Shown here piece by piece: positions 1 to 35,648 of a stretch of DNA of 35,648 nt; positions within the stretch are counted from its first letter, which is position 1; every line of letters starts with the position of its first letter. The DNA lies in IMG/VR virus record IMGVR_UViG_3300028388_002289, positions 1 through 35,648 of that record; one strand, given 5' to 3'. The DNA is from a virus. The notes beneath the pieces were generated by a model. That model worked only from the letters and a program-made list of their open reading frames with translations. It ran no database searches and was not told the DNA's origin. A program made the position numbers and the translations under genes.

Positions 1-721
1 GGTGCTGTTTTTCAGCCTGATTTAAAACCTTTTCGGCATCTTCTCTCATCTCTAAGGCTTCTCTGCTGTTTCTTTCTGCGGCCTTACGGTCTGCAAGAGC
101 CTCTTCCCTGTCGGTCTCTGCATGGCTCTTAATATCCTGAGCCTCGCTTAACAATTCATCGGCTTTTGTGGCTTTGCGCTTGGCTGTATCTTCCATCTCT
201 TTAACCCGCTGTTCGGCTTTCTTTACGTCGGTCTCTCTGCGTTCAATTTCCGCTTTATGATTAGCCACCCTCTCAAACGCCGCCTCAAGAACAATCTTTT
301 CCCGGTCAATAGATTTCGCTTGATTGGCTAAATGCTTCTCCAGTCCGTCTAATGTGTCCCGCTTCAAATTAAGACTGCTATCAAAATTAATAAGATCCCT
401 GGACTTCTTATCTAAATTGTTTTTCTCAACAATAATCTCTTTTATACGTTCATTCGCCTTAGATAAATCTTCCTGCCGGGAAAATAACTGCTTCGTGACG
501 GCATCTAATGCATCCTGCCGGAGTTTTATCTCATTCTTTATCTCAGAGAGTTTTTCCAGCATCCGGGTATACGCCCTCTCTAAATCTTTGTTCTGATCTT
601 CCCTTTGACGGCGGTAGTCCTCGACCTCTTTCTTCTTGACCGCGCATTGCCGGTGTATTGTGTTGAGTTCTTTTTTCCCCTGCTCTAACTTTTCTTTGAG
701 TTTATCTAATTCGCTTTTCAT
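1..721 (-). CDS. Coiled-coil protein, C-terminus cut by window edge
   Basis: The minus-strand frame is open from the ATG at 721 to the window edge, giving at least 240 residues without a stop. The translation begins MKSELDKLKEKLEQ and is almost wholly charged heptad-like sequence rich in Glu, Lys, Arg and Ala, with no hydrophobic segment, so a long coiled coil is the clear prediction. Its ATG overlaps the stop of the preceding gene (ATGA), so it is translationally coupled to the virion-protein operon. It could be a fibre stalk, an internal virion protein or a tape-like element. No enzymatic motif is visible and I do not recognise the family. Confidence 0.8.
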   Translation of the reverse strand, partial: MKSELDKLKEKLEQGKKELNTIHRQCAVKKKEVEDYRRQREDQNKDLERAYTRMLEKLSEIKNEIKLRQDALDAVTKQLFSRQEDLSKANERIKEIIVEKNNLDKKSRDLINFDSSLNLKRDTLDGLEKHLANQAKSIDREKIVLEAAFERVANHKAEIERRETDVKKAEQRVKEMEDTAKRKATKADELLSEAQDIKSHAETDREEALADRKAAERNSREALEMREDAEKVLNQAEKQH

Positions 722-1056
722 GTCTCCACCAATAAGATTTTCCCATATACAACGCCTGTCGTATTAGCGTTAGTACAGGCTAAATCTATAGAGTCTCCAT
801 GATTAAGGATGATTATATCTCCCCCGCTTTTATAAATATAATCACTCTGGCTGTTTAACGAGGAAGTCTGTAAAACCACGTCATAATTAGCCCCCTCGAA
901 TTGGTTGATAGTAACAGTAACGGTTTCAGTAATCCCCTCACTGGCCGCTAAAGTAATATGACCTATCTGCATCTGCCCCTGGGCCGTAGCGGAAAGTGAA
1001 AAAGCCGCTGAGGATAAATCTTGACTGCCGGTTTCTTTGACAATTCGTTTTGCCAT
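718..1056 (-). CDS. Small beta-rich virion-associated protein, unknown
   Basis: The gene encodes 112 aa beginning MAKRIVKETGSQ. The sequence is rich in Thr, Ser, Val and Ile and alternates in a way typical of beta structure, with no signal peptide or membrane helix. It starts 8 bp downstream of a signal-peptide protein gene and overlaps the following coiled-coil gene by 4 bp (ATGA). Position at the distal end of the structural operon suggests a small tail or surface component. The family is not recognised. Confidence 0.7.
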   Translation of the reverse strand: MAKRIVKETGSQDLSSAAFSLSATAQGQMQIGHITLAASEGITETVTVTINQFEGANYDVVLQTSSLNSQSDYIYKSGGDIIILNHGDSIDLACTNANTTGVVYGKILLVET

Positions 1057-1064
1057 GGCTCTCC

Positions 1065-1454
1065 TTAGTTCAACCCTAACTTAATCTTACACGCTTTTTT
1101 AAGAGCCAGAATATAACTGTCGCCTGCTGCCATTCTGTTTTTTAGATAATTATTTACATCCGTGAAATCGGTTTCGGTTTCATCTTCGGGGGTCGAAATG
1201 TCATCCTCTACATTACGGAATGTTACCGTAATTTCTTCCCCTGTCGGGTCACCGTTAGAATCAATTTGCCGCCATGTCACTTCGTAGGTTTCAGTAATCC
1301 ATAACCGTTTTTCTGTGTCAAGAACCCATTTTGTTGCGTCAGGGATTTCGATTGTTTGAGCAATCTCATTGTCGGCTTCTTGAGCAAACCCAAGACTTGC
1401 CATCCCTGCGATTAAGAAACAGATTAGTGAGGTGATTAAGAGTTGTTTTTTCAT
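1065..1454 (-). CDS. Secreted small protein with Sec signal peptide
   Basis: The product is 129 aa. Residues 1-24 form a classical signal peptide: MKKQ, a hydrophobic core, then a GFA-Q cleavage site. The mature part is acidic and soluble. A clear Shine-Dalgarno AAGGAG lies upstream of the ATG. It is one of three consecutive genes in the tail region encoding signal-peptide proteins, all in one operon. An exported protein is unexpected among virion genes. It could be a periplasmic factor acting on the host, or a structural protein matured outside the cytoplasm. No domain is recognised. Confidence 0.75.
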   Translation of the reverse strand: MKKQLLITSLICFLIAGMASLGFAQEADNEIAQTIEIPDATKWVLDTEKRLWITETYEVTWRQIDSNGDPTGEEITVTFRNVEDDISTPEDETETDFTDVNNYLKNRMAAGDSYILALKKACKIKLGLN

Positions 1455-1472
1455 TTTAGAATCTCCTTGTGA

Positions 1473-2957
1473 TTAGTTAGCAACTAATGAACCGACAGAA
1501 TACCATACTGAGCCGTTACTGCAAACTCTGGTAGAATCATCTGGAGTCATTACAATATCAGCCCCACCGATTGATTTAAAGTTTGCATTATTATCTAGGG
1601 TTATGTTATCTGCCCCTCCCGTATTAATAATATCCATACAGCACCCTTCATTTGCTGCTGCTGGAGCTGTGAAGGTGTTGGTCGTGTTTGTAGTGACTGC
1701 CCCTGCGTCATTTGTTGATATTTGCTTAATTGTTCCACAGGCATCAGCCGTTATAGTAGCTGCTGCTGCGATTATTTCTTCTGCTGGCGGTGATACCTGA
1801 AACGGCCCTGCCGTAAGGTCGGTATCTCCTATCATTAAAGAACCTGCTATGTGGTTATTGGCAACTGCATCGGAAACATAAATTCCCCAGGGTGTGTTTG
1901 TCTGTGTTCCATCTGTTAAATCGCCAAGATAAAGTCCATAGGTTGTTCCGATTGTTCCATTGTTAAAATCTACATCGCCATACAAAATATATCCTGTCGT
2001 AATTGTTCCAGAAGCATCAAGATTTCGTAACCTTCCTTCAACGCCATATCCTCTGACAATGGTTCCTGTGCTTTGGTTATAGACGCTCCCCACAACACCC
2101 CATGCGTCATCTGCATTTGCCGATGTTTGATTTGTCGTTTGCCCTACAACACCAGTGTAGTCACCCGTAGCATTATAAGCACCAGTGTGAACGTTTACAG
2201 TCCCAATTAGTCCTGTAATGTTCTGGTTATTGGTTGATGTCATAATTAAGTTTCTCGAAAAACTACCACCATATTTACTTGCTGTAGGATCGTTTGAATT
2301 TCGTGAACCAATAAACATATAGTTAGCGTCAACAGCTGTGCCACCAACTGCAATATTTGGAACGTTTATTTTAAGACCTCCTGTGCCGACATCAATATTA
2401 GCATCTGTTTGATTATGATACATCTCAATATAATCTGTAGCCGCCGTCGCATCACTCGAATACACCCTTAACACAGGGTCGGCGGATGTGCCTGATGGTT
2501 CTCTATTAGCAAGGCCCATATCACCGTTTTCCATTATTGAAATATATCCACTTTTAGTAGCTCCACCAACATCTGTGCCGATTTGAAAGCTATCATTCGT
2601 GCCATCATCCCAAAGAATTTTTACTTCTGGGCCACCTGTTCCAAACTCTATTGATTTTCCGTCATTAAACAATAAACCTTGTCCTAAACCTATAGAAAGC
2701 CTTGTTACACCTGTATTTGATATGATAGATGGAATATTCGCGAGCGTCTCCAAATCAAAACATATATCCTCGTTATTCGTCCCTCCTGCACCTTGCAGAC
2801 AGATAATCCCATCTGTGCTGTTATCTATAATCTCCCCTTTCTCTAGGGTGAGGTCGCCTGTCAACACATGACTCCCGGCCGAAAAAGGACTACCGCCAAA
2901 CTGCGCAAATGCCGGAACCGCCCATAACAAAATAAATAATATTAAATATCTTTTCAT
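1473..2957 (-). CDS. Large signal-peptide-bearing, fibre-like beta-repeat protein
   Basis: The product is 494 aa. The first 18 residues (MKRYLILFILLWAVPAFA, then Q) form a textbook Sec signal peptide. The rest is Gly/Thr/Asn/Asp-rich beta sequence resembling phage tail-fibre or appearance-type surface proteins, with recurring short Gly-Thr and Asn-Gly turns. The C-terminal 110 residues resemble the trailing beta modules of tail proteins such as the one at 7385-7780. Five cysteines in the mature protein fit an oxidising compartment. AAGGAG precedes the ATG. A receptor-binding fibre or a secreted surface protein are both possible, and the signal peptide makes the second unusually plausible. Confidence 0.75.
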   Translation of the reverse strand: MKRYLILFILLWAVPAFAQFGGSPFSAGSHVLTGDLTLEKGEIIDNSTDGIICLQGAGGTNNEDICFDLETLANIPSIISNTGVTRLSIGLGQGLLFNDGKSIEFGTGGPEVKILWDDGTNDSFQIGTDVGGATKSGYISIMENGDMGLANREPSGTSADPVLRVYSSDATAATDYIEMYHNQTDANIDVGTGGLKINVPNIAVGGTAVDANYMFIGSRNSNDPTASKYGGSFSRNLIMTSTNNQNITGLIGTVNVHTGAYNATGDYTGVVGQTTNQTSANADDAWGVVGSVYNQSTGTIVRGYGVEGRLRNLDASGTITTGYILYGDVDFNNGTIGTTYGLYLGDLTDGTQTNTPWGIYVSDAVANNHIAGSLMIGDTDLTAGPFQVSPPAEEIIAAAATITADACGTIKQISTNDAGAVTTNTTNTFTAPAAANEGCCMDIINTGGADNITLDNNANFKSIGGADIVMTPDDSTRVCSNGSVWYSVGSLVAN

Positions 2958-2967
2958 CCTAATCTCC

Positions 2968-3423
2968 TTATCTTTGCTCTTGATATATTATGCTTAATGT
3001 TATCTGTGAATCAGCGTCAGGGTCTAGTTTAAATCTTACAAACTTCGCTAATCTTGGAGTCAAGACTATCCATCTGGTGGCATTCTGTAAGGCTGTGACT
3101 ATATTCCCCTCAGAAGTGATAGTGCCTGAGAGATTGGTCGTATAAGCGGTATAGAAGTTAGTCCCGTCTAACGAATACTCTGCGGAAATATCCACGTCTC
3201 CAGCCCCGCCAGCTTTATTCTCTGTTACCAACATGGTCATATACCCAACATTGTCGTAAACTTTTATTGGTTCTGTATATACCGCCGCACCGCTGGTTAA
3301 ATCATAAGCTGATAAAACCGTGCCGGAAGTATCTTTTGGCGTCACTTCTTCAACAAAAAACCTGTTGGCATGAGCCGTTGTACATATCATTAAAAATGCT
3401 AGAATTAGGATTAATTTTTTCAT
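2968..3423 (-). CDS. Signal-peptide protein, small beta-sandwich-like
   Basis: The gene encodes 151 aa with a signal peptide over residues 1-19 (MKKLILILAFLMICTTAHA, then N). The mature part reads as a compact beta protein, including the segment SAEYSLDGTNFYTAY and a C-terminal ITLSIIYQEQR. That pattern resembles discoidin-like or phage accessory beta modules that describe a measured mean. The SD AAGGAG is 8 nt from the ATG. It is the first of three adjacent signal-peptide genes and follows the internal virion protein genes. Function unknown. Confidence 0.75.
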   Translation of the reverse strand: MKKLILILAFLMICTTAHANRFFVEEVTPKDTSGTVLSAYDLTSGAAVYTEPIKVYDNVGYMTMLVTENKAGGAGDVDISAEYSLDGTNFYTAYTTNLSGTITSEGNIVTALQNATRWIVLTPRLAKFVRFKLDPDADSQITLSIIYQEQR

Positions 3424-3451
3424 GCGAGGTTCTCCTTGATTCTTTAAGTGG

Positions 3452-5404
3452 TTATCTTTCTATAATTTGTTTAGGTCGAACTTCTCGTATTCCTCTAATT
3501 GGCTTTCCTCTAGATTTCATTCTCATTATCTTTCTAATTTGTTCAGTAGTCGGTCTGGCTCTTGGTGTTGGAGGAATAGTCGCCGGAAGGCTTGTACCAG
3601 AATAAGGAGATTGACCATAAACAATTCCGCCTCGTTCTGTTGATGGAATTTTTATTGACGACTGCCCAACATTCCTTATGCCAGAAGTGTTGTAATAAGG
3701 CACATCTTTCGGTGAAGGTAATGCCTTTGTCCCGTACCCAATCTTTTGAGCTTTTCTATATTGAATCGCCTTTTGAATAGGTGTTGGAAGATTACTTAAA
3801 ATCTCTGGTGTAATAACATCCGGTAATGGGTCATGGTATTTATCAACTGTTTCAAACATTTTCTTAACAATATTATTCGGGTCATTGATTTTTTTAAATG
3901 TTTTCTTAATAGCCATCTGTGCCAACCCTTTTGAAACACTGGCAGGATTAAATCCCGTAATCCCCCTAACAACATCTCCAGCAGAGAATATATCAGTAAA
4001 GTCAATCAATCCTTTTATATTCTGCCGACCGGCCACAATAGCGCGCCTATTAACATCACGCTCAATAGCTTTTAATGCGCCATATTTGTTCTTAACAGGC
4101 TGAAAAGCCTTTCCGGTAATTCCACTGACAACATCATCTAAAGAAGAACGCAGATTATTAGCAATCATCGCGTCAACAGATGCTTTTGTTGCTGAATCAT
4201 AAGTAGGATTTCTATAAAATGCTTTAAGGCTATTATTATAGGATTTAATCAATTCATCGGTTTCTTTAACGCCTAATTTACCGACATTCATTAATCTTTC
4301 TTGTACATTTTGCGCATGTTTAATAACTGACGGGTCATGTATCTGCAAAGTCTTATTATTTATTACGTCGTCCAGCTTATTAACGGCTTTTCCTAAATCT
4401 ACCGCGCCTTTTTGTTCTCCGGCTCTTTTCAATAAATCATCGTAATAATTATAAACCTGAGACTTTGTCTGTTGTATTGCTTGAGAAAACTCATTCAAGT
4501 CTTTAGGTAAACGATTAACGGTATCCCCAAAATCATCTGTAAATCTAAGATTGTTTTTGTTCTCGACAATAGTTTTAACGGCTTCCCTCGCATTATTGTT
4601 ATATTTAGCCGACTGCGATGCAGTGCGTTTACCAACAACTGACGGACGGATTGCTTTTTTAATTCCAGCATCAACGACCTGATTAACTCTTTGTGTCTTT
4701 GCAGGAAATGCGGATTGATAAGGTTTAGATGATTTTATAGCCGTGCCTGTCTTTTTAGTGGCTTGTGCTGTCATGGGAAAAGACCCTGCCTTTTGCAATG
4801 TCTTGCTTCCAGTTAATTTTCCAACACCTCGCGCCGCTCCACCGGCTGCCCCGGCAACAGCATAAACATCTAACAAAAATCCAAAAGGATCTTCTGATAC
4901 AGTCTTAGCATAAGCTGGCACAGTTTGTCCTATGCGCTCATCATATACTTCTCTGCCACCATATCGATTTTGGACACCTTCAATCAAGGCATCTGCATAT
5001 CTCTCTTGCTTTTGCTCTCCTGGGATAGCTTTCTGTGCTAATCCAACAGCCGTACCACCGATTGCCTTACCTGTCTGCAAGGGGTGTCTAATCATTGTAC
5101 CAACACCTTTGACAATATTAACAGGGACACTGACAGCACTCTTTCCAATCTGTAGCCCTGTTTGTTTAGCTGTTTCAAGTGCAATATTCTTTGGTTGAAA
5201 CTCACTCTCAGGCATATCTTCAACTAATGTGCCGCCAAAGAACTCTGACTTGGCTTTTTGTTTACTTTTTTCGTCTAAAGTGTTATATTGAGGTTTAGAT
5301 GATACAACATTATCCCAATATTCCTTCTTCGCTTGAATCTGCGACTGCGGTGGAAGGTTCATATACTTTTGAGATTGTTCAACCTGTGACCAGGATTTAG
5401 CCAT
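3452..5404 (-). CDS. Probable internal (ejected) virion protein
   Basis: Starting at the ATG at 5404 (MAKSWSQVEQ) the product is 650 aa. Its N-terminus carries the LPPQSQIQAKKEYWDNVV pattern, known from the N-termini of large podovirus internal or ejection proteins. The body is long alpha-helical and basic with Gly/Ala-rich stretches around residues 85-220, and the C-terminus is Pro/Arg-rich and probably disordered. No lysozyme motif is visible. It follows two other candidate internal proteins, mirroring the three-protein ejection sets of P22 or T7. The start was chosen over an in-frame codon 18 bp upstream because it gives the canonical family N-terminus, although the SD (AAAGG, about 10 nt away) is weak. 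Confidence 0.7.
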   Translation of the reverse strand: MAKSWSQVEQSQKYMNLPPQSQIQAKKEYWDNVVSSKPQYNTLDEKSKQKAKSEFFGGTLVEDMPESEFQPKNIALETAKQTGLQIGKSAVSVPVNIVKGVGTMIRHPLQTGKAIGGTAVGLAQKAIPGEQKQERYADALIEGVQNRYGGREVYDERIGQTVPAYAKTVSEDPFGFLLDVYAVAGAAGGAARGVGKLTGSKTLQKAGSFPMTAQATKKTGTAIKSSKPYQSAFPAKTQRVNQVVDAGIKKAIRPSVVGKRTASQSAKYNNNAREAVKTIVENKNNLRFTDDFGDTVNRLPKDLNEFSQAIQQTKSQVYNYYDDLLKRAGEQKGAVDLGKAVNKLDDVINNKTLQIHDPSVIKHAQNVQERLMNVGKLGVKETDELIKSYNNSLKAFYRNPTYDSATKASVDAMIANNLRSSLDDVVSGITGKAFQPVKNKYGALKAIERDVNRRAIVAGRQNIKGLIDFTDIFSAGDVVRGITGFNPASVSKGLAQMAIKKTFKKINDPNNIVKKMFETVDKYHDPLPDVITPEILSNLPTPIQKAIQYRKAQKIGYGTKALPSPKDVPYYNTSGIRNVGQSSIKIPSTERGGIVYGQSPYSGTSLPATIPPTPRARPTTEQIRKIMRMKSRGKPIRGIREVRPKQIIER

Positions 5405-5624
5405 GATAAAAACCTTTTTCAATCAAGTAAAATTCTCTATCTCTGTTCATATTTTGTGTATTATATTTTTTTTAACTATTTTTATTCTTGGTGAATTTTC
5501 ATCTGTAAAACAATTTAGCATAATCGGTATTTTTGGTTATCCAACATTTGTTATTTTATATTTAATAAAATGGTCAATACAAACAATAAGAAATAACTCA
5601 TTATTGCATCATTCCCAAAGATAA
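5403..5624 (+). CDS. Possible plus-strand two-helix membrane protein
   Basis: This is a 73-aa frame on the strand opposite to its neighbours. It has two clear hydrophobic segments (roughly residues 12-32 and 36-57) ending in a polar tail. AGGA lies 7 nt before its ATG. The ATG shares the palindrome CATG with the start codon of the minus-strand gene at 5404, so the two genes would diverge from one tetranucleotide. The region 5405-5608 has no other credible gene and is markedly AT-rich, like the inserted HNH gene. A moron-type membrane protein is possible, but chance hydrophobicity in AT-rich DNA is a real alternative. Confidence 0.35.
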   Translation: MIKTFFNQVKFSISVHILCIIFFLTIFILGEFSSVKQFSIIGIFGYPTFVILYLIKWSIQTIRNNSLLHHSQR

Positions 5625-6502
5625 CTAAAACCCTCATCAGGCTCAACTCCGCCCGAATCTTGTGTAGTCGGATTTAATATCTTCTCTAGCATGCCTCTTA
5701 TCCGTTGAAGTTCCCTTTTTGCGGATTCTTCTGGGAGCCCTCTTGAAAGTCGATTGGCAGAATTCCCCAATAACTCCAACTCTTTCTCGCTCAACTGGCC
5801 AAAACCAGTCGCCCCTGTTCTGCTTGCTTGTTTCAGTTCTGTCATTAATTGCAATACTTGATTACCCTTTAAGTAATTTAACTCTGCTAGCCATTCTCTT
5901 TTCCCAGTACCAGGGATAGAAGGAATTGGGCCAGTAAAACCAAACTGTTTTATATTCTTATCACTTAAAAGACGATCAACAGTATTAAGCATATCAGAAG
6001 CCTTTGCTTTAACTGTTTTAGATTGCAATTCTTTCTTTTCCATATTCTCTCTCTGTTCAATCTCAAATTTCTTTTCTTGAACAGTTTTAAGGTCATCAGG
6101 GACACCAATATCAATACTATTTTTAATAGGAACTTGTTGACCACCACTTGAAGGTATAGGATTGTCTAATTGTGACTTAACCGTCATCCCCCCGCCAACA
6201 ACTTTCCTTCGCCTCAATAGGTCAATCTTATCTGCAAACTGAGGAAATTTCTGATAGAGTTCAGTTACCGTCGTCTTGATTTTATAATTGTTCTGGTAGT
6301 CATTGTTGTCGCCAAAAAGCTGTTTAAGTCGTGAAAAAGTAGTGTTTGCAGCTTCTTCGGCCTTTCTGCGCTGATGACTCTCAATCACACCAGACTCCAC
6401 ACCCCTGCCAAACCCTCCGGCCAAACCATATAAAGGATTCGCCGCCTGGCTCGTCTGCCTGTCATACTCCGCTAAAGCTATTAAATCTTGAATACTTGCC
6501 AT
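5609..6502 (-). CDS. Probable internal virion protein (second of set)
   Basis: The product is 297 aa, beginning MASIQDLIALAEYDRQ. After a Gly-rich N-terminal stretch it is helical, and the C-terminal third contains the pattern ASRTGATGFGQLSEKELELL. That segment recurs in ejection or internal virion proteins of podoviruses, followed by a helix that ends the protein. AAGGAGCAATT precedes the ATG. It lies 9 bp downstream of the gene at 6512 and upstream of the 650-aa internal protein, and its 3' end meets the possible plus-strand membrane gene. The name rests on pattern and position rather than a defined domain. Confidence 0.65.
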   Translation of the reverse strand: MASIQDLIALAEYDRQTSQAANPLYGLAGGFGRGVESGVIESHQRRKAEEAANTTFSRLKQLFGDNNDYQNNYKIKTTVTELYQKFPQFADKIDLLRRRKVVGGGMTVKSQLDNPIPSSGGQQVPIKNSIDIGVPDDLKTVQEKKFEIEQRENMEKKELQSKTVKAKASDMLNTVDRLLSDKNIKQFGFTGPIPSIPGTGKREWLAELNYLKGNQVLQLMTELKQASRTGATGFGQLSEKELELLGNSANRLSRGLPEESAKRELQRIRGMLEKILNPTTQDSGGVEPDEGFSYLWE

Positions 6503-6511
6503 AATTGCTCC

Positions 6512-7375
6512 TTAGACAGTTTGATCATCTTTTTTGAATATATCCGCTATCTTGCCACTGATTAAATCTCCGACACCTAAACCGACGCCAGTTCCTATCC
6601 CACTCAACCCAGCATTTAACAACGCGCCAAACGGCGTTGACCGTGTAGATGTTAACTCTTTGGCCCCATAAGGAATGTTTCGGTTATAAAGCTGGCTCGT
6701 GGCGTCAAGTGCCGTTCCTAACCTCTCATTCCTGGCCCTCTGCCATTCTTCATACTGAGATTGGGCCTTTGCCGTATCTAAAAGCCTCTGTAATGACCCA
6801 ACAGTCGCCCCGGTCTGGATATTGTTCAAATCCATCTGGTTCTGTGTCCCGGCTAACCCGACTAACCCCTGCGCCCCGGCCAATGACCTGTTCTGCGCTA
6901 TATTGTATAACTCAGCCAGCTTTGTCGCTAAAATGTCCCCCTGCCGCTCGGCCAAATCTGTCTTTGCTCCTAGTATCCTGTCCCCAAACCTGTTCCCGGT
7001 GATCGCCGCTTCCCGGTTAAGAACGTCATCGGCGTCTCTTGTGGCCCTGGCTACCTGCCTGGAATAAGCCGAATATCCGCTTGACGGGTCCTGTGGGTCA
7101 AACGACGTATCTGCCAACCGGGTAAGTGTATTCTCTGCGGTGTTTAATGCCGTTGGTGTACCAGCGTTAAGCAACTCGTATATCCTGTTTGTCGCTAACC
7201 CCTCTGTGGCCGTAGGCGTGAAACTTCCCATTGACCCGCCGTACTGTTCACCCAAATCCACCCCGGCGATGTTACCGCCCTGCGAAATGCTGGATAAAAG
7301 CCTCTGCGCCTGTTTCTGCTCCTCGGTGAGCATCGGCTCTAACGAATAAGTCTTGTCGCTTGTAAATAGTCCCAT
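6512..7375 (-). CDS. Probable internal virion or DNA-ejection protein
   Basis: The 287-aa product starts MGLFTSDKTYSLEPML. It is Ala/Gln/Leu-rich and predicted helical over residues 50-230. A Gly-rich C-terminal stretch (GLSGIGTGVGLGVGDLISG) could insert in or cross a membrane, a feature of proteins ejected into the host envelope. It is followed 9 bp later by another candidate internal protein and preceded by tail-module genes. No catalytic motif is seen. Confidence 0.65.
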   Translation of the reverse strand: MGLFTSDKTYSLEPMLTEEQKQAQRLLSSISQGGNIAGVDLGEQYGGSMGSFTPTATEGLATNRIYELLNAGTPTALNTAENTLTRLADTSFDPQDPSSGYSAYSRQVARATRDADDVLNREAAITGNRFGDRILGAKTDLAERQGDILATKLAELYNIAQNRSLAGAQGLVGLAGTQNQMDLNNIQTGATVGSLQRLLDTAKAQSQYEEWQRARNERLGTALDATSQLYNRNIPYGAKELTSTRSTPFGALLNAGLSGIGTGVGLGVGDLISGKIADIFKKDDQTV

Positions 7376-7384
7376 TTTATTCCC

Positions 7385-7780
7385 TCACTTTGTAGAAAGT
7401 ATGTGCCAGTCTGTTCCGTCTGATATTACAGATAATGAATCGTATTGACTCGATAAAGAATATGTGTTCGCTCCGTCAATGTTCTCACCCGTCTGGGCCG
7501 CTACCACGACCGTATTTGATGCATGGGTATTCTTGACGATAATCTCTCTCTCTTTGCTCGGTGATGCTAACGGAAGCGTCACTGTCGCCGTATCTGTTCC
7601 AATCACAACTACATCATTTTTTCCTACTGTGTAATTCGTCGCCACTGACACCAAGTTCGGCCTGTTCGCTAGCTCTACGCTCTCATCAATCTGGTTAAAC
7701 GTGTCCTCTAAAGCCCTTACCAAATCATGCTCAAACGGCGTCTGAGGAACAGGTAATATCTTTTTAGCTCCGATCTTCAT
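7385..7780 (-). CDS. Small tail or fibre module protein
   Basis: The product is 131 aa. After a helical N-terminus (residues 1-40) it has the TVGKNDVVVIGTDTATVTLP pattern and a C-terminal SDGTDWHIL motif, typical of trailing domains on phage tail spikes and fibres. It overlaps the end of the preceding gene by 4 bp (ATGA) and so is coupled to the tail-stabilisation protein. A tail accessory or fibre-attachment component is likely. The exact role cannot be read from the sequence. Confidence 0.6.
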   Translation of the reverse strand: MKIGAKKILPVPQTPFEHDLVRALEDTFNQIDESVELANRPNLVSVATNYTVGKNDVVVIGTDTATVTLPLASPSKEREIIVKNTHASNTVVVAAQTGENIDGANTYSLSSQYDSLSVISDGTDWHILSTK

Positions 7781-9321
7781 CGTCTGAACTCTCTTGGCTT
7801 AAAGCCTAACTTAAACTGCTTAATTGCTAAATCCGAACCCGTGGCGTTTATCCTGAACCTTACTCTCAGCTTGGTCGATACCGCATCAAAATATAAATCT
7901 ATCGGGGCCGAATCCGCCGGGAAATCTGTCGTTAAAGTATAAGGACTCCCGCTCATCTCGTACCAGTTTTCTCCAGCATCAGAAGAATATTCACAAGTCA
8001 GTGACCCCGACCCCTTTGCCCATAAATGACACTCCAACCATCGGCACATCTGCCCGATCTCGTCCGCCTGGTAATCTTTACTTGTCCAAATGGCATTGAT
8101 GGCCGTCGACCCGTCGTTCTTTGACGTAGAATCCACCCGGTACGTCTCCCCGTCACTCGCTCCTAAATATATGTCAGTAAATGATTCGTTAACAAAAGCA
8201 TCGTTCCATCTCCACGTCTGCGCGTCCCACGTCCCAACTAAATCAGCCCATGTCTGCGAACTCTCAGAAGTTACAGACCGCCAGGCCGCCGTTATCCCGC
8301 TACGGACATCTTTATATAAAACCTTAGTTACATAATTATATTTATATACTGTGTCCGGCGTGGTCTGTGACCCTAAAGGTACGCCAATCCATACCTCATC
8401 CTGCTCGGATACCAATACCCCCCAGGACTTGAAAGCATAATCCTGGCTTAACTCGTCCCTAATCTCGTCGTTCGTTGTCCCGCTGATAGACGGCGATGAA
8501 ACCCCGTTAAACAACCGTATCCCGTCATCTGCTAAATATATCTGCTCACCTGTCGGCAAATTAACAATCGTGTGATTGGCTATCGTTCCTTTGCCGACAT
8601 TCCTGCGGTCAAACCTGAATATGTCGTTACTCGATACCAAAGAACCTAAATAAATCGACGTGGCTTTATGTACCGCCACATAATCCCCAAAAACGTTTAA
8701 TCCTGTAATATCCTCCCCATCCTCTACCAGATCAGTGCTTCCTGCGTTTCCACTATCCCACGTCTCCGGGTCAGCCGTATCACACCACTGCACCCTTTGG
8801 GCAACATCCGTCCCCCCGGCGATATTAGCGCACACTAAATATGTTTTGTATTCCTGGATAAACTTCGCCACCGGGGGAGTCCCGCCTAAATCAGCCGTAT
8901 TCCCGGAAGCGGTCCATTTCCGTATAGCGTCAATCCCGTTAGCAATACAAAGTATTCTCTTACTTGATAAAATAGGAACCGCCGTGTCAACCAGATCATT
9001 CGTTGACCCCGTTAAGTCAGACCCCGTTATATCCACCCATGCCGACGTTCCCGTGTTGTACCTATCGATCTTATCCAACCCAATGCGGACGTTATATCTA
9101 ACCCCCTCACGGATTAACTCTCTCCCGGCCATGATCTCATCAGCCGTTGAGATCGCCGACCCAACGGCAGTCGTGCCTTCCCGTTTTGTCAAAAGACCTC
9201 TGGCAACTTTAAAGTTCTGCACCGCCGAAGCAGCGTTGGGAGATATATACTCTGCCGGTCTTGATACATCCAGCCCGTCAATGAGCAGTATTGAACCTCT
9301 TTTTTGTAATGCTAATGGCAT
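7777..9321 (-). CDS. Tail stabilisation (P22 gp10-like, beta-propeller) protein
   Basis: Starting at the ATG at 9321, which overlaps the previous stop as TAATG, the product is 514 aa and begins MPLALQKRGSILL. The chain is a succession of beta blades. Recognisable segments include VQWCDTADPETWDSG, VFGDYVAVHKATSIYLG, YLADDGIRLFNG, and a C-terminal CEYSSDAGENWYEM carbohydrate-binding-like module. This layout matches the large tail or neck stabilisation proteins of podoviruses that close the portal vertex. Its place between the collar-fibre gene and the internal proteins agrees. Confidence 0.65.
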   Translation of the reverse strand: MPLALQKRGSILLIDGLDVSRPAEYISPNAASAVQNFKVARGLLTKREGTTAVGSAISTADEIMAGRELIREGVRYNVRIGLDKIDRYNTGTSAWVDITGSDLTGSTNDLVDTAVPILSSKRILCIANGIDAIRKWTASGNTADLGGTPPVAKFIQEYKTYLVCANIAGGTDVAQRVQWCDTADPETWDSGNAGSTDLVEDGEDITGLNVFGDYVAVHKATSIYLGSLVSSNDIFRFDRRNVGKGTIANHTIVNLPTGEQIYLADDGIRLFNGVSSPSISGTTNDEIRDELSQDYAFKSWGVLVSEQDEVWIGVPLGSQTTPDTVYKYNYVTKVLYKDVRSGITAAWRSVTSESSQTWADLVGTWDAQTWRWNDAFVNESFTDIYLGASDGETYRVDSTSKNDGSTAINAIWTSKDYQADEIGQMCRWLECHLWAKGSGSLTCEYSSDAGENWYEMSGSPYTLTTDFPADSAPIDLYFDAVSTKLRVRFRINATGSDLAIKQFKLGFKPREFRR

Positions 9322-10082
9322 TAAGCAGTTCTCTTCCAAAAGTACACGACGATATAAGGTTGGACAACTGATTGAGTAGCCGATAATTGGCTGTCTGCTG
9401 TACCAGATACATTGTGTCCATATACCTGTGTGGCGTCTGTTTCGTCGTGGTAACTTACACCGCTTGTCTCATTATCGGTAAATCTGTCCGTTGTTTGTGC
9501 TGTTACAGTATGGGTGTGAGATAGATCGACCGTTTTTGCCCCGCCAGTTTCCTCAGCGGCGTCAAAATCTGCATCTCCTGAATCATACCCTACCAACACC
9601 CGGCCAGCACCAAATGCCGTCCATGTTCCCACGCCCAACTCTGTCCCTGGGTTTGTCCCCGTGATGTTGGTATAAATGCACCCTACTGGATATACATGCC
9701 CCATAATGTTTGCCACCGCCGCTAAATTATCCACCGCATAAACTCCACCTAATGCAGCGGCGTTTGACTTCCCTCCGCTGGTCAGCTGTATATCGTTGTC
9801 ATCCTCGTCCGTAAAAGTCAACTCAGCTTTCCCACCAGCCGTCTGCGCGCCTAAAATAGGCACTCCCTCAGCCCCCGTTCCTATATCTGCCGCCTCCTGT
9901 AGCGTAACCTGCTTATGCTGTCCTACATCAGACGCCTGGCCGGATGACGGGAAATCGTGGTCAACATCTATGACTTCCCGTATCTGTGTCTTAAGTTCTC
10001 TTATCCGATCATCACCTGCCGATGCGTTATCGCTGCCAGCGGGCGTCGTCTCATCCCATGAGGTCGTCGGAACATCTGCCAT
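9321..10082 (-). CDS. Tail collar / short tail fibre protein
   Basis: The product is 253 aa. The C-terminal half carries a signature of phage tail-collar and receptor-binding proteins: YPVGCIYTNITGTNPGTELG, then WTAFGAGRVLVGYD, the metal-site-like SHTHTVTA, and a terminal QPYIVVYFWKRTA. The N-terminus (MADVPTTSWDETTPAG) is the usual polar attachment region with a helix covering IRELKTQIREVID. A good SD (AAGGAG) precedes the ATG. In the family, this domain forms the distal fibre tip that contacts the receptor. Confidence 0.75.
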   Translation of the reverse strand: MADVPTTSWDETTPAGSDNASAGDDRIRELKTQIREVIDVDHDFPSSGQASDVGQHKQVTLQEAADIGTGAEGVPILGAQTAGGKAELTFTDEDDNDIQLTSGGKSNAAALGGVYAVDNLAAVANIMGHVYPVGCIYTNITGTNPGTELGVGTWTAFGAGRVLVGYDSGDADFDAAEETGGAKTVDLSHTHTVTAQTTDRFTDNETSGVSYHDETDATQVYGHNVSGTADSQLSATQSVVQPYIVVYFWKRTA

Positions 10083-10092
10083 GATTCACTCC

Positions 10093-10749
10093 TTATATTC
10101 CCGAATATTGAATATTATGCACTGCGTTTGAATTTAACTCATCATTCGCCGCTATCTTGGCGATCCCCTGCTCGTATAGCCTCTCCTGTATGTCTGCCTC
10201 GTTATACATCTCTAAATCCCGGTATATCCTCATTAACGTCCCGGCCTTAACAACTTCCCGGTAATTTGCCGTGAACGGCACAGGATCAGTTCCAGCCGCA
10301 ACGGTGGGAGCGGACTCTTGCGTATAATTGATGTAAAATTCGTAGTATGTCTGGTCTATACACGGACCAACGAATATCTCGCCGCCATATAAACAGAAAT
10401 GCTGAGGAACGCCCGTGTCCCTCTCGCCTATATCAAGAGTCCTGTCGGGATAAAGTCTATCGTAGGTTTCAATGGAGAGTTTTTTTAACGGCGGGTATTT
10501 TTGCTGGTTGGTGGCATCTATTATCGTGACTTCCCCGATCAGATGCCCGAAGTCGGTGGGTAAGGTCAAAGCATACTGCCCGACAGTCGTACATCCAGTT
10601 AAAGCCGACGACCGGGTTTTATAATCTTCCGGGTAAAACCTTAACCGCATGTCCATGACACAATCAGTTATACTTTCGTACAACTCCGTGTCTTTATCGG
10701 TGCGCTTAAACGTGCGTTTTATATATGCTAGGAATGACGCTCCATCCAT
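10093..10749 (-). CDS. Head-tail adaptor (connector) protein
   Basis: The product is 218 aa. The order is an N-terminal helix (MDGASFLAYIKRTFKRTDKD), a central beta region, and a C-terminal helical pair ending near NADELNSN-type sequence. This matches the phage adaptor proteins that sit under the portal in short-tailed phages, including the ALTLPTDFGHLIGEV segment and the RIYRDLEMYNEADIQ helix. It is separated from its upstream operon partner at 11437 by the plus-strand homing endonuclease gene, which interrupts an otherwise contiguous late operon. Confidence 0.6.
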   Translation of the reverse strand: MDGASFLAYIKRTFKRTDKDTELYESITDCVMDMRLRFYPEDYKTRSSALTGCTTVGQYALTLPTDFGHLIGEVTIIDATNQQKYPPLKKLSIETYDRLYPDRTLDIGERDTGVPQHFCLYGGEIFVGPCIDQTYYEFYINYTQESAPTVAAGTDPVPFTANYREVVKAGTLMRIYRDLEMYNEADIQERLYEQGIAKIAANDELNSNAVHNIQYSGI

Positions 10750-10758
10750 AATATTTCC

Positions 10759-10787
10759 TTTACTTTCTAATGTTTACTTGATATAAT
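10759..10787 (+). promoter_or_regulatory. Promoter for the HNH endonuclease gene
   Basis: A sigma70-type promoter reads rightward: TTTACT at 10759-10764, a 17-bp spacer, and TATAAT at 10782-10787 with a TGA just upstream (extended -10). The HNH start codon lies 33 bp downstream behind AAAGGAG. It is the only plus-strand promoter with a good match that I found next to a plus-strand gene. Confidence 0.65.
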
Positions 10788-10820
10788 ATAGTTAAACCTG
10801 TCATTAAAGAAAGGAGAAAC

Positions 10821-11411
10821 ATGCATAACTCACCACATACAGAAGAAACAAAGCTTAAAATTTCTCGCAATCGTAAGGGGAAAGGCAAAGGTGTTCCATT
10901 GTCAGAAGAACATCGTCGTAAATTATCTATTTCAAAAATAGGCATGAAATTTTCTCCAGAACATTGTGAAAATATTTCAAAAGGTAAAAAGGCTAATCCT
11001 ACTAAATTTTGGCTCGGTAAAATTCGTCACAACATGAGGAAACCAGGCTCACGTCGCCGCCATTCAAGTGGATATGTATTAGTTAAAACTTACAATCACC
11101 CTTTCAAAAGTTTCCATAACGAAGTGTTAGAACACCGACTTGTTATGGAAAAATATCTTGGTCGCTATTTGTCATCAAATGAGGTTGTCCATCACATAAA
11201 TGAAATAAAAGATGACAATAGGATCGAAAATTTAGAATTACATACAAAGAACACACACAGAAAACATCATGCTGATGTTAAAGAAAAAAGCTTTTGTTTT
11301 TTCCCAGGTTGCCATTCAAAGCACGAAGGCTGTGGATATTGCAACAAACACTACATTGGGATGAAAAGGAACTATAAGAAATACAGATGGTATTTTGATA
11401 ACCTGACATAA
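10821..11411 (+). CDS. HNH homing endonuclease with NUMOD3 repeats
   Basis: The product is 196 aa. The first 60 residues hold NUMOD3-type DNA-binding repeats ([40 protein letters not shown]). A central HNH nuclease core follows: [13 protein letters not shown], then the catalytic-type [19 protein letters not shown]. The C-terminus has a Cys/His cluster ([19 protein letters not shown]) that probably binds zinc. It is a free-standing mobile endonuclease: it lies on the opposite strand, has its own promoter and SD, is more AT-rich than its neighbours, and inserts between two structural genes. No intron boundaries were evident. Confidence 0.9.
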
Positions 11412-11436
11412 TCGCTCCTGTCATAACTCTCCTTTA

Positions 11437-11958
11437 TTAAGCGTCAGCGTCGAGCTTCGCGTTTAATGCGTTAAAGTTCGTGACAACATTACTCAGGAAG
11501 TCATAGAGCGCGCCCTGCTGCATCCCACGATTGTCAATAGCAAGATTCTGGTTAGCCGCAATAGTGAAATTCGTCCCGGCATTAATAACGTCAGTCAATG
11601 CCAACGTGGTGTTATAATCTGCATCGGCCACCCCTCCGTCATTATCGAGCTTCGTCAACGCCCCGGCGAAGTTTGTCAAAAACTCTTGCAGAAACGTCAC
11701 CAACTTGTCTTGATCTAGCCCTTTTGACCCAACAACGGTGTTATTTAGGTCAACTGCCCATAACGAGTTATAATTTGTGTCCGTAACCCCACCGTCTGCG
11801 TCGAGCTTGGTTAATACAGCGTTGAAATTGGTCTCCATCTCGGTTAGGGTCGCAACCAAATCTTTCTGGTGCATGCCCTTAGCACTTAACCCATGCCCCT
11901 GGGAAGCCAGAGCTGTCATGTTCCATAATGATGCGTAATTGGTATCAGTTACAGCCAT
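11437..11958 (-). CDS. Virion-operon protein with three internal repeats
   Basis: The 173-aa product consists of three related units. Each starts near V-T/A-D-x-(N/D)-Y and ends with a helix and LTKLDADGG-like sequence; the units begin at about residues 3, 58 and 110, and the third has a longer insert before the helix. The copies are clearly diverged, so the duplication is old. It sits between the glycosyltransferase genes and the head-tail adaptor, 2 bp from the former. Role unknown; a head decoration or fibre component is possible. Confidence 0.7.
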   Translation of the reverse strand: MAVTDTNYASLWNMTALASQGHGLSAKGMHQKDLVATLTEMETNFNAVLTKLDADGGVTDTNYNSLWAVDLNNTVVGSKGLDQDKLVTFLQEFLTNFAGALTKLDNDGGVADADYNTTLALTDVINAGTNFTIAANQNLAIDNRGMQQGALYDFLSNVVTNFNALNAKLDADA

Positions 11959-11959
11959 G

Positions 11960-12745
11960 TCATTTCTCCTTTAAAATATTCATTATCCTGTTGAACTTAT
12001 TTAACCTTAATGGCTTGTCTCTTTGAGCCAGCTTGCTCAATTCCATAATCTCATTGCCTATATCCACCTGCGGGATTCCATTAACATCCCGCTTTAATGT
12101 CTTGTTATTCATAAACAAATCAAACATCCGGCGCTTTGATTCATCAGTCTCTTTGACGTGCTCATGCTCTATAATGATATTTCTTATCGGGATCACCCTC
12201 TCACACCTCGAATAAACGTCGTATGTGATCTTGTCTGCCGGGTAAACTGGTATTTTAGGATGAAGCAACCACCCCAACCCGCAAACAGATTTTCTTGATA
12301 TAAACGGAAAACACGGGAACGGATGGCGATATTTCATCCGGGCCGTATCTAAAACATCAAGCATAAATATCTTGCATCCATACTGATCTAACATAAAAAC
12401 TTTACATCCGTACTGCCTAACAGTTGTCAGTATCTTGGCGTCCCAATTCGGCGTTTTCATCCATGTGTCATCATTAAAGCCCACAATAATGTTTCCGACC
12501 GTCCTGTCTGCCAGCCAATTATAATAATCGTTCGTGAAATCCTCCGTTATGGGCCGTTCAAAAAATCTTGTGCTGAATGTATATCCCCTCTGTTCTACAA
12601 CATCACATATGTCCGTTTTCCCCTCATCTATCGCAAACAAAAACTCAATCTTTTTCTTATACTTTGTTGTTCTTTCAAACGAATCGAGCATCTTTATAAT
12701 CGGCTCTTTTATCCCTCTGGTAGGCATGCAAAATGAAAAGTTCAT
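11960..12745 (-). CDS. Glycosyltransferase-like protein (GT-A family)
   Basis: The ATG at 12745 has GAGG 8 nt upstream and gives a 261-aa product beginning MNFSFCMPTRG, the strand start of GT-A (GT2-like) enzymes. The in-frame extension to 12904 only reads through the preceding gene and is rejected. A VGFNDDTWMKTP segment supplies the DxD-like metal/nucleotide-sugar site. Residues near 115-135 contain a tandem duplication (QYGCKVFMLD followed by QYGCKIFMLD). It is the last of three sugar-modification genes in the capsid-tail operon, so it probably modifies a virion component or a host glycan. Confidence 0.65.
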   Translation of the reverse strand: MNFSFCMPTRGIKEPIIKMLDSFERTTKYKKKIEFLFAIDEGKTDICDVVEQRGYTFSTRFFERPITEDFTNDYYNWLADRTVGNIIVGFNDDTWMKTPNWDAKILTTVRQYGCKVFMLDQYGCKIFMLDVLDTARMKYRHPFPCFPFISRKSVCGLGWLLHPKIPVYPADKITYDVYSRCERVIPIRNIIIEHEHVKETDESKRRMFDLFMNNKTLKRDVNGIPQVDIGNEIMELSKLAQRDKPLRLNKFNRIMNILKEK

Positions 12746-12747
12746 TA

Positions 12748-13353
12748 TCAGTACCTCACCGCCAGCTCTATATGCCCGACCTTTACCTTTGAATCGAAAC
12801 AAACTCTTTCCCCGATCTCTTTGACCGCCCGGCAGAACGTCACATCTTCCGTGCAGTTTTCCTTTGAATCCAGGATGAACAAATCCTCTCCGTACTTCTT
12901 CCAAAGAACCTTTAAAAGATTGGGCCGCATTACCAAAAACCCGAACCCGACCACCTGGCAGTCAATGACGCTTCCATCCAGCTCGCCCTCTTTGAAATGC
13001 CGGAACCCGTTATCATCGGTTATCCCATGTGCCGTCTCAGTGCTTCCATGCAACTTGTACGTCCCCGACAGCATCGGAAGATTCTCTTCTTCCATGCGCT
13101 TAATGAGAGCGTAAAAATCTTTTTTCTTATAAATATGGTCGCTATCAAGCCATAAAACATAATCAAACTTGTCTTTTAGTTCAACAGCGTAACTTGTCAG
13201 GGCCTTTCTTGCCTTTGCCGCGTTAAACCCGTTGCTGAAAACAAACTTGCACCTGTGCCCGTCCTCAACCAACTGTTGATGGAAGTCAATCAATGAAATA
13301 ACGCAACTTGCGTCCATTGCCTTATAAATAGGCATCAGCACCATAATGCTCAT
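12748..13353 (-). CDS. GT-A glycosyltransferase
   Basis: The product is 201 aa, beginning MSIMVLMPIYKAMD. It has the family order of an N-terminal nucleotide-binding strand, the DxD motif in YVLWLDSDHIY (about residue 70), an acceptor-region CQVVGFGFLVMRPNLL, and ENCTEDVTFCRAVKE, which looks like the catalytic-acid region, followed by a GHIE histidine near the end. Similar compact GT-A proteins occur in phage structural clusters. It overlaps the upstream methyltransferase gene by 4 bp and is followed 2 bp later by a second glycosyltransferase. The sugar donor cannot be predicted. Confidence 0.75.
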   Translation of the reverse strand: MSIMVLMPIYKAMDASCVISLIDFHQQLVEDGHRCKFVFSNGFNAAKARKALTSYAVELKDKFDYVLWLDSDHIYKKKDFYALIKRMEEENLPMLSGTYKLHGSTETAHGITDDNGFRHFKEGELDGSVIDCQVVGFGFLVMRPNLLKVLWKKYGEDLFILDSKENCTEDVTFCRAVKEIGERVCFDSKVKVGHIELAVRY

Positions 13354-13853
13354 TTTCTGTTCTCCAATATGAAGAAAAACTTATGCTCCGTTTCATGAGC
13401 ATATATTTTCTTAAAGTTAGCTTTATAGATGTTTCGGAAATCCGACATATTCGTATTCCCGACCTGTTCATATTCTTTCTGGTTTAAATAAACTAATGTT
13501 TCGTTCTGGATAACCCTTTTGTGTGAAGGATCGCCCCATGTCCATATACCTCTTGGAACAGAAGCAAAAAACATTCCTCCAGGCTTTAATATCCGGGCGT
13601 ACTCTGTGAACTCTTTAAAAAAGAACTCGTAATCCCCCTGATAAGCCAGGTGTTCAAGCACTTCATAAGCGTGGATCTCGTCAAACTCGTTTGTGTTGAA
13701 TGGTAAGGGATGCTTGGTTAAATCCCACACCACGTCCGGCTTATGATCAGCGTTGCTGTCTAGCCTCACCACGTTCTCAAACTCTTTTCGGTTGTCAAAG
13801 ATCAAGTCTTTCTGTGTCCGGCTTCCACAGCCGATTAACAACTCTTTTCGCAT
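13350..13853 (-). CDS. SAM-dependent methyltransferase (class I)
   Basis: The product is 167 aa with the usual methyltransferase-11-like order: LLIGCGSRTQ (motif I), VRLDSNADHKPDVVWDL, DEIHAYEVLEHLAYQ (the acidic/Glu-His segment), and RILKPGGMFFASVPRG. It lacks an added C-terminal domain and is short for the family but complete. It begins a three-gene group with two glycosyltransferases, a pattern known from glycan-modifying clusters. Methylation of a sugar or glycosylated virion protein is plausible but unproven. Confidence 0.75.
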   Translation of the reverse strand: MRKELLIGCGSRTQKDLIFDNRKEFENVVRLDSNADHKPDVVWDLTKHPLPFNTNEFDEIHAYEVLEHLAYQGDYEFFFKEFTEYARILKPGGMFFASVPRGIWTWGDPSHKRVIQNETLVYLNQKEYEQVGNTNMSDFRNIYKANFKKIYAHETEHKFFFILENRK

Positions 13854-13879
13854 AAACGAACCTTTCTTGCCATTTAAGC

Positions 13880-13901
13880 GGGGGCAGCCGAAGCCACCCC
13901 C
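13880..13901 (-). terminator. GC-rich cUUCGg hairpin after capsid genes
   Basis: On the minus strand a 9-bp stem (GGGGGTGGC pairing with GCTGCCCCC, two G-U pairs) closes a TTCG loop. It stands between the gene at 13916 and the methyltransferase gene at 13853. There is no T-run behind it, so it is more likely an mRNA-stabilising 3' hairpin or a weak terminator that lowers expression of the glycosylation genes relative to capsid. Confidence 0.55.
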
Positions 13902-13915
13902 ACCCGGAGGAAAGA

Positions 13916-14206
13916 CTAATATTCGCCGATTACCGTAAGGTAAAAGTCGATTGCGGTCTGCGTGTTAAGAGTCCCCTGCGGGGTGTACTCGTTAACCGTG
14001 ACCACATTGCCGGTAATACCCGCTACAGCCACTAAAGCGGCGTCTGCTGTCGGTGCTTCGGCTAAAGTGACCTGAGCACCACGAATAGTGGTCAGCCCGG
14101 TCACAGCAACCGTCCCGGTCTGAGTCCCGGCATCCACAAGAACCGTCATGGTCTTGTATTTGCCAGCAAACTCAGTCGCGTATTGAGTTCCTGCTGTATG
14201 TCCCAT
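13916..14206 (-). CDS. Possible head decoration / small capsid-associated protein
   Basis: The 96-aa product is beta-rich and hydrophobic-polar alternating (AGTQTGTVAVTGLTTIRGAQ, then GITGNVVTVNEYTPQG), without charge clusters, signal peptide or helices. It lies directly downstream of the major capsid gene, the usual place for decoration or head-stabilising proteins. A hairpin follows the stop. The assignment is positional. Confidence 0.6.
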   Translation of the reverse strand: MGHTAGTQYATEFAGKYKTMTVLVDAGTQTGTVAVTGLTTIRGAQVTLAEAPTADAALVAVAGITGNVVTVNEYTPQGTLNTQTAIDFYLTVIGEY

Positions 14207-14258
14207 GTTATATCTCCTATTTAATGAGGGACGTTGCCATCCCTCAAATTAATCTACG

Positions 14259-15377
14259 TTACACCAGCGAAGTCGCCGCGGTATCCACAGCCACAACACC
14301 GTAGTCCTTTGAGTTAAAAGTCAACTTCTGAATCCCGCCAATTACACGAGTAGCAAAACCCGTCTGATTGTCGTAATCAAAAGTTTTCTCAACCCATCCT
14401 TTACCGAACTTCGACTTTGCGAATACACCCGCTTGACGGCCAACTAACAACGCACGGAAACAGTCCGCGCTGATGTCAGTACCTCCCGCAGTGGCCGCAA
14501 AGTTGTGTCCAACAGCTGAGATGTCCAAGAAAGGCACGTACTCATGTTCATGTACAACCACCCCGTCCCAAACACCTAATGCACCCGTGAAGATCGGGTT
14601 CTTCTCACCGCGAACAGCCGCTTCCCTTTGCGCCTGGGCGTAGGTGGCGTTGTTCTTTAAGTCATACGCCTGCCACGGATGCACAAACATGACGTAGAAG
14701 TTCTTGCCGTCAATCTTCAACGGCTGGATCTTCGGAGACGCCAAAGAAGCCTTTACCCTGGCCCGTGAGATTAACTCAGGTGTAATCAGGTCCGTTGTCG
14801 CCAACGAATCCGCACCGTTTGTATAATCCGCACAGAGATACCGATCGCCATAGCCGGCCCCAGTATCTGCCGTAGGTACCTGATCGCCCGTATTTGACCA
14901 GTTGTAATCAGCAGAAATGGTCGTTCCATTTACGTCAGTTAAAGAAGCATGACCCACCCCGCCGAGTTTAAGAAAGATTTGCCTCTCGATGAACTCCTGT
15001 AAACGCATGGACAACTTGGCTTTCGCGTCTTGCCTCATGTCGTACGCATTCTTTTGCTCATCCAAAAGACCCGTTAACCTAACAGCGAACCTGGCCTGGT
15101 CAATCGCCACGGCATCTGAATAGGCACTGATGGCCTCTTCGTTACCTTCCAGCTCACTATCACCTGTGACTGCCGCGCCGGTCAATTTGGCCGTTAACCC
15201 TACGGTAATCTGGTCGCCTCGCATCTTGGCGAGGTCATTCTTTACTTCAATGATGTTATTAGACCCCTCTCCCATCATCCCGTTATTGGTGAAGTAGAGA
15301 TTGTCCATAACATCTTTATACAACTCTTTTGCCCATATCTCCGGGCGCAGATTGTCAATGGACTGTGTGTTTGACAT
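14259..15377 (-). CDS. Major capsid protein, N4 gp56-like
   Basis: With the start at 15377 (AAAGGAG nearby) the product is 372 aa, beginning MSNTQSIDNLRPEIW. Its composition and layout match the N4 gp56 capsid family: RPEIWAKELYKDVMDNLYF, then DITVGL-type sequence (RGDQITVGLTAKLTG), FYVMFVHPWQAYDLK, and REAAVRGEKNPIFTGALG. Length fits the family. It follows the scaffold gene but with a strong terminator hairpin in its 5' leader, which is unusual for the most abundant virion protein and suggests terminator read-through control. Confidence 0.88.
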   Translation of the reverse strand: MSNTQSIDNLRPEIWAKELYKDVMDNLYFTNNGMMGEGSNNIIEVKNDLAKMRGDQITVGLTAKLTGAAVTGDSELEGNEEAISAYSDAVAIDQARFAVRLTGLLDEQKNAYDMRQDAKAKLSMRLQEFIERQIFLKLGGVGHASLTDVNGTTISADYNWSNTGDQVPTADTGAGYGDRYLCADYTNGADSLATTDLITPELISRARVKASLASPKIQPLKIDGKNFYVMFVHPWQAYDLKNNATYAQAQREAAVRGEKNPIFTGALGVWDGVVVHEHEYVPFLDISAVGHNFAATAGGTDISADCFRALLVGRQAGVFAKSKFGKGWVEKTFDYDNQTGFATRVIGGIQKLTFNSKDYGVVAVDTAATSLV

Positions 15378-15399
15378 TTGTATTTCTCCTTTTATGCGC

Positions 15400-15459
15400 A
15401 AAAAAAGAGCATCCCCTAACTACACTTCGCTCTTCAGCGATTAAGGAAATGCTCTTTTT
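15400..15459 (-). terminator. Intrinsic terminator in the capsid gene leader
   Basis: An 11-bp outer stem (AAAAAGAGCAT pairing with ATGCTCTTTTT) encloses a second short stem (TTAAGGA with CCCCTAA, imperfect) and an inner CGCT-CTTC-AGCG hairpin. On the minus strand it ends in a run of seven T, so it is a strong intrinsic terminator for leftward transcription. It also has T/A runs for the other direction. It lies between scaffold and capsid genes, about 23 bp before the capsid start. Confidence 0.8.
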
Positions 15460-15481
15460 AAGTATTTTAGTTACTTAAAAT

Positions 15482-16510
15482 TTACTTGCTTACTGCTTTC
15501 ATCAACCGTTCCCGGACATTATCCGGCAGGCTGTTCCACTGCTTTTGACTCATCTGACTTACATCCTCAACGGTCAAATCATCATACCCGATCTCCCTGC
15601 GGCCTGACCCAGTAGTCAATGCCGCCGAAGATTTCTTCTTATTCGCATTTGCCACTATGCGATCGATCTTATCGTTCTGCTGCTCGTCTTTCTTCTCTTT
15701 CGGCTTCTCGCCGAACTTAGGATGCGTCCTCGCAACTTTAACAATCTTTTCCACAAGCTGCTCTTCGTCAACTTCTGGATTTATATATGCCCTCGTTATC
15801 ACATCGGCTAAATCTCGGTCCTTATCAACAACCTCTTTTGCCAATTCTATATACCTGTCAAAATCCTCGTACTTGCTTCTCCCCAACAAATCGGTGTTCT
15901 TTTCTTTCTCGGCTAAATATTTCTTCTGCTTCTCGTCTGGCCCGGCTTTCTTATCTTCCGGCTTGGACTCTTCCTTACGCTCTTGCTCGGCTTTCTTAAA
16001 CGCTATCACCTTCCTGATGTCTGCCGTGGTAATGTTCTCATCCCCGGAATCAATCCTATCTATCAACGCCTCAATATCTGACAACTGTTTCTGGTAACTC
16101 TTTGTCTGTACCGATAAAAACTCTTTCTCTTTCTGCGCCTCATCTAAGGCTTCCTGCGCTTCCTGCCTTAACTGCTTGTTTCTCTTATGCTTGAAATATA
16201 ATGCTTTCGCGTTTGACGTGAAGTTTTTATGAAACTTCTTCTCGTCTTTATTATAAGCCTCTTCCATCTGGTCGAAATCTGCCGGGTCTAAAGGCTTACT
16301 GTCCTCATCCTGTTTCTCTTCTGCGGCGGGTTCTTCTTCTTTCTTTTCTGAAACTTCGGCCTCTTCTGTCTTGTCATCTTCCTTTTCCTCTTTAGGGATT
16401 ATCCCCGCGTCCCGACCGGCTTTGATCTCTTCGAGACTCAACCCCTCTGTACTGATCTCAATTTTCTCTTCTTGCTGAGGCTCTTCAATTATAACTTTCT
16501 CTTCGCTCAT
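15482..16510 (-). CDS. Capsid scaffolding protein
   Basis: The product is 342 aa, very rich in Glu and Lys, with a long acidic N-terminus (residues 1-75) and coiled-coil regions about 100-165 and 180-290. The C-terminus is a compact helix-turn (TVEDVSQMSQKQWNSLPDNV). Between portal and capsid genes this is the scaffold profile of podoviruses and N4-related phages. Its ATG overlaps the portal stop by 4 bp. No protease motif is present. Confidence 0.75.
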   Translation of the reverse strand: MSEEKVIIEEPQQEEKIEISTEGLSLEEIKAGRDAGIIPKEEKEDDKTEEAEVSEKKEEEPAAEEKQDEDSKPLDPADFDQMEEAYNKDEKKFHKNFTSNAKALYFKHKRNKQLRQEAQEALDEAQKEKEFLSVQTKSYQKQLSDIEALIDRIDSGDENITTADIRKVIAFKKAEQERKEESKPEDKKAGPDEKQKKYLAEKEKNTDLLGRSKYEDFDRYIELAKEVVDKDRDLADVITRAYINPEVDEEQLVEKIVKVARTHPKFGEKPKEKKDEQQNDKIDRIVANANKKKSSAALTTGSGRREIGYDDLTVEDVSQMSQKQWNSLPDNVRERLMKAVSK

Positions 16511-18381
16511 GCGATCTCCTTTTCCTGCGGTTGGATCGTCTGCCTCTCCACTGCCGCTAAGATTTTTGACTTTGTGCTTTCCGGCAAATTAGATTCCTGT
16601 ATCAATACATCAGGCGGGATCGGAATTCCCTTACTGGCCATGTCCATTAACGTCATGTGATTGGCCATCCTGGTCGTTTCGGTGTACGCCCCCTCACCGA
16701 TCGTAACGTCATACTTTCCTAACGAAGCGTCATTTAATACATCATTTATTACCTTACCCACTATATTAGGATTCAACTCTAACCTTATCTTCCCGTCCGT
16801 CCCCAGCTGCGGCTGGCCCATCTCATCAAAAACAGGCTCTTTAAAAGCGTCCTGCTGGTTTATCCATGACTCTCCTAAAACCTTTGCGGCAGTCTCTACC
16901 GTGAACACTTCACCCAACTGCGTCAGGATGAACTTTCCAAGTATGTTCTTGGTCTCTCCGTAATTGTCCAGCGGCTCCTGCACCATCACCAACCCCTGCC
17001 GCTGTTTTAACAGTATCGCCCGGCCAGACTGTGACTCGCTATCATTAGCTAAAAGATCAGGATTGACTCCAGACGCCTCTTTTATATCCTGCGCGTTCTC
17101 CTGCGCCAACTGTGCGTGGCCCTGACTTAACGTCATGGGCCTTAACCGCCACTGGTCAGGCGTTGTCCCGCCAGACTTGGATGGATCGTACTCTCCCGTG
17201 AACCCTGGCGTTGACCCGTACTTCTGCAACTTATCAAGTGTCGGCTTATCTAAAGCCCCTTTAGGTGCAAGAAAACCTGAGTTAATAGATGAGTTGAGAT
17301 GTCTTAACTCCTGCGTCCGGCGTTTGTTATACTCAAACTGTAAACTCCTAAGATGCCTCACTATCCCCTGGATCAAGAACTCTTTATCTACGCCATCTTC
17401 CGTATTCCACTCACAGAAATATGGGATAAATGGATAAGACTTCCATTTAGGATAAGTCCATGCAACATCATCATCCAGCACAGTGGACCCAATAAACGCT
17501 TTCCTACGAATCTCCGGCACTTCTTTTTCAATAATCACCGATCCTGGGATGGTCTGAGCGTAAGCCTCGGCTTCTTCATTGGTATCTAACTCGAGAATCG
17601 TGCCGTCCTGCCGGCTGACTACATAATATCTAGTTGTCTTGTCTTTATAGTAATACTCAGCCAGGTCATACTCACCCTTTACATTCTCTCGGTCTTTTTC
17701 GTCATCTTCAAACTCGTGGTCCTCATAATCCTCGTACTGAATGGTCTTGGTTAGATTGCCATTCTCATCAAAGAAAAACCGGGAAAACTCGGCTTTTTCA
17801 ATCTCTTTATCTTTCTTAGGGAATAACTCTAAAAGCTGGTCTTTAGTGAGGCTCGTGGATAGCTTAATAACGAACTTAGCGTCAGATAAGTCATACTCCT
17901 CAGCGTCTGGGTCAATTAATATCCTCGTTGCGCTGACTTTCTTAAACTTCAACTCGCCATTTAACAGGTCATAAGAATAATCAAGATAAGGCTCCAAATA
18001 ACACGCCCCGCCAATTACGCCGGACTTAAACTGTGCTGAGAGCTTATACTGCCCCCTGGCTTTCTTCATCACACACTTAATCAGTTTCGTGGAAATCTCA
18101 GCTTTGATCGAATCTTCTTGGCCCTCCGGGAACGCTATTAAATCGCTCCTACTCTGCCTCTCTATGCCTGATAAGAGCTTAATGATAGGCTTGATCTTGT
18201 TGATCGTTAACGGCTCAATCCCAGCCTTTCGTAAGTTAATCTCATCTTGCTCATCCCACTGCTTCCCCGCGGCGACCTCAAAGTCCTCTTTATACTTATC
18301 AAAAAACCCCTTATTCTTTCTGCGAGTGTACCGAAGATTTTTCAAGCACTCCTGTATGTCAACCTTATTTTCTTTTGCCAC
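16507..18381 (-). CDS. Portal protein (P22-like)
   Basis: The 624-aa product starts at a GTG codon with AGGGG upstream. The N-terminus (DKYKEDFEVAAGKQWDEQDE, then PLTINKIKPIIKLLSGIERQ) is the typical opening of P22-type portals. The clip and stem region follow, with PKWKSYPFIPYF and ASGVNPDLLANDSESQSGRA as further family marks. The length matches the family. It is the dodecameric ring through which DNA enters and leaves the head. It precedes scaffold and capsid genes, as in P22-like phages. Confidence 0.88.
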   Translation of the reverse strand: MAKENKVDIQECLKNLRYTRRKNKGFFDKYKEDFEVAAGKQWDEQDEINLRKAGIEPLTINKIKPIIKLLSGIERQSRSDLIAFPEGQEDSIKAEISTKLIKCVMKKARGQYKLSAQFKSGVIGGACYLEPYLDYSYDLLNGELKFKKVSATRILIDPDAEEYDLSDAKFVIKLSTSLTKDQLLELFPKKDKEIEKAEFSRFFFDENGNLTKTIQYEDYEDHEFEDDEKDRENVKGEYDLAEYYYKDKTTRYYVVSRQDGTILELDTNEEAEAYAQTIPGSVIIEKEVPEIRRKAFIGSTVLDDDVAWTYPKWKSYPFIPYFCEWNTEDGVDKEFLIQGIVRHLRSLQFEYNKRRTQELRHLNSSINSGFLAPKGALDKPTLDKLQKYGSTPGFTGEYDPSKSGGTTPDQWRLRPMTLSQGHAQLAQENAQDIKEASGVNPDLLANDSESQSGRAILLKQRQGLVMVQEPLDNYGETKNILGKFILTQLGEVFTVETAAKVLGESWINQQDAFKEPVFDEMGQPQLGTDGKIRLELNPNIVGKVINDVLNDASLGKYDVTIGEGAYTETTRMANHMTLMDMASKGIPIPPDVLIQESNLPESTKSKILAAVERQTIQPQEKEIA

Positions 18382-18440
18382 TCTTTTTCCCCTTTTTGAC
18401 GCTTATCCTCTTTGGCCTCATTGATGGAATGCTCTGTGTG

Positions 18441-18575
18441 TTAGCCACGCTTCCTCGCTTTCCCGGCTTTCTTCATAGCAATAGCCACCGCCTGTTTGCG
18501 GGGCCGACCACTTCTTACCAACTCTCTGATGTTTGATGATACCGTTTTCTTTGATCTTCCTTTTTTCAATGGCAT
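18441..18575 (-). CDS. Small basic phage protein (DUF6496-like)
   Basis: The gene encodes 44 aa: [20 protein letters not shown], then [20 protein letters not shown], then RKRG. This matches a widespread small phage protein with the KTVSSNI.EL...GRP.KQAVAIA pattern. Its ATG overlaps the stop of the preceding gene as TAATG. It lies between large terminase and portal genes. Function unknown; a DNA-associated packaging accessory is possible given its charge. Confidence 0.8.
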
Positions 18576-18772
18576 TACGACACCTGATGCTGTATGCACT
18601 TTTCTTTGTTTCTAGTAGCATCCACCGCCACTACCGGGCATCCGCAGGAATACTTCTTCTTAGATTCAAAATTTCTCGGCTCTTTTACTTCTTGCTTGAT
18701 TGGTTCTTTTACTTCAGGCTCTTCCCAGGATTTAACTTCAGGCTCTTTAACTTTCCTCTTTCCTCTTGGCAT
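18575..18772 (-). CDS. Small Lys/Glu/Pro-rich protein with Cys tail
   Basis: The product is 65 aa. Residues 10-33 are repeats of an E-P-E-V-K / E-V-K-E-P unit and the C-terminal half contains [20 protein letters not shown] with three cysteines, possibly a small zinc site. GGAGG 6 nt before the ATG is an excellent ribosome site, which decides the start. It follows large terminase and overlaps the 44-aa gene. No family recognised. Confidence 0.7.
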
Positions 18773-18790
18773 CCTAACCTCCGTTTTATA

Positions 18791-18819
18791 TGGACATAGA
18801 AATCATATTTCTGTGTCCA
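18791..18819. repeat. 13-bp inverted repeat behind large terminase
   Basis: TGGACATAGAAAT and ATTTCTGTGTCCA form a 13-bp stem (one G-T pair) around a 3-nt centre. It fills the short gap between the terminase stop and the next gene. There is no adjacent T-run, so it is more likely an mRNA-processing or stabilising hairpin, or a protein-binding palindrome, than an intrinsic terminator. Confidence 0.65.
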
Positions 18820-18826
18820 ATCATTA

Positions 18827-20137
18827 TTAAACTATTGCCGGATTGAACTCAGGTTGTCCTGCCTCATCAAAGTACCCGTCTTTCTTCCTCCAGGGCTGAA
18901 CGTATTGAAGCCCATATATCCCCATAACATAACAATCTGCCCGGTCAGGACTCCTGCCTAACTCTTTCTTGATCTGCTCTTTAGGCAATAACTTGATCTG
19001 CCCCTTTGAATTGGTCACCTTATACGGAACATTCACCAACTGCTTTCTTAGCTCCTCATCCCCCTCACACGGATACTCAATCTCTTTGTCCTGTATCTTG
19101 TTCATAGTGTACCAATACGCCAAATCCCGCATATTGACCACTTCGGGCCGGTTTGATTTCTCTGCCCCATTGAAAAACTGAACCCTCTTGCCTAACTCCC
19201 TCAACCTGTCAGCTATGCCTATCCCTATCCCTACCGTATCTATTATGAAATCCTCAATCTTGTGCTTAGCAGCCATCATCATTAACTCACCGGCAACTTT
19301 CATCGTGTCCCGCTCAAACATGATCTTTGTATCTACCCGGCGGCCATTCTCTAACACATATATCACACACTCATCACCGCCCATCGCAGGGTCGCAACTG
19401 ATGATCTTATACAGCTTGGGGAACTGTATCCTTAACCCTCGGATCGCCTCTAACATCTGGTTGGTAATGATAACAAACTTGTCCCCTGAAACATTCCAAT
19501 CATTCTCTACGAACTGAGCGTATATCTCCGGCTTGGTCTTTTTCATGATCTCCAAGCCATCTAAGAAATCAGCCGGCAAAACGTCAGCATTGTCGTATGT
19601 GCTGGCTTCTATACAGTCAGATTCATCAAGCTCGCCCTCTTTCCACAACCGGCGGCCCCAGTGATCTCCCGCGTTTCCTATAACGAACCCGGACCGCTCA
19701 GGCAACCCTAACCGCTTGAAGTTGTCCGTAGGGTTGACCTGCCGCCTTAACCTGCCAAAGAGCAAGAAGAACTCATTATCCGTCTCCAGCTCATCACCCT
19801 GCTCTATCGCGAACCAGCCTAAATTTACGTTCTGGATATTGTGCAATTCCTCTATATGCCTGAACTGGATAACCGACTTATTGTCAAAGACCACTTCCCG
19901 CTGGCTGTTTACCTTTAACCCTGTGTATTTCTCAAAATCTTTTACTGTCGAATCTCTCAGGTCTGTGTACTCTTTCCGAAAGATGATCCCTAAGTTCTCC
20001 GGGATGTTCTCTGTGTAAGCCAGCCCACGAAGAATCATACACATTGACTTACCGCAAGCCCACCCAGCCCAAAATCCAGGATACCTTTTCCTGTTATACA
20101 CGAACCTCTCTTGCCACGTTTTTAATTTCACATTCAT
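18827..20137 (-). CDS. terL: Terminase large subunit
   Basis: With the ATG at 20137 the product is 436 aa. The N-terminal ATPase has an atypical Walker A (AGWACGKS, residues 24-31) and Walker B with catalytic Glu in FAIEQGDEL (109-117). The C-terminal nuclease carries acidic motifs in ISCDPAMGGDE (about 250), DTVGIGIGIADRL (about 300) and SPDRADCYVMG (about 400). It pumps DNA into proheads at the portal. No good SD precedes the start, and the gene overlaps its upstream partner by 44 bp, so coupled translation is likely. Confidence 0.93.
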   Translation of the reverse strand: MNVKLKTWQERFVYNRKRYPGFWAGWACGKSMCMILRGLAYTENIPENLGIIFRKEYTDLRDSTVKDFEKYTGLKVNSQREVVFDNKSVIQFRHIEELHNIQNVNLGWFAIEQGDELETDNEFFLLFGRLRRQVNPTDNFKRLGLPERSGFVIGNAGDHWGRRLWKEGELDESDCIEASTYDNADVLPADFLDGLEIMKKTKPEIYAQFVENDWNVSGDKFVIITNQMLEAIRGLRIQFPKLYKIISCDPAMGGDECVIYVLENGRRVDTKIMFERDTMKVAGELMMMAAKHKIEDFIIDTVGIGIGIADRLRELGKRVQFFNGAEKSNRPEVVNMRDLAYWYTMNKIQDKEIEYPCEGDEELRKQLVNVPYKVTNSKGQIKLLPKEQIKKELGRSPDRADCYVMGIYGLQYVQPWRKKDGYFDEAGQPEFNPAIV

Positions 20138-20327
20138 TTCGTATAACAACTATTTGGTTTTTAACCAATTCACCATCAAGCTGTGTAGGCAAGTCTTTTG
20201 TAGTTAGCGCCAAAGCGATCTTTATCTTGTTTGTTTGGCTGAACTTATGAAAGTTATCATTAAGATAAGACCAACACTTTCCTACAAATAATTCCTTAAT
20301 TGTCTTTTCATGTTTTGTGGTGTTCAT
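20094..20327 (-). CDS. First gene of late operon; possible terminase-associated protein
   Basis: The product is 77 aa and carries a central helix region (KIKIALALTTKDLPTQLDGE). A GGGGG SD lies 6 nt before the ATG, just beyond the last of three terminators. It directly precedes and overlaps the large terminase gene, the usual place for a small terminase subunit, but it is short for one and shows no clear helix-turn-helix. A similar small protein often precedes large terminase in environmental phages. I treat it as unknown with a packaging link. Confidence 0.6.
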   Translation of the reverse strand: MNTTKHEKTIKELFVGKCWSYLNDNFHKFSQTNKIKIALALTTKDLPTQLDGELVKNQIVVIRNECEIKNVAREVRV

Positions 20328-20334
20328 AATGCCC

Positions 20335-20391
20335 CCAACAAAAAAGGCACAACCCCCCTGATCAGGAATTGTGCCTTAAAGTTTTTGTTGG
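20335..20391 (-). terminator. Third tandem terminator before the terminase operon
   Basis: GGCACAA (20346-20352) pairs with TTGTGCC (20369-20375), and on the minus strand the stem is followed by TTTTTT. Outer sequences CCAACAAAAA and TTTTTGTTGG extend the pairing to the whole interval. It lies immediately upstream of the SD of the gene starting at 20327, so leftward transcription must pass it to reach the late genes. Confidence 0.75.
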
Positions 20392-20397
20392 TCAGTC

Positions 20398-20479
20398 CGG
20401 GAGCGACCCGGGATCTAAATTATGGGAACCTTGCACGAATCTTCTTTTTTATCTTATTTGTCAAGATCGGAGGCTCCCG
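20398..20479. other. Unassigned structured element between terminators
   Basis: CGGGAGC (20398-20404) pairs perfectly with GCTCCCG (20473-20479), and inside it GATCT (20412-20416) pairs with AGATC (20464-20468). The loop is AT-rich with a TTGACA-like hexamer. No T-run follows, no D-arm or T-arm is present, and no gene covers it. It may be part of the late leader RNA, for example a recognition site for an antitermination or packaging factor. Confidence 0.45.
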
Positions 20480-20484
20480 AAAGT

Positions 20485-20525
20485 AAAAAAGCCTTTCTGC
20501 TGTCCTGTCAGAAAGGCGGGTTTTT
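20485..20525. terminator. Second tandem terminator, bidirectional
   Basis: GCCTTTCTG (20491-20499) pairs with CAGAAAGGC (20509-20517) as a perfect 9-bp stem. AAAAAA on its left gives the T-run for leftward transcription, and GGGTTTTT on its right serves rightward transcription. It is the clearest intrinsic terminator in the window. Confidence 0.88.
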
Positions 20526-20544
20526 GTAAGTTTTGGCATTTTTT

Positions 20545-20585
20545 AAAAAAATAGCCCGTCGAGAAACTGTTTCACTCGTACGGGC
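20545..20585 (-). terminator. First tandem terminator after the late promoter
   Basis: GCCCGTCGAG pairs with CTCGTACGGGC (one bulged base), and the inner GAAAC/GTTTC extends it to a long hairpin. On the minus strand it is followed by TATTTTTTT. It ends about 60 nt downstream of the promoter at 20615-20642, so transcripts from that promoter would be short unless terminators are overridden. Confidence 0.82.
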
Positions 20586-20614
20586 ATAGAGCTAGAACCT
20601 TATTTTACGCCTTT

Positions 20615-20642
20615 ATTATACCATAAAATAATATTTTTTCAA
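20615..20642 (-). promoter_or_regulatory. Candidate late promoter overlapping the ThDP gene end
   Basis: On the minus strand TTGAAA (20642-20637), a 16-bp spacer and TATAAT (20620-20615) form a strong sigma70 promoter, with TGG directly before the -10 (extended -10). The -35 overlaps the stop codon of the ThDP enzyme gene. Three terminators follow at once, then the terminase operon, an arrangement like the lambda late promoter and its terminator. Confidence 0.75.
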
Positions 20643-22456
20643 CTGTTTTTTAAAATAATGTTTTGATTAAATTCTTTCCTGGGTAAATACGGGTACATAT
20701 CTTCTATGGGTTTGCTCCATCCGATAACCTTTGGTTCATAGGTGTGATATTCAGGACAAACCACATCACATATAACCGGCCCTTCGTGGTGTAATACTTC
20801 TTTTATTTTCTCGTCGAGACCTTTGTTGAAATATATATGCCTGAAACTGATATTATATGCATCGGCAACTTTTTGGAAATTAGGCGGCGCATACCCTTTC
20901 GGCCCGCACGCTTCCGCGCGGCCTTCAAAATTTACCTCTTGAAATGCTTTTGTGATCCCATATATATTATTATTTATAATAAAAACTTTTACCCCAACAT
21001 TATAGTTTACCATTGTCTGCAACTCTTGGATGTTCATGTTCATCCCGCCGTCACCTATTATGCAGATCACGTTATGAATCCCAAAGGATGGATTGCTGTC
21101 ACAATCATATATATCATATCCATTATCTTTTGTTGCGAACCACGCCCCGATTGCTCCGGCCATTGAAAAACCCATCGGAGAGTTTCCGTTGTTAGTTATG
21201 ATCCTCTGCCCGGTTTTTGATCTAAACGCATGATTCATGATTACAATATTCCCTCCGCAATCTCCAACAATAACATCTTTAGGCGAACAGAGTTGAGACA
21301 ACTTTTGCATGAATCCATACGGATGAACAGGAACAAATGTTTTTTCTTCCTGCTCAATAAAATGCTCAGGCTTGACAGTATCATACTTTTCTCTCCATGC
21401 AATGGCCTTTTGTGTCCATGATGTAAAGTCTGGGAGGAGTTTATTATTGATATACTTATTGAATTCCCGGACAAAATATCCTGCATCTGAATACCAATTA
21501 ACGTCAAACGGGCATTGCTGGTAATGCGGCTGGAGCATTTCTTTATCGATGTCAATAAGGTATTTCTTAGCACTCCTGGCAAATGACCGCACGTTCCCCC
21601 CGGTAATTCGGCCTGATAACCGTGTCCCTATACCTATGAGCAAATCACTGTTCTGCACACCAAAATTTCTGCCAGGGCCGCCGTAAGTTCCAATCCGTCC
21701 ACCGTAATATGGGAAATCAGAACAGATTATGTCTATTGCGTTCCATGTAGGATATACAGGAACTCCTAAAAGACTGGCCATATTAAGAACATCATCTTTT
21801 GCCTTATAACATCCTGCGCCAATTAGCAAGACGGGTCTCTTTACTTTACACAAATCATTATAAAGCATATCAAGTTCAAAAAAGTAATCATTGTCCTGGA
21901 AGGGATAATATGTTCTGTCAGATGAAATTTCAATTTCTGCCTTCTGGACATCTATTGGCAAATCTATCAGCACAGGCCCCGGACGGCCCGTTTTCATTAT
22001 ATGAATGGCCTTCTGAAGCTCATAAGGAACATCATTTGGACTTTTTATCATAACAGCATATTTGGTGATCGGCTTAACAATACTAACTATGTCAGTCTCT
22101 TGGAACCCAATCTGCCGGATACCTTCATGAGGTCTGAAAAATTGAGTTTTTATCTGACCAGTAATAAATAAACAAGGAACAGAATCATAAAAACAATTCC
22201 CTATTGGAGTGACAAAATTCTGACCTCCTGGGCCGCTCGTTGCTAAAGCCACGCCAAAATTGCCAGATACTTTTGCGTATCCCTCAGCAGCGAACCCGCC
22301 CGCCTGTTCGTGCATTACACACACATATTTTATTTTATTAGTCCTGGTGAAAGCATCAATAAGATCGCCATTGGCTGACCCATATACTGAAAATACTTCT
22401 CTCACGCCCTGCTCTGCCAAATAGTTTATTACATAATCAGCTGCCTTTATCTTCAT
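20639..22456 (-). CDS. ThDP-dependent enzyme, acetolactate-synthase-like
   Basis: The product is 605 aa from the second of two adjacent ATGs, the better spaced from GGGG. All three domains of the family are present. The N-terminal PYR domain has catalytic Glu50 in CVMHEQAGGFAAEGYA; then come GNCFYDSVPCLFITGQI and the TGRPGPVLIDLP hinge, a central Rossmann domain, and a C-terminal PP domain with IIGDGGMNMN (about 465) leading to the distal Asn of IINNN. It resembles the ThDP enzymes of surface-polysaccharide clusters more than housekeeping IlvB, and no regulatory subunit lies nearby. It decarboxylates a 2-keto acid and may transfer the resulting acyl group. Substrate unknown. Confidence 0.85.
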   Translation of the reverse strand: MKIKAADYVINYLAEQGVREVFSVYGSANGDLIDAFTRTNKIKYVCVMHEQAGGFAAEGYAKVSGNFGVALATSGPGGQNFVTPIGNCFYDSVPCLFITGQIKTQFFRPHEGIRQIGFQETDIVSIVKPITKYAVMIKSPNDVPYELQKAIHIMKTGRPGPVLIDLPIDVQKAEIEISSDRTYYPFQDNDYFFELDMLYNDLCKVKRPVLLIGAGCYKAKDDVLNMASLLGVPVYPTWNAIDIICSDFPYYGGRIGTYGGPGRNFGVQNSDLLIGIGTRLSGRITGGNVRSFARSAKKYLIDIDKEMLQPHYQQCPFDVNWYSDAGYFVREFNKYINNKLLPDFTSWTQKAIAWREKYDTVKPEHFIEQEEKTFVPVHPYGFMQKLSQLCSPKDVIVGDCGGNIVIMNHAFRSKTGQRIITNNGNSPMGFSMAGAIGAWFATKDNGYDIYDCDSNPSFGIHNVICIIGDGGMNMNIQELQTMVNYNVGVKVFIINNNIYGITKAFQEVNFEGRAEACGPKGYAPPNFQKVADAYNISFRHIYFNKGLDEKIKEVLHHEGPVICDVVCPEYHTYEPKVIGWSKPIEDMYPYLPRKEFNQNIILKNS

Positions 22457-22474
22457 CATCTCCCCTTTCGAAAC

Positions 22475-22534
22475 CTAACCTTTTCCCCCAATGATATTGA
22501 CAATAATATTGATGCTTATTATTGACCGCTTCAT
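22475..22534 (-). CDS. Candidate Ile-rich leader peptide
   Basis: A 19-codon frame, MKRSIISINIIVNIIGGKG, ends 16 bp before the ThDP enzyme start. Seven of its 19 residues are Ile and one is Val, as in leader peptides of branched-chain amino-acid operons. AAAGGA lies about 11 nt upstream. I see an inverted repeat (CAATAATA/TATTATTG) inside it but no terminator hairpin behind it, so attenuation is only a possibility. AT-rich chance composition is the main alternative. Confidence 0.3.
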   Translation of the reverse strand: MKRSIISINIIVNIIGGKG

Positions 22535-22578
22535 GGTAGTGTGCTTCCTTTCCGCAGGTTGCTTGATTCTCTTTTTGG

Positions 22579-23751
22579 TTACATCGCCATTTTTGCACGC
22601 AACGCATTTTTTATTCTTTCTAGTCCTTTTTTGATGTTTTCCGTAGAAGTGCAATAACACATTCTTACATATCCTTCGCAATATTTGCCGAAGTTTGGCC
22701 CAGGCAATAACGCCACCCCGTTCTTTAGCATAAAATCAGCAAACTCTTGGCTGTCCATGCCTGTTTTCGTTATGTTTGGAAATACATAAAACGCACCTTT
22801 TGGTATGACACATGATATTCCAGGAATGTCATTTAATCCGTCCACAATTATTTTGCGCCTTTTTCTTAAAACTTCAATCATCGCCCTTACTTCTTCACAT
22901 CCTGTATTTAATAACATCGCCCCGGTCTTTTGTATGAACGTATTAGTGCATGATATGGTCGTCTGAAGCAAAAGGCCAATCTTTTCACACAACTCTGTCG
23001 GCCCGATCATATACCCTAACCGCCAGCCAGTCATGGCGTAAACTTTTGAAAACCCCGTCATCATTATGGTCCTTTCTTTGCAATAGTCATATTTGCTTGG
23101 CGATGATACACAATCGTCATAACTCATATGTCGGTATATTTCGTCACTTAAAATGTATATATCTTTTTTTACAGCTATGTCATAAATCTCTTTTATCTCT
23201 TCAGGTGTTATAACTGACCCAGTCGGGTTTTGCGGGGAATTGATTATCAACAACTTGGTTTTTTTGGTTATCCTTTTCTCGATGTCTTTAGGATTCATGC
23301 GGAAATCATTGATCTCTCTCACAGGGATAGCAACAGCAGGAATGCCAAGAAACTTTAATACAGAATAATATGTCGGGAATGATGGATCGGGGACCAAAAC
23401 CTCCTGGCCCTGTTTAACAAGACATCTGATCACAGAATAAATAAGACAATTCGACCCCGGCGAAACTACGATCTGGTCCATGTCTGGCTTAAAACCTAAA
23501 TCACGATAAGTATAGTCTGCGATGGCTTCTTTAAATTCGCTATCTCCCGATGAATTTGTGTAATGGGTGTATCCTTTTAAAAGACTTTCATGACAAGCAT
23601 TTATCACCGACGAAGGCGTTTTAAAGTCGGGATCGCCTATTTCAAAATGGATTATATCTTCGCCATTAGCTATTCTCTCATTTACCTTTTCAAGCAAACG
23701 GAACATCGGTTGCCCTTCAAGACGATTAGCGGCTTTTGTAAGTTCAATCAT
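22579..23751 (-). CDS. PLP-dependent aminotransferase, class I/II
   Basis: The product is 390 aa, full length for fold-type I aminotransferases of the aspartate family. Marks in order are DIIHFEIGDPDFKTP, YTHYTNSSGDSEFKEAI, the cofactor-binding SPGSNCLIYS, INSPQNPTGSV, ILSDEIYRHM (the Asp that binds the PLP nitrogen), TGFSKVYAMTGWRLGY (Lys that holds PLP, about 237), and the C-terminal Arg region YVRMCYC. Its start overlaps the radical SAM gene by 8 bp. It would interconvert an amino acid and a 2-keto acid, the substrate class of the ThDP enzyme encoded next. Confidence 0.9.
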   Translation of the reverse strand: MIELTKAANRLEGQPMFRLLEKVNERIANGEDIIHFEIGDPDFKTPSSVINACHESLLKGYTHYTNSSGDSEFKEAIADYTYRDLGFKPDMDQIVVSPGSNCLIYSVIRCLVKQGQEVLVPDPSFPTYYSVLKFLGIPAVAIPVREINDFRMNPKDIEKRITKKTKLLIINSPQNPTGSVITPEEIKEIYDIAVKKDIYILSDEIYRHMSYDDCVSSPSKYDYCKERTIMMTGFSKVYAMTGWRLGYMIGPTELCEKIGLLLQTTISCTNTFIQKTGAMLLNTGCEEVRAMIEVLRKRRKIIVDGLNDIPGISCVIPKGAFYVFPNITKTGMDSQEFADFMLKNGVALLPGPNFGKYCEGYVRMCYCTSTENIKKGLERIKNALRAKMAM

Positions 23752-25243
23752 TCAAAAGTTTTCTTTTTAACTTTATGTTCATTGAATTTATAGTTTCTTC
23801 CTTAGCCTTATCCCCAAACTTATTCTTTATCAAATCTAAATATTTGGACCGATTATGATACTTTTTCCATGCATCATCTCGAAACTTTAATACCTCCCTG
23901 GCAGATACATACTTCGTAGGCAAAGGTTGACATTCATAAGAATGCTGAGAGTATCCCAAATAACTTCCAGGGAGTTCCCACCCGTTTTCCAATGCTTTCC
24001 CATATAAAGGACTTCCGGGGTATGCCATTGCAGAATAGAAGTTTGCCATTGGTGTGTTTAACTCAAAAGCCAAATCAAGAGTGTCTTGCATAGAGGAAAT
24101 ATCATCTTCTGGCAAACCAAAAATATAATTAGCAGCCACATTAATTCCGCTATTATCAATATCTTTAACAACCTGCCTAATATCCACTCTTTCAAACTGG
24201 CCCTTAATGACATCATCCCTCACTTTCTGCGCCCCTGATTCTATCCCCAATCCTATCCAGTTAATCCCGGCCTTTTTCATAATATCCAAATATTCCCTTT
24301 TGACCGTATCTATGCGGGCATAACACCATATGTTAAATTTATGCTTTCTTCTTATGATCTGCTTGCATATTTCAAGAAAGTGGTTAGGGTTCAAAACAAA
24401 CATCTCATCGGCTATCTTTAAATTTTTCATCCCCATATCGGCTAACTTATCCAGCTGGTCCATGACAGACGACACCGGCCACCTTCTTAACATTCTGCTC
24501 TCGTTAGCATATATTCCGTTAGTGCGGTTTATAATATTTATCATGCAGAAATAACACCCGAATGGACACCCTAGACTTGTGTAAATCGATGCAAAATCCC
24601 CACGGCAGCAATCATTAGTATAAGAATGCCAAAGAGACGTTCTGTATTTCTTCATCGTGAACAATTCCCATGCAACACCTGGGAGATCATCTTGCATCTT
24701 CCGCTGCGGCACAACATCTGATGGCCTGTTCCGAAACACCAAATCTCCCATGCGATAACCTAACCCATCAACAAGACTAAGATCATGCTCACTGTTCATG
24801 TCGGTTTTAAGTAATTTTAATATTGTGTAAACTCCCTCATTCTGACATACAAAATCTATTTCCGGGTGAAGAGCCATTGTTATCACCGGCGCCGCTGCGA
24901 CATGGGCGCCAACGAACAATATTTTAATATGCGGATATTTCTTGTTTAATAAAGATGACAACTCCACAGCGCCTTCCATGTTCTGCGTGCTGGCAGACGG
25001 CTGCTGGCCATAGACACAAAAACATGCAATCCGCGGGTTAACTGAATTTATTATGTCTGCCGCCTGATCTATATTTATCTGTTCCGCTTCACAGTCTAAA
25101 AGATTTACAGAAAACCCATTCTTAAGGCAATGACCAGCCAATAACCCAGCCCATATTGGCGGCTCGATAGCTGACAAACTCTTGCTTAACCCCTGGTATA
25201 TCTTTTGAGAAGCGTTTGGATGTATAAATATAATATCAATCAT
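23744..25243 (-). CDS. B12-binding radical SAM protein
   Basis: The product is 499 aa. The N-terminal 170 residues form a cobalamin-binding Rossmann-like domain (IIFIHPNAS, LLDCEAEQ, ILFVGAHVAA). The radical SAM core has the 4Fe-4S motif CPFGCYFC (Cys226, 230, 233), the WIGLGIESG SAM-binding strand and NYIFGLPEDD. Family members catalyse methyl transfers or ring rearrangements, often on lipids, sugars or antibiotics. It is first in the three-gene metabolic cassette and overlaps a 32-aa frame upstream by 8 bp. The substrate cannot be read. Confidence 0.9.
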   Translation of the reverse strand: MIDIIFIHPNASQKIYQGLSKSLSAIEPPIWAGLLAGHCLKNGFSVNLLDCEAEQINIDQAADIINSVNPRIACFCVYGQQPSASTQNMEGAVELSSLLNKKYPHIKILFVGAHVAAAPVITMALHPEIDFVCQNEGVYTILKLLKTDMNSEHDLSLVDGLGYRMGDLVFRNRPSDVVPQRKMQDDLPGVAWELFTMKKYRTSLWHSYTNDCCRGDFASIYTSLGCPFGCYFCMINIINRTNGIYANESRMLRRWPVSSVMDQLDKLADMGMKNLKIADEMFVLNPNHFLEICKQIIRRKHKFNIWCYARIDTVKREYLDIMKKAGINWIGLGIESGAQKVRDDVIKGQFERVDIRQVVKDIDNSGINVAANYIFGLPEDDISSMQDTLDLAFELNTPMANFYSAMAYPGSPLYGKALENGWELPGSYLGYSQHSYECQPLPTKYVSAREVLKFRDDAWKKYHNRSKYLDLIKNKFGDKAKEETINSMNIKLKRKLLND

Positions 25244-25334
25244 CTTGTCTCGGATCGCCCTGGGGGAACCTGTCCAACATATCTCTTGTAGCTGTGTAAA
25301 TGTCCATTATGCTCCTTATCCTTTTTCTACTCAT
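25236..25334 (-). CDS. Micro-ORF ahead of the radical SAM gene
   Basis: A 32-codon frame (MSRKRIRSIMDIYTATRDML and on) ends 8 bp inside the radical SAM start and begins at the ATGA overlap with the 34-codon frame before it. An internal ATG at 25307 has AAGGAG 4 nt upstream and may be the true start (23 aa). The basic N-terminus and overlaps suggest translational coupling rather than a structured enzyme. Confidence 0.35.
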   Translation of the reverse strand: MSRKRIRSIMDIYTATRDMLDRFPQGDPRQDD

Positions 25335-25435
25335 AATTGTTTTTGAGATATTCTCATCCAATCAGCACTTTCGCACATTGAAGCGTACTGCTGTAACATC
25401 TTTTGGCAATTATCACATACTGTTTTCTTACTCAT
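25331..25435 (-). CDS. Small protein with CxxC motif
   Basis: The 34-codon frame (MSKKTVCDNCQKMLQQYASM and on) contains a CDNC pair. GGAGGAG directly precedes the start, which overlaps the stop of the 11-codon frame before it (TGATG). It is short, but its SD is strong and its chain of overlaps is continuous with the neighbours. Function unknown. Confidence 0.45.
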   Translation of the reverse strand: MSKKTVCDNCQKMLQQYASMCESADWMRISQKQL

Positions 25436-25470
25436 CACTCCTCCAGGTTATGTTTGATGGCTAATGTCAT
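25435..25470 (-). CDS. Eleven-residue leader frame
   Basis: MTLAIKHNLEE is preceded by an ideal AAGGAG, 7 nt before the ATG, and overlaps the next ATG as TGATG. It is too short to name. It may be only a ribosome-loading frame that couples translation into the micro-ORFs before the metabolic cassette. Confidence 0.3.
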   Translation of the reverse strand: MTLAIKHNLEE

Positions 25471-25482
25471 TTCAATATCTCC

Positions 25483-25827
25483 TTAATCTATGTTGTTTAT
25501 TCTTTTTTCAGAGATTTTTCTGTATCTAAGGTCAAAGACAATATATTTAGCCAAATGATACTCTCCGTTGATTGGCAACCAAGGGAATTTCTTTTGTAAT
25601 GCTCTTGCTAAATCTTTTGCCTCTTTTGTAATGTCACCCTCTGTATATTCTTCTTTCGGTTCATCCGTTTCCTTCTCCTTCGGCAATTCCTTAGCGATGA
25701 GGTCTAGGATCTTATTTGCTAATCCATCTATACCCTCAAACACTTTATTTATATCGTTAGGATATTTTGAGATATAAAACTGAGAACAGCTGTCATATTT
25801 TATTAATTCTTTAATCTTATCTTTCAT
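25483..25827 (-). CDS. Hypothetical early protein, charged
   Basis: The product is 114 aa beginning MKDKIKELIKYDSC. A Glu/Lys/Thr-rich linker (about 50-65) separates two helical halves, and the C-terminal part holds the pattern LQKKFPWLPINGEYHLAKYIV. It overlaps the preceding gene by ATGA. No family is recognised. Confidence 0.7.
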   Translation of the reverse strand: MKDKIKELIKYDSCSQFYISKYPNDINKVFEGIDGLANKILDLIAKELPKEKETDEPKEEYTEGDITKEAKDLARALQKKFPWLPINGEYHLAKYIVFDLRYRKISEKRINNID

Positions 25828-26291
25828 CTCTCTCCTTTCGCCCCGGCGAGGGCTTTAGCAGATTTCTCAAGAGCAATAGTTTTATTCCCCGGCTCGTAGT
25901 TTGTTCTATCAATCGTCTTTCGGCAATACTCAAGAGCCTCCACCAGTCTTTGGTTCACCTCTTTATGCTTATCATAAATTTCAGAATAGCTCTCCCCATC
26001 ATCAGATAATCCAAATAAACACCTCAACTCAGATAATGCCCTTCGGTGTCCTAGTAGGTCTATCTCAATATCCTTCGGGGCTGAGAAGTGGGAGACGATG
26101 GCGCGGGAGTGATGCCTTAATTTTGTTTCTGCTATTTCTGCAAAATCTGACCATGCCATAAGATATTTATAAATCTCTTCCTCCTCCAGCTCAACCTTAT
26201 CGGGGCGGGTAACAACCCCATGGCACTTAGAGCAAATTAGCGTTCGCCCTTCTTCATCACAAACACACGGCTTCAAACTCTCTTTGGTCAT
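25824..26291 (-). CDS. Hypothetical protein with N-terminal zinc site
   Basis: The ATG at 26291 has GAGGAGG 6 nt upstream, which decides the start. The product is 155 aa. A short N-terminal metal site (CVCDEEGRTLICSKCHGV, about residues 8-26) is followed by helices. The gene begins inside the end of the 50-aa zinc protein gene, overlapping it by 35 bp in another frame. It is an early-region protein of unknown role; nucleic-acid binding is possible. Confidence 0.7.
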   Translation of the reverse strand: MTKESLKPCVCDEEGRTLICSKCHGVVTRPDKVELEEEEIYKYLMAWSDFAEIAETKLRHHSRAIVSHFSAPKDIEIDLLGHRRALSELRCLFGLSDDGESYSEIYDKHKEVNQRLVEALEYCRKTIDRTNYEPGNKTIALEKSAKALAGAKGER

Positions 26292-26409
26292 GCTCAACCT
26301 CCTCACCTCGGCACTCGGCACAAGCATCGGTGTCTAGTCCATAAGCTATGATTGTTTTTATTTCTTTCTGTGGGACAATCTTACCGCATACATCGCATTG
26401 GTAGCTCAT
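26257..26409 (-). CDS. Fifty-residue zinc-ribbon-like protein
   Basis: The frame encodes MSYQCDVCGKIVPQKEIKTI and continues to a CAEC pair near residue 30-33, giving two CxxC knuckles about 20 residues apart, as in small zinc ribbons. Its ATG overlaps the preceding stop (ATGA), and its 3' end overlaps the next gene by 35 bp. Although short it is supported by the metal motif and coupling. Confidence 0.65.
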   Translation of the reverse strand: MSYQCDVCGKIVPQKEIKTIIAYGLDTDACAECRGEEVEHDQREFEAVCL

Positions 26410-26720
26410 CTCTCAACCTCCTTCGGTGCCTCGATCTGCGAGAGGGCTTGCTCTGCTGTCTTAATTATGTAATCAAAATTGTTTCCAATAGTTCCCTTGT
26501 AAAAATCTTTTGCAGTCATTGAGTACCCAAGTATCATTTTGAGGGCTTCCACCAATTTATCATTAGGCGATTCATACGGTATCTCCTTGAGGGCTTTTAT
26601 CCAGTCTTGGTTGGATTGGTTGTAGCCACTGCTCCACTCATCCACATCTCCAGCAAAGATAACAACCTTATCCTTCGGCAATTCATACCCGTTTTTAAGT
26701 AGCCAGTCATATAAATTCAT
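26406..26720 (-). CDS. Hypothetical early protein
   Basis: The 104-aa product begins MNLYDWLLKNGYELPKDKVV. The C-terminus is a helical stretch resembling DNKLVEALKMILGYS-type phage accessory modules. The gene overlaps both neighbours by 4 bp. Not recognised beyond a repeated use of the same C-terminal pattern in small early-phage proteins. Confidence 0.65.
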   Translation of the reverse strand: MNLYDWLLKNGYELPKDKVVIFAGDVDEWSSGYNQSNQDWIKALKEIPYESPNDKLVEALKMILGYSMTAKDFYKGTIGNNFDYIIKTAEQALSQIEAPKEVER

Positions 26721-26911
26721 TGGTTAAGTTCTCCTAACTGTCGATTTACCGTTGATTCCATAAACTCAACCACATCCTGCTCACATTTACGGTCCGTTGA
26801 TTTCCTTCTTCCAGTATTCTTGTAAGCACATAAAGTACATAGACCATAAACTCCATGCTTACATTTTTTGAGTGTTGATAAGTGACCTAATGGGGCAGGA
26901 TTACTCATCAT
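26717..26911 (-). CDS. Small Cys-rich hypothetical protein
   Basis: The start at 26911 (MMSNPAPLGHL) has AAGGA 7 nt upstream and overlaps the end of the previous gene; the longer frame reads back into that gene and is rejected. The 64 aa include KCKHGVYGLCTLC, which with a later Cys could bind zinc. Unknown role. Confidence 0.6.
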   Translation of the reverse strand: MMSNPAPLGHLSTLKKCKHGVYGLCTLCAYKNTGRRKSTDRKCEQDVVEFMESTVNRQLGELNQ

Positions 26912-27167
26912 CCGCATCCTTTTGTTTATCACAACCTATATACTCAACCCTTTTTTCTCGCCCCCGCAATTTGCTTATGTATTTAGCGTGCTTTTTATAA
27001 TCAATGCCACTTATTATTTTAAAACCATCTGGTCCGTCGCCATCGAAATCAATACATGGACTACCGCTATGTCCCCAGTTTCCGTTAAGGTGAAGCCACG
27101 ACAGAAACCTATCAATCTTTAACATCGTCTGTTCGTCTGTTTCTATTTCAATTACCTTCTTCATCAT
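26901..27167 (-). CDS. Hypothetical early protein
   Basis: The product is 88 aa, beginning MMKKVIEIETDEQTML. It is mixed alpha/beta with a Gly/Asp-rich centre (CIDFDGDGPDGFKII). AAAGGAG lies just before the two ATGs. No known domain. Confidence 0.65.
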   Translation of the reverse strand: MMKKVIEIETDEQTMLKIDRFLSWLHLNGNWGHSGSPCIDFDGDGPDGFKIISGIDYKKHAKYISKLRGREKRVEYIGCDKQKDADDE

Positions 27168-27209
27168 ATCTCTCCTTTCTCAGCTATCCTTCCCCTAGTG
27201 TTCTTTCTG

Positions 27210-27362
27210 TTAAGACGTGGGGGGCATTCTAGAAACACGCCTTGCCTTTTCCTGCTTACCCTGATGTGGCTCATATTTGTTTTTCTTCTTTCCGCATTTA
27301 AAACCTCTGACATATATGGCATCAGGATATTTGCTTTCGTATGGTGGTTTAATTATCTTCAT
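27210..27362 (-). CDS. Small basic hypothetical protein
   Basis: The 50-residue frame starts MKIIKPPYESKYPDAIYVRG and is Lys/Arg-rich in its second half. AAAGGA lies 7 nt from the ATG. It occupies the gap between two better-sized genes and has consistent coding spacing. Function unknown. Confidence 0.5.
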   Translation of the reverse strand: MKIIKPPYESKYPDAIYVRGFKCGKKKNKYEPHQGKQEKARRVSRMPPTS

Positions 27363-27387
27363 CTCTCATTCCTTTCTTCCTGGGTGG

Positions 27388-27585
27388 TTAATCATCATAC
27401 CCAACTCGGTCATCAATCCTTTCATGCTTCCCTTCCTCAATTTCCATAGCCAGCTCTTCAATAGACCTGATGATGTCTTGTATCGCTGGTAAACAAGTAT
27501 CTGTGTCTATATTATGCTCGTCTACCCGGTCGACATATTTCAGCACTATATTAAATATCTCTTTTTCTTCGTCATCGTATTTCAT
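27388..27585 (-). CDS. Small acidic hypothetical protein
   Basis: The ATG at 27585 with GAGGAG 6 nt upstream gives 65 aa: MKYDDEEKEIFNIVLKYVDR and on, strongly acidic and helical. The longer in-frame version has no ribosome site. A DNA-mimic or regulator is possible on charge alone, but no family is seen. Confidence 0.55.
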   Translation of the reverse strand: MKYDDEEKEIFNIVLKYVDRVDEHNIDTDTCLPAIQDIIRSIEELAMEIEEGKHERIDDRVGYDD

Positions 27586-27672
27586 GGCATTCTCCTCACC
27601 TGTGTTCCGTTCTTTAAAATTTCGCAGTGTATTTGATTTCAATTTTCATGTTTCCCCCCCCAATATTTATAT

Positions 27673-28182
27673 CTAATCCATAATTTTCTTTTCAATCGTA
27701 ACAATCGTATCGTTCCTTCTGCTTCCGTGGGCAACCAACAATATTCTTTCTATTTTAAATCCCCTGCTCATCCCTGCCCCGTTGCTGTTCCACCCGAAAC
27801 TGATAACTTTACCGCCAACCTTTACAATCCTGGCTATCTCATTTAAACATTTTGACCAATATTCCGGTCGCCCCATATCTGCTGTAAATCTCTTTCCTAA
27901 CGTATCATATAATCTCTTCGCCTGTGTTGCGCTGTAAGGAGGATCAAATAAAGCTCCATCATATTCGTCGATTTGATTTTTCAAAAATACCAAAGCATCT
28001 TGATGATGTTGCGAGTTTGCGGCAGGGTCTATATCATTTGTACAGGTTGCCGGACTATACTTTCCGGCAAAAGGGTCTATCCACGCCTGATTTGGTTTCA
28101 TTTCTTCAACAAGCAATTCTTTAATCGGCTTAATCGTAAACGTCCATCTGTTTGGCATAGACCATATGCGGGTTATATTCAT
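27673..28182 (-). CDS. DNA adenine methyltransferase (DPPY type)
   Basis: The product is 169 aa. The SAM-binding DPFAGK segment (about 36-41) precedes the catalytic DPPYSATQ (about 79), then IARIVKVGGKVISFGW. The small size and order are common in phage orphan methyltransferases. It probably methylates adenine in phage DNA to resist host restriction. No partner endonuclease is adjacent. NinG lies 9 bp upstream. Confidence 0.75.
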   Translation of the reverse strand: MNITRIWSMPNRWTFTIKPIKELLVEEMKPNQAWIDPFAGKYSPATCTNDIDPAANSQHHQDALVFLKNQIDEYDGALFDPPYSATQAKRLYDTLGKRFTADMGRPEYWSKCLNEIARIVKVGGKVISFGWNSNGAGMSRGFKIERILLVAHGSRRNDTIVTIEKKIMD

Positions 28183-28191
28183 TTTTTCCCC

Positions 28192-28644
28192 TTAAATTTT
28201 TCCGTCTCTTATATCAAGCCCGACTAACTTGTCATCATACTCATCTTCAATGTCTTGAAGTTCTTCGAGCGTAAACTTCTTAGCTGTGTTCTTTAAAACA
28301 ATTAACTCATCCATCCTTTCCTGGCCGTACCGATCTAACATAAATTGATGGTAATTCTGAGATACATTTACCTCTTTACCCCCGCCATAGTAATTACATC
28401 GAAAACACTGAGCGTGTATCCCGTCATCTTCAAATAAAACCGCATTCCCCCGGCCAGCTAACCAATGCCCGGCCTGCATCATGTCTTTATAATGCCTCTT
28501 TACCCCGCAAGTGATACACTCAACATATCCGTCTTTATCAGCTAACTTTCTGCGGTTGTATATGCTGCACTTTGCCCATGTCCGGGCCTTTTGAAGCTCG
28601 TACTTTGTTTTCTTGCGGCGTTTCTTTTTGTATTTAGGTTTCAT
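28192..28644 (-). CDS. ninG: NinG/Rap-type recombination endonuclease
   Basis: The 150-aa product has the NinG layout. A basic N-terminus (KPKYKKKRRKKTKYELQKAR) is followed by CITCGVKRHYKDMMQAGHW, NAVLFEDDGIHAQCFRCNYY and a C-terminal Tyr/Gly/Asp helix. The two Cys pairs bind zinc and the AGHW region contains the HNH-like active-site His. In lambda this protein resolves recombination junctions. It fits beside the Erf and exonuclease genes here. GAGGAG precedes the start, which overlaps the replisome organiser gene. Confidence 0.85.
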   Translation of the reverse strand: MKPKYKKKRRKKTKYELQKARTWAKCSIYNRRKLADKDGYVECITCGVKRHYKDMMQAGHWLAGRGNAVLFEDDGIHAQCFRCNYYGGGKEVNVSQNYHQFMLDRYGQERMDELIVLKNTAKKFTLEELQDIEDEYDDKLVGLDIRDGKI

Positions 28645-29368
28645 GGCTCCTCATGTATTCCGGCTCTTTCCATTCAAGATGAGCAGGGGATTTTGGTATA
28701 TTCGGCTTATCTTCTTTGACTGTATTACACTCAGGTTCTACCCAATTAACCCAATCCCGCCAATTATTAAACCAGGTCGATCCGTTCTGAATGTATCCCT
28801 TTTTTACCCTGACACTGGAAAGATAGTTTTTAAGGGCCGCCCCGATGTCTTTTAAATCTTGGTCATTAAGGACAGATGATATAAAATGCTTCTCGGCTGC
28901 TTTCTTACCAGCTTTATTTGGGTATTTAGACCAAATATCTTCAAATGCTTTTAACCGTTCTTTAACGGTTAACTCACCGTTGCTTAACTCACAGGTCGCT
29001 TTGACCTGCTTTATCTTTTTCTTTATCTTTATCTTTCCCTTTTCCATGTCGCCAGGTATGACCGAATCTTTTTCTGTATGGTGAGGTTTCTGATGTAAAT
29101 CCCAATTTAATATTTGTATGTATTTTTTATCATCTACTTCATATCTATTAATAAACGGCTTTTTTTCTAACTGGAACAAGAGATCGTCCATATCAACTTC
29201 ATCATAAGGAAATATTAAGGCCTTGAGCTTTTTAGGGCTGTCGCATACCCTGCCTGCTTTATCTGCATTAACCCATAACCCTTGAAAAGCTAACCTGACA
29301 ACATAATCAAGATCAGCTAAATCCTCATCAAAGAAAAACTCTGGTTTTAAATATCTTATTCTCGCCAT
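28634..29368 (-). CDS. Phage replisome organiser / initiator protein
   Basis: The product is 244 aa. The N-terminal 100 residues (MARIRYLKPEFFFDEDLADL, then LAFQGLWVNADKAGRVCDSP, and KALIFPYDEVDM) match phage replisome-organiser N-terminal domains, which form a winged helix. After a basic linker, the C-terminal part resembles DnaD-like helices (about 140-215). It would bind the phage origin and load the host helicase, consistent with the absence of phage polymerase and helicase genes. Confidence 0.8.
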   Translation of the reverse strand: MARIRYLKPEFFFDEDLADLDYVVRLAFQGLWVNADKAGRVCDSPKKLKALIFPYDEVDMDDLLFQLEKKPFINRYEVDDKKYIQILNWDLHQKPHHTEKDSVIPGDMEKGKIKIKKKIKQVKATCELSNGELTVKERLKAFEDIWSKYPNKAGKKAAEKHFISSVLNDQDLKDIGAALKNYLSSVRVKKGYIQNGSTWFNNWRDWVNWVEPECNTVKEDKPNIPKSPAHLEWKEPEYMRSHET

Positions 29369-29369
29369 A

Positions 29370-29648
29370 TCAAAACAACCTGTTATATAATCCCCAGATG
29401 ATATTAGATTTACCTGTATGCGGGTTGCGCTTCTTCCCCCGGATCACTACTATCCTTTTCTGGGCCAGGCTGTTTCTTCTGCCATTAACGCTATTTAATG
29501 TCATCCCGGTCGTTCTTGCTATCTCAAAGTCGCACATCGGGCCACACTCAGATAACGCCCAAACAACCCTTAACTCCTCCGGCTGCAACTTGCCCTCTTT
29601 CTTTAGGTCGTAATATGCCCTTAAACTCGTGTCCTGCATTAATGTCAT
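29370..29648 (-). CDS. Winged-helix DNA-binding protein
   Basis: The ATG at 29648 gives 92 aa. The centre (VWALSECGPMCDFEIARTTG, then MTLNSVNGRRNSLAQKRIVV) is a recognisable helix-turn-helix with wing (GKKRNPHTGKSNIIWGLY). It precedes the replisome organiser by 1 bp. A control of early expression or replication is likely. An overlapping 20-codon frame ends in its start (ATGA). Confidence 0.7.
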   Translation of the reverse strand: MTLMQDTSLRAYYDLKKEGKLQPEELRVVWALSECGPMCDFEIARTTGMTLNSVNGRRNSLAQKRIVVIRGKKRNPHTGKSNIIWGLYNRLF

Positions 29649-29707
29649 ATCTTCCACCTTTCCGGCTGTGGCAGGATGGTACCCTCACGTGACCAGAGCC
29701 TGCCCAT
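29645..29707 (-). CDS. Twenty-codon coupled frame
   Basis: MGRLWSREGTILPQPERWKI ends on the ATGA overlap with the winged-helix start. There is only a weak AAGA-type site upstream. It is included because it bridges the 63-bp gap in register with coupling, but a non-coding spacer is the main alternative. Confidence 0.25.
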   Translation of the reverse strand: MGRLWSREGTILPQPERWKI

Positions 29708-29711
29708 CAGC

Positions 29712-30122
29712 CTATATCTTGAAATCTTTTTCATAAACAGACCAGAACCCGCTTGTGTCAATTTCAAAAAATTCCTGGACGAACTTATCAACCATGTCCA
29801 TATACTCGCCAAACTCTGACTTGGTTAGAATCGTGGTCGTTTCTTCTTCAAGGGCTTCGATCTTATCTTTGAAATGCGCTTTAAGGTCCATGTGAAGTGC
29901 CATGGGATCAAAGTGGCCGTGTTCTTTAAGACCGCCTTCGTTAATAAGCCATTGTAAATAAACCCAATATAAAGAGTTCTGGGGCAAAGATCGGACTGAT
30001 CCCCATTTAACTATCAGGTTTTCCCCTGCGGCCGGCATCTTACGATTGAATCTGATCTTTGCAAGTAACCGGCCTTGTTCGTCCACCTTTGTCCCCAGAA
30101 CTTTAGCTTGGCACTTTGGCAT
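29712..30122 (-). CDS. NinB/Orf-like recombination mediator
   Basis: The product is 136 aa. RSLPQNSLYWVYLQWLINEG is the NinB-like core pattern, followed by ALHMDLKAHFKD, TTTILTKSEFGEYMDMVD and a C-terminal helix DKFVQEFFEIDT. NinB of lambda (Orf) is a single-strand DNA-binding mediator of Red recombination. Context with Erf-like and YqaJ genes agrees. TAATG overlaps the upstream stop. Confidence 0.6.
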   Translation of the reverse strand: MPKCQAKVLGTKVDEQGRLLAKIRFNRKMPAAGENLIVKWGSVRSLPQNSLYWVYLQWLINEGGLKEHGHFDPMALHMDLKAHFKDKIEALEEETTTILTKSEFGEYMDMVDKFVQEFFEIDTSGFWSVYEKDFKI

Positions 30123-30349
30123 TATTCAGACCAATTCTCATCAACAGGTTCACCGGATTGCGCCGGGGAGGATTCTTCTTTCTTCCTTTGCTCAAACACG
30201 AAAAAAGTCACATCAGGAAGATGGTTTAACTGAATAAACATCTTGCCGTCATTTAAGACTTTTAACGTCCCGGCCATAAGCCAGTTTGTTTTCTGGTTCC
30301 CCTGCTTGTCGGTGTAGACCTGTTTGGTGCAGATGTTTTTGAATTGCAT
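30122..30349 (-). CDS. Hypothetical protein of the recombination operon
   Basis: The ATG at 30349 has AAGGAG 8 nt upstream, giving 75 aa (MQFKNICTKQVYTDKQGNQK and on) with a beta-rich core (GTLKVLNDGKMFIQLNHLPD, then VTFFVFEQ). Similar short proteins lie next to phage recombinase-exonuclease genes. A single-strand DNA-related role is possible. The acidic Ser/Pro-rich tail is disordered. Confidence 0.6.
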   Translation of the reverse strand: MQFKNICTKQVYTDKQGNQKTNWLMAGTLKVLNDGKMFIQLNHLPDVTFFVFEQRKKEESSPAQSGEPVDENWSE

Positions 30350-30350
30350 T

Positions 30351-30950
30351 TTAGTTCTCCTTAATTGCTTGAACGATTTCGTATATTTTATTGCAACATC
30401 CCTCAAGCTCTGTTTTAAGTAATTTTATAAACTTCTCGTCCCTCTCAACCCTCACAAGCAGCGGCTTAATGCCCGGATAGTAACTTAAAAAATCAAGCCA
30501 CTTTCGTCCCGTGACAAGAAGCTGTCCTTGCGTTTGCTGAAAATACTCTGTTGGGAGCGTCCCGTTTAACAGATAGCCGACGTGCGTTGACATAAGAGGA
30601 CATTTGATCTCAAGCAGCCCGTCTTTACCAACCAACCCGTCAGGCGAACATCCATATCCATCATCAGATAGACAAAACCCAATCTGGACGATTTCTACAT
30701 CATTCTTGAACTCGTAGAACTTCCGGGCCTCGGCTTCCATTTCCTTGCCTCGTAGCATGGCCACGTTCTGGTAGCTTTCCTCCGGGATTCCTGTCACAGC
30801 TTCCCCGGCCAGGCGGTAAAGATACTTTTCCGCTTGTTTCGAGGGGACACCTTTTGTCGTCAGTATTTTGTCAAACCCGGATGCCGTTGGTTTCCCTGCC
30901 CTGGCTTGGAACCATTCTGGCGTTCCCTGTTCGCAATCAATGATTTTCAT
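30351..30950 (-). CDS. YqaJ-family (lambda-type) exonuclease
   Basis: The product is 199 aa, beginning MKIIDCEQGTPEWFQARAGK, the usual YqaJ opening. The nuclease core follows in order: the LRGKEMEAEARKFYE helix, SPDGLVGKDGLLEIKCP (acidic Asp and Glu-x-Lys active site), and QTQGQLLVTGRKW (Gln motif). It resects 5' ends so that the annealing protein encoded just upstream can act. The ATGA overlap with that gene supports a two-component recombination module. Confidence 0.9.
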   Translation of the reverse strand: MKIIDCEQGTPEWFQARAGKPTASGFDKILTTKGVPSKQAEKYLYRLAGEAVTGIPEESYQNVAMLRGKEMEAEARKFYEFKNDVEIVQIGFCLSDDGYGCSPDGLVGKDGLLEIKCPLMSTHVGYLLNGTLPTEYFQQTQGQLLVTGRKWLDFLSYYPGIKPLLVRVERDEKFIKLLKTELEGCCNKIYEIVQAIKEN

Positions 30951-31687
30951 TTGGAAGCTCCTTTCTTCTTGCCGCTGGCTTCTATCGCGGCAACAGCTTT
31001 TTGGAAGTCCTTAGCCGGGAGCTTTTCCAAAGATTCAACTCCAAGATACTTCATCAACTTGCTTTCTTTCTTCTCAAGCCCGGTAGCTATAAGAAGATCC
31101 CGAAGTTTGTGTACCTGTTTGTCATTGATATACTCAACTTCACTGGAAGCTATCCCAGCATCGTCCTGGTCATATGTAGCAAGTCCTGTCAGAGCAAGAA
31201 GGCTGTACCTCTCAAGGTAGGTGATCGTTGAACCGATAGCCTGGATTGCGTTCTTTGACCCGCTTGTGTCTGAAGGAGCCGCAAGACTGGTTTCCTCACT
31301 ATGCCCTAATTCATGGGTGATCCGGCAAGTAACGATTACTTGCCCGTTTTGCTTTGTGGTCCAGGAAGCGGAAAGACCGTGTTTACTTAAAGCGGTGCTT
31401 ACCAACTCTGTGACCTGGCCTAACGTGGCGTGTTTGTAGCTTGTGTTTCCCTTTTGAGTATCAAAGGAAACGGTCTTGTCTTTGAAGATTTTTGGCGGAT
31501 CGGACTTAAAGGCAGCCATCGCCTTATGGTACGCCTTCCGAGCCTCGTCCTTATCCCACTCACGTTTTAATGACATGAGTTTTTCCAATTTATCAAGATC
31601 AGCCCCTTTCTCTATCGCATAGCGGATCATTTCCGTCGGGGATTGCTCTCGTTTTTCAGCAACAACAACATCAGTTTGTTTAACCAT
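30947..31687 (-). CDS. Erf-family single-strand annealing protein
   Basis: The ATG at 31687 follows AAAGGAG and overlaps the preceding 54-aa gene by 8 bp, giving 246 aa. The family core is AYHKAMAAFKSDPPKIFKDK, KHATLGQVTELVSTALSKHG, and a GSTITYLERYSLLALTGLAT segment followed by the QDDA motif. The C-terminus is Lys/Gly-rich. It anneals complementary strands produced by the YqaJ exonuclease. The longer frame to 31786 lacks a ribosome site. Confidence 0.85.
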   Translation of the reverse strand: MVKQTDVVVAEKREQSPTEMIRYAIEKGADLDKLEKLMSLKREWDKDEARKAYHKAMAAFKSDPPKIFKDKTVSFDTQKGNTSYKHATLGQVTELVSTALSKHGLSASWTTKQNGQVIVTCRITHELGHSEETSLAAPSDTSGSKNAIQAIGSTITYLERYSLLALTGLATYDQDDAGIASSEVEYINDKQVHKLRDLLIATGLEKKESKLMKYLGVESLEKLPAKDFQKAVAAIEASGKKKGASK

Positions 31688-31844
31688 TTCCCTGCTCCTT
31701 TCGTTTAAACCACTGTTCAATAACAACACGTTCTTTTCCATCAGGGTAGCGTCTAAGATCAAACGCCGCCCCGTTCTTATCAGCAAGCTCTTTGAACTCC
31801 GCTACCTGCCGATTCCACATCTCAACATCAACAACATCAGGCAT
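31680..31844 (-). CDS. Small protein before the annealing gene
   Basis: The 54-residue frame starts MPDVVDVEMWNRQVAEFKEL and ends 8 bp inside the Erf gene. AGGGGG is 7 nt from its ATG. It is mixed helix/strand with no known domain. The strong SD and overlap favour a real gene. Confidence 0.6.
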   Translation of the reverse strand: MPDVVDVEMWNRQVAEFKELADKNGAAFDLRRYPDGKERVVIEQWFKRKEQGNG

Positions 31845-31859
31845 TCAACACCCCCTTTC

Positions 31860-32045
31860 TTATTCGCTCATTCTTAATTCGGCCAGATCAGCCTGGCACG
31901 ATGGACACACCTCGCCCTCGTCAGACACCCCCTCTTCAAGACAGTACGGACATACAAAACCATCCGGGTATCTTTCAAAAGGATGGTCCGGCGGGTTAAG
32001 GTATGGGCTTTCTCCATAAACTTGACTGGATTCAAGATTTATCAT
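31860..32045 (-). CDS. Small zinc-ribbon protein
   Basis: The ATG at 32045 with AAAGGA upstream gives 61 aa: MINLESSQVYGESPYLNPPD and on. CPYCLEEGVSDEGEVCPSC forms a compact two-knuckle zinc ribbon in the C-terminal half. Unknown partner; a nucleic-acid or protein-binding adaptor is likely. Confidence 0.65.
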   Translation of the reverse strand: MINLESSQVYGESPYLNPPDHPFERYPDGFVCPYCLEEGVSDEGEVCPSCQADLAELRMSE

Positions 32046-32172
32046 TGATGATCCTTTCAGCCTCTTTAACCAAAAACTCATCATCGATCTGTTTAAGTTC
32101 CCGTTTCAACTGATCCGTCGCTTCACGAATCTTTTTGGCCTGGGCCATTATTTCTAAGTATTTTTTATCCAT
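32032..32172 (-). CDS. Small helical protein, coupled to lysozyme gene
   Basis: The 46-residue frame begins MDKKYLEIMAQAKKIREATD and is a single amphipathic helix by pattern. It overlaps the end of the lysozyme-like gene by 8 bp and the zinc-ribbon start by 14 bp. Its SD is weak, so coupling would drive translation. Function unknown. Confidence 0.55.
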   Translation of the reverse strand: MDKKYLEIMAQAKKIREATDQLKRELKQIDDEFLVKEAERIINDKS

Positions 32173-32578
32173 GATTTAAAAACCATTTCACATTTTTAAG
32201 CCAATGAGAATTTAATCCTGTTGGGTCGTTCTGTGCGTCAAGAGGGCAGTAACGATTTCTAAGGAACGTAAGATAATCAACTTTTCGTCCTGAGTCATGC
32301 CATCTCTTAATATTATTCCTGACAGTTCTAAGACACACCTGGCGGCAATCTGCATATCCGTCGCAGGTGACCGATCTGATTCCAAAGGGATACTTCGTCT
32401 CATGGCCGCCCTCCGCTTTGTAAATCGCCATTAGTAAACGCTCTTCCTTTTCCGGCGTATCAGGCACGAACGCCGGCTGGATGACCTGGGCGTGACTGAG
32501 GGATACCCAAAGCAACACCATGAATATCCCCGCGATCACGCCGCAGATACATGCGATTATCAAATAGTTCTTGTTCAT
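32165..32578 (-). CDS. Membrane-anchored lysozyme-like endolysin candidate
   Basis: The product is 137 aa. Residues 5-28 are a hydrophobic anchor or signal segment ending AQV. The enzymatic part begins RLLMAIYKAEGGHETKYPFG, whose Glu in KAEGG suits a lysozyme or lytic-transglycosylase catalytic acid, and continues with RQVCLRTVRNNIKRW and DYLTFLRNRYCPLDAQ. Four Cys may pair outside the cytoplasm. A small one-helix gene precedes it with ATGA overlap, as holin and endolysin genes do. The exact glycan bond attacked is unknown. Confidence 0.6.
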   Translation of the reverse strand: MNKNYLIIACICGVIAGIFMVLLWVSLSHAQVIQPAFVPDTPEKEERLLMAIYKAEGGHETKYPFGIRSVTCDGYADCRQVCLRTVRNNIKRWHDSGRKVDYLTFLRNRYCPLDAQNDPTGLNSHWLKNVKWFLNHG

Positions 32579-32682
32579 AAGGCCACCTGCACATACGCCG
32601 CCGCCAATAAACAGAAGAAAGCGAACAGCATGCTTAAAATTAAGATCATCGCGGATTCAATTTGTTCTTCGTGGCTCGTCAT
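32575..32682 (-). CDS. Candidate one-helix holin
   Basis: The 35-residue frame starts MTSHEEQIESAMILILSMLF and has one long hydrophobic helix (about 11-33). GGAGG 6 nt upstream gives a strong start, and its stop overlaps the lysozyme-like ATG (ATGA). Small size, one helix and position before a lysis enzyme suggest holin or pinholin function, but other small membrane proteins look the same. Confidence 0.5.
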   Translation of the reverse strand: MTSHEEQIESAMILILSMLFAFFCLLAAAYVQVAL

Positions 32683-32692
32683 GATGTCCTCC

Positions 32693-33202
32693 TTATTTAA
32701 ATGTTGGTCTCTGCCGTCCATAATATTTCCAATTAATTACCAGTTGTACGTTGCGGATTAAGCAGTAAGCAAACATTTTCCGAAACTCTTTTATTCGCCT
32801 TTTCTCAATGAATCTTCTATTGTTTCTGTCTATTTTTCTATACAATCCTTTTGATGGAATCGGTTTTATTTGGAGATATTTATCAATAATCCCAAGCAAA
32901 TTGTCCTCTATTTCTAGGTTTCTAAGCCGCCATACTCTTAAACCAAATGATGATATATGCTGGTCTCTACGCATGTCATAATTCTGTTGCTTTCTGTCTT
33001 TATCATGAAAGTTTCCATCAATTTCAATTACGAGATTTCTGGATGGGCAGAAAAAGTCAACAATATAGGGCGCAATAATAAATTGTTTCTTGATTTGTTC
33101 TAATGGGAATAACTCAAAACACTCGCACATAATTTTTTCATGCTTTGTCGGATTCTCTAACATGTCCTTTGCTCTCTTCTGTAATATTTGTAATGTAAGC
33201 AT
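32693..33202 (-). CDS. DUF559/Vsr-like endonuclease
   Basis: The product is 169 aa. The family signature is LENPTKHEKIMCECFELFPL, VDFFCPSRNLVIEIDGNFHD (the ID-G-x-x-H active-site region), QQNYDMRRDQHISSFGLRVW, and a C-terminal basic tail. Such Vsr-like PD-(D/E)XK endonucleases occur as free-standing or intron-linked mobile nucleases. The start codon directly abuts the structured leader and T-run at 33203. It is the first gene after the promoter at 33385, ahead of the lysis genes. Confidence 0.75.
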   Translation of the reverse strand: MLTLQILQKRAKDMLENPTKHEKIMCECFELFPLEQIKKQFIIAPYIVDFFCPSRNLVIEIDGNFHDKDRKQQNYDMRRDQHISSFGLRVWRLRNLEIEDNLLGIIDKYLQIKPIPSKGLYRKIDRNNRRFIEKRRIKEFRKMFAYCLIRNVQLVINWKYYGRQRPTFK

Positions 33203-33330
33203 AAAAAATCCCTCACAATACTCGAGGCCCGACTAGATAAACCCGTAAGGGTAGACCAGTTTCTCTTTCTTGCGAGGGATAAAAGACAAAAAAATACTGG
33301 TCGTTTTTAACTGCTCTAGTCGGGTCTTGA
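33203..33330 (-). promoter_or_regulatory. Strongly structured leader, possible attenuator
   Basis: On the minus strand an 11-bp stem (33270-33280 with 33208-33218, one G-U) is followed by TTTTTT running into the DUF559 start. A perfect 10-bp stem (33315-33324 with 33228-33237) and a 7-bp stem (33296-33302 with 33254-33260) cross it, so they either form a pseudoknot or are alternatives to it. A small ACCC-GTAA-GGGT hairpin lies inside. This is the layout of a terminator with a competing antiterminator. Confidence 0.5.
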
Positions 33331-33384
33331 CGTGTCATTATTTTGTTGGCATTTTTATATTTTATAAAATTGACTGATGCTTTC

Positions 33385-33412
33385 AGTATACCAAATTATC
33401 GATTATTTGCAA
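33385..33412 (-). promoter_or_regulatory. Promoter before the structured leader
   Basis: On the minus strand TTGCAA (33412-33407), 16 bp, TATACT (33390-33385), with TGG directly before the -10. It has the same spacing and TGG extension as the late promoter. It would drive the endonuclease, lysis and early genes leftward. Confidence 0.7.
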
Positions 33413-33419
33413 TATATAT

Positions 33420-33593
33420 TTAATGTTTTTCCCGAAGTCCATTTAAGATAACTCCTAGCTTGGCCCGTACCCACGCCGACGGGGTTTGCCTGTCTTTGTG
33501 GGCGTGGAATATAATAAGATGCCAGTCATCCGACGTGAACCGAATGTTGATTCTTTTATCAAACCGCTGAGTAACTTTTTTTCCCTTTATCAT
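33420..33593 (-). CDS. Ribbon-helix-helix (Arc/CopG-like) regulator
   Basis: The ATG at 33593 has AGGGGGAG just upstream, giving 57 aa. INIRFTSDDWHLIIFHAHKD is the beta strand and first helix, and RQTPSAWVRAKLGVILNGL the second helix, matching the RHH fold. Such dimers bind short operators via the strand. An inverted repeat overlaps its promoter and ribosome site, so it probably represses itself. It may also act on the promoter 30 bp downstream of its stop. Confidence 0.7.
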   Translation of the reverse strand: MIKGKKVTQRFDKRINIRFTSDDWHLIIFHAHKDRQTPSAWVRAKLGVILNGLREKH

Positions 33594-33600
33594 TTCTCCC

Positions 33601-33635
33601 CCTCTTGATTGTCGCCTAAAGTTTACCACAAGAGG
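33601..33635. repeat. Operator-like inverted repeat at the regulator promoter
   Basis: CCTCTTG (33601-33607) and CAAGAGG (33629-33635) are perfect 7-bp inverted copies. One lies beside the -10 and the other at the ribosome site of the RHH regulator gene. This is a natural place for autoregulation, or for an mRNA hairpin that hides the SD. Confidence 0.55.
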
Positions 33636-33648
33636 AAAGACTTGTCAA
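33620..33648 (-). promoter_or_regulatory. Promoter of the ribbon-helix-helix gene
   Basis: On the minus strand TTGACA (33648-33643), a 17-bp spacer and TAAACT (33625-33620) with TGG before the -10 form a consensus-like sigma70 promoter 27 bp before the regulator start. Confidence 0.75.
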
Positions 33649-33671
33649 CAATTATTTTTGTCGTCGGGAAA

Positions 33672-34169
33672 TTAAATAAATAACAACGGAAGGGTAACTA
33701 CTTGGATGAATCCTCGGCCCGCTTCTTCCAGCCAATCTTTTCCAATAAATTCAGACCACGCCCAAGTAAATAAAGTAACAACCAACCCCCGGACAAGCAG
33801 ACCAATAAACCCCCCAGTATACACAGCATATGGTAGTAACGCCAGGGAATAGGCAAGTCCAGTGACCATCCAATCAATCCACATAACATCATCGGTTTCT
33901 TCCTTTAATATGAGCCGGTGCGCCCATTTATTGTAAGTGGTCTGCGCTCCCCAAAGAAGCCCGAAACATAACCATAACCAGTGTGTATAATAACCGGAAA
34001 CGGCCATATAAGCCACGATCACAAGCGGGACGCCTACATCCCTGGCTTTGGTGTCGCACACCCACCAGGGGGCGTTTTTGAGCCATTTGGGCCTATCTGA
34101 GCCTATCCCGCCCAAACGATAGAACAACCCGCCCAAAAGACTTAATAAAACCAATATTATAATATTCAT
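33672..34169 (-). CDS. Multi-span membrane protein, unknown
   Basis: The ATG at 34169 has GGAGAGG 4-7 nt upstream and an ATGA overlap, which decides the start over the longer frame. The 165-aa product has about four or five hydrophobic segments, starting MNIIILVLLSLLGGLFYRLG, with WWVCDTKARDVGVPL between the first and second. Proteins with this FYRLGG...RD.G.PL pattern occur in other phages without known function. A holin-like or exclusion role is possible. Confidence 0.7.
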   Translation of the reverse strand: MNIIILVLLSLLGGLFYRLGGIGSDRPKWLKNAPWWVCDTKARDVGVPLVIVAYMAVSGYYTHWLWLCFGLLWGAQTTYNKWAHRLILKEETDDVMWIDWMVTGLAYSLALLPYAVYTGGFIGLLVRGLVVTLFTWAWSEFIGKDWLEEAGRGFIQVVTLPLLFI

Positions 34170-34408
34170 TCGCACCTCTCCGCAGATTGCAATATTGCCG
34201 TAAACGCCCGTTTCTCTAAGCACCAATATTCAGAATTGTCAATTATCCTGATTACCGGTTCAGTTGGAATCGTTTCTCTCTCTGCGCTTTTTGAGAATAT
34301 GGCGCACCCTGCGGCTAACATAAGAAGTATCCCGCTTATCAATAGCGTCACGGATACGTCTAGCACGTCTGGCCCGGTTTTTCTTTTTAACCCATTCTTT
34401 GACTGCAT
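34166..34408 (-). CDS. Candidate lipoprotein, spanin-like
   Basis: From the ATG at 34408 the product is 80 aa. The hydrophobic segment VTLLISGILLMLAAGC ends in a good lipobox (LAAG-C), so lipid attachment to an envelope membrane is expected. A GTG at 34351 would give a shorter 61-aa form with a normal-length signal. It lies in another frame inside the end of the gene at 34260-34472, like the nested Rz1 genes of lambdoid phages. The mature part is short and charged. Confidence 0.5.
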   Translation of the reverse strand: MQSKNGLKRKTGPDVLDVSVTLLISGILLMLAAGCAIFSKSAERETIPTEPVIRIIDNSEYWCLEKRAFTAILQSAERCE

Positions 34409-34472
34409 CCCATTTCTCAGTAACAAAATCGACAATATTAATTAACTTCTTCGCTGTGACTAAAAAGCTCAT
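34260..34472 (-). CDS. Basic helical protein ending at the GC junction
   Basis: The 70-aa product starts MSFLVTAKKLINIVDFVTEK and is very Arg/Lys-rich. Its ATG lies exactly at the composition change and has no SD, so the real gene may begin upstream of the join and be truncated. It contains the start of the lipoprotein gene in another frame, so a Rz/Rz1-like pair is possible, but no N-terminal membrane anchor is visible. Confidence 0.5.
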   Translation of the reverse strand: MSFLVTAKKLINIVDFVTEKWDAVKEWVKKKNRARRARRIRDAIDKRDTSYVSRRVRHILKKRRERNDSN

Positions 34473-34481
34473 TTTACGGTC
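34472..34481. other. Abrupt AT-to-GC-rich junction
   Basis: To the left the DNA is AT-leaning and coded on the minus strand. To the right it is very GC-rich, coded on the plus strand and in a completely different codon style. Genes on both sides appear cut at their 5' ends. Most simply two genomes were joined by assembly. Confidence 0.75.
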
Positions 34482-34805
34482 GTGCTGGCGGTCGTCCTGC
34501 CGTGCCAGGCTGATGCCGTCGAGTGCGACTCCTCCCCCATGGCCGCCGAGCTGTGCGACTGCTACGCCACGCAGGAGGGGCTAGCCGTCGAGCTGGCCGA
34601 CTGCCGACTGATGGGGCAGCAGACGCAGGCCGAGCGTGAGGCGCTGGACCTGCAGAACACTTCGCTGCGTGCCACGATCCGCGACCTCGAGGCCGACGCC
34701 GCACGGGAGCGGGAGCGGAAGCGTCGATGGCGCGCGGCTACCCCCATTGCTGGCGGTGCGGGTGCTGTGGCCGGGATCGTCCTGGCGCTGGCGGTGATCC
34801 TGTGA
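34482..34805 (+). CDS. Membrane coiled-coil protein, start probably lost
   Basis: A GTG at 34482 opens a 107-aa frame, which is also open further upstream up to 34464. The first residues (LAVVLPCQADA) look like the end of a signal peptide, so the true start probably lies beyond the junction. The middle is coiled coil (about 40-80) and the C-terminus is one hydrophobic helix (AGAVAGIVLALAVIL). This resembles a spanin or small phage membrane protein. It is GC-rich and overlaps the next gene by GTGA. Confidence 0.5.
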   Translation: MLAVVLPCQADAVECDSSPMAAELCDCYATQEGLAVELADCRLMGQQTQAEREALDLQNTSLRATIRDLEADAARERERKRRWRAATPIAGGAGAVAGIVLALAVIL

Positions 34806-35113
34806 TCGCGCTGTACGGATGCCGGGACTGCATGCACACCTGGGACGAGAGTACGGGTGCGCTGTGTCCTCGATGCGGCGGCGGCTGGACCCACACGACG
34901 TGGGCGGATCCTGCCGAGCCGGACATGCCTCGACCGCTCGCCACGATCCCCGGCGGCTGGCCCTCGCTGCGTGCCGTGGTCGAGGACGCGCTACAGCACC
35001 TGCCCGTGCTCGTCACGGGTGACGGGACCGATCTGGTTGTCGAGGCGACCGTCGGCGCGAGGGTCGGGATGGAGCTCCGCGCACAGGTCGCGGCTGCGCT
35101 GGGGGCCGAATGA
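34802..35113 (+). CDS. Zinc-ribbon-containing protein, GC-rich segment
   Basis: The GTG at 34802 overlaps the previous stop (GTGA) and gives 103 aa. IALYGCRDCMHTWDESTGAL then CPRCGGGW forms a two-knuckle zinc ribbon. The C-terminal half has two helices (SLRAVVEDALQHLP, MELRAQVAAALGAE). The longer frame from 34727 reads back into the preceding gene. Unknown function in a tightly coupled operon. Confidence 0.6.
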   Translation: MIALYGCRDCMHTWDESTGALCPRCGGGWTHTTWADPAEPDMPRPLATIPGGWPSLRAVVEDALQHLPVLVTGDGTDLVVEATVGARVGMELRAQVAAALGAE

Positions 35114-35610
35114 CGCGCCTCGTACAGCTCCCGTCGGAGATGCCGCCCTACTACCTCCGCGTCCTGCGGGTGACCCCGGCCGATGAGCAGGGGCTGGCGA
35201 CCACGGACGAGCGCCGGGACCGCATTTACCTGCACACTCCCGACGGCTACCTGTTTGCCTACGGCGGAGCGGTCGCCACGCATACCGAGCGCCATGCTGC
35301 ACCGGAGATCCTGCCCGGCTGGTATCCCGACGCCTATCAGGTCGGGCTCCACATGGGCCGGCCTGCTTTGGTGCATTGGGGCGAGCCGCTGACGTGGGAG
35401 CGAGGTGGACGGTTGGAGTCGGGGCACACGGGCCTCAACGTGCACGACTGGCGCGGACGGTCGGACGGCTGCATCACCCCGCCTGGCTGGTGGGTTGACG
35501 CGGCGCTGGCTGTCTGCGAGTCTGCGGGTGTGGGCTCGTCGTCGTCGCGGCTGGGCCTGCTGATGGAGTGGGGTCCCGGCGTGCGGCCGGACGTGGCGAG
35601 GGCGGCGTGA
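35110..35610 (+). CDS. Hypothetical protein with L,D-transpeptidase-like motif
   Basis: The product is 166 aa, beginning MTRLVQLPSEMPPYYLRVLR, with an ATGA overlap upstream. The centre contains GLNVHDWRGRSDGCITPPGW, where His and the S-x-G-C-I pattern recall YkuD-type peptidoglycan transpeptidases and related phage proteins. The spacing is short for a true YkuD domain, so peptidoglycan or envelope action is only a suggestion. Confidence 0.55.
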   Translation: MTRLVQLPSEMPPYYLRVLRVTPADEQGLATTDERRDRIYLHTPDGYLFAYGGAVATHTERHAAPEILPGWYPDAYQVGLHMGRPALVHWGEPLTWERGGRLESGHTGLNVHDWRGRSDGCITPPGWWVDAALAVCESAGVGSSSSRLGLLMEWGPGVRPDVARAA

Positions 35611-35648
35611 CTACTCGTCTTGCCGTCGCAGCAGGCGCTCGACCGCCG
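35607..35648 (+). CDS. Start of a further coupled gene, cut by window edge
   Basis: A GTG overlapping the preceding stop (GTGA) opens a frame VTTRLAVAAGARPP that continues to the edge. It follows the same coupling pattern as the other genes of the GC-rich segment. Only 14 codons are visible. Confidence 0.35.
   Translation, partial: MTTRLAVAAGARPP

Follow-up and report, generated by a model that had tools for sequence, protein, structure and literature searches.

A co-inherited phage cassette of a B12-domain radical SAM enzyme, an aminotransferase and a predicted YerE-like carboligase, with a probable role in C-branched sugar formation

YerE-like enzymes such as JanthE are ThDP-dependent carboligases that couple a 2-oxo acid with a deoxy-keto sugar (PMC12247030). 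The acceptor of YerE is CDP-3,6-dideoxy-4-keto-D-glucose, ErwE uses 4-hydroxy-2-oxo acids, and both ThDP superfamilies, the YerE-like and the E1-alpha/beta type, are known to branch sugars; a 2025 review of the YerE-like enzymes counts viruses among the places still unexplored (PMC12247030). Phage genes that change the surface polysaccharide of the host are known from O-antigen modification by the temperate phage Kapi1 (PMC8787464), and the T4-like pelagimyophages of the sea, with their LPS genes and radical SAM cassettes, exchange radical SAM and sugar genes as cassettes (PMC7029224). The locus described here resembles both systems and differs from each. In Kapi1-type modification an existing sugar is transferred or acylated, whereas the present genes would remake a sugar precursor through C-C bond formation. 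Acetolactate synthase, pyruvate dehydrogenase and aminotransferase go unmentioned in the pelagimyophage account (PMC7029224), and unlike the T4-like marine phages our locus lies in a small podovirus-type genome that carries a three-gene core only. An earlier note on this DNA knew of no named phage pathway of such make-up, and none is described in the open-licence literature that we searched.

The window, the whole stretch of 35,648 nucleotides of viral DNA that was analyzed, carries three intact ORFs on its minus strand: a B12-domain radical SAM enzyme (499 aa, 23744..25243), a PLP class I/II aminotransferase (390 aa, 22579..23751) and a predicted YerE-like ThDP-dependent carboligase (606 aa, 20639..22459). 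The earlier reading of the three genes as intact with their expected motifs holds, as all catalytic residues are kept and the domains score above Pfam cut-offs and far above chance. The statement that the genes overlap or nearly so fits the first junction, where the radical SAM gene shares 8 bp with the aminotransferase gene, but not the second, where 119 bp separate the aminotransferase and ThDP genes. At the radical SAM start, a strong ribosome-binding site precedes a 23-codon leader ORF (25236..25307, minus strand; read directly from the sequence) whose stop overlaps the start of the radical SAM gene, and translational coupling between the two is possible. After the ThDP gene, an intergenic block (20340..20600, minus strand) holds putative terminators in the form of hairpins followed by T-runs, seen by eye, and an automatic scan located a 14-pair stem at 20377-20344. 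The earlier note had proposed a promoter-terminator block as a boundary of the cassette, but in the automatic scan terminator- and promoter-like sites were no commoner than in shuffled sequences. No riboswitches or known RNAs were found in the window.

The ThDP enzyme has the features of the DC superfamily, which are the TPP_enzyme N, M and C domains in this order (PF02776/PF00205/PF02775, 6.6e-33/8.7e-20/1.6e-32), a catalytic Glu (E51) and a GDG-N motif (G469-D-G and N497), all of these residues being invariant in 39 homologues. With YerE, ErwE and JanthE it has in common the order of its domains, the catalytic Glu and the GDG motif. Its top sequence matches among solved structures are 8rph (JanthE, a YerE-like enzyme; PMC12247030) and 5ahk (Pf5), ahead of plant and yeast AHAS, and by fold JanthE is again the top match (Z 44.7), with AHAS folds nearly equal (Z 43.4) and 5ahk below plant AHAS. 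Sequence identity is 32-33% to characterized YerE-like enzymes and 29% to IlvG. In markers picked in this analysis from four sequences, with no published definition behind them, the acceptor Trp of IlvG ('RQWQ') is replaced by Phe (F506, 'AFQ'), as in 5ahk; the IlvG 'MHG' becomes 'TYG', with the Tyr (Y259) also present in JanthE and 5ahk; an extra IRQ-GFQE-type loop that differs from IlvG is common to the window enzyme, JanthE and 5ahk; and a C-terminal tail is common to the window enzyme and JanthE. The earlier note had placed this enzyme closer to surface-polysaccharide types than to IlvB, which agrees with JanthE and 5ahk ranking ahead of IlvB by sequence and with JanthE heading the structure comparison. 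Apart from this low identity, the window enzyme differs from YerE, ErwE and JanthE in being phage-encoded and in belonging to a family whose partners are a B12-domain radical SAM enzyme together with either PanB or an amino-acid aminotransferase. In 50,697 GenBank phage records, ThDP matches reached at most 29.3% identity and were mostly ilv genes of host-contaminated records, and a radical SAM relative was found only in Streptomyces phage SF3 (24%).

The aminotransferase (PF00155, 4.8e-68) contains the PLP Lys K236 and the carboxylate-binding R363 in a fold-type I context together with D203 and N175, which assigns it to class I/II; these residues and R244 are invariant in 11 homologues. Its closest solved relatives are aromatic and aspartate aminotransferases. 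It is 55% identical to a Pacearchaeota aminotransferase and 45-47% identical to that of another phage contig, L111, and a viral-contig scan with its sequence returned no relatives.

The radical SAM protein combines a B12-binding domain (PF02310, 5.7e-12) with a radical SAM core (PF04055, 1.9e-14) whose CX3CX2C motif (C226, C230, C233) is invariant in 31 homologues, features of the cobalamin-binding, class B type. Among solved structures AprD4 of the apramycin pathway, a 1,2-diol dehydratase that acts on a sugar ring, is its best match by sequence and, for an AF2 model with pLDDT 92, by fold (6fd2, Z 31.6), over both the B12-like and the radical SAM domains. Because AprD4 has been termed a radical SAM diol dehydratase (PMC5461906), cobalamin use by the window enzyme cannot be assumed. 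The two proteins are 18% identical, the aligned stretch of AprD4 reads CPYPCRFYC where the window has CX3CX2C, the window protein misses the NCBIfam AprD4 equivalog cut-off (84.1 vs 500 bits), and, unlike in the AprD4 pathway, no AprD3-type reductase was identified for the window. The radical SAM step may be either a methylation or a 1,2-diol dehydration.

Phage contig L111 carries all three genes in identical order, with identities to the window of 63% for the radical SAM and 56% for the ThDP enzyme; outside the trio the two contigs share a single match, of 24%, to a glycosyltransferase. The radical SAM proteins of the two phages are sisters with support of 100/99, as are the ThDP enzymes in a quick tree (support 84). 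Of 51 bacterial ThDP loci, 23 also have the trio within 3 kb; most of them come from Nitrospira and one from a Parcubacterium. With 22 of the 23 being Nitrospira-type, they do not count as phylogenetically independent. The radical SAM gene is present in 27 of 29 Nitrospira-genus genomes. The trio therefore does co-occur elsewhere, as the earlier note had thought worth asking, and judged from these sequences it is a co-inherited cassette. In Nitrospira and the Parcubacterium it sits inside nucleotide-sugar clusters, and the gene set is thereby found in bacterial surface-sugar clusters as well.

Most relatives of the ThDP gene are accompanied by a kinase/nucleotidyltransferase, a 3-dehydrase and an epimerase, whereas the window lacks them; a search for a 3-dehydrase, an epimerase and HddA in the window found none. 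The 3-dehydrases that make deoxy-keto sugars are marked by a His at the position of the PLP lysine, and a DegT homologue with this His occurs in 68 of 96 ThDP loci, compared with only two for the Lys type (a further regular-expression match to the Lys type, in L079, was false and was left out of the count). These His-type proteins best match ColD, CDP-4-keto-6-deoxyglucose 3-dehydrase and RfbH. The relatives thus adjoin 3-dehydrases making 3-deoxy-4-keto sugars, as in YerE-type branched-sugar pathways. Both the radical SAM enzyme and the 3-dehydrase are present in most relatives, which weakens the idea that the former is a general stand-in for the latter. Beside the ThDP gene stands an aminotransferase in 32 of 96 loci and PanB in 29 of 96, never together, an exclusion that partly tracks taxon, aminotransferase loci being mostly bacterial and PanB loci mostly viral. 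Weak PEP_mutase matches of the PanB-like neighbours had raised a phosphonate pathway of PEP mutase, phosphonopyruvate decarboxylase and transaminase, which was ruled out because the neighbours are clear PanB (322 bits, above cut-off) and the ThDP enzyme is of the long AHAS type. The T4-like phage contigs L017 and L019 share 93-96% of their DNA sequence on either side of a site where L019 has the ThDP and aminotransferase genes and L017 has DJ-1, E1-alpha and E1-beta; across T4-like loci E1-alpha/beta is found in 17, the ThDP gene in one and both in none. Dozens of phage contigs carry a distinct YerE-like subfamily in which E1-alpha/beta, PanB or aminotransferase appear as exchangeable partners.

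These data favour, with reasonable rather than high confidence, a mobile, minimal C-branched-sugar cassette by which a sugar nucleotide of the host would be diverted and a glycan altered. Against this reading stand the absence of sugar-nucleotide genes from the window, the low identity to characterized YerE-like enzymes, the nearly equal scores of AHAS folds and the aminotransferase, which is nearer to the Pacearchaeota protein than to that of L111. The aminotransferase would convert an amino acid to a 2-oxo acid. After decarboxylation of this acid by the YerE-like enzyme, its acyl group would be attached to a nucleotide-activated deoxy-keto sugar at the keto carbon, and the branched sugar so formed would bear a tertiary alcohol. 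The sugar or its branch would be altered by the B12-domain radical SAM enzyme, through C-methylation or an AprD4-type 1,2-diol dehydration, the latter of which would generate the deoxy-keto acceptor. Since the window, unlike YerE-type pathways, has no sugar-nucleotide genes (3-dehydrase, epimerase or kinase/nucleotidyltransferase), the host must provide the sugar nucleotide from which the route starts. The product would probably be built into a surface glycan and change recognition by other phages or by the host's environment. The intact genes, their co-inheritance, the enzyme classes and the sugar-cluster context of relatives are observed, whereas all reactions, the product, its destination and its benefit are inferred. 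The glycan-modification reading of the earlier note gains support from the occurrence of the trio elsewhere, from nucleotide-sugar genes beside homologues, from the proximity of the ThDP enzyme to JanthE and 5ahk and from glycosyltransferase-like genes in the window and in L111. It is sharpened to a likely product class, a C-branched deoxy sugar whose 2-oxo acid donor would be made by the aminotransferase. A more specific and doubtful version has the AprD4-like enzyme make the deoxy-keto sugar, the task of the PMP/iron-sulfur 3-dehydrase, and the YerE-like enzyme branch it with the aminotransferase-derived 2-oxo acid; if true, this would be a self-contained, undescribed route from host sugar nucleotide to C-branched sugar.

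The product could instead decorate virion proteins or phage DNA, by way of the phage's own glycosyltransferase-like genes. The window is plausibly a podovirus, as the earlier note had claimed, with a P22-type portal, an N4-gp56-type capsid and an SU10-type adaptor. Between its capsid and adaptor genes lie, all on the minus strand, a glycosyltransferase-like gene (11960..12904; phrog_14945, 8e-9; 24% identity to the L111 GT2-like protein), a GT2-like glycosyltransferase gene (12748..13353; PF00535, 2.6e-5; phrog_34859; absent from L144) and a SAM-dependent methyltransferase gene (13350..13853; PF08241, 5.2e-6). The first two are possibly linked in function to the trio: L111 also has glycosyltransferase and methyltransferase genes near its trio, and L144 has no glycosyltransferase block at the corresponding place and no trio in the 2.6 kb that lie upstream of its terL. 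L144, a 10.8 kb fragment, is the closest phage relative and the only one found in a search for relatives of the phage itself; the terminase large subunit gene flanking the cassette downstream (18827..20149, minus strand; phrog_2, 2.6e-19) is 57% identical in it. A polytopic membrane protein in the terL slot of L144 looked GT-C-like by eye and was set aside, with no Pfam, NCBIfam or PHROG support. Neither the 198 Nitrospirota genomes nor the 287 genomes of the Patescibacteria group that were searched contained a terminase relative, a result of little weight for host assignment. We regard virion or DNA decoration as unlikely, as one relative says little for linkage, no hydroxymethyl-pyrimidine or base-hypermodification gene was recognized among the ORFs scanned, and the relatives' genes are located in surface-sugar clusters. 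A gtr-type operon (flippase/bactoprenol glucosyltransferase with a specific Gtr) was likewise not seen among the ORFs scanned, which covered small ORFs in part.

Ordinary amino-acid metabolism, in which an acetolactate-synthase-like enzyme and the aminotransferase raise branched-chain amino acids during infection, would fit the near-AHAS fold and the best NCBIfam names of the ThDP enzyme, which are acetolactate synthase models. We consider it improbable, as every equivalog cut-off is missed (TIGR00118, 348.6 vs 538.35 bits), the acceptor-site Trp of the IlvB/IlvG QWQ motif is absent and the loop differs, nothing resembling ilvN or ilvC/D was seen, and relatives have a radical SAM gene and genes of sugar 3-dehydrases as neighbours. 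Natural-product pathways, too, contain B12 radical SAM, aminotransferase and ThDP enzymes, and branched sugars occur in antibiotics (the latter from PMC12247030). A secreted small molecule or signal, or an anti-phage defence, made from a 2-oxo acid in place of a surface glycan nevertheless seems slightly less probable still, given that the genes recognized include none for a carrier protein, a ligase, an exporter or another natural-product function and that relatives lie within glycosyltransferase and sugar-nucleotide clusters.

The cassette has a GC content of 0.39-0.40 and GC3 of 0.38-0.42, compared with 0.45-0.50 and 0.54-0.59 in the neighbouring packaging and head genes, and the step from 41% to 71% GC at 34,476 makes the last 1.17 kb of the window probably chimeric, a false join. 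Low-GC accessory genes of this sort are often carried by phages. An assembly artefact joining bacterial DNA to a phage contig, to which the false join, the cassette composition and the trio-free L144 would lend themselves, is the least probable reading of all, weakened because L111 carries the trio in identical order with the closest radical SAM relative, and opposed by phage genes flanking the cassette on both sides and by intact gene ends.

The swaps between ThDP plus aminotransferase and E1-alpha/beta in near-identical phages amount to a natural experiment from which donor substrates can be assigned, and they offer new biocatalysts for making tertiary alcohols. If the C-branched-sugar reading is confirmed, phages form carbon-carbon bonds to remodel the sugar precursors of their hosts, which would be a new means of evading or imposing changes in receptors.

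The three cassette genes lie on the minus strand and encode a radical SAM enzyme (25243..23744), an aminotransferase (23751..22579) and a ThDP enzyme (22459..20639). As claimed in an earlier note, the reading frames are intact with the expected domains present. Homologue alignments show the catalytic residues to be conserved. The description of the genes as overlapping or nearly so holds for the radical SAM and aminotransferase genes, which overlap by 8 bp, but not for the aminotransferase and ThDP genes, which are 119 bp apart. The radical SAM start is overlapped by an ORF of 23 codons that has a ribosome-binding site of its own. The cassette is flanked on one side by terminase, portal and capsid genes and on the other by small genes, beyond which lie genes for replication and recombination (replication initiation, NinG, YqaJ and ERF), and its GC content is lower than that of the neighbouring head genes.

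A DUF559 (Vsr-like endonuclease) gene is located at the early end of the window (32693-33202), and three consecutive genes adjacent to the tail region (1065-1454, 1473-2957 and 2968-3423) all start with a signal-peptide-like sequence, which is unusual in virion proteins; the second shows a weak depolymerase C-terminal match. The record is a linear virus contig in IMG/VR. At 34476-35648 the GC content changes from 41% to 71% and coding moves to the plus strand; the phage collection held no match to this segment and family searches returned only a weak DUF1272 hit. The right end is probably chimeric, with sequence of another phage or organism wrongly joined on, and the whole assembly therefore warrants caution.

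A profile built from eight relatives of the ThDP enzyme ranked the solved structures JanthE (8rph) first and Pf5 (5ahk) second, above the plant, yeast and bacterial acetohydroxyacid synthases (AHAS), in agreement with the earlier assignment to a type other than IlvB. JanthE is likewise the top fold match of the AlphaFold model (pLDDT 87.7; Z 44.7, rmsd 2.2 over 575 residues), and AHAS is nearly as close (Z 43.4). In direct alignments, the acceptor Trp of IlvG (RQWQ) is Phe in both the window enzyme and Pf5, while the IlvG MHG is TYG in the window enzyme, the Tyr being common to JanthE and Pf5. A loop with IRQ-GFQE is also found in both structures, and a C-terminal PIED-YP-LPR tail is shared with JanthE. 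JanthE belongs to the YerE-like class, whose members couple 2-oxo acids with ketones; for YerE the acceptor is CDP-3,6-dideoxy-4-keto-D-glucose and the added unit is acetaldehyde derived from pyruvate, and viral orthologues are described as unexplored (PMC12247030).

The trio recurs in identical order in L111, a 71 kb viral contig judged siphovirus-like by eye, and this shared order supports the view that it is one unit, a cassette and not a chance arrangement. The identities are 63% (radical SAM), 45% (aminotransferase) and 56% (ThDP), and the sole other window gene with a match in L111 is a glycosyltransferase (24%). The window and L111 proteins are sisters in the radical SAM tree (support 100/99) and in a quick ThDP tree (SH-aLRT 84). 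The window aminotransferase is nearer to a Pacearchaeota protein than to its L111 counterpart, and so cassette partners may have been exchanged. In L144, a fragment from the nearest relative of the phage (terminase 57%, portal 52%, capsid 60%), no trio was found in the 2.6 kb upstream of the terminase gene and the glycosyltransferase block is also absent. The slot upstream of terL in L144 (948-2267) encodes a polytopic 439-aa membrane protein.

A single scan of the genome collection gave 55 relatives of the ThDP enzyme, 51 of which scored well. The complete trio, which the earlier note had proposed to look for in bacteria, occurs in 23 of these 51 loci, a radical SAM gene lies within 3 kb of the ThDP gene in 25, and 41 contain a sugar gene, although the loci are closely akin and the counts not independent. 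The Nitrospira order is DegT homologue, epimerase, HddA-like kinase, nucleotidyltransferase, aminotransferase, radical SAM and ThDP, and the radical SAM gene is present in 27/29 genomes of the genus. Several Nitrospira clusters (L059:11910-13535 and similar) have a second B12-type radical SAM gene after the ThDP gene. Two loci labelled Nitrosospira (L049 and L050) are arranged as in Nitrospira, L050 also falling inside Nitrospira in trees, and are probably mislabelled bins. The Prochlorococcus AG-409-P03 contig of L043 agrees in both length and range with the IMG/VR contig of L002, and thus represents a phage contig filed inside a single-cell bacterial genome.

Almost all DegT-family proteins near the ThDP loci have His at the aminotransferase PLP-lysine position, a mark of 3-dehydrases that depend on PMP, among them ColD and CDP-4-keto-6-deoxyglucose 3-dehydrase (E1). 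These two enzymes are the best solved-structure matches of two DegT representatives; one representative has RfbH as its top NCBIfam match, under the cut-off. Searches with Lys-type and His-type queries placed His-type proteins in 68 of the 96 viral and bacterial ThDP loci. The motif made two Lys-type calls; after removal of a false match (L079) and addition of a protein it overlooked (L087), genuine Lys-type proteins stand in two loci. The neighbourhood therefore appears to make the exact substrate class of YerE. No 3-dehydrase was found in the window or L111.

The radical SAM model (pLDDT 92) best matches AprD4 (Z 31.6, 414 residues, 18% identity), followed by cobalamin-dependent methylases, and the enzyme reaches no curated subfamily cut-off. 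Together with its reductase partner AprD3, the radical SAM diol dehydratase AprD4 strips a hydroxyl from a sugar (PMC5461906). The predicted step could be either C-methylation or a dehydration that yields a deoxy-keto sugar. Since most relatives carry both a radical SAM enzyme and a 3-dehydrase, the two probably work at separate positions.

The T4-like phages L017 and L019 have DNA that is 93-96% identical across the radical SAM gene and on either side of a swap site, where L019 (3651-6640) encodes the ThDP enzyme and aminotransferase and L017 (5873-9014) encodes DJ-1/PfpI, E1-alpha, E1-beta and a fourth gene, a clean cassette swap between near-identical genomes. This fourth gene of the E1 module, of 301 aa (L038:13755-14660 family), had no match in Pfam or NCBIfam. 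Among the 19 T4-like loci with enough sequence, E1-alpha/beta is present in 17, ThDP in one and both in none. Sugar branching is known for both the YerE-like and E1-alpha/beta-type (alpha-KADH2) families (PMC12247030), and thus the swap suggests that the two modules play equivalent roles. The ThDP gene neighbours an aminotransferase in 32 loci and PanB in 29, with no locus containing both. The products of PanB are 4-hydroxy-2-oxo acids. ErwE favours 4-hydroxy-2-oxo acid donors (PMC12247030), and we infer that the aminotransferase and PanB each provide the 2-oxo acid donor. The aminotransferase retains R363, the alpha-carboxylate-binding Arg, and hence an amino-acid substrate fits it better than a sugar.

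We conclude that the trio is a real, transferable cassette, in which a virus encodes a putative YerE-like branching enzyme together with a radical SAM enzyme and an aminotransferase as its partners. Support is good for the enzyme classes and the sugar context; the exact chemistry and the benefit proposed here are candidates. Glycosyltransferase-like genes and a methyltransferase are located at 11960-13853 in the window, and L111 contains weak GT8-like and GT2-like matches, an epimerase and methyltransferases. Most likely, the trio would turn a sugar nucleotide from the host into a C-branched sugar, which host or phage glycosyltransferases would put into a glycan. This glycan might decorate the virion, a less favoured reading because the bacterial relatives reside in surface-sugar clusters and similar genes of marine T4-like phages are ascribed to O-chain modification (PMC7029224). 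On these grounds, we prefer the reading that the product would alter the cell surface.
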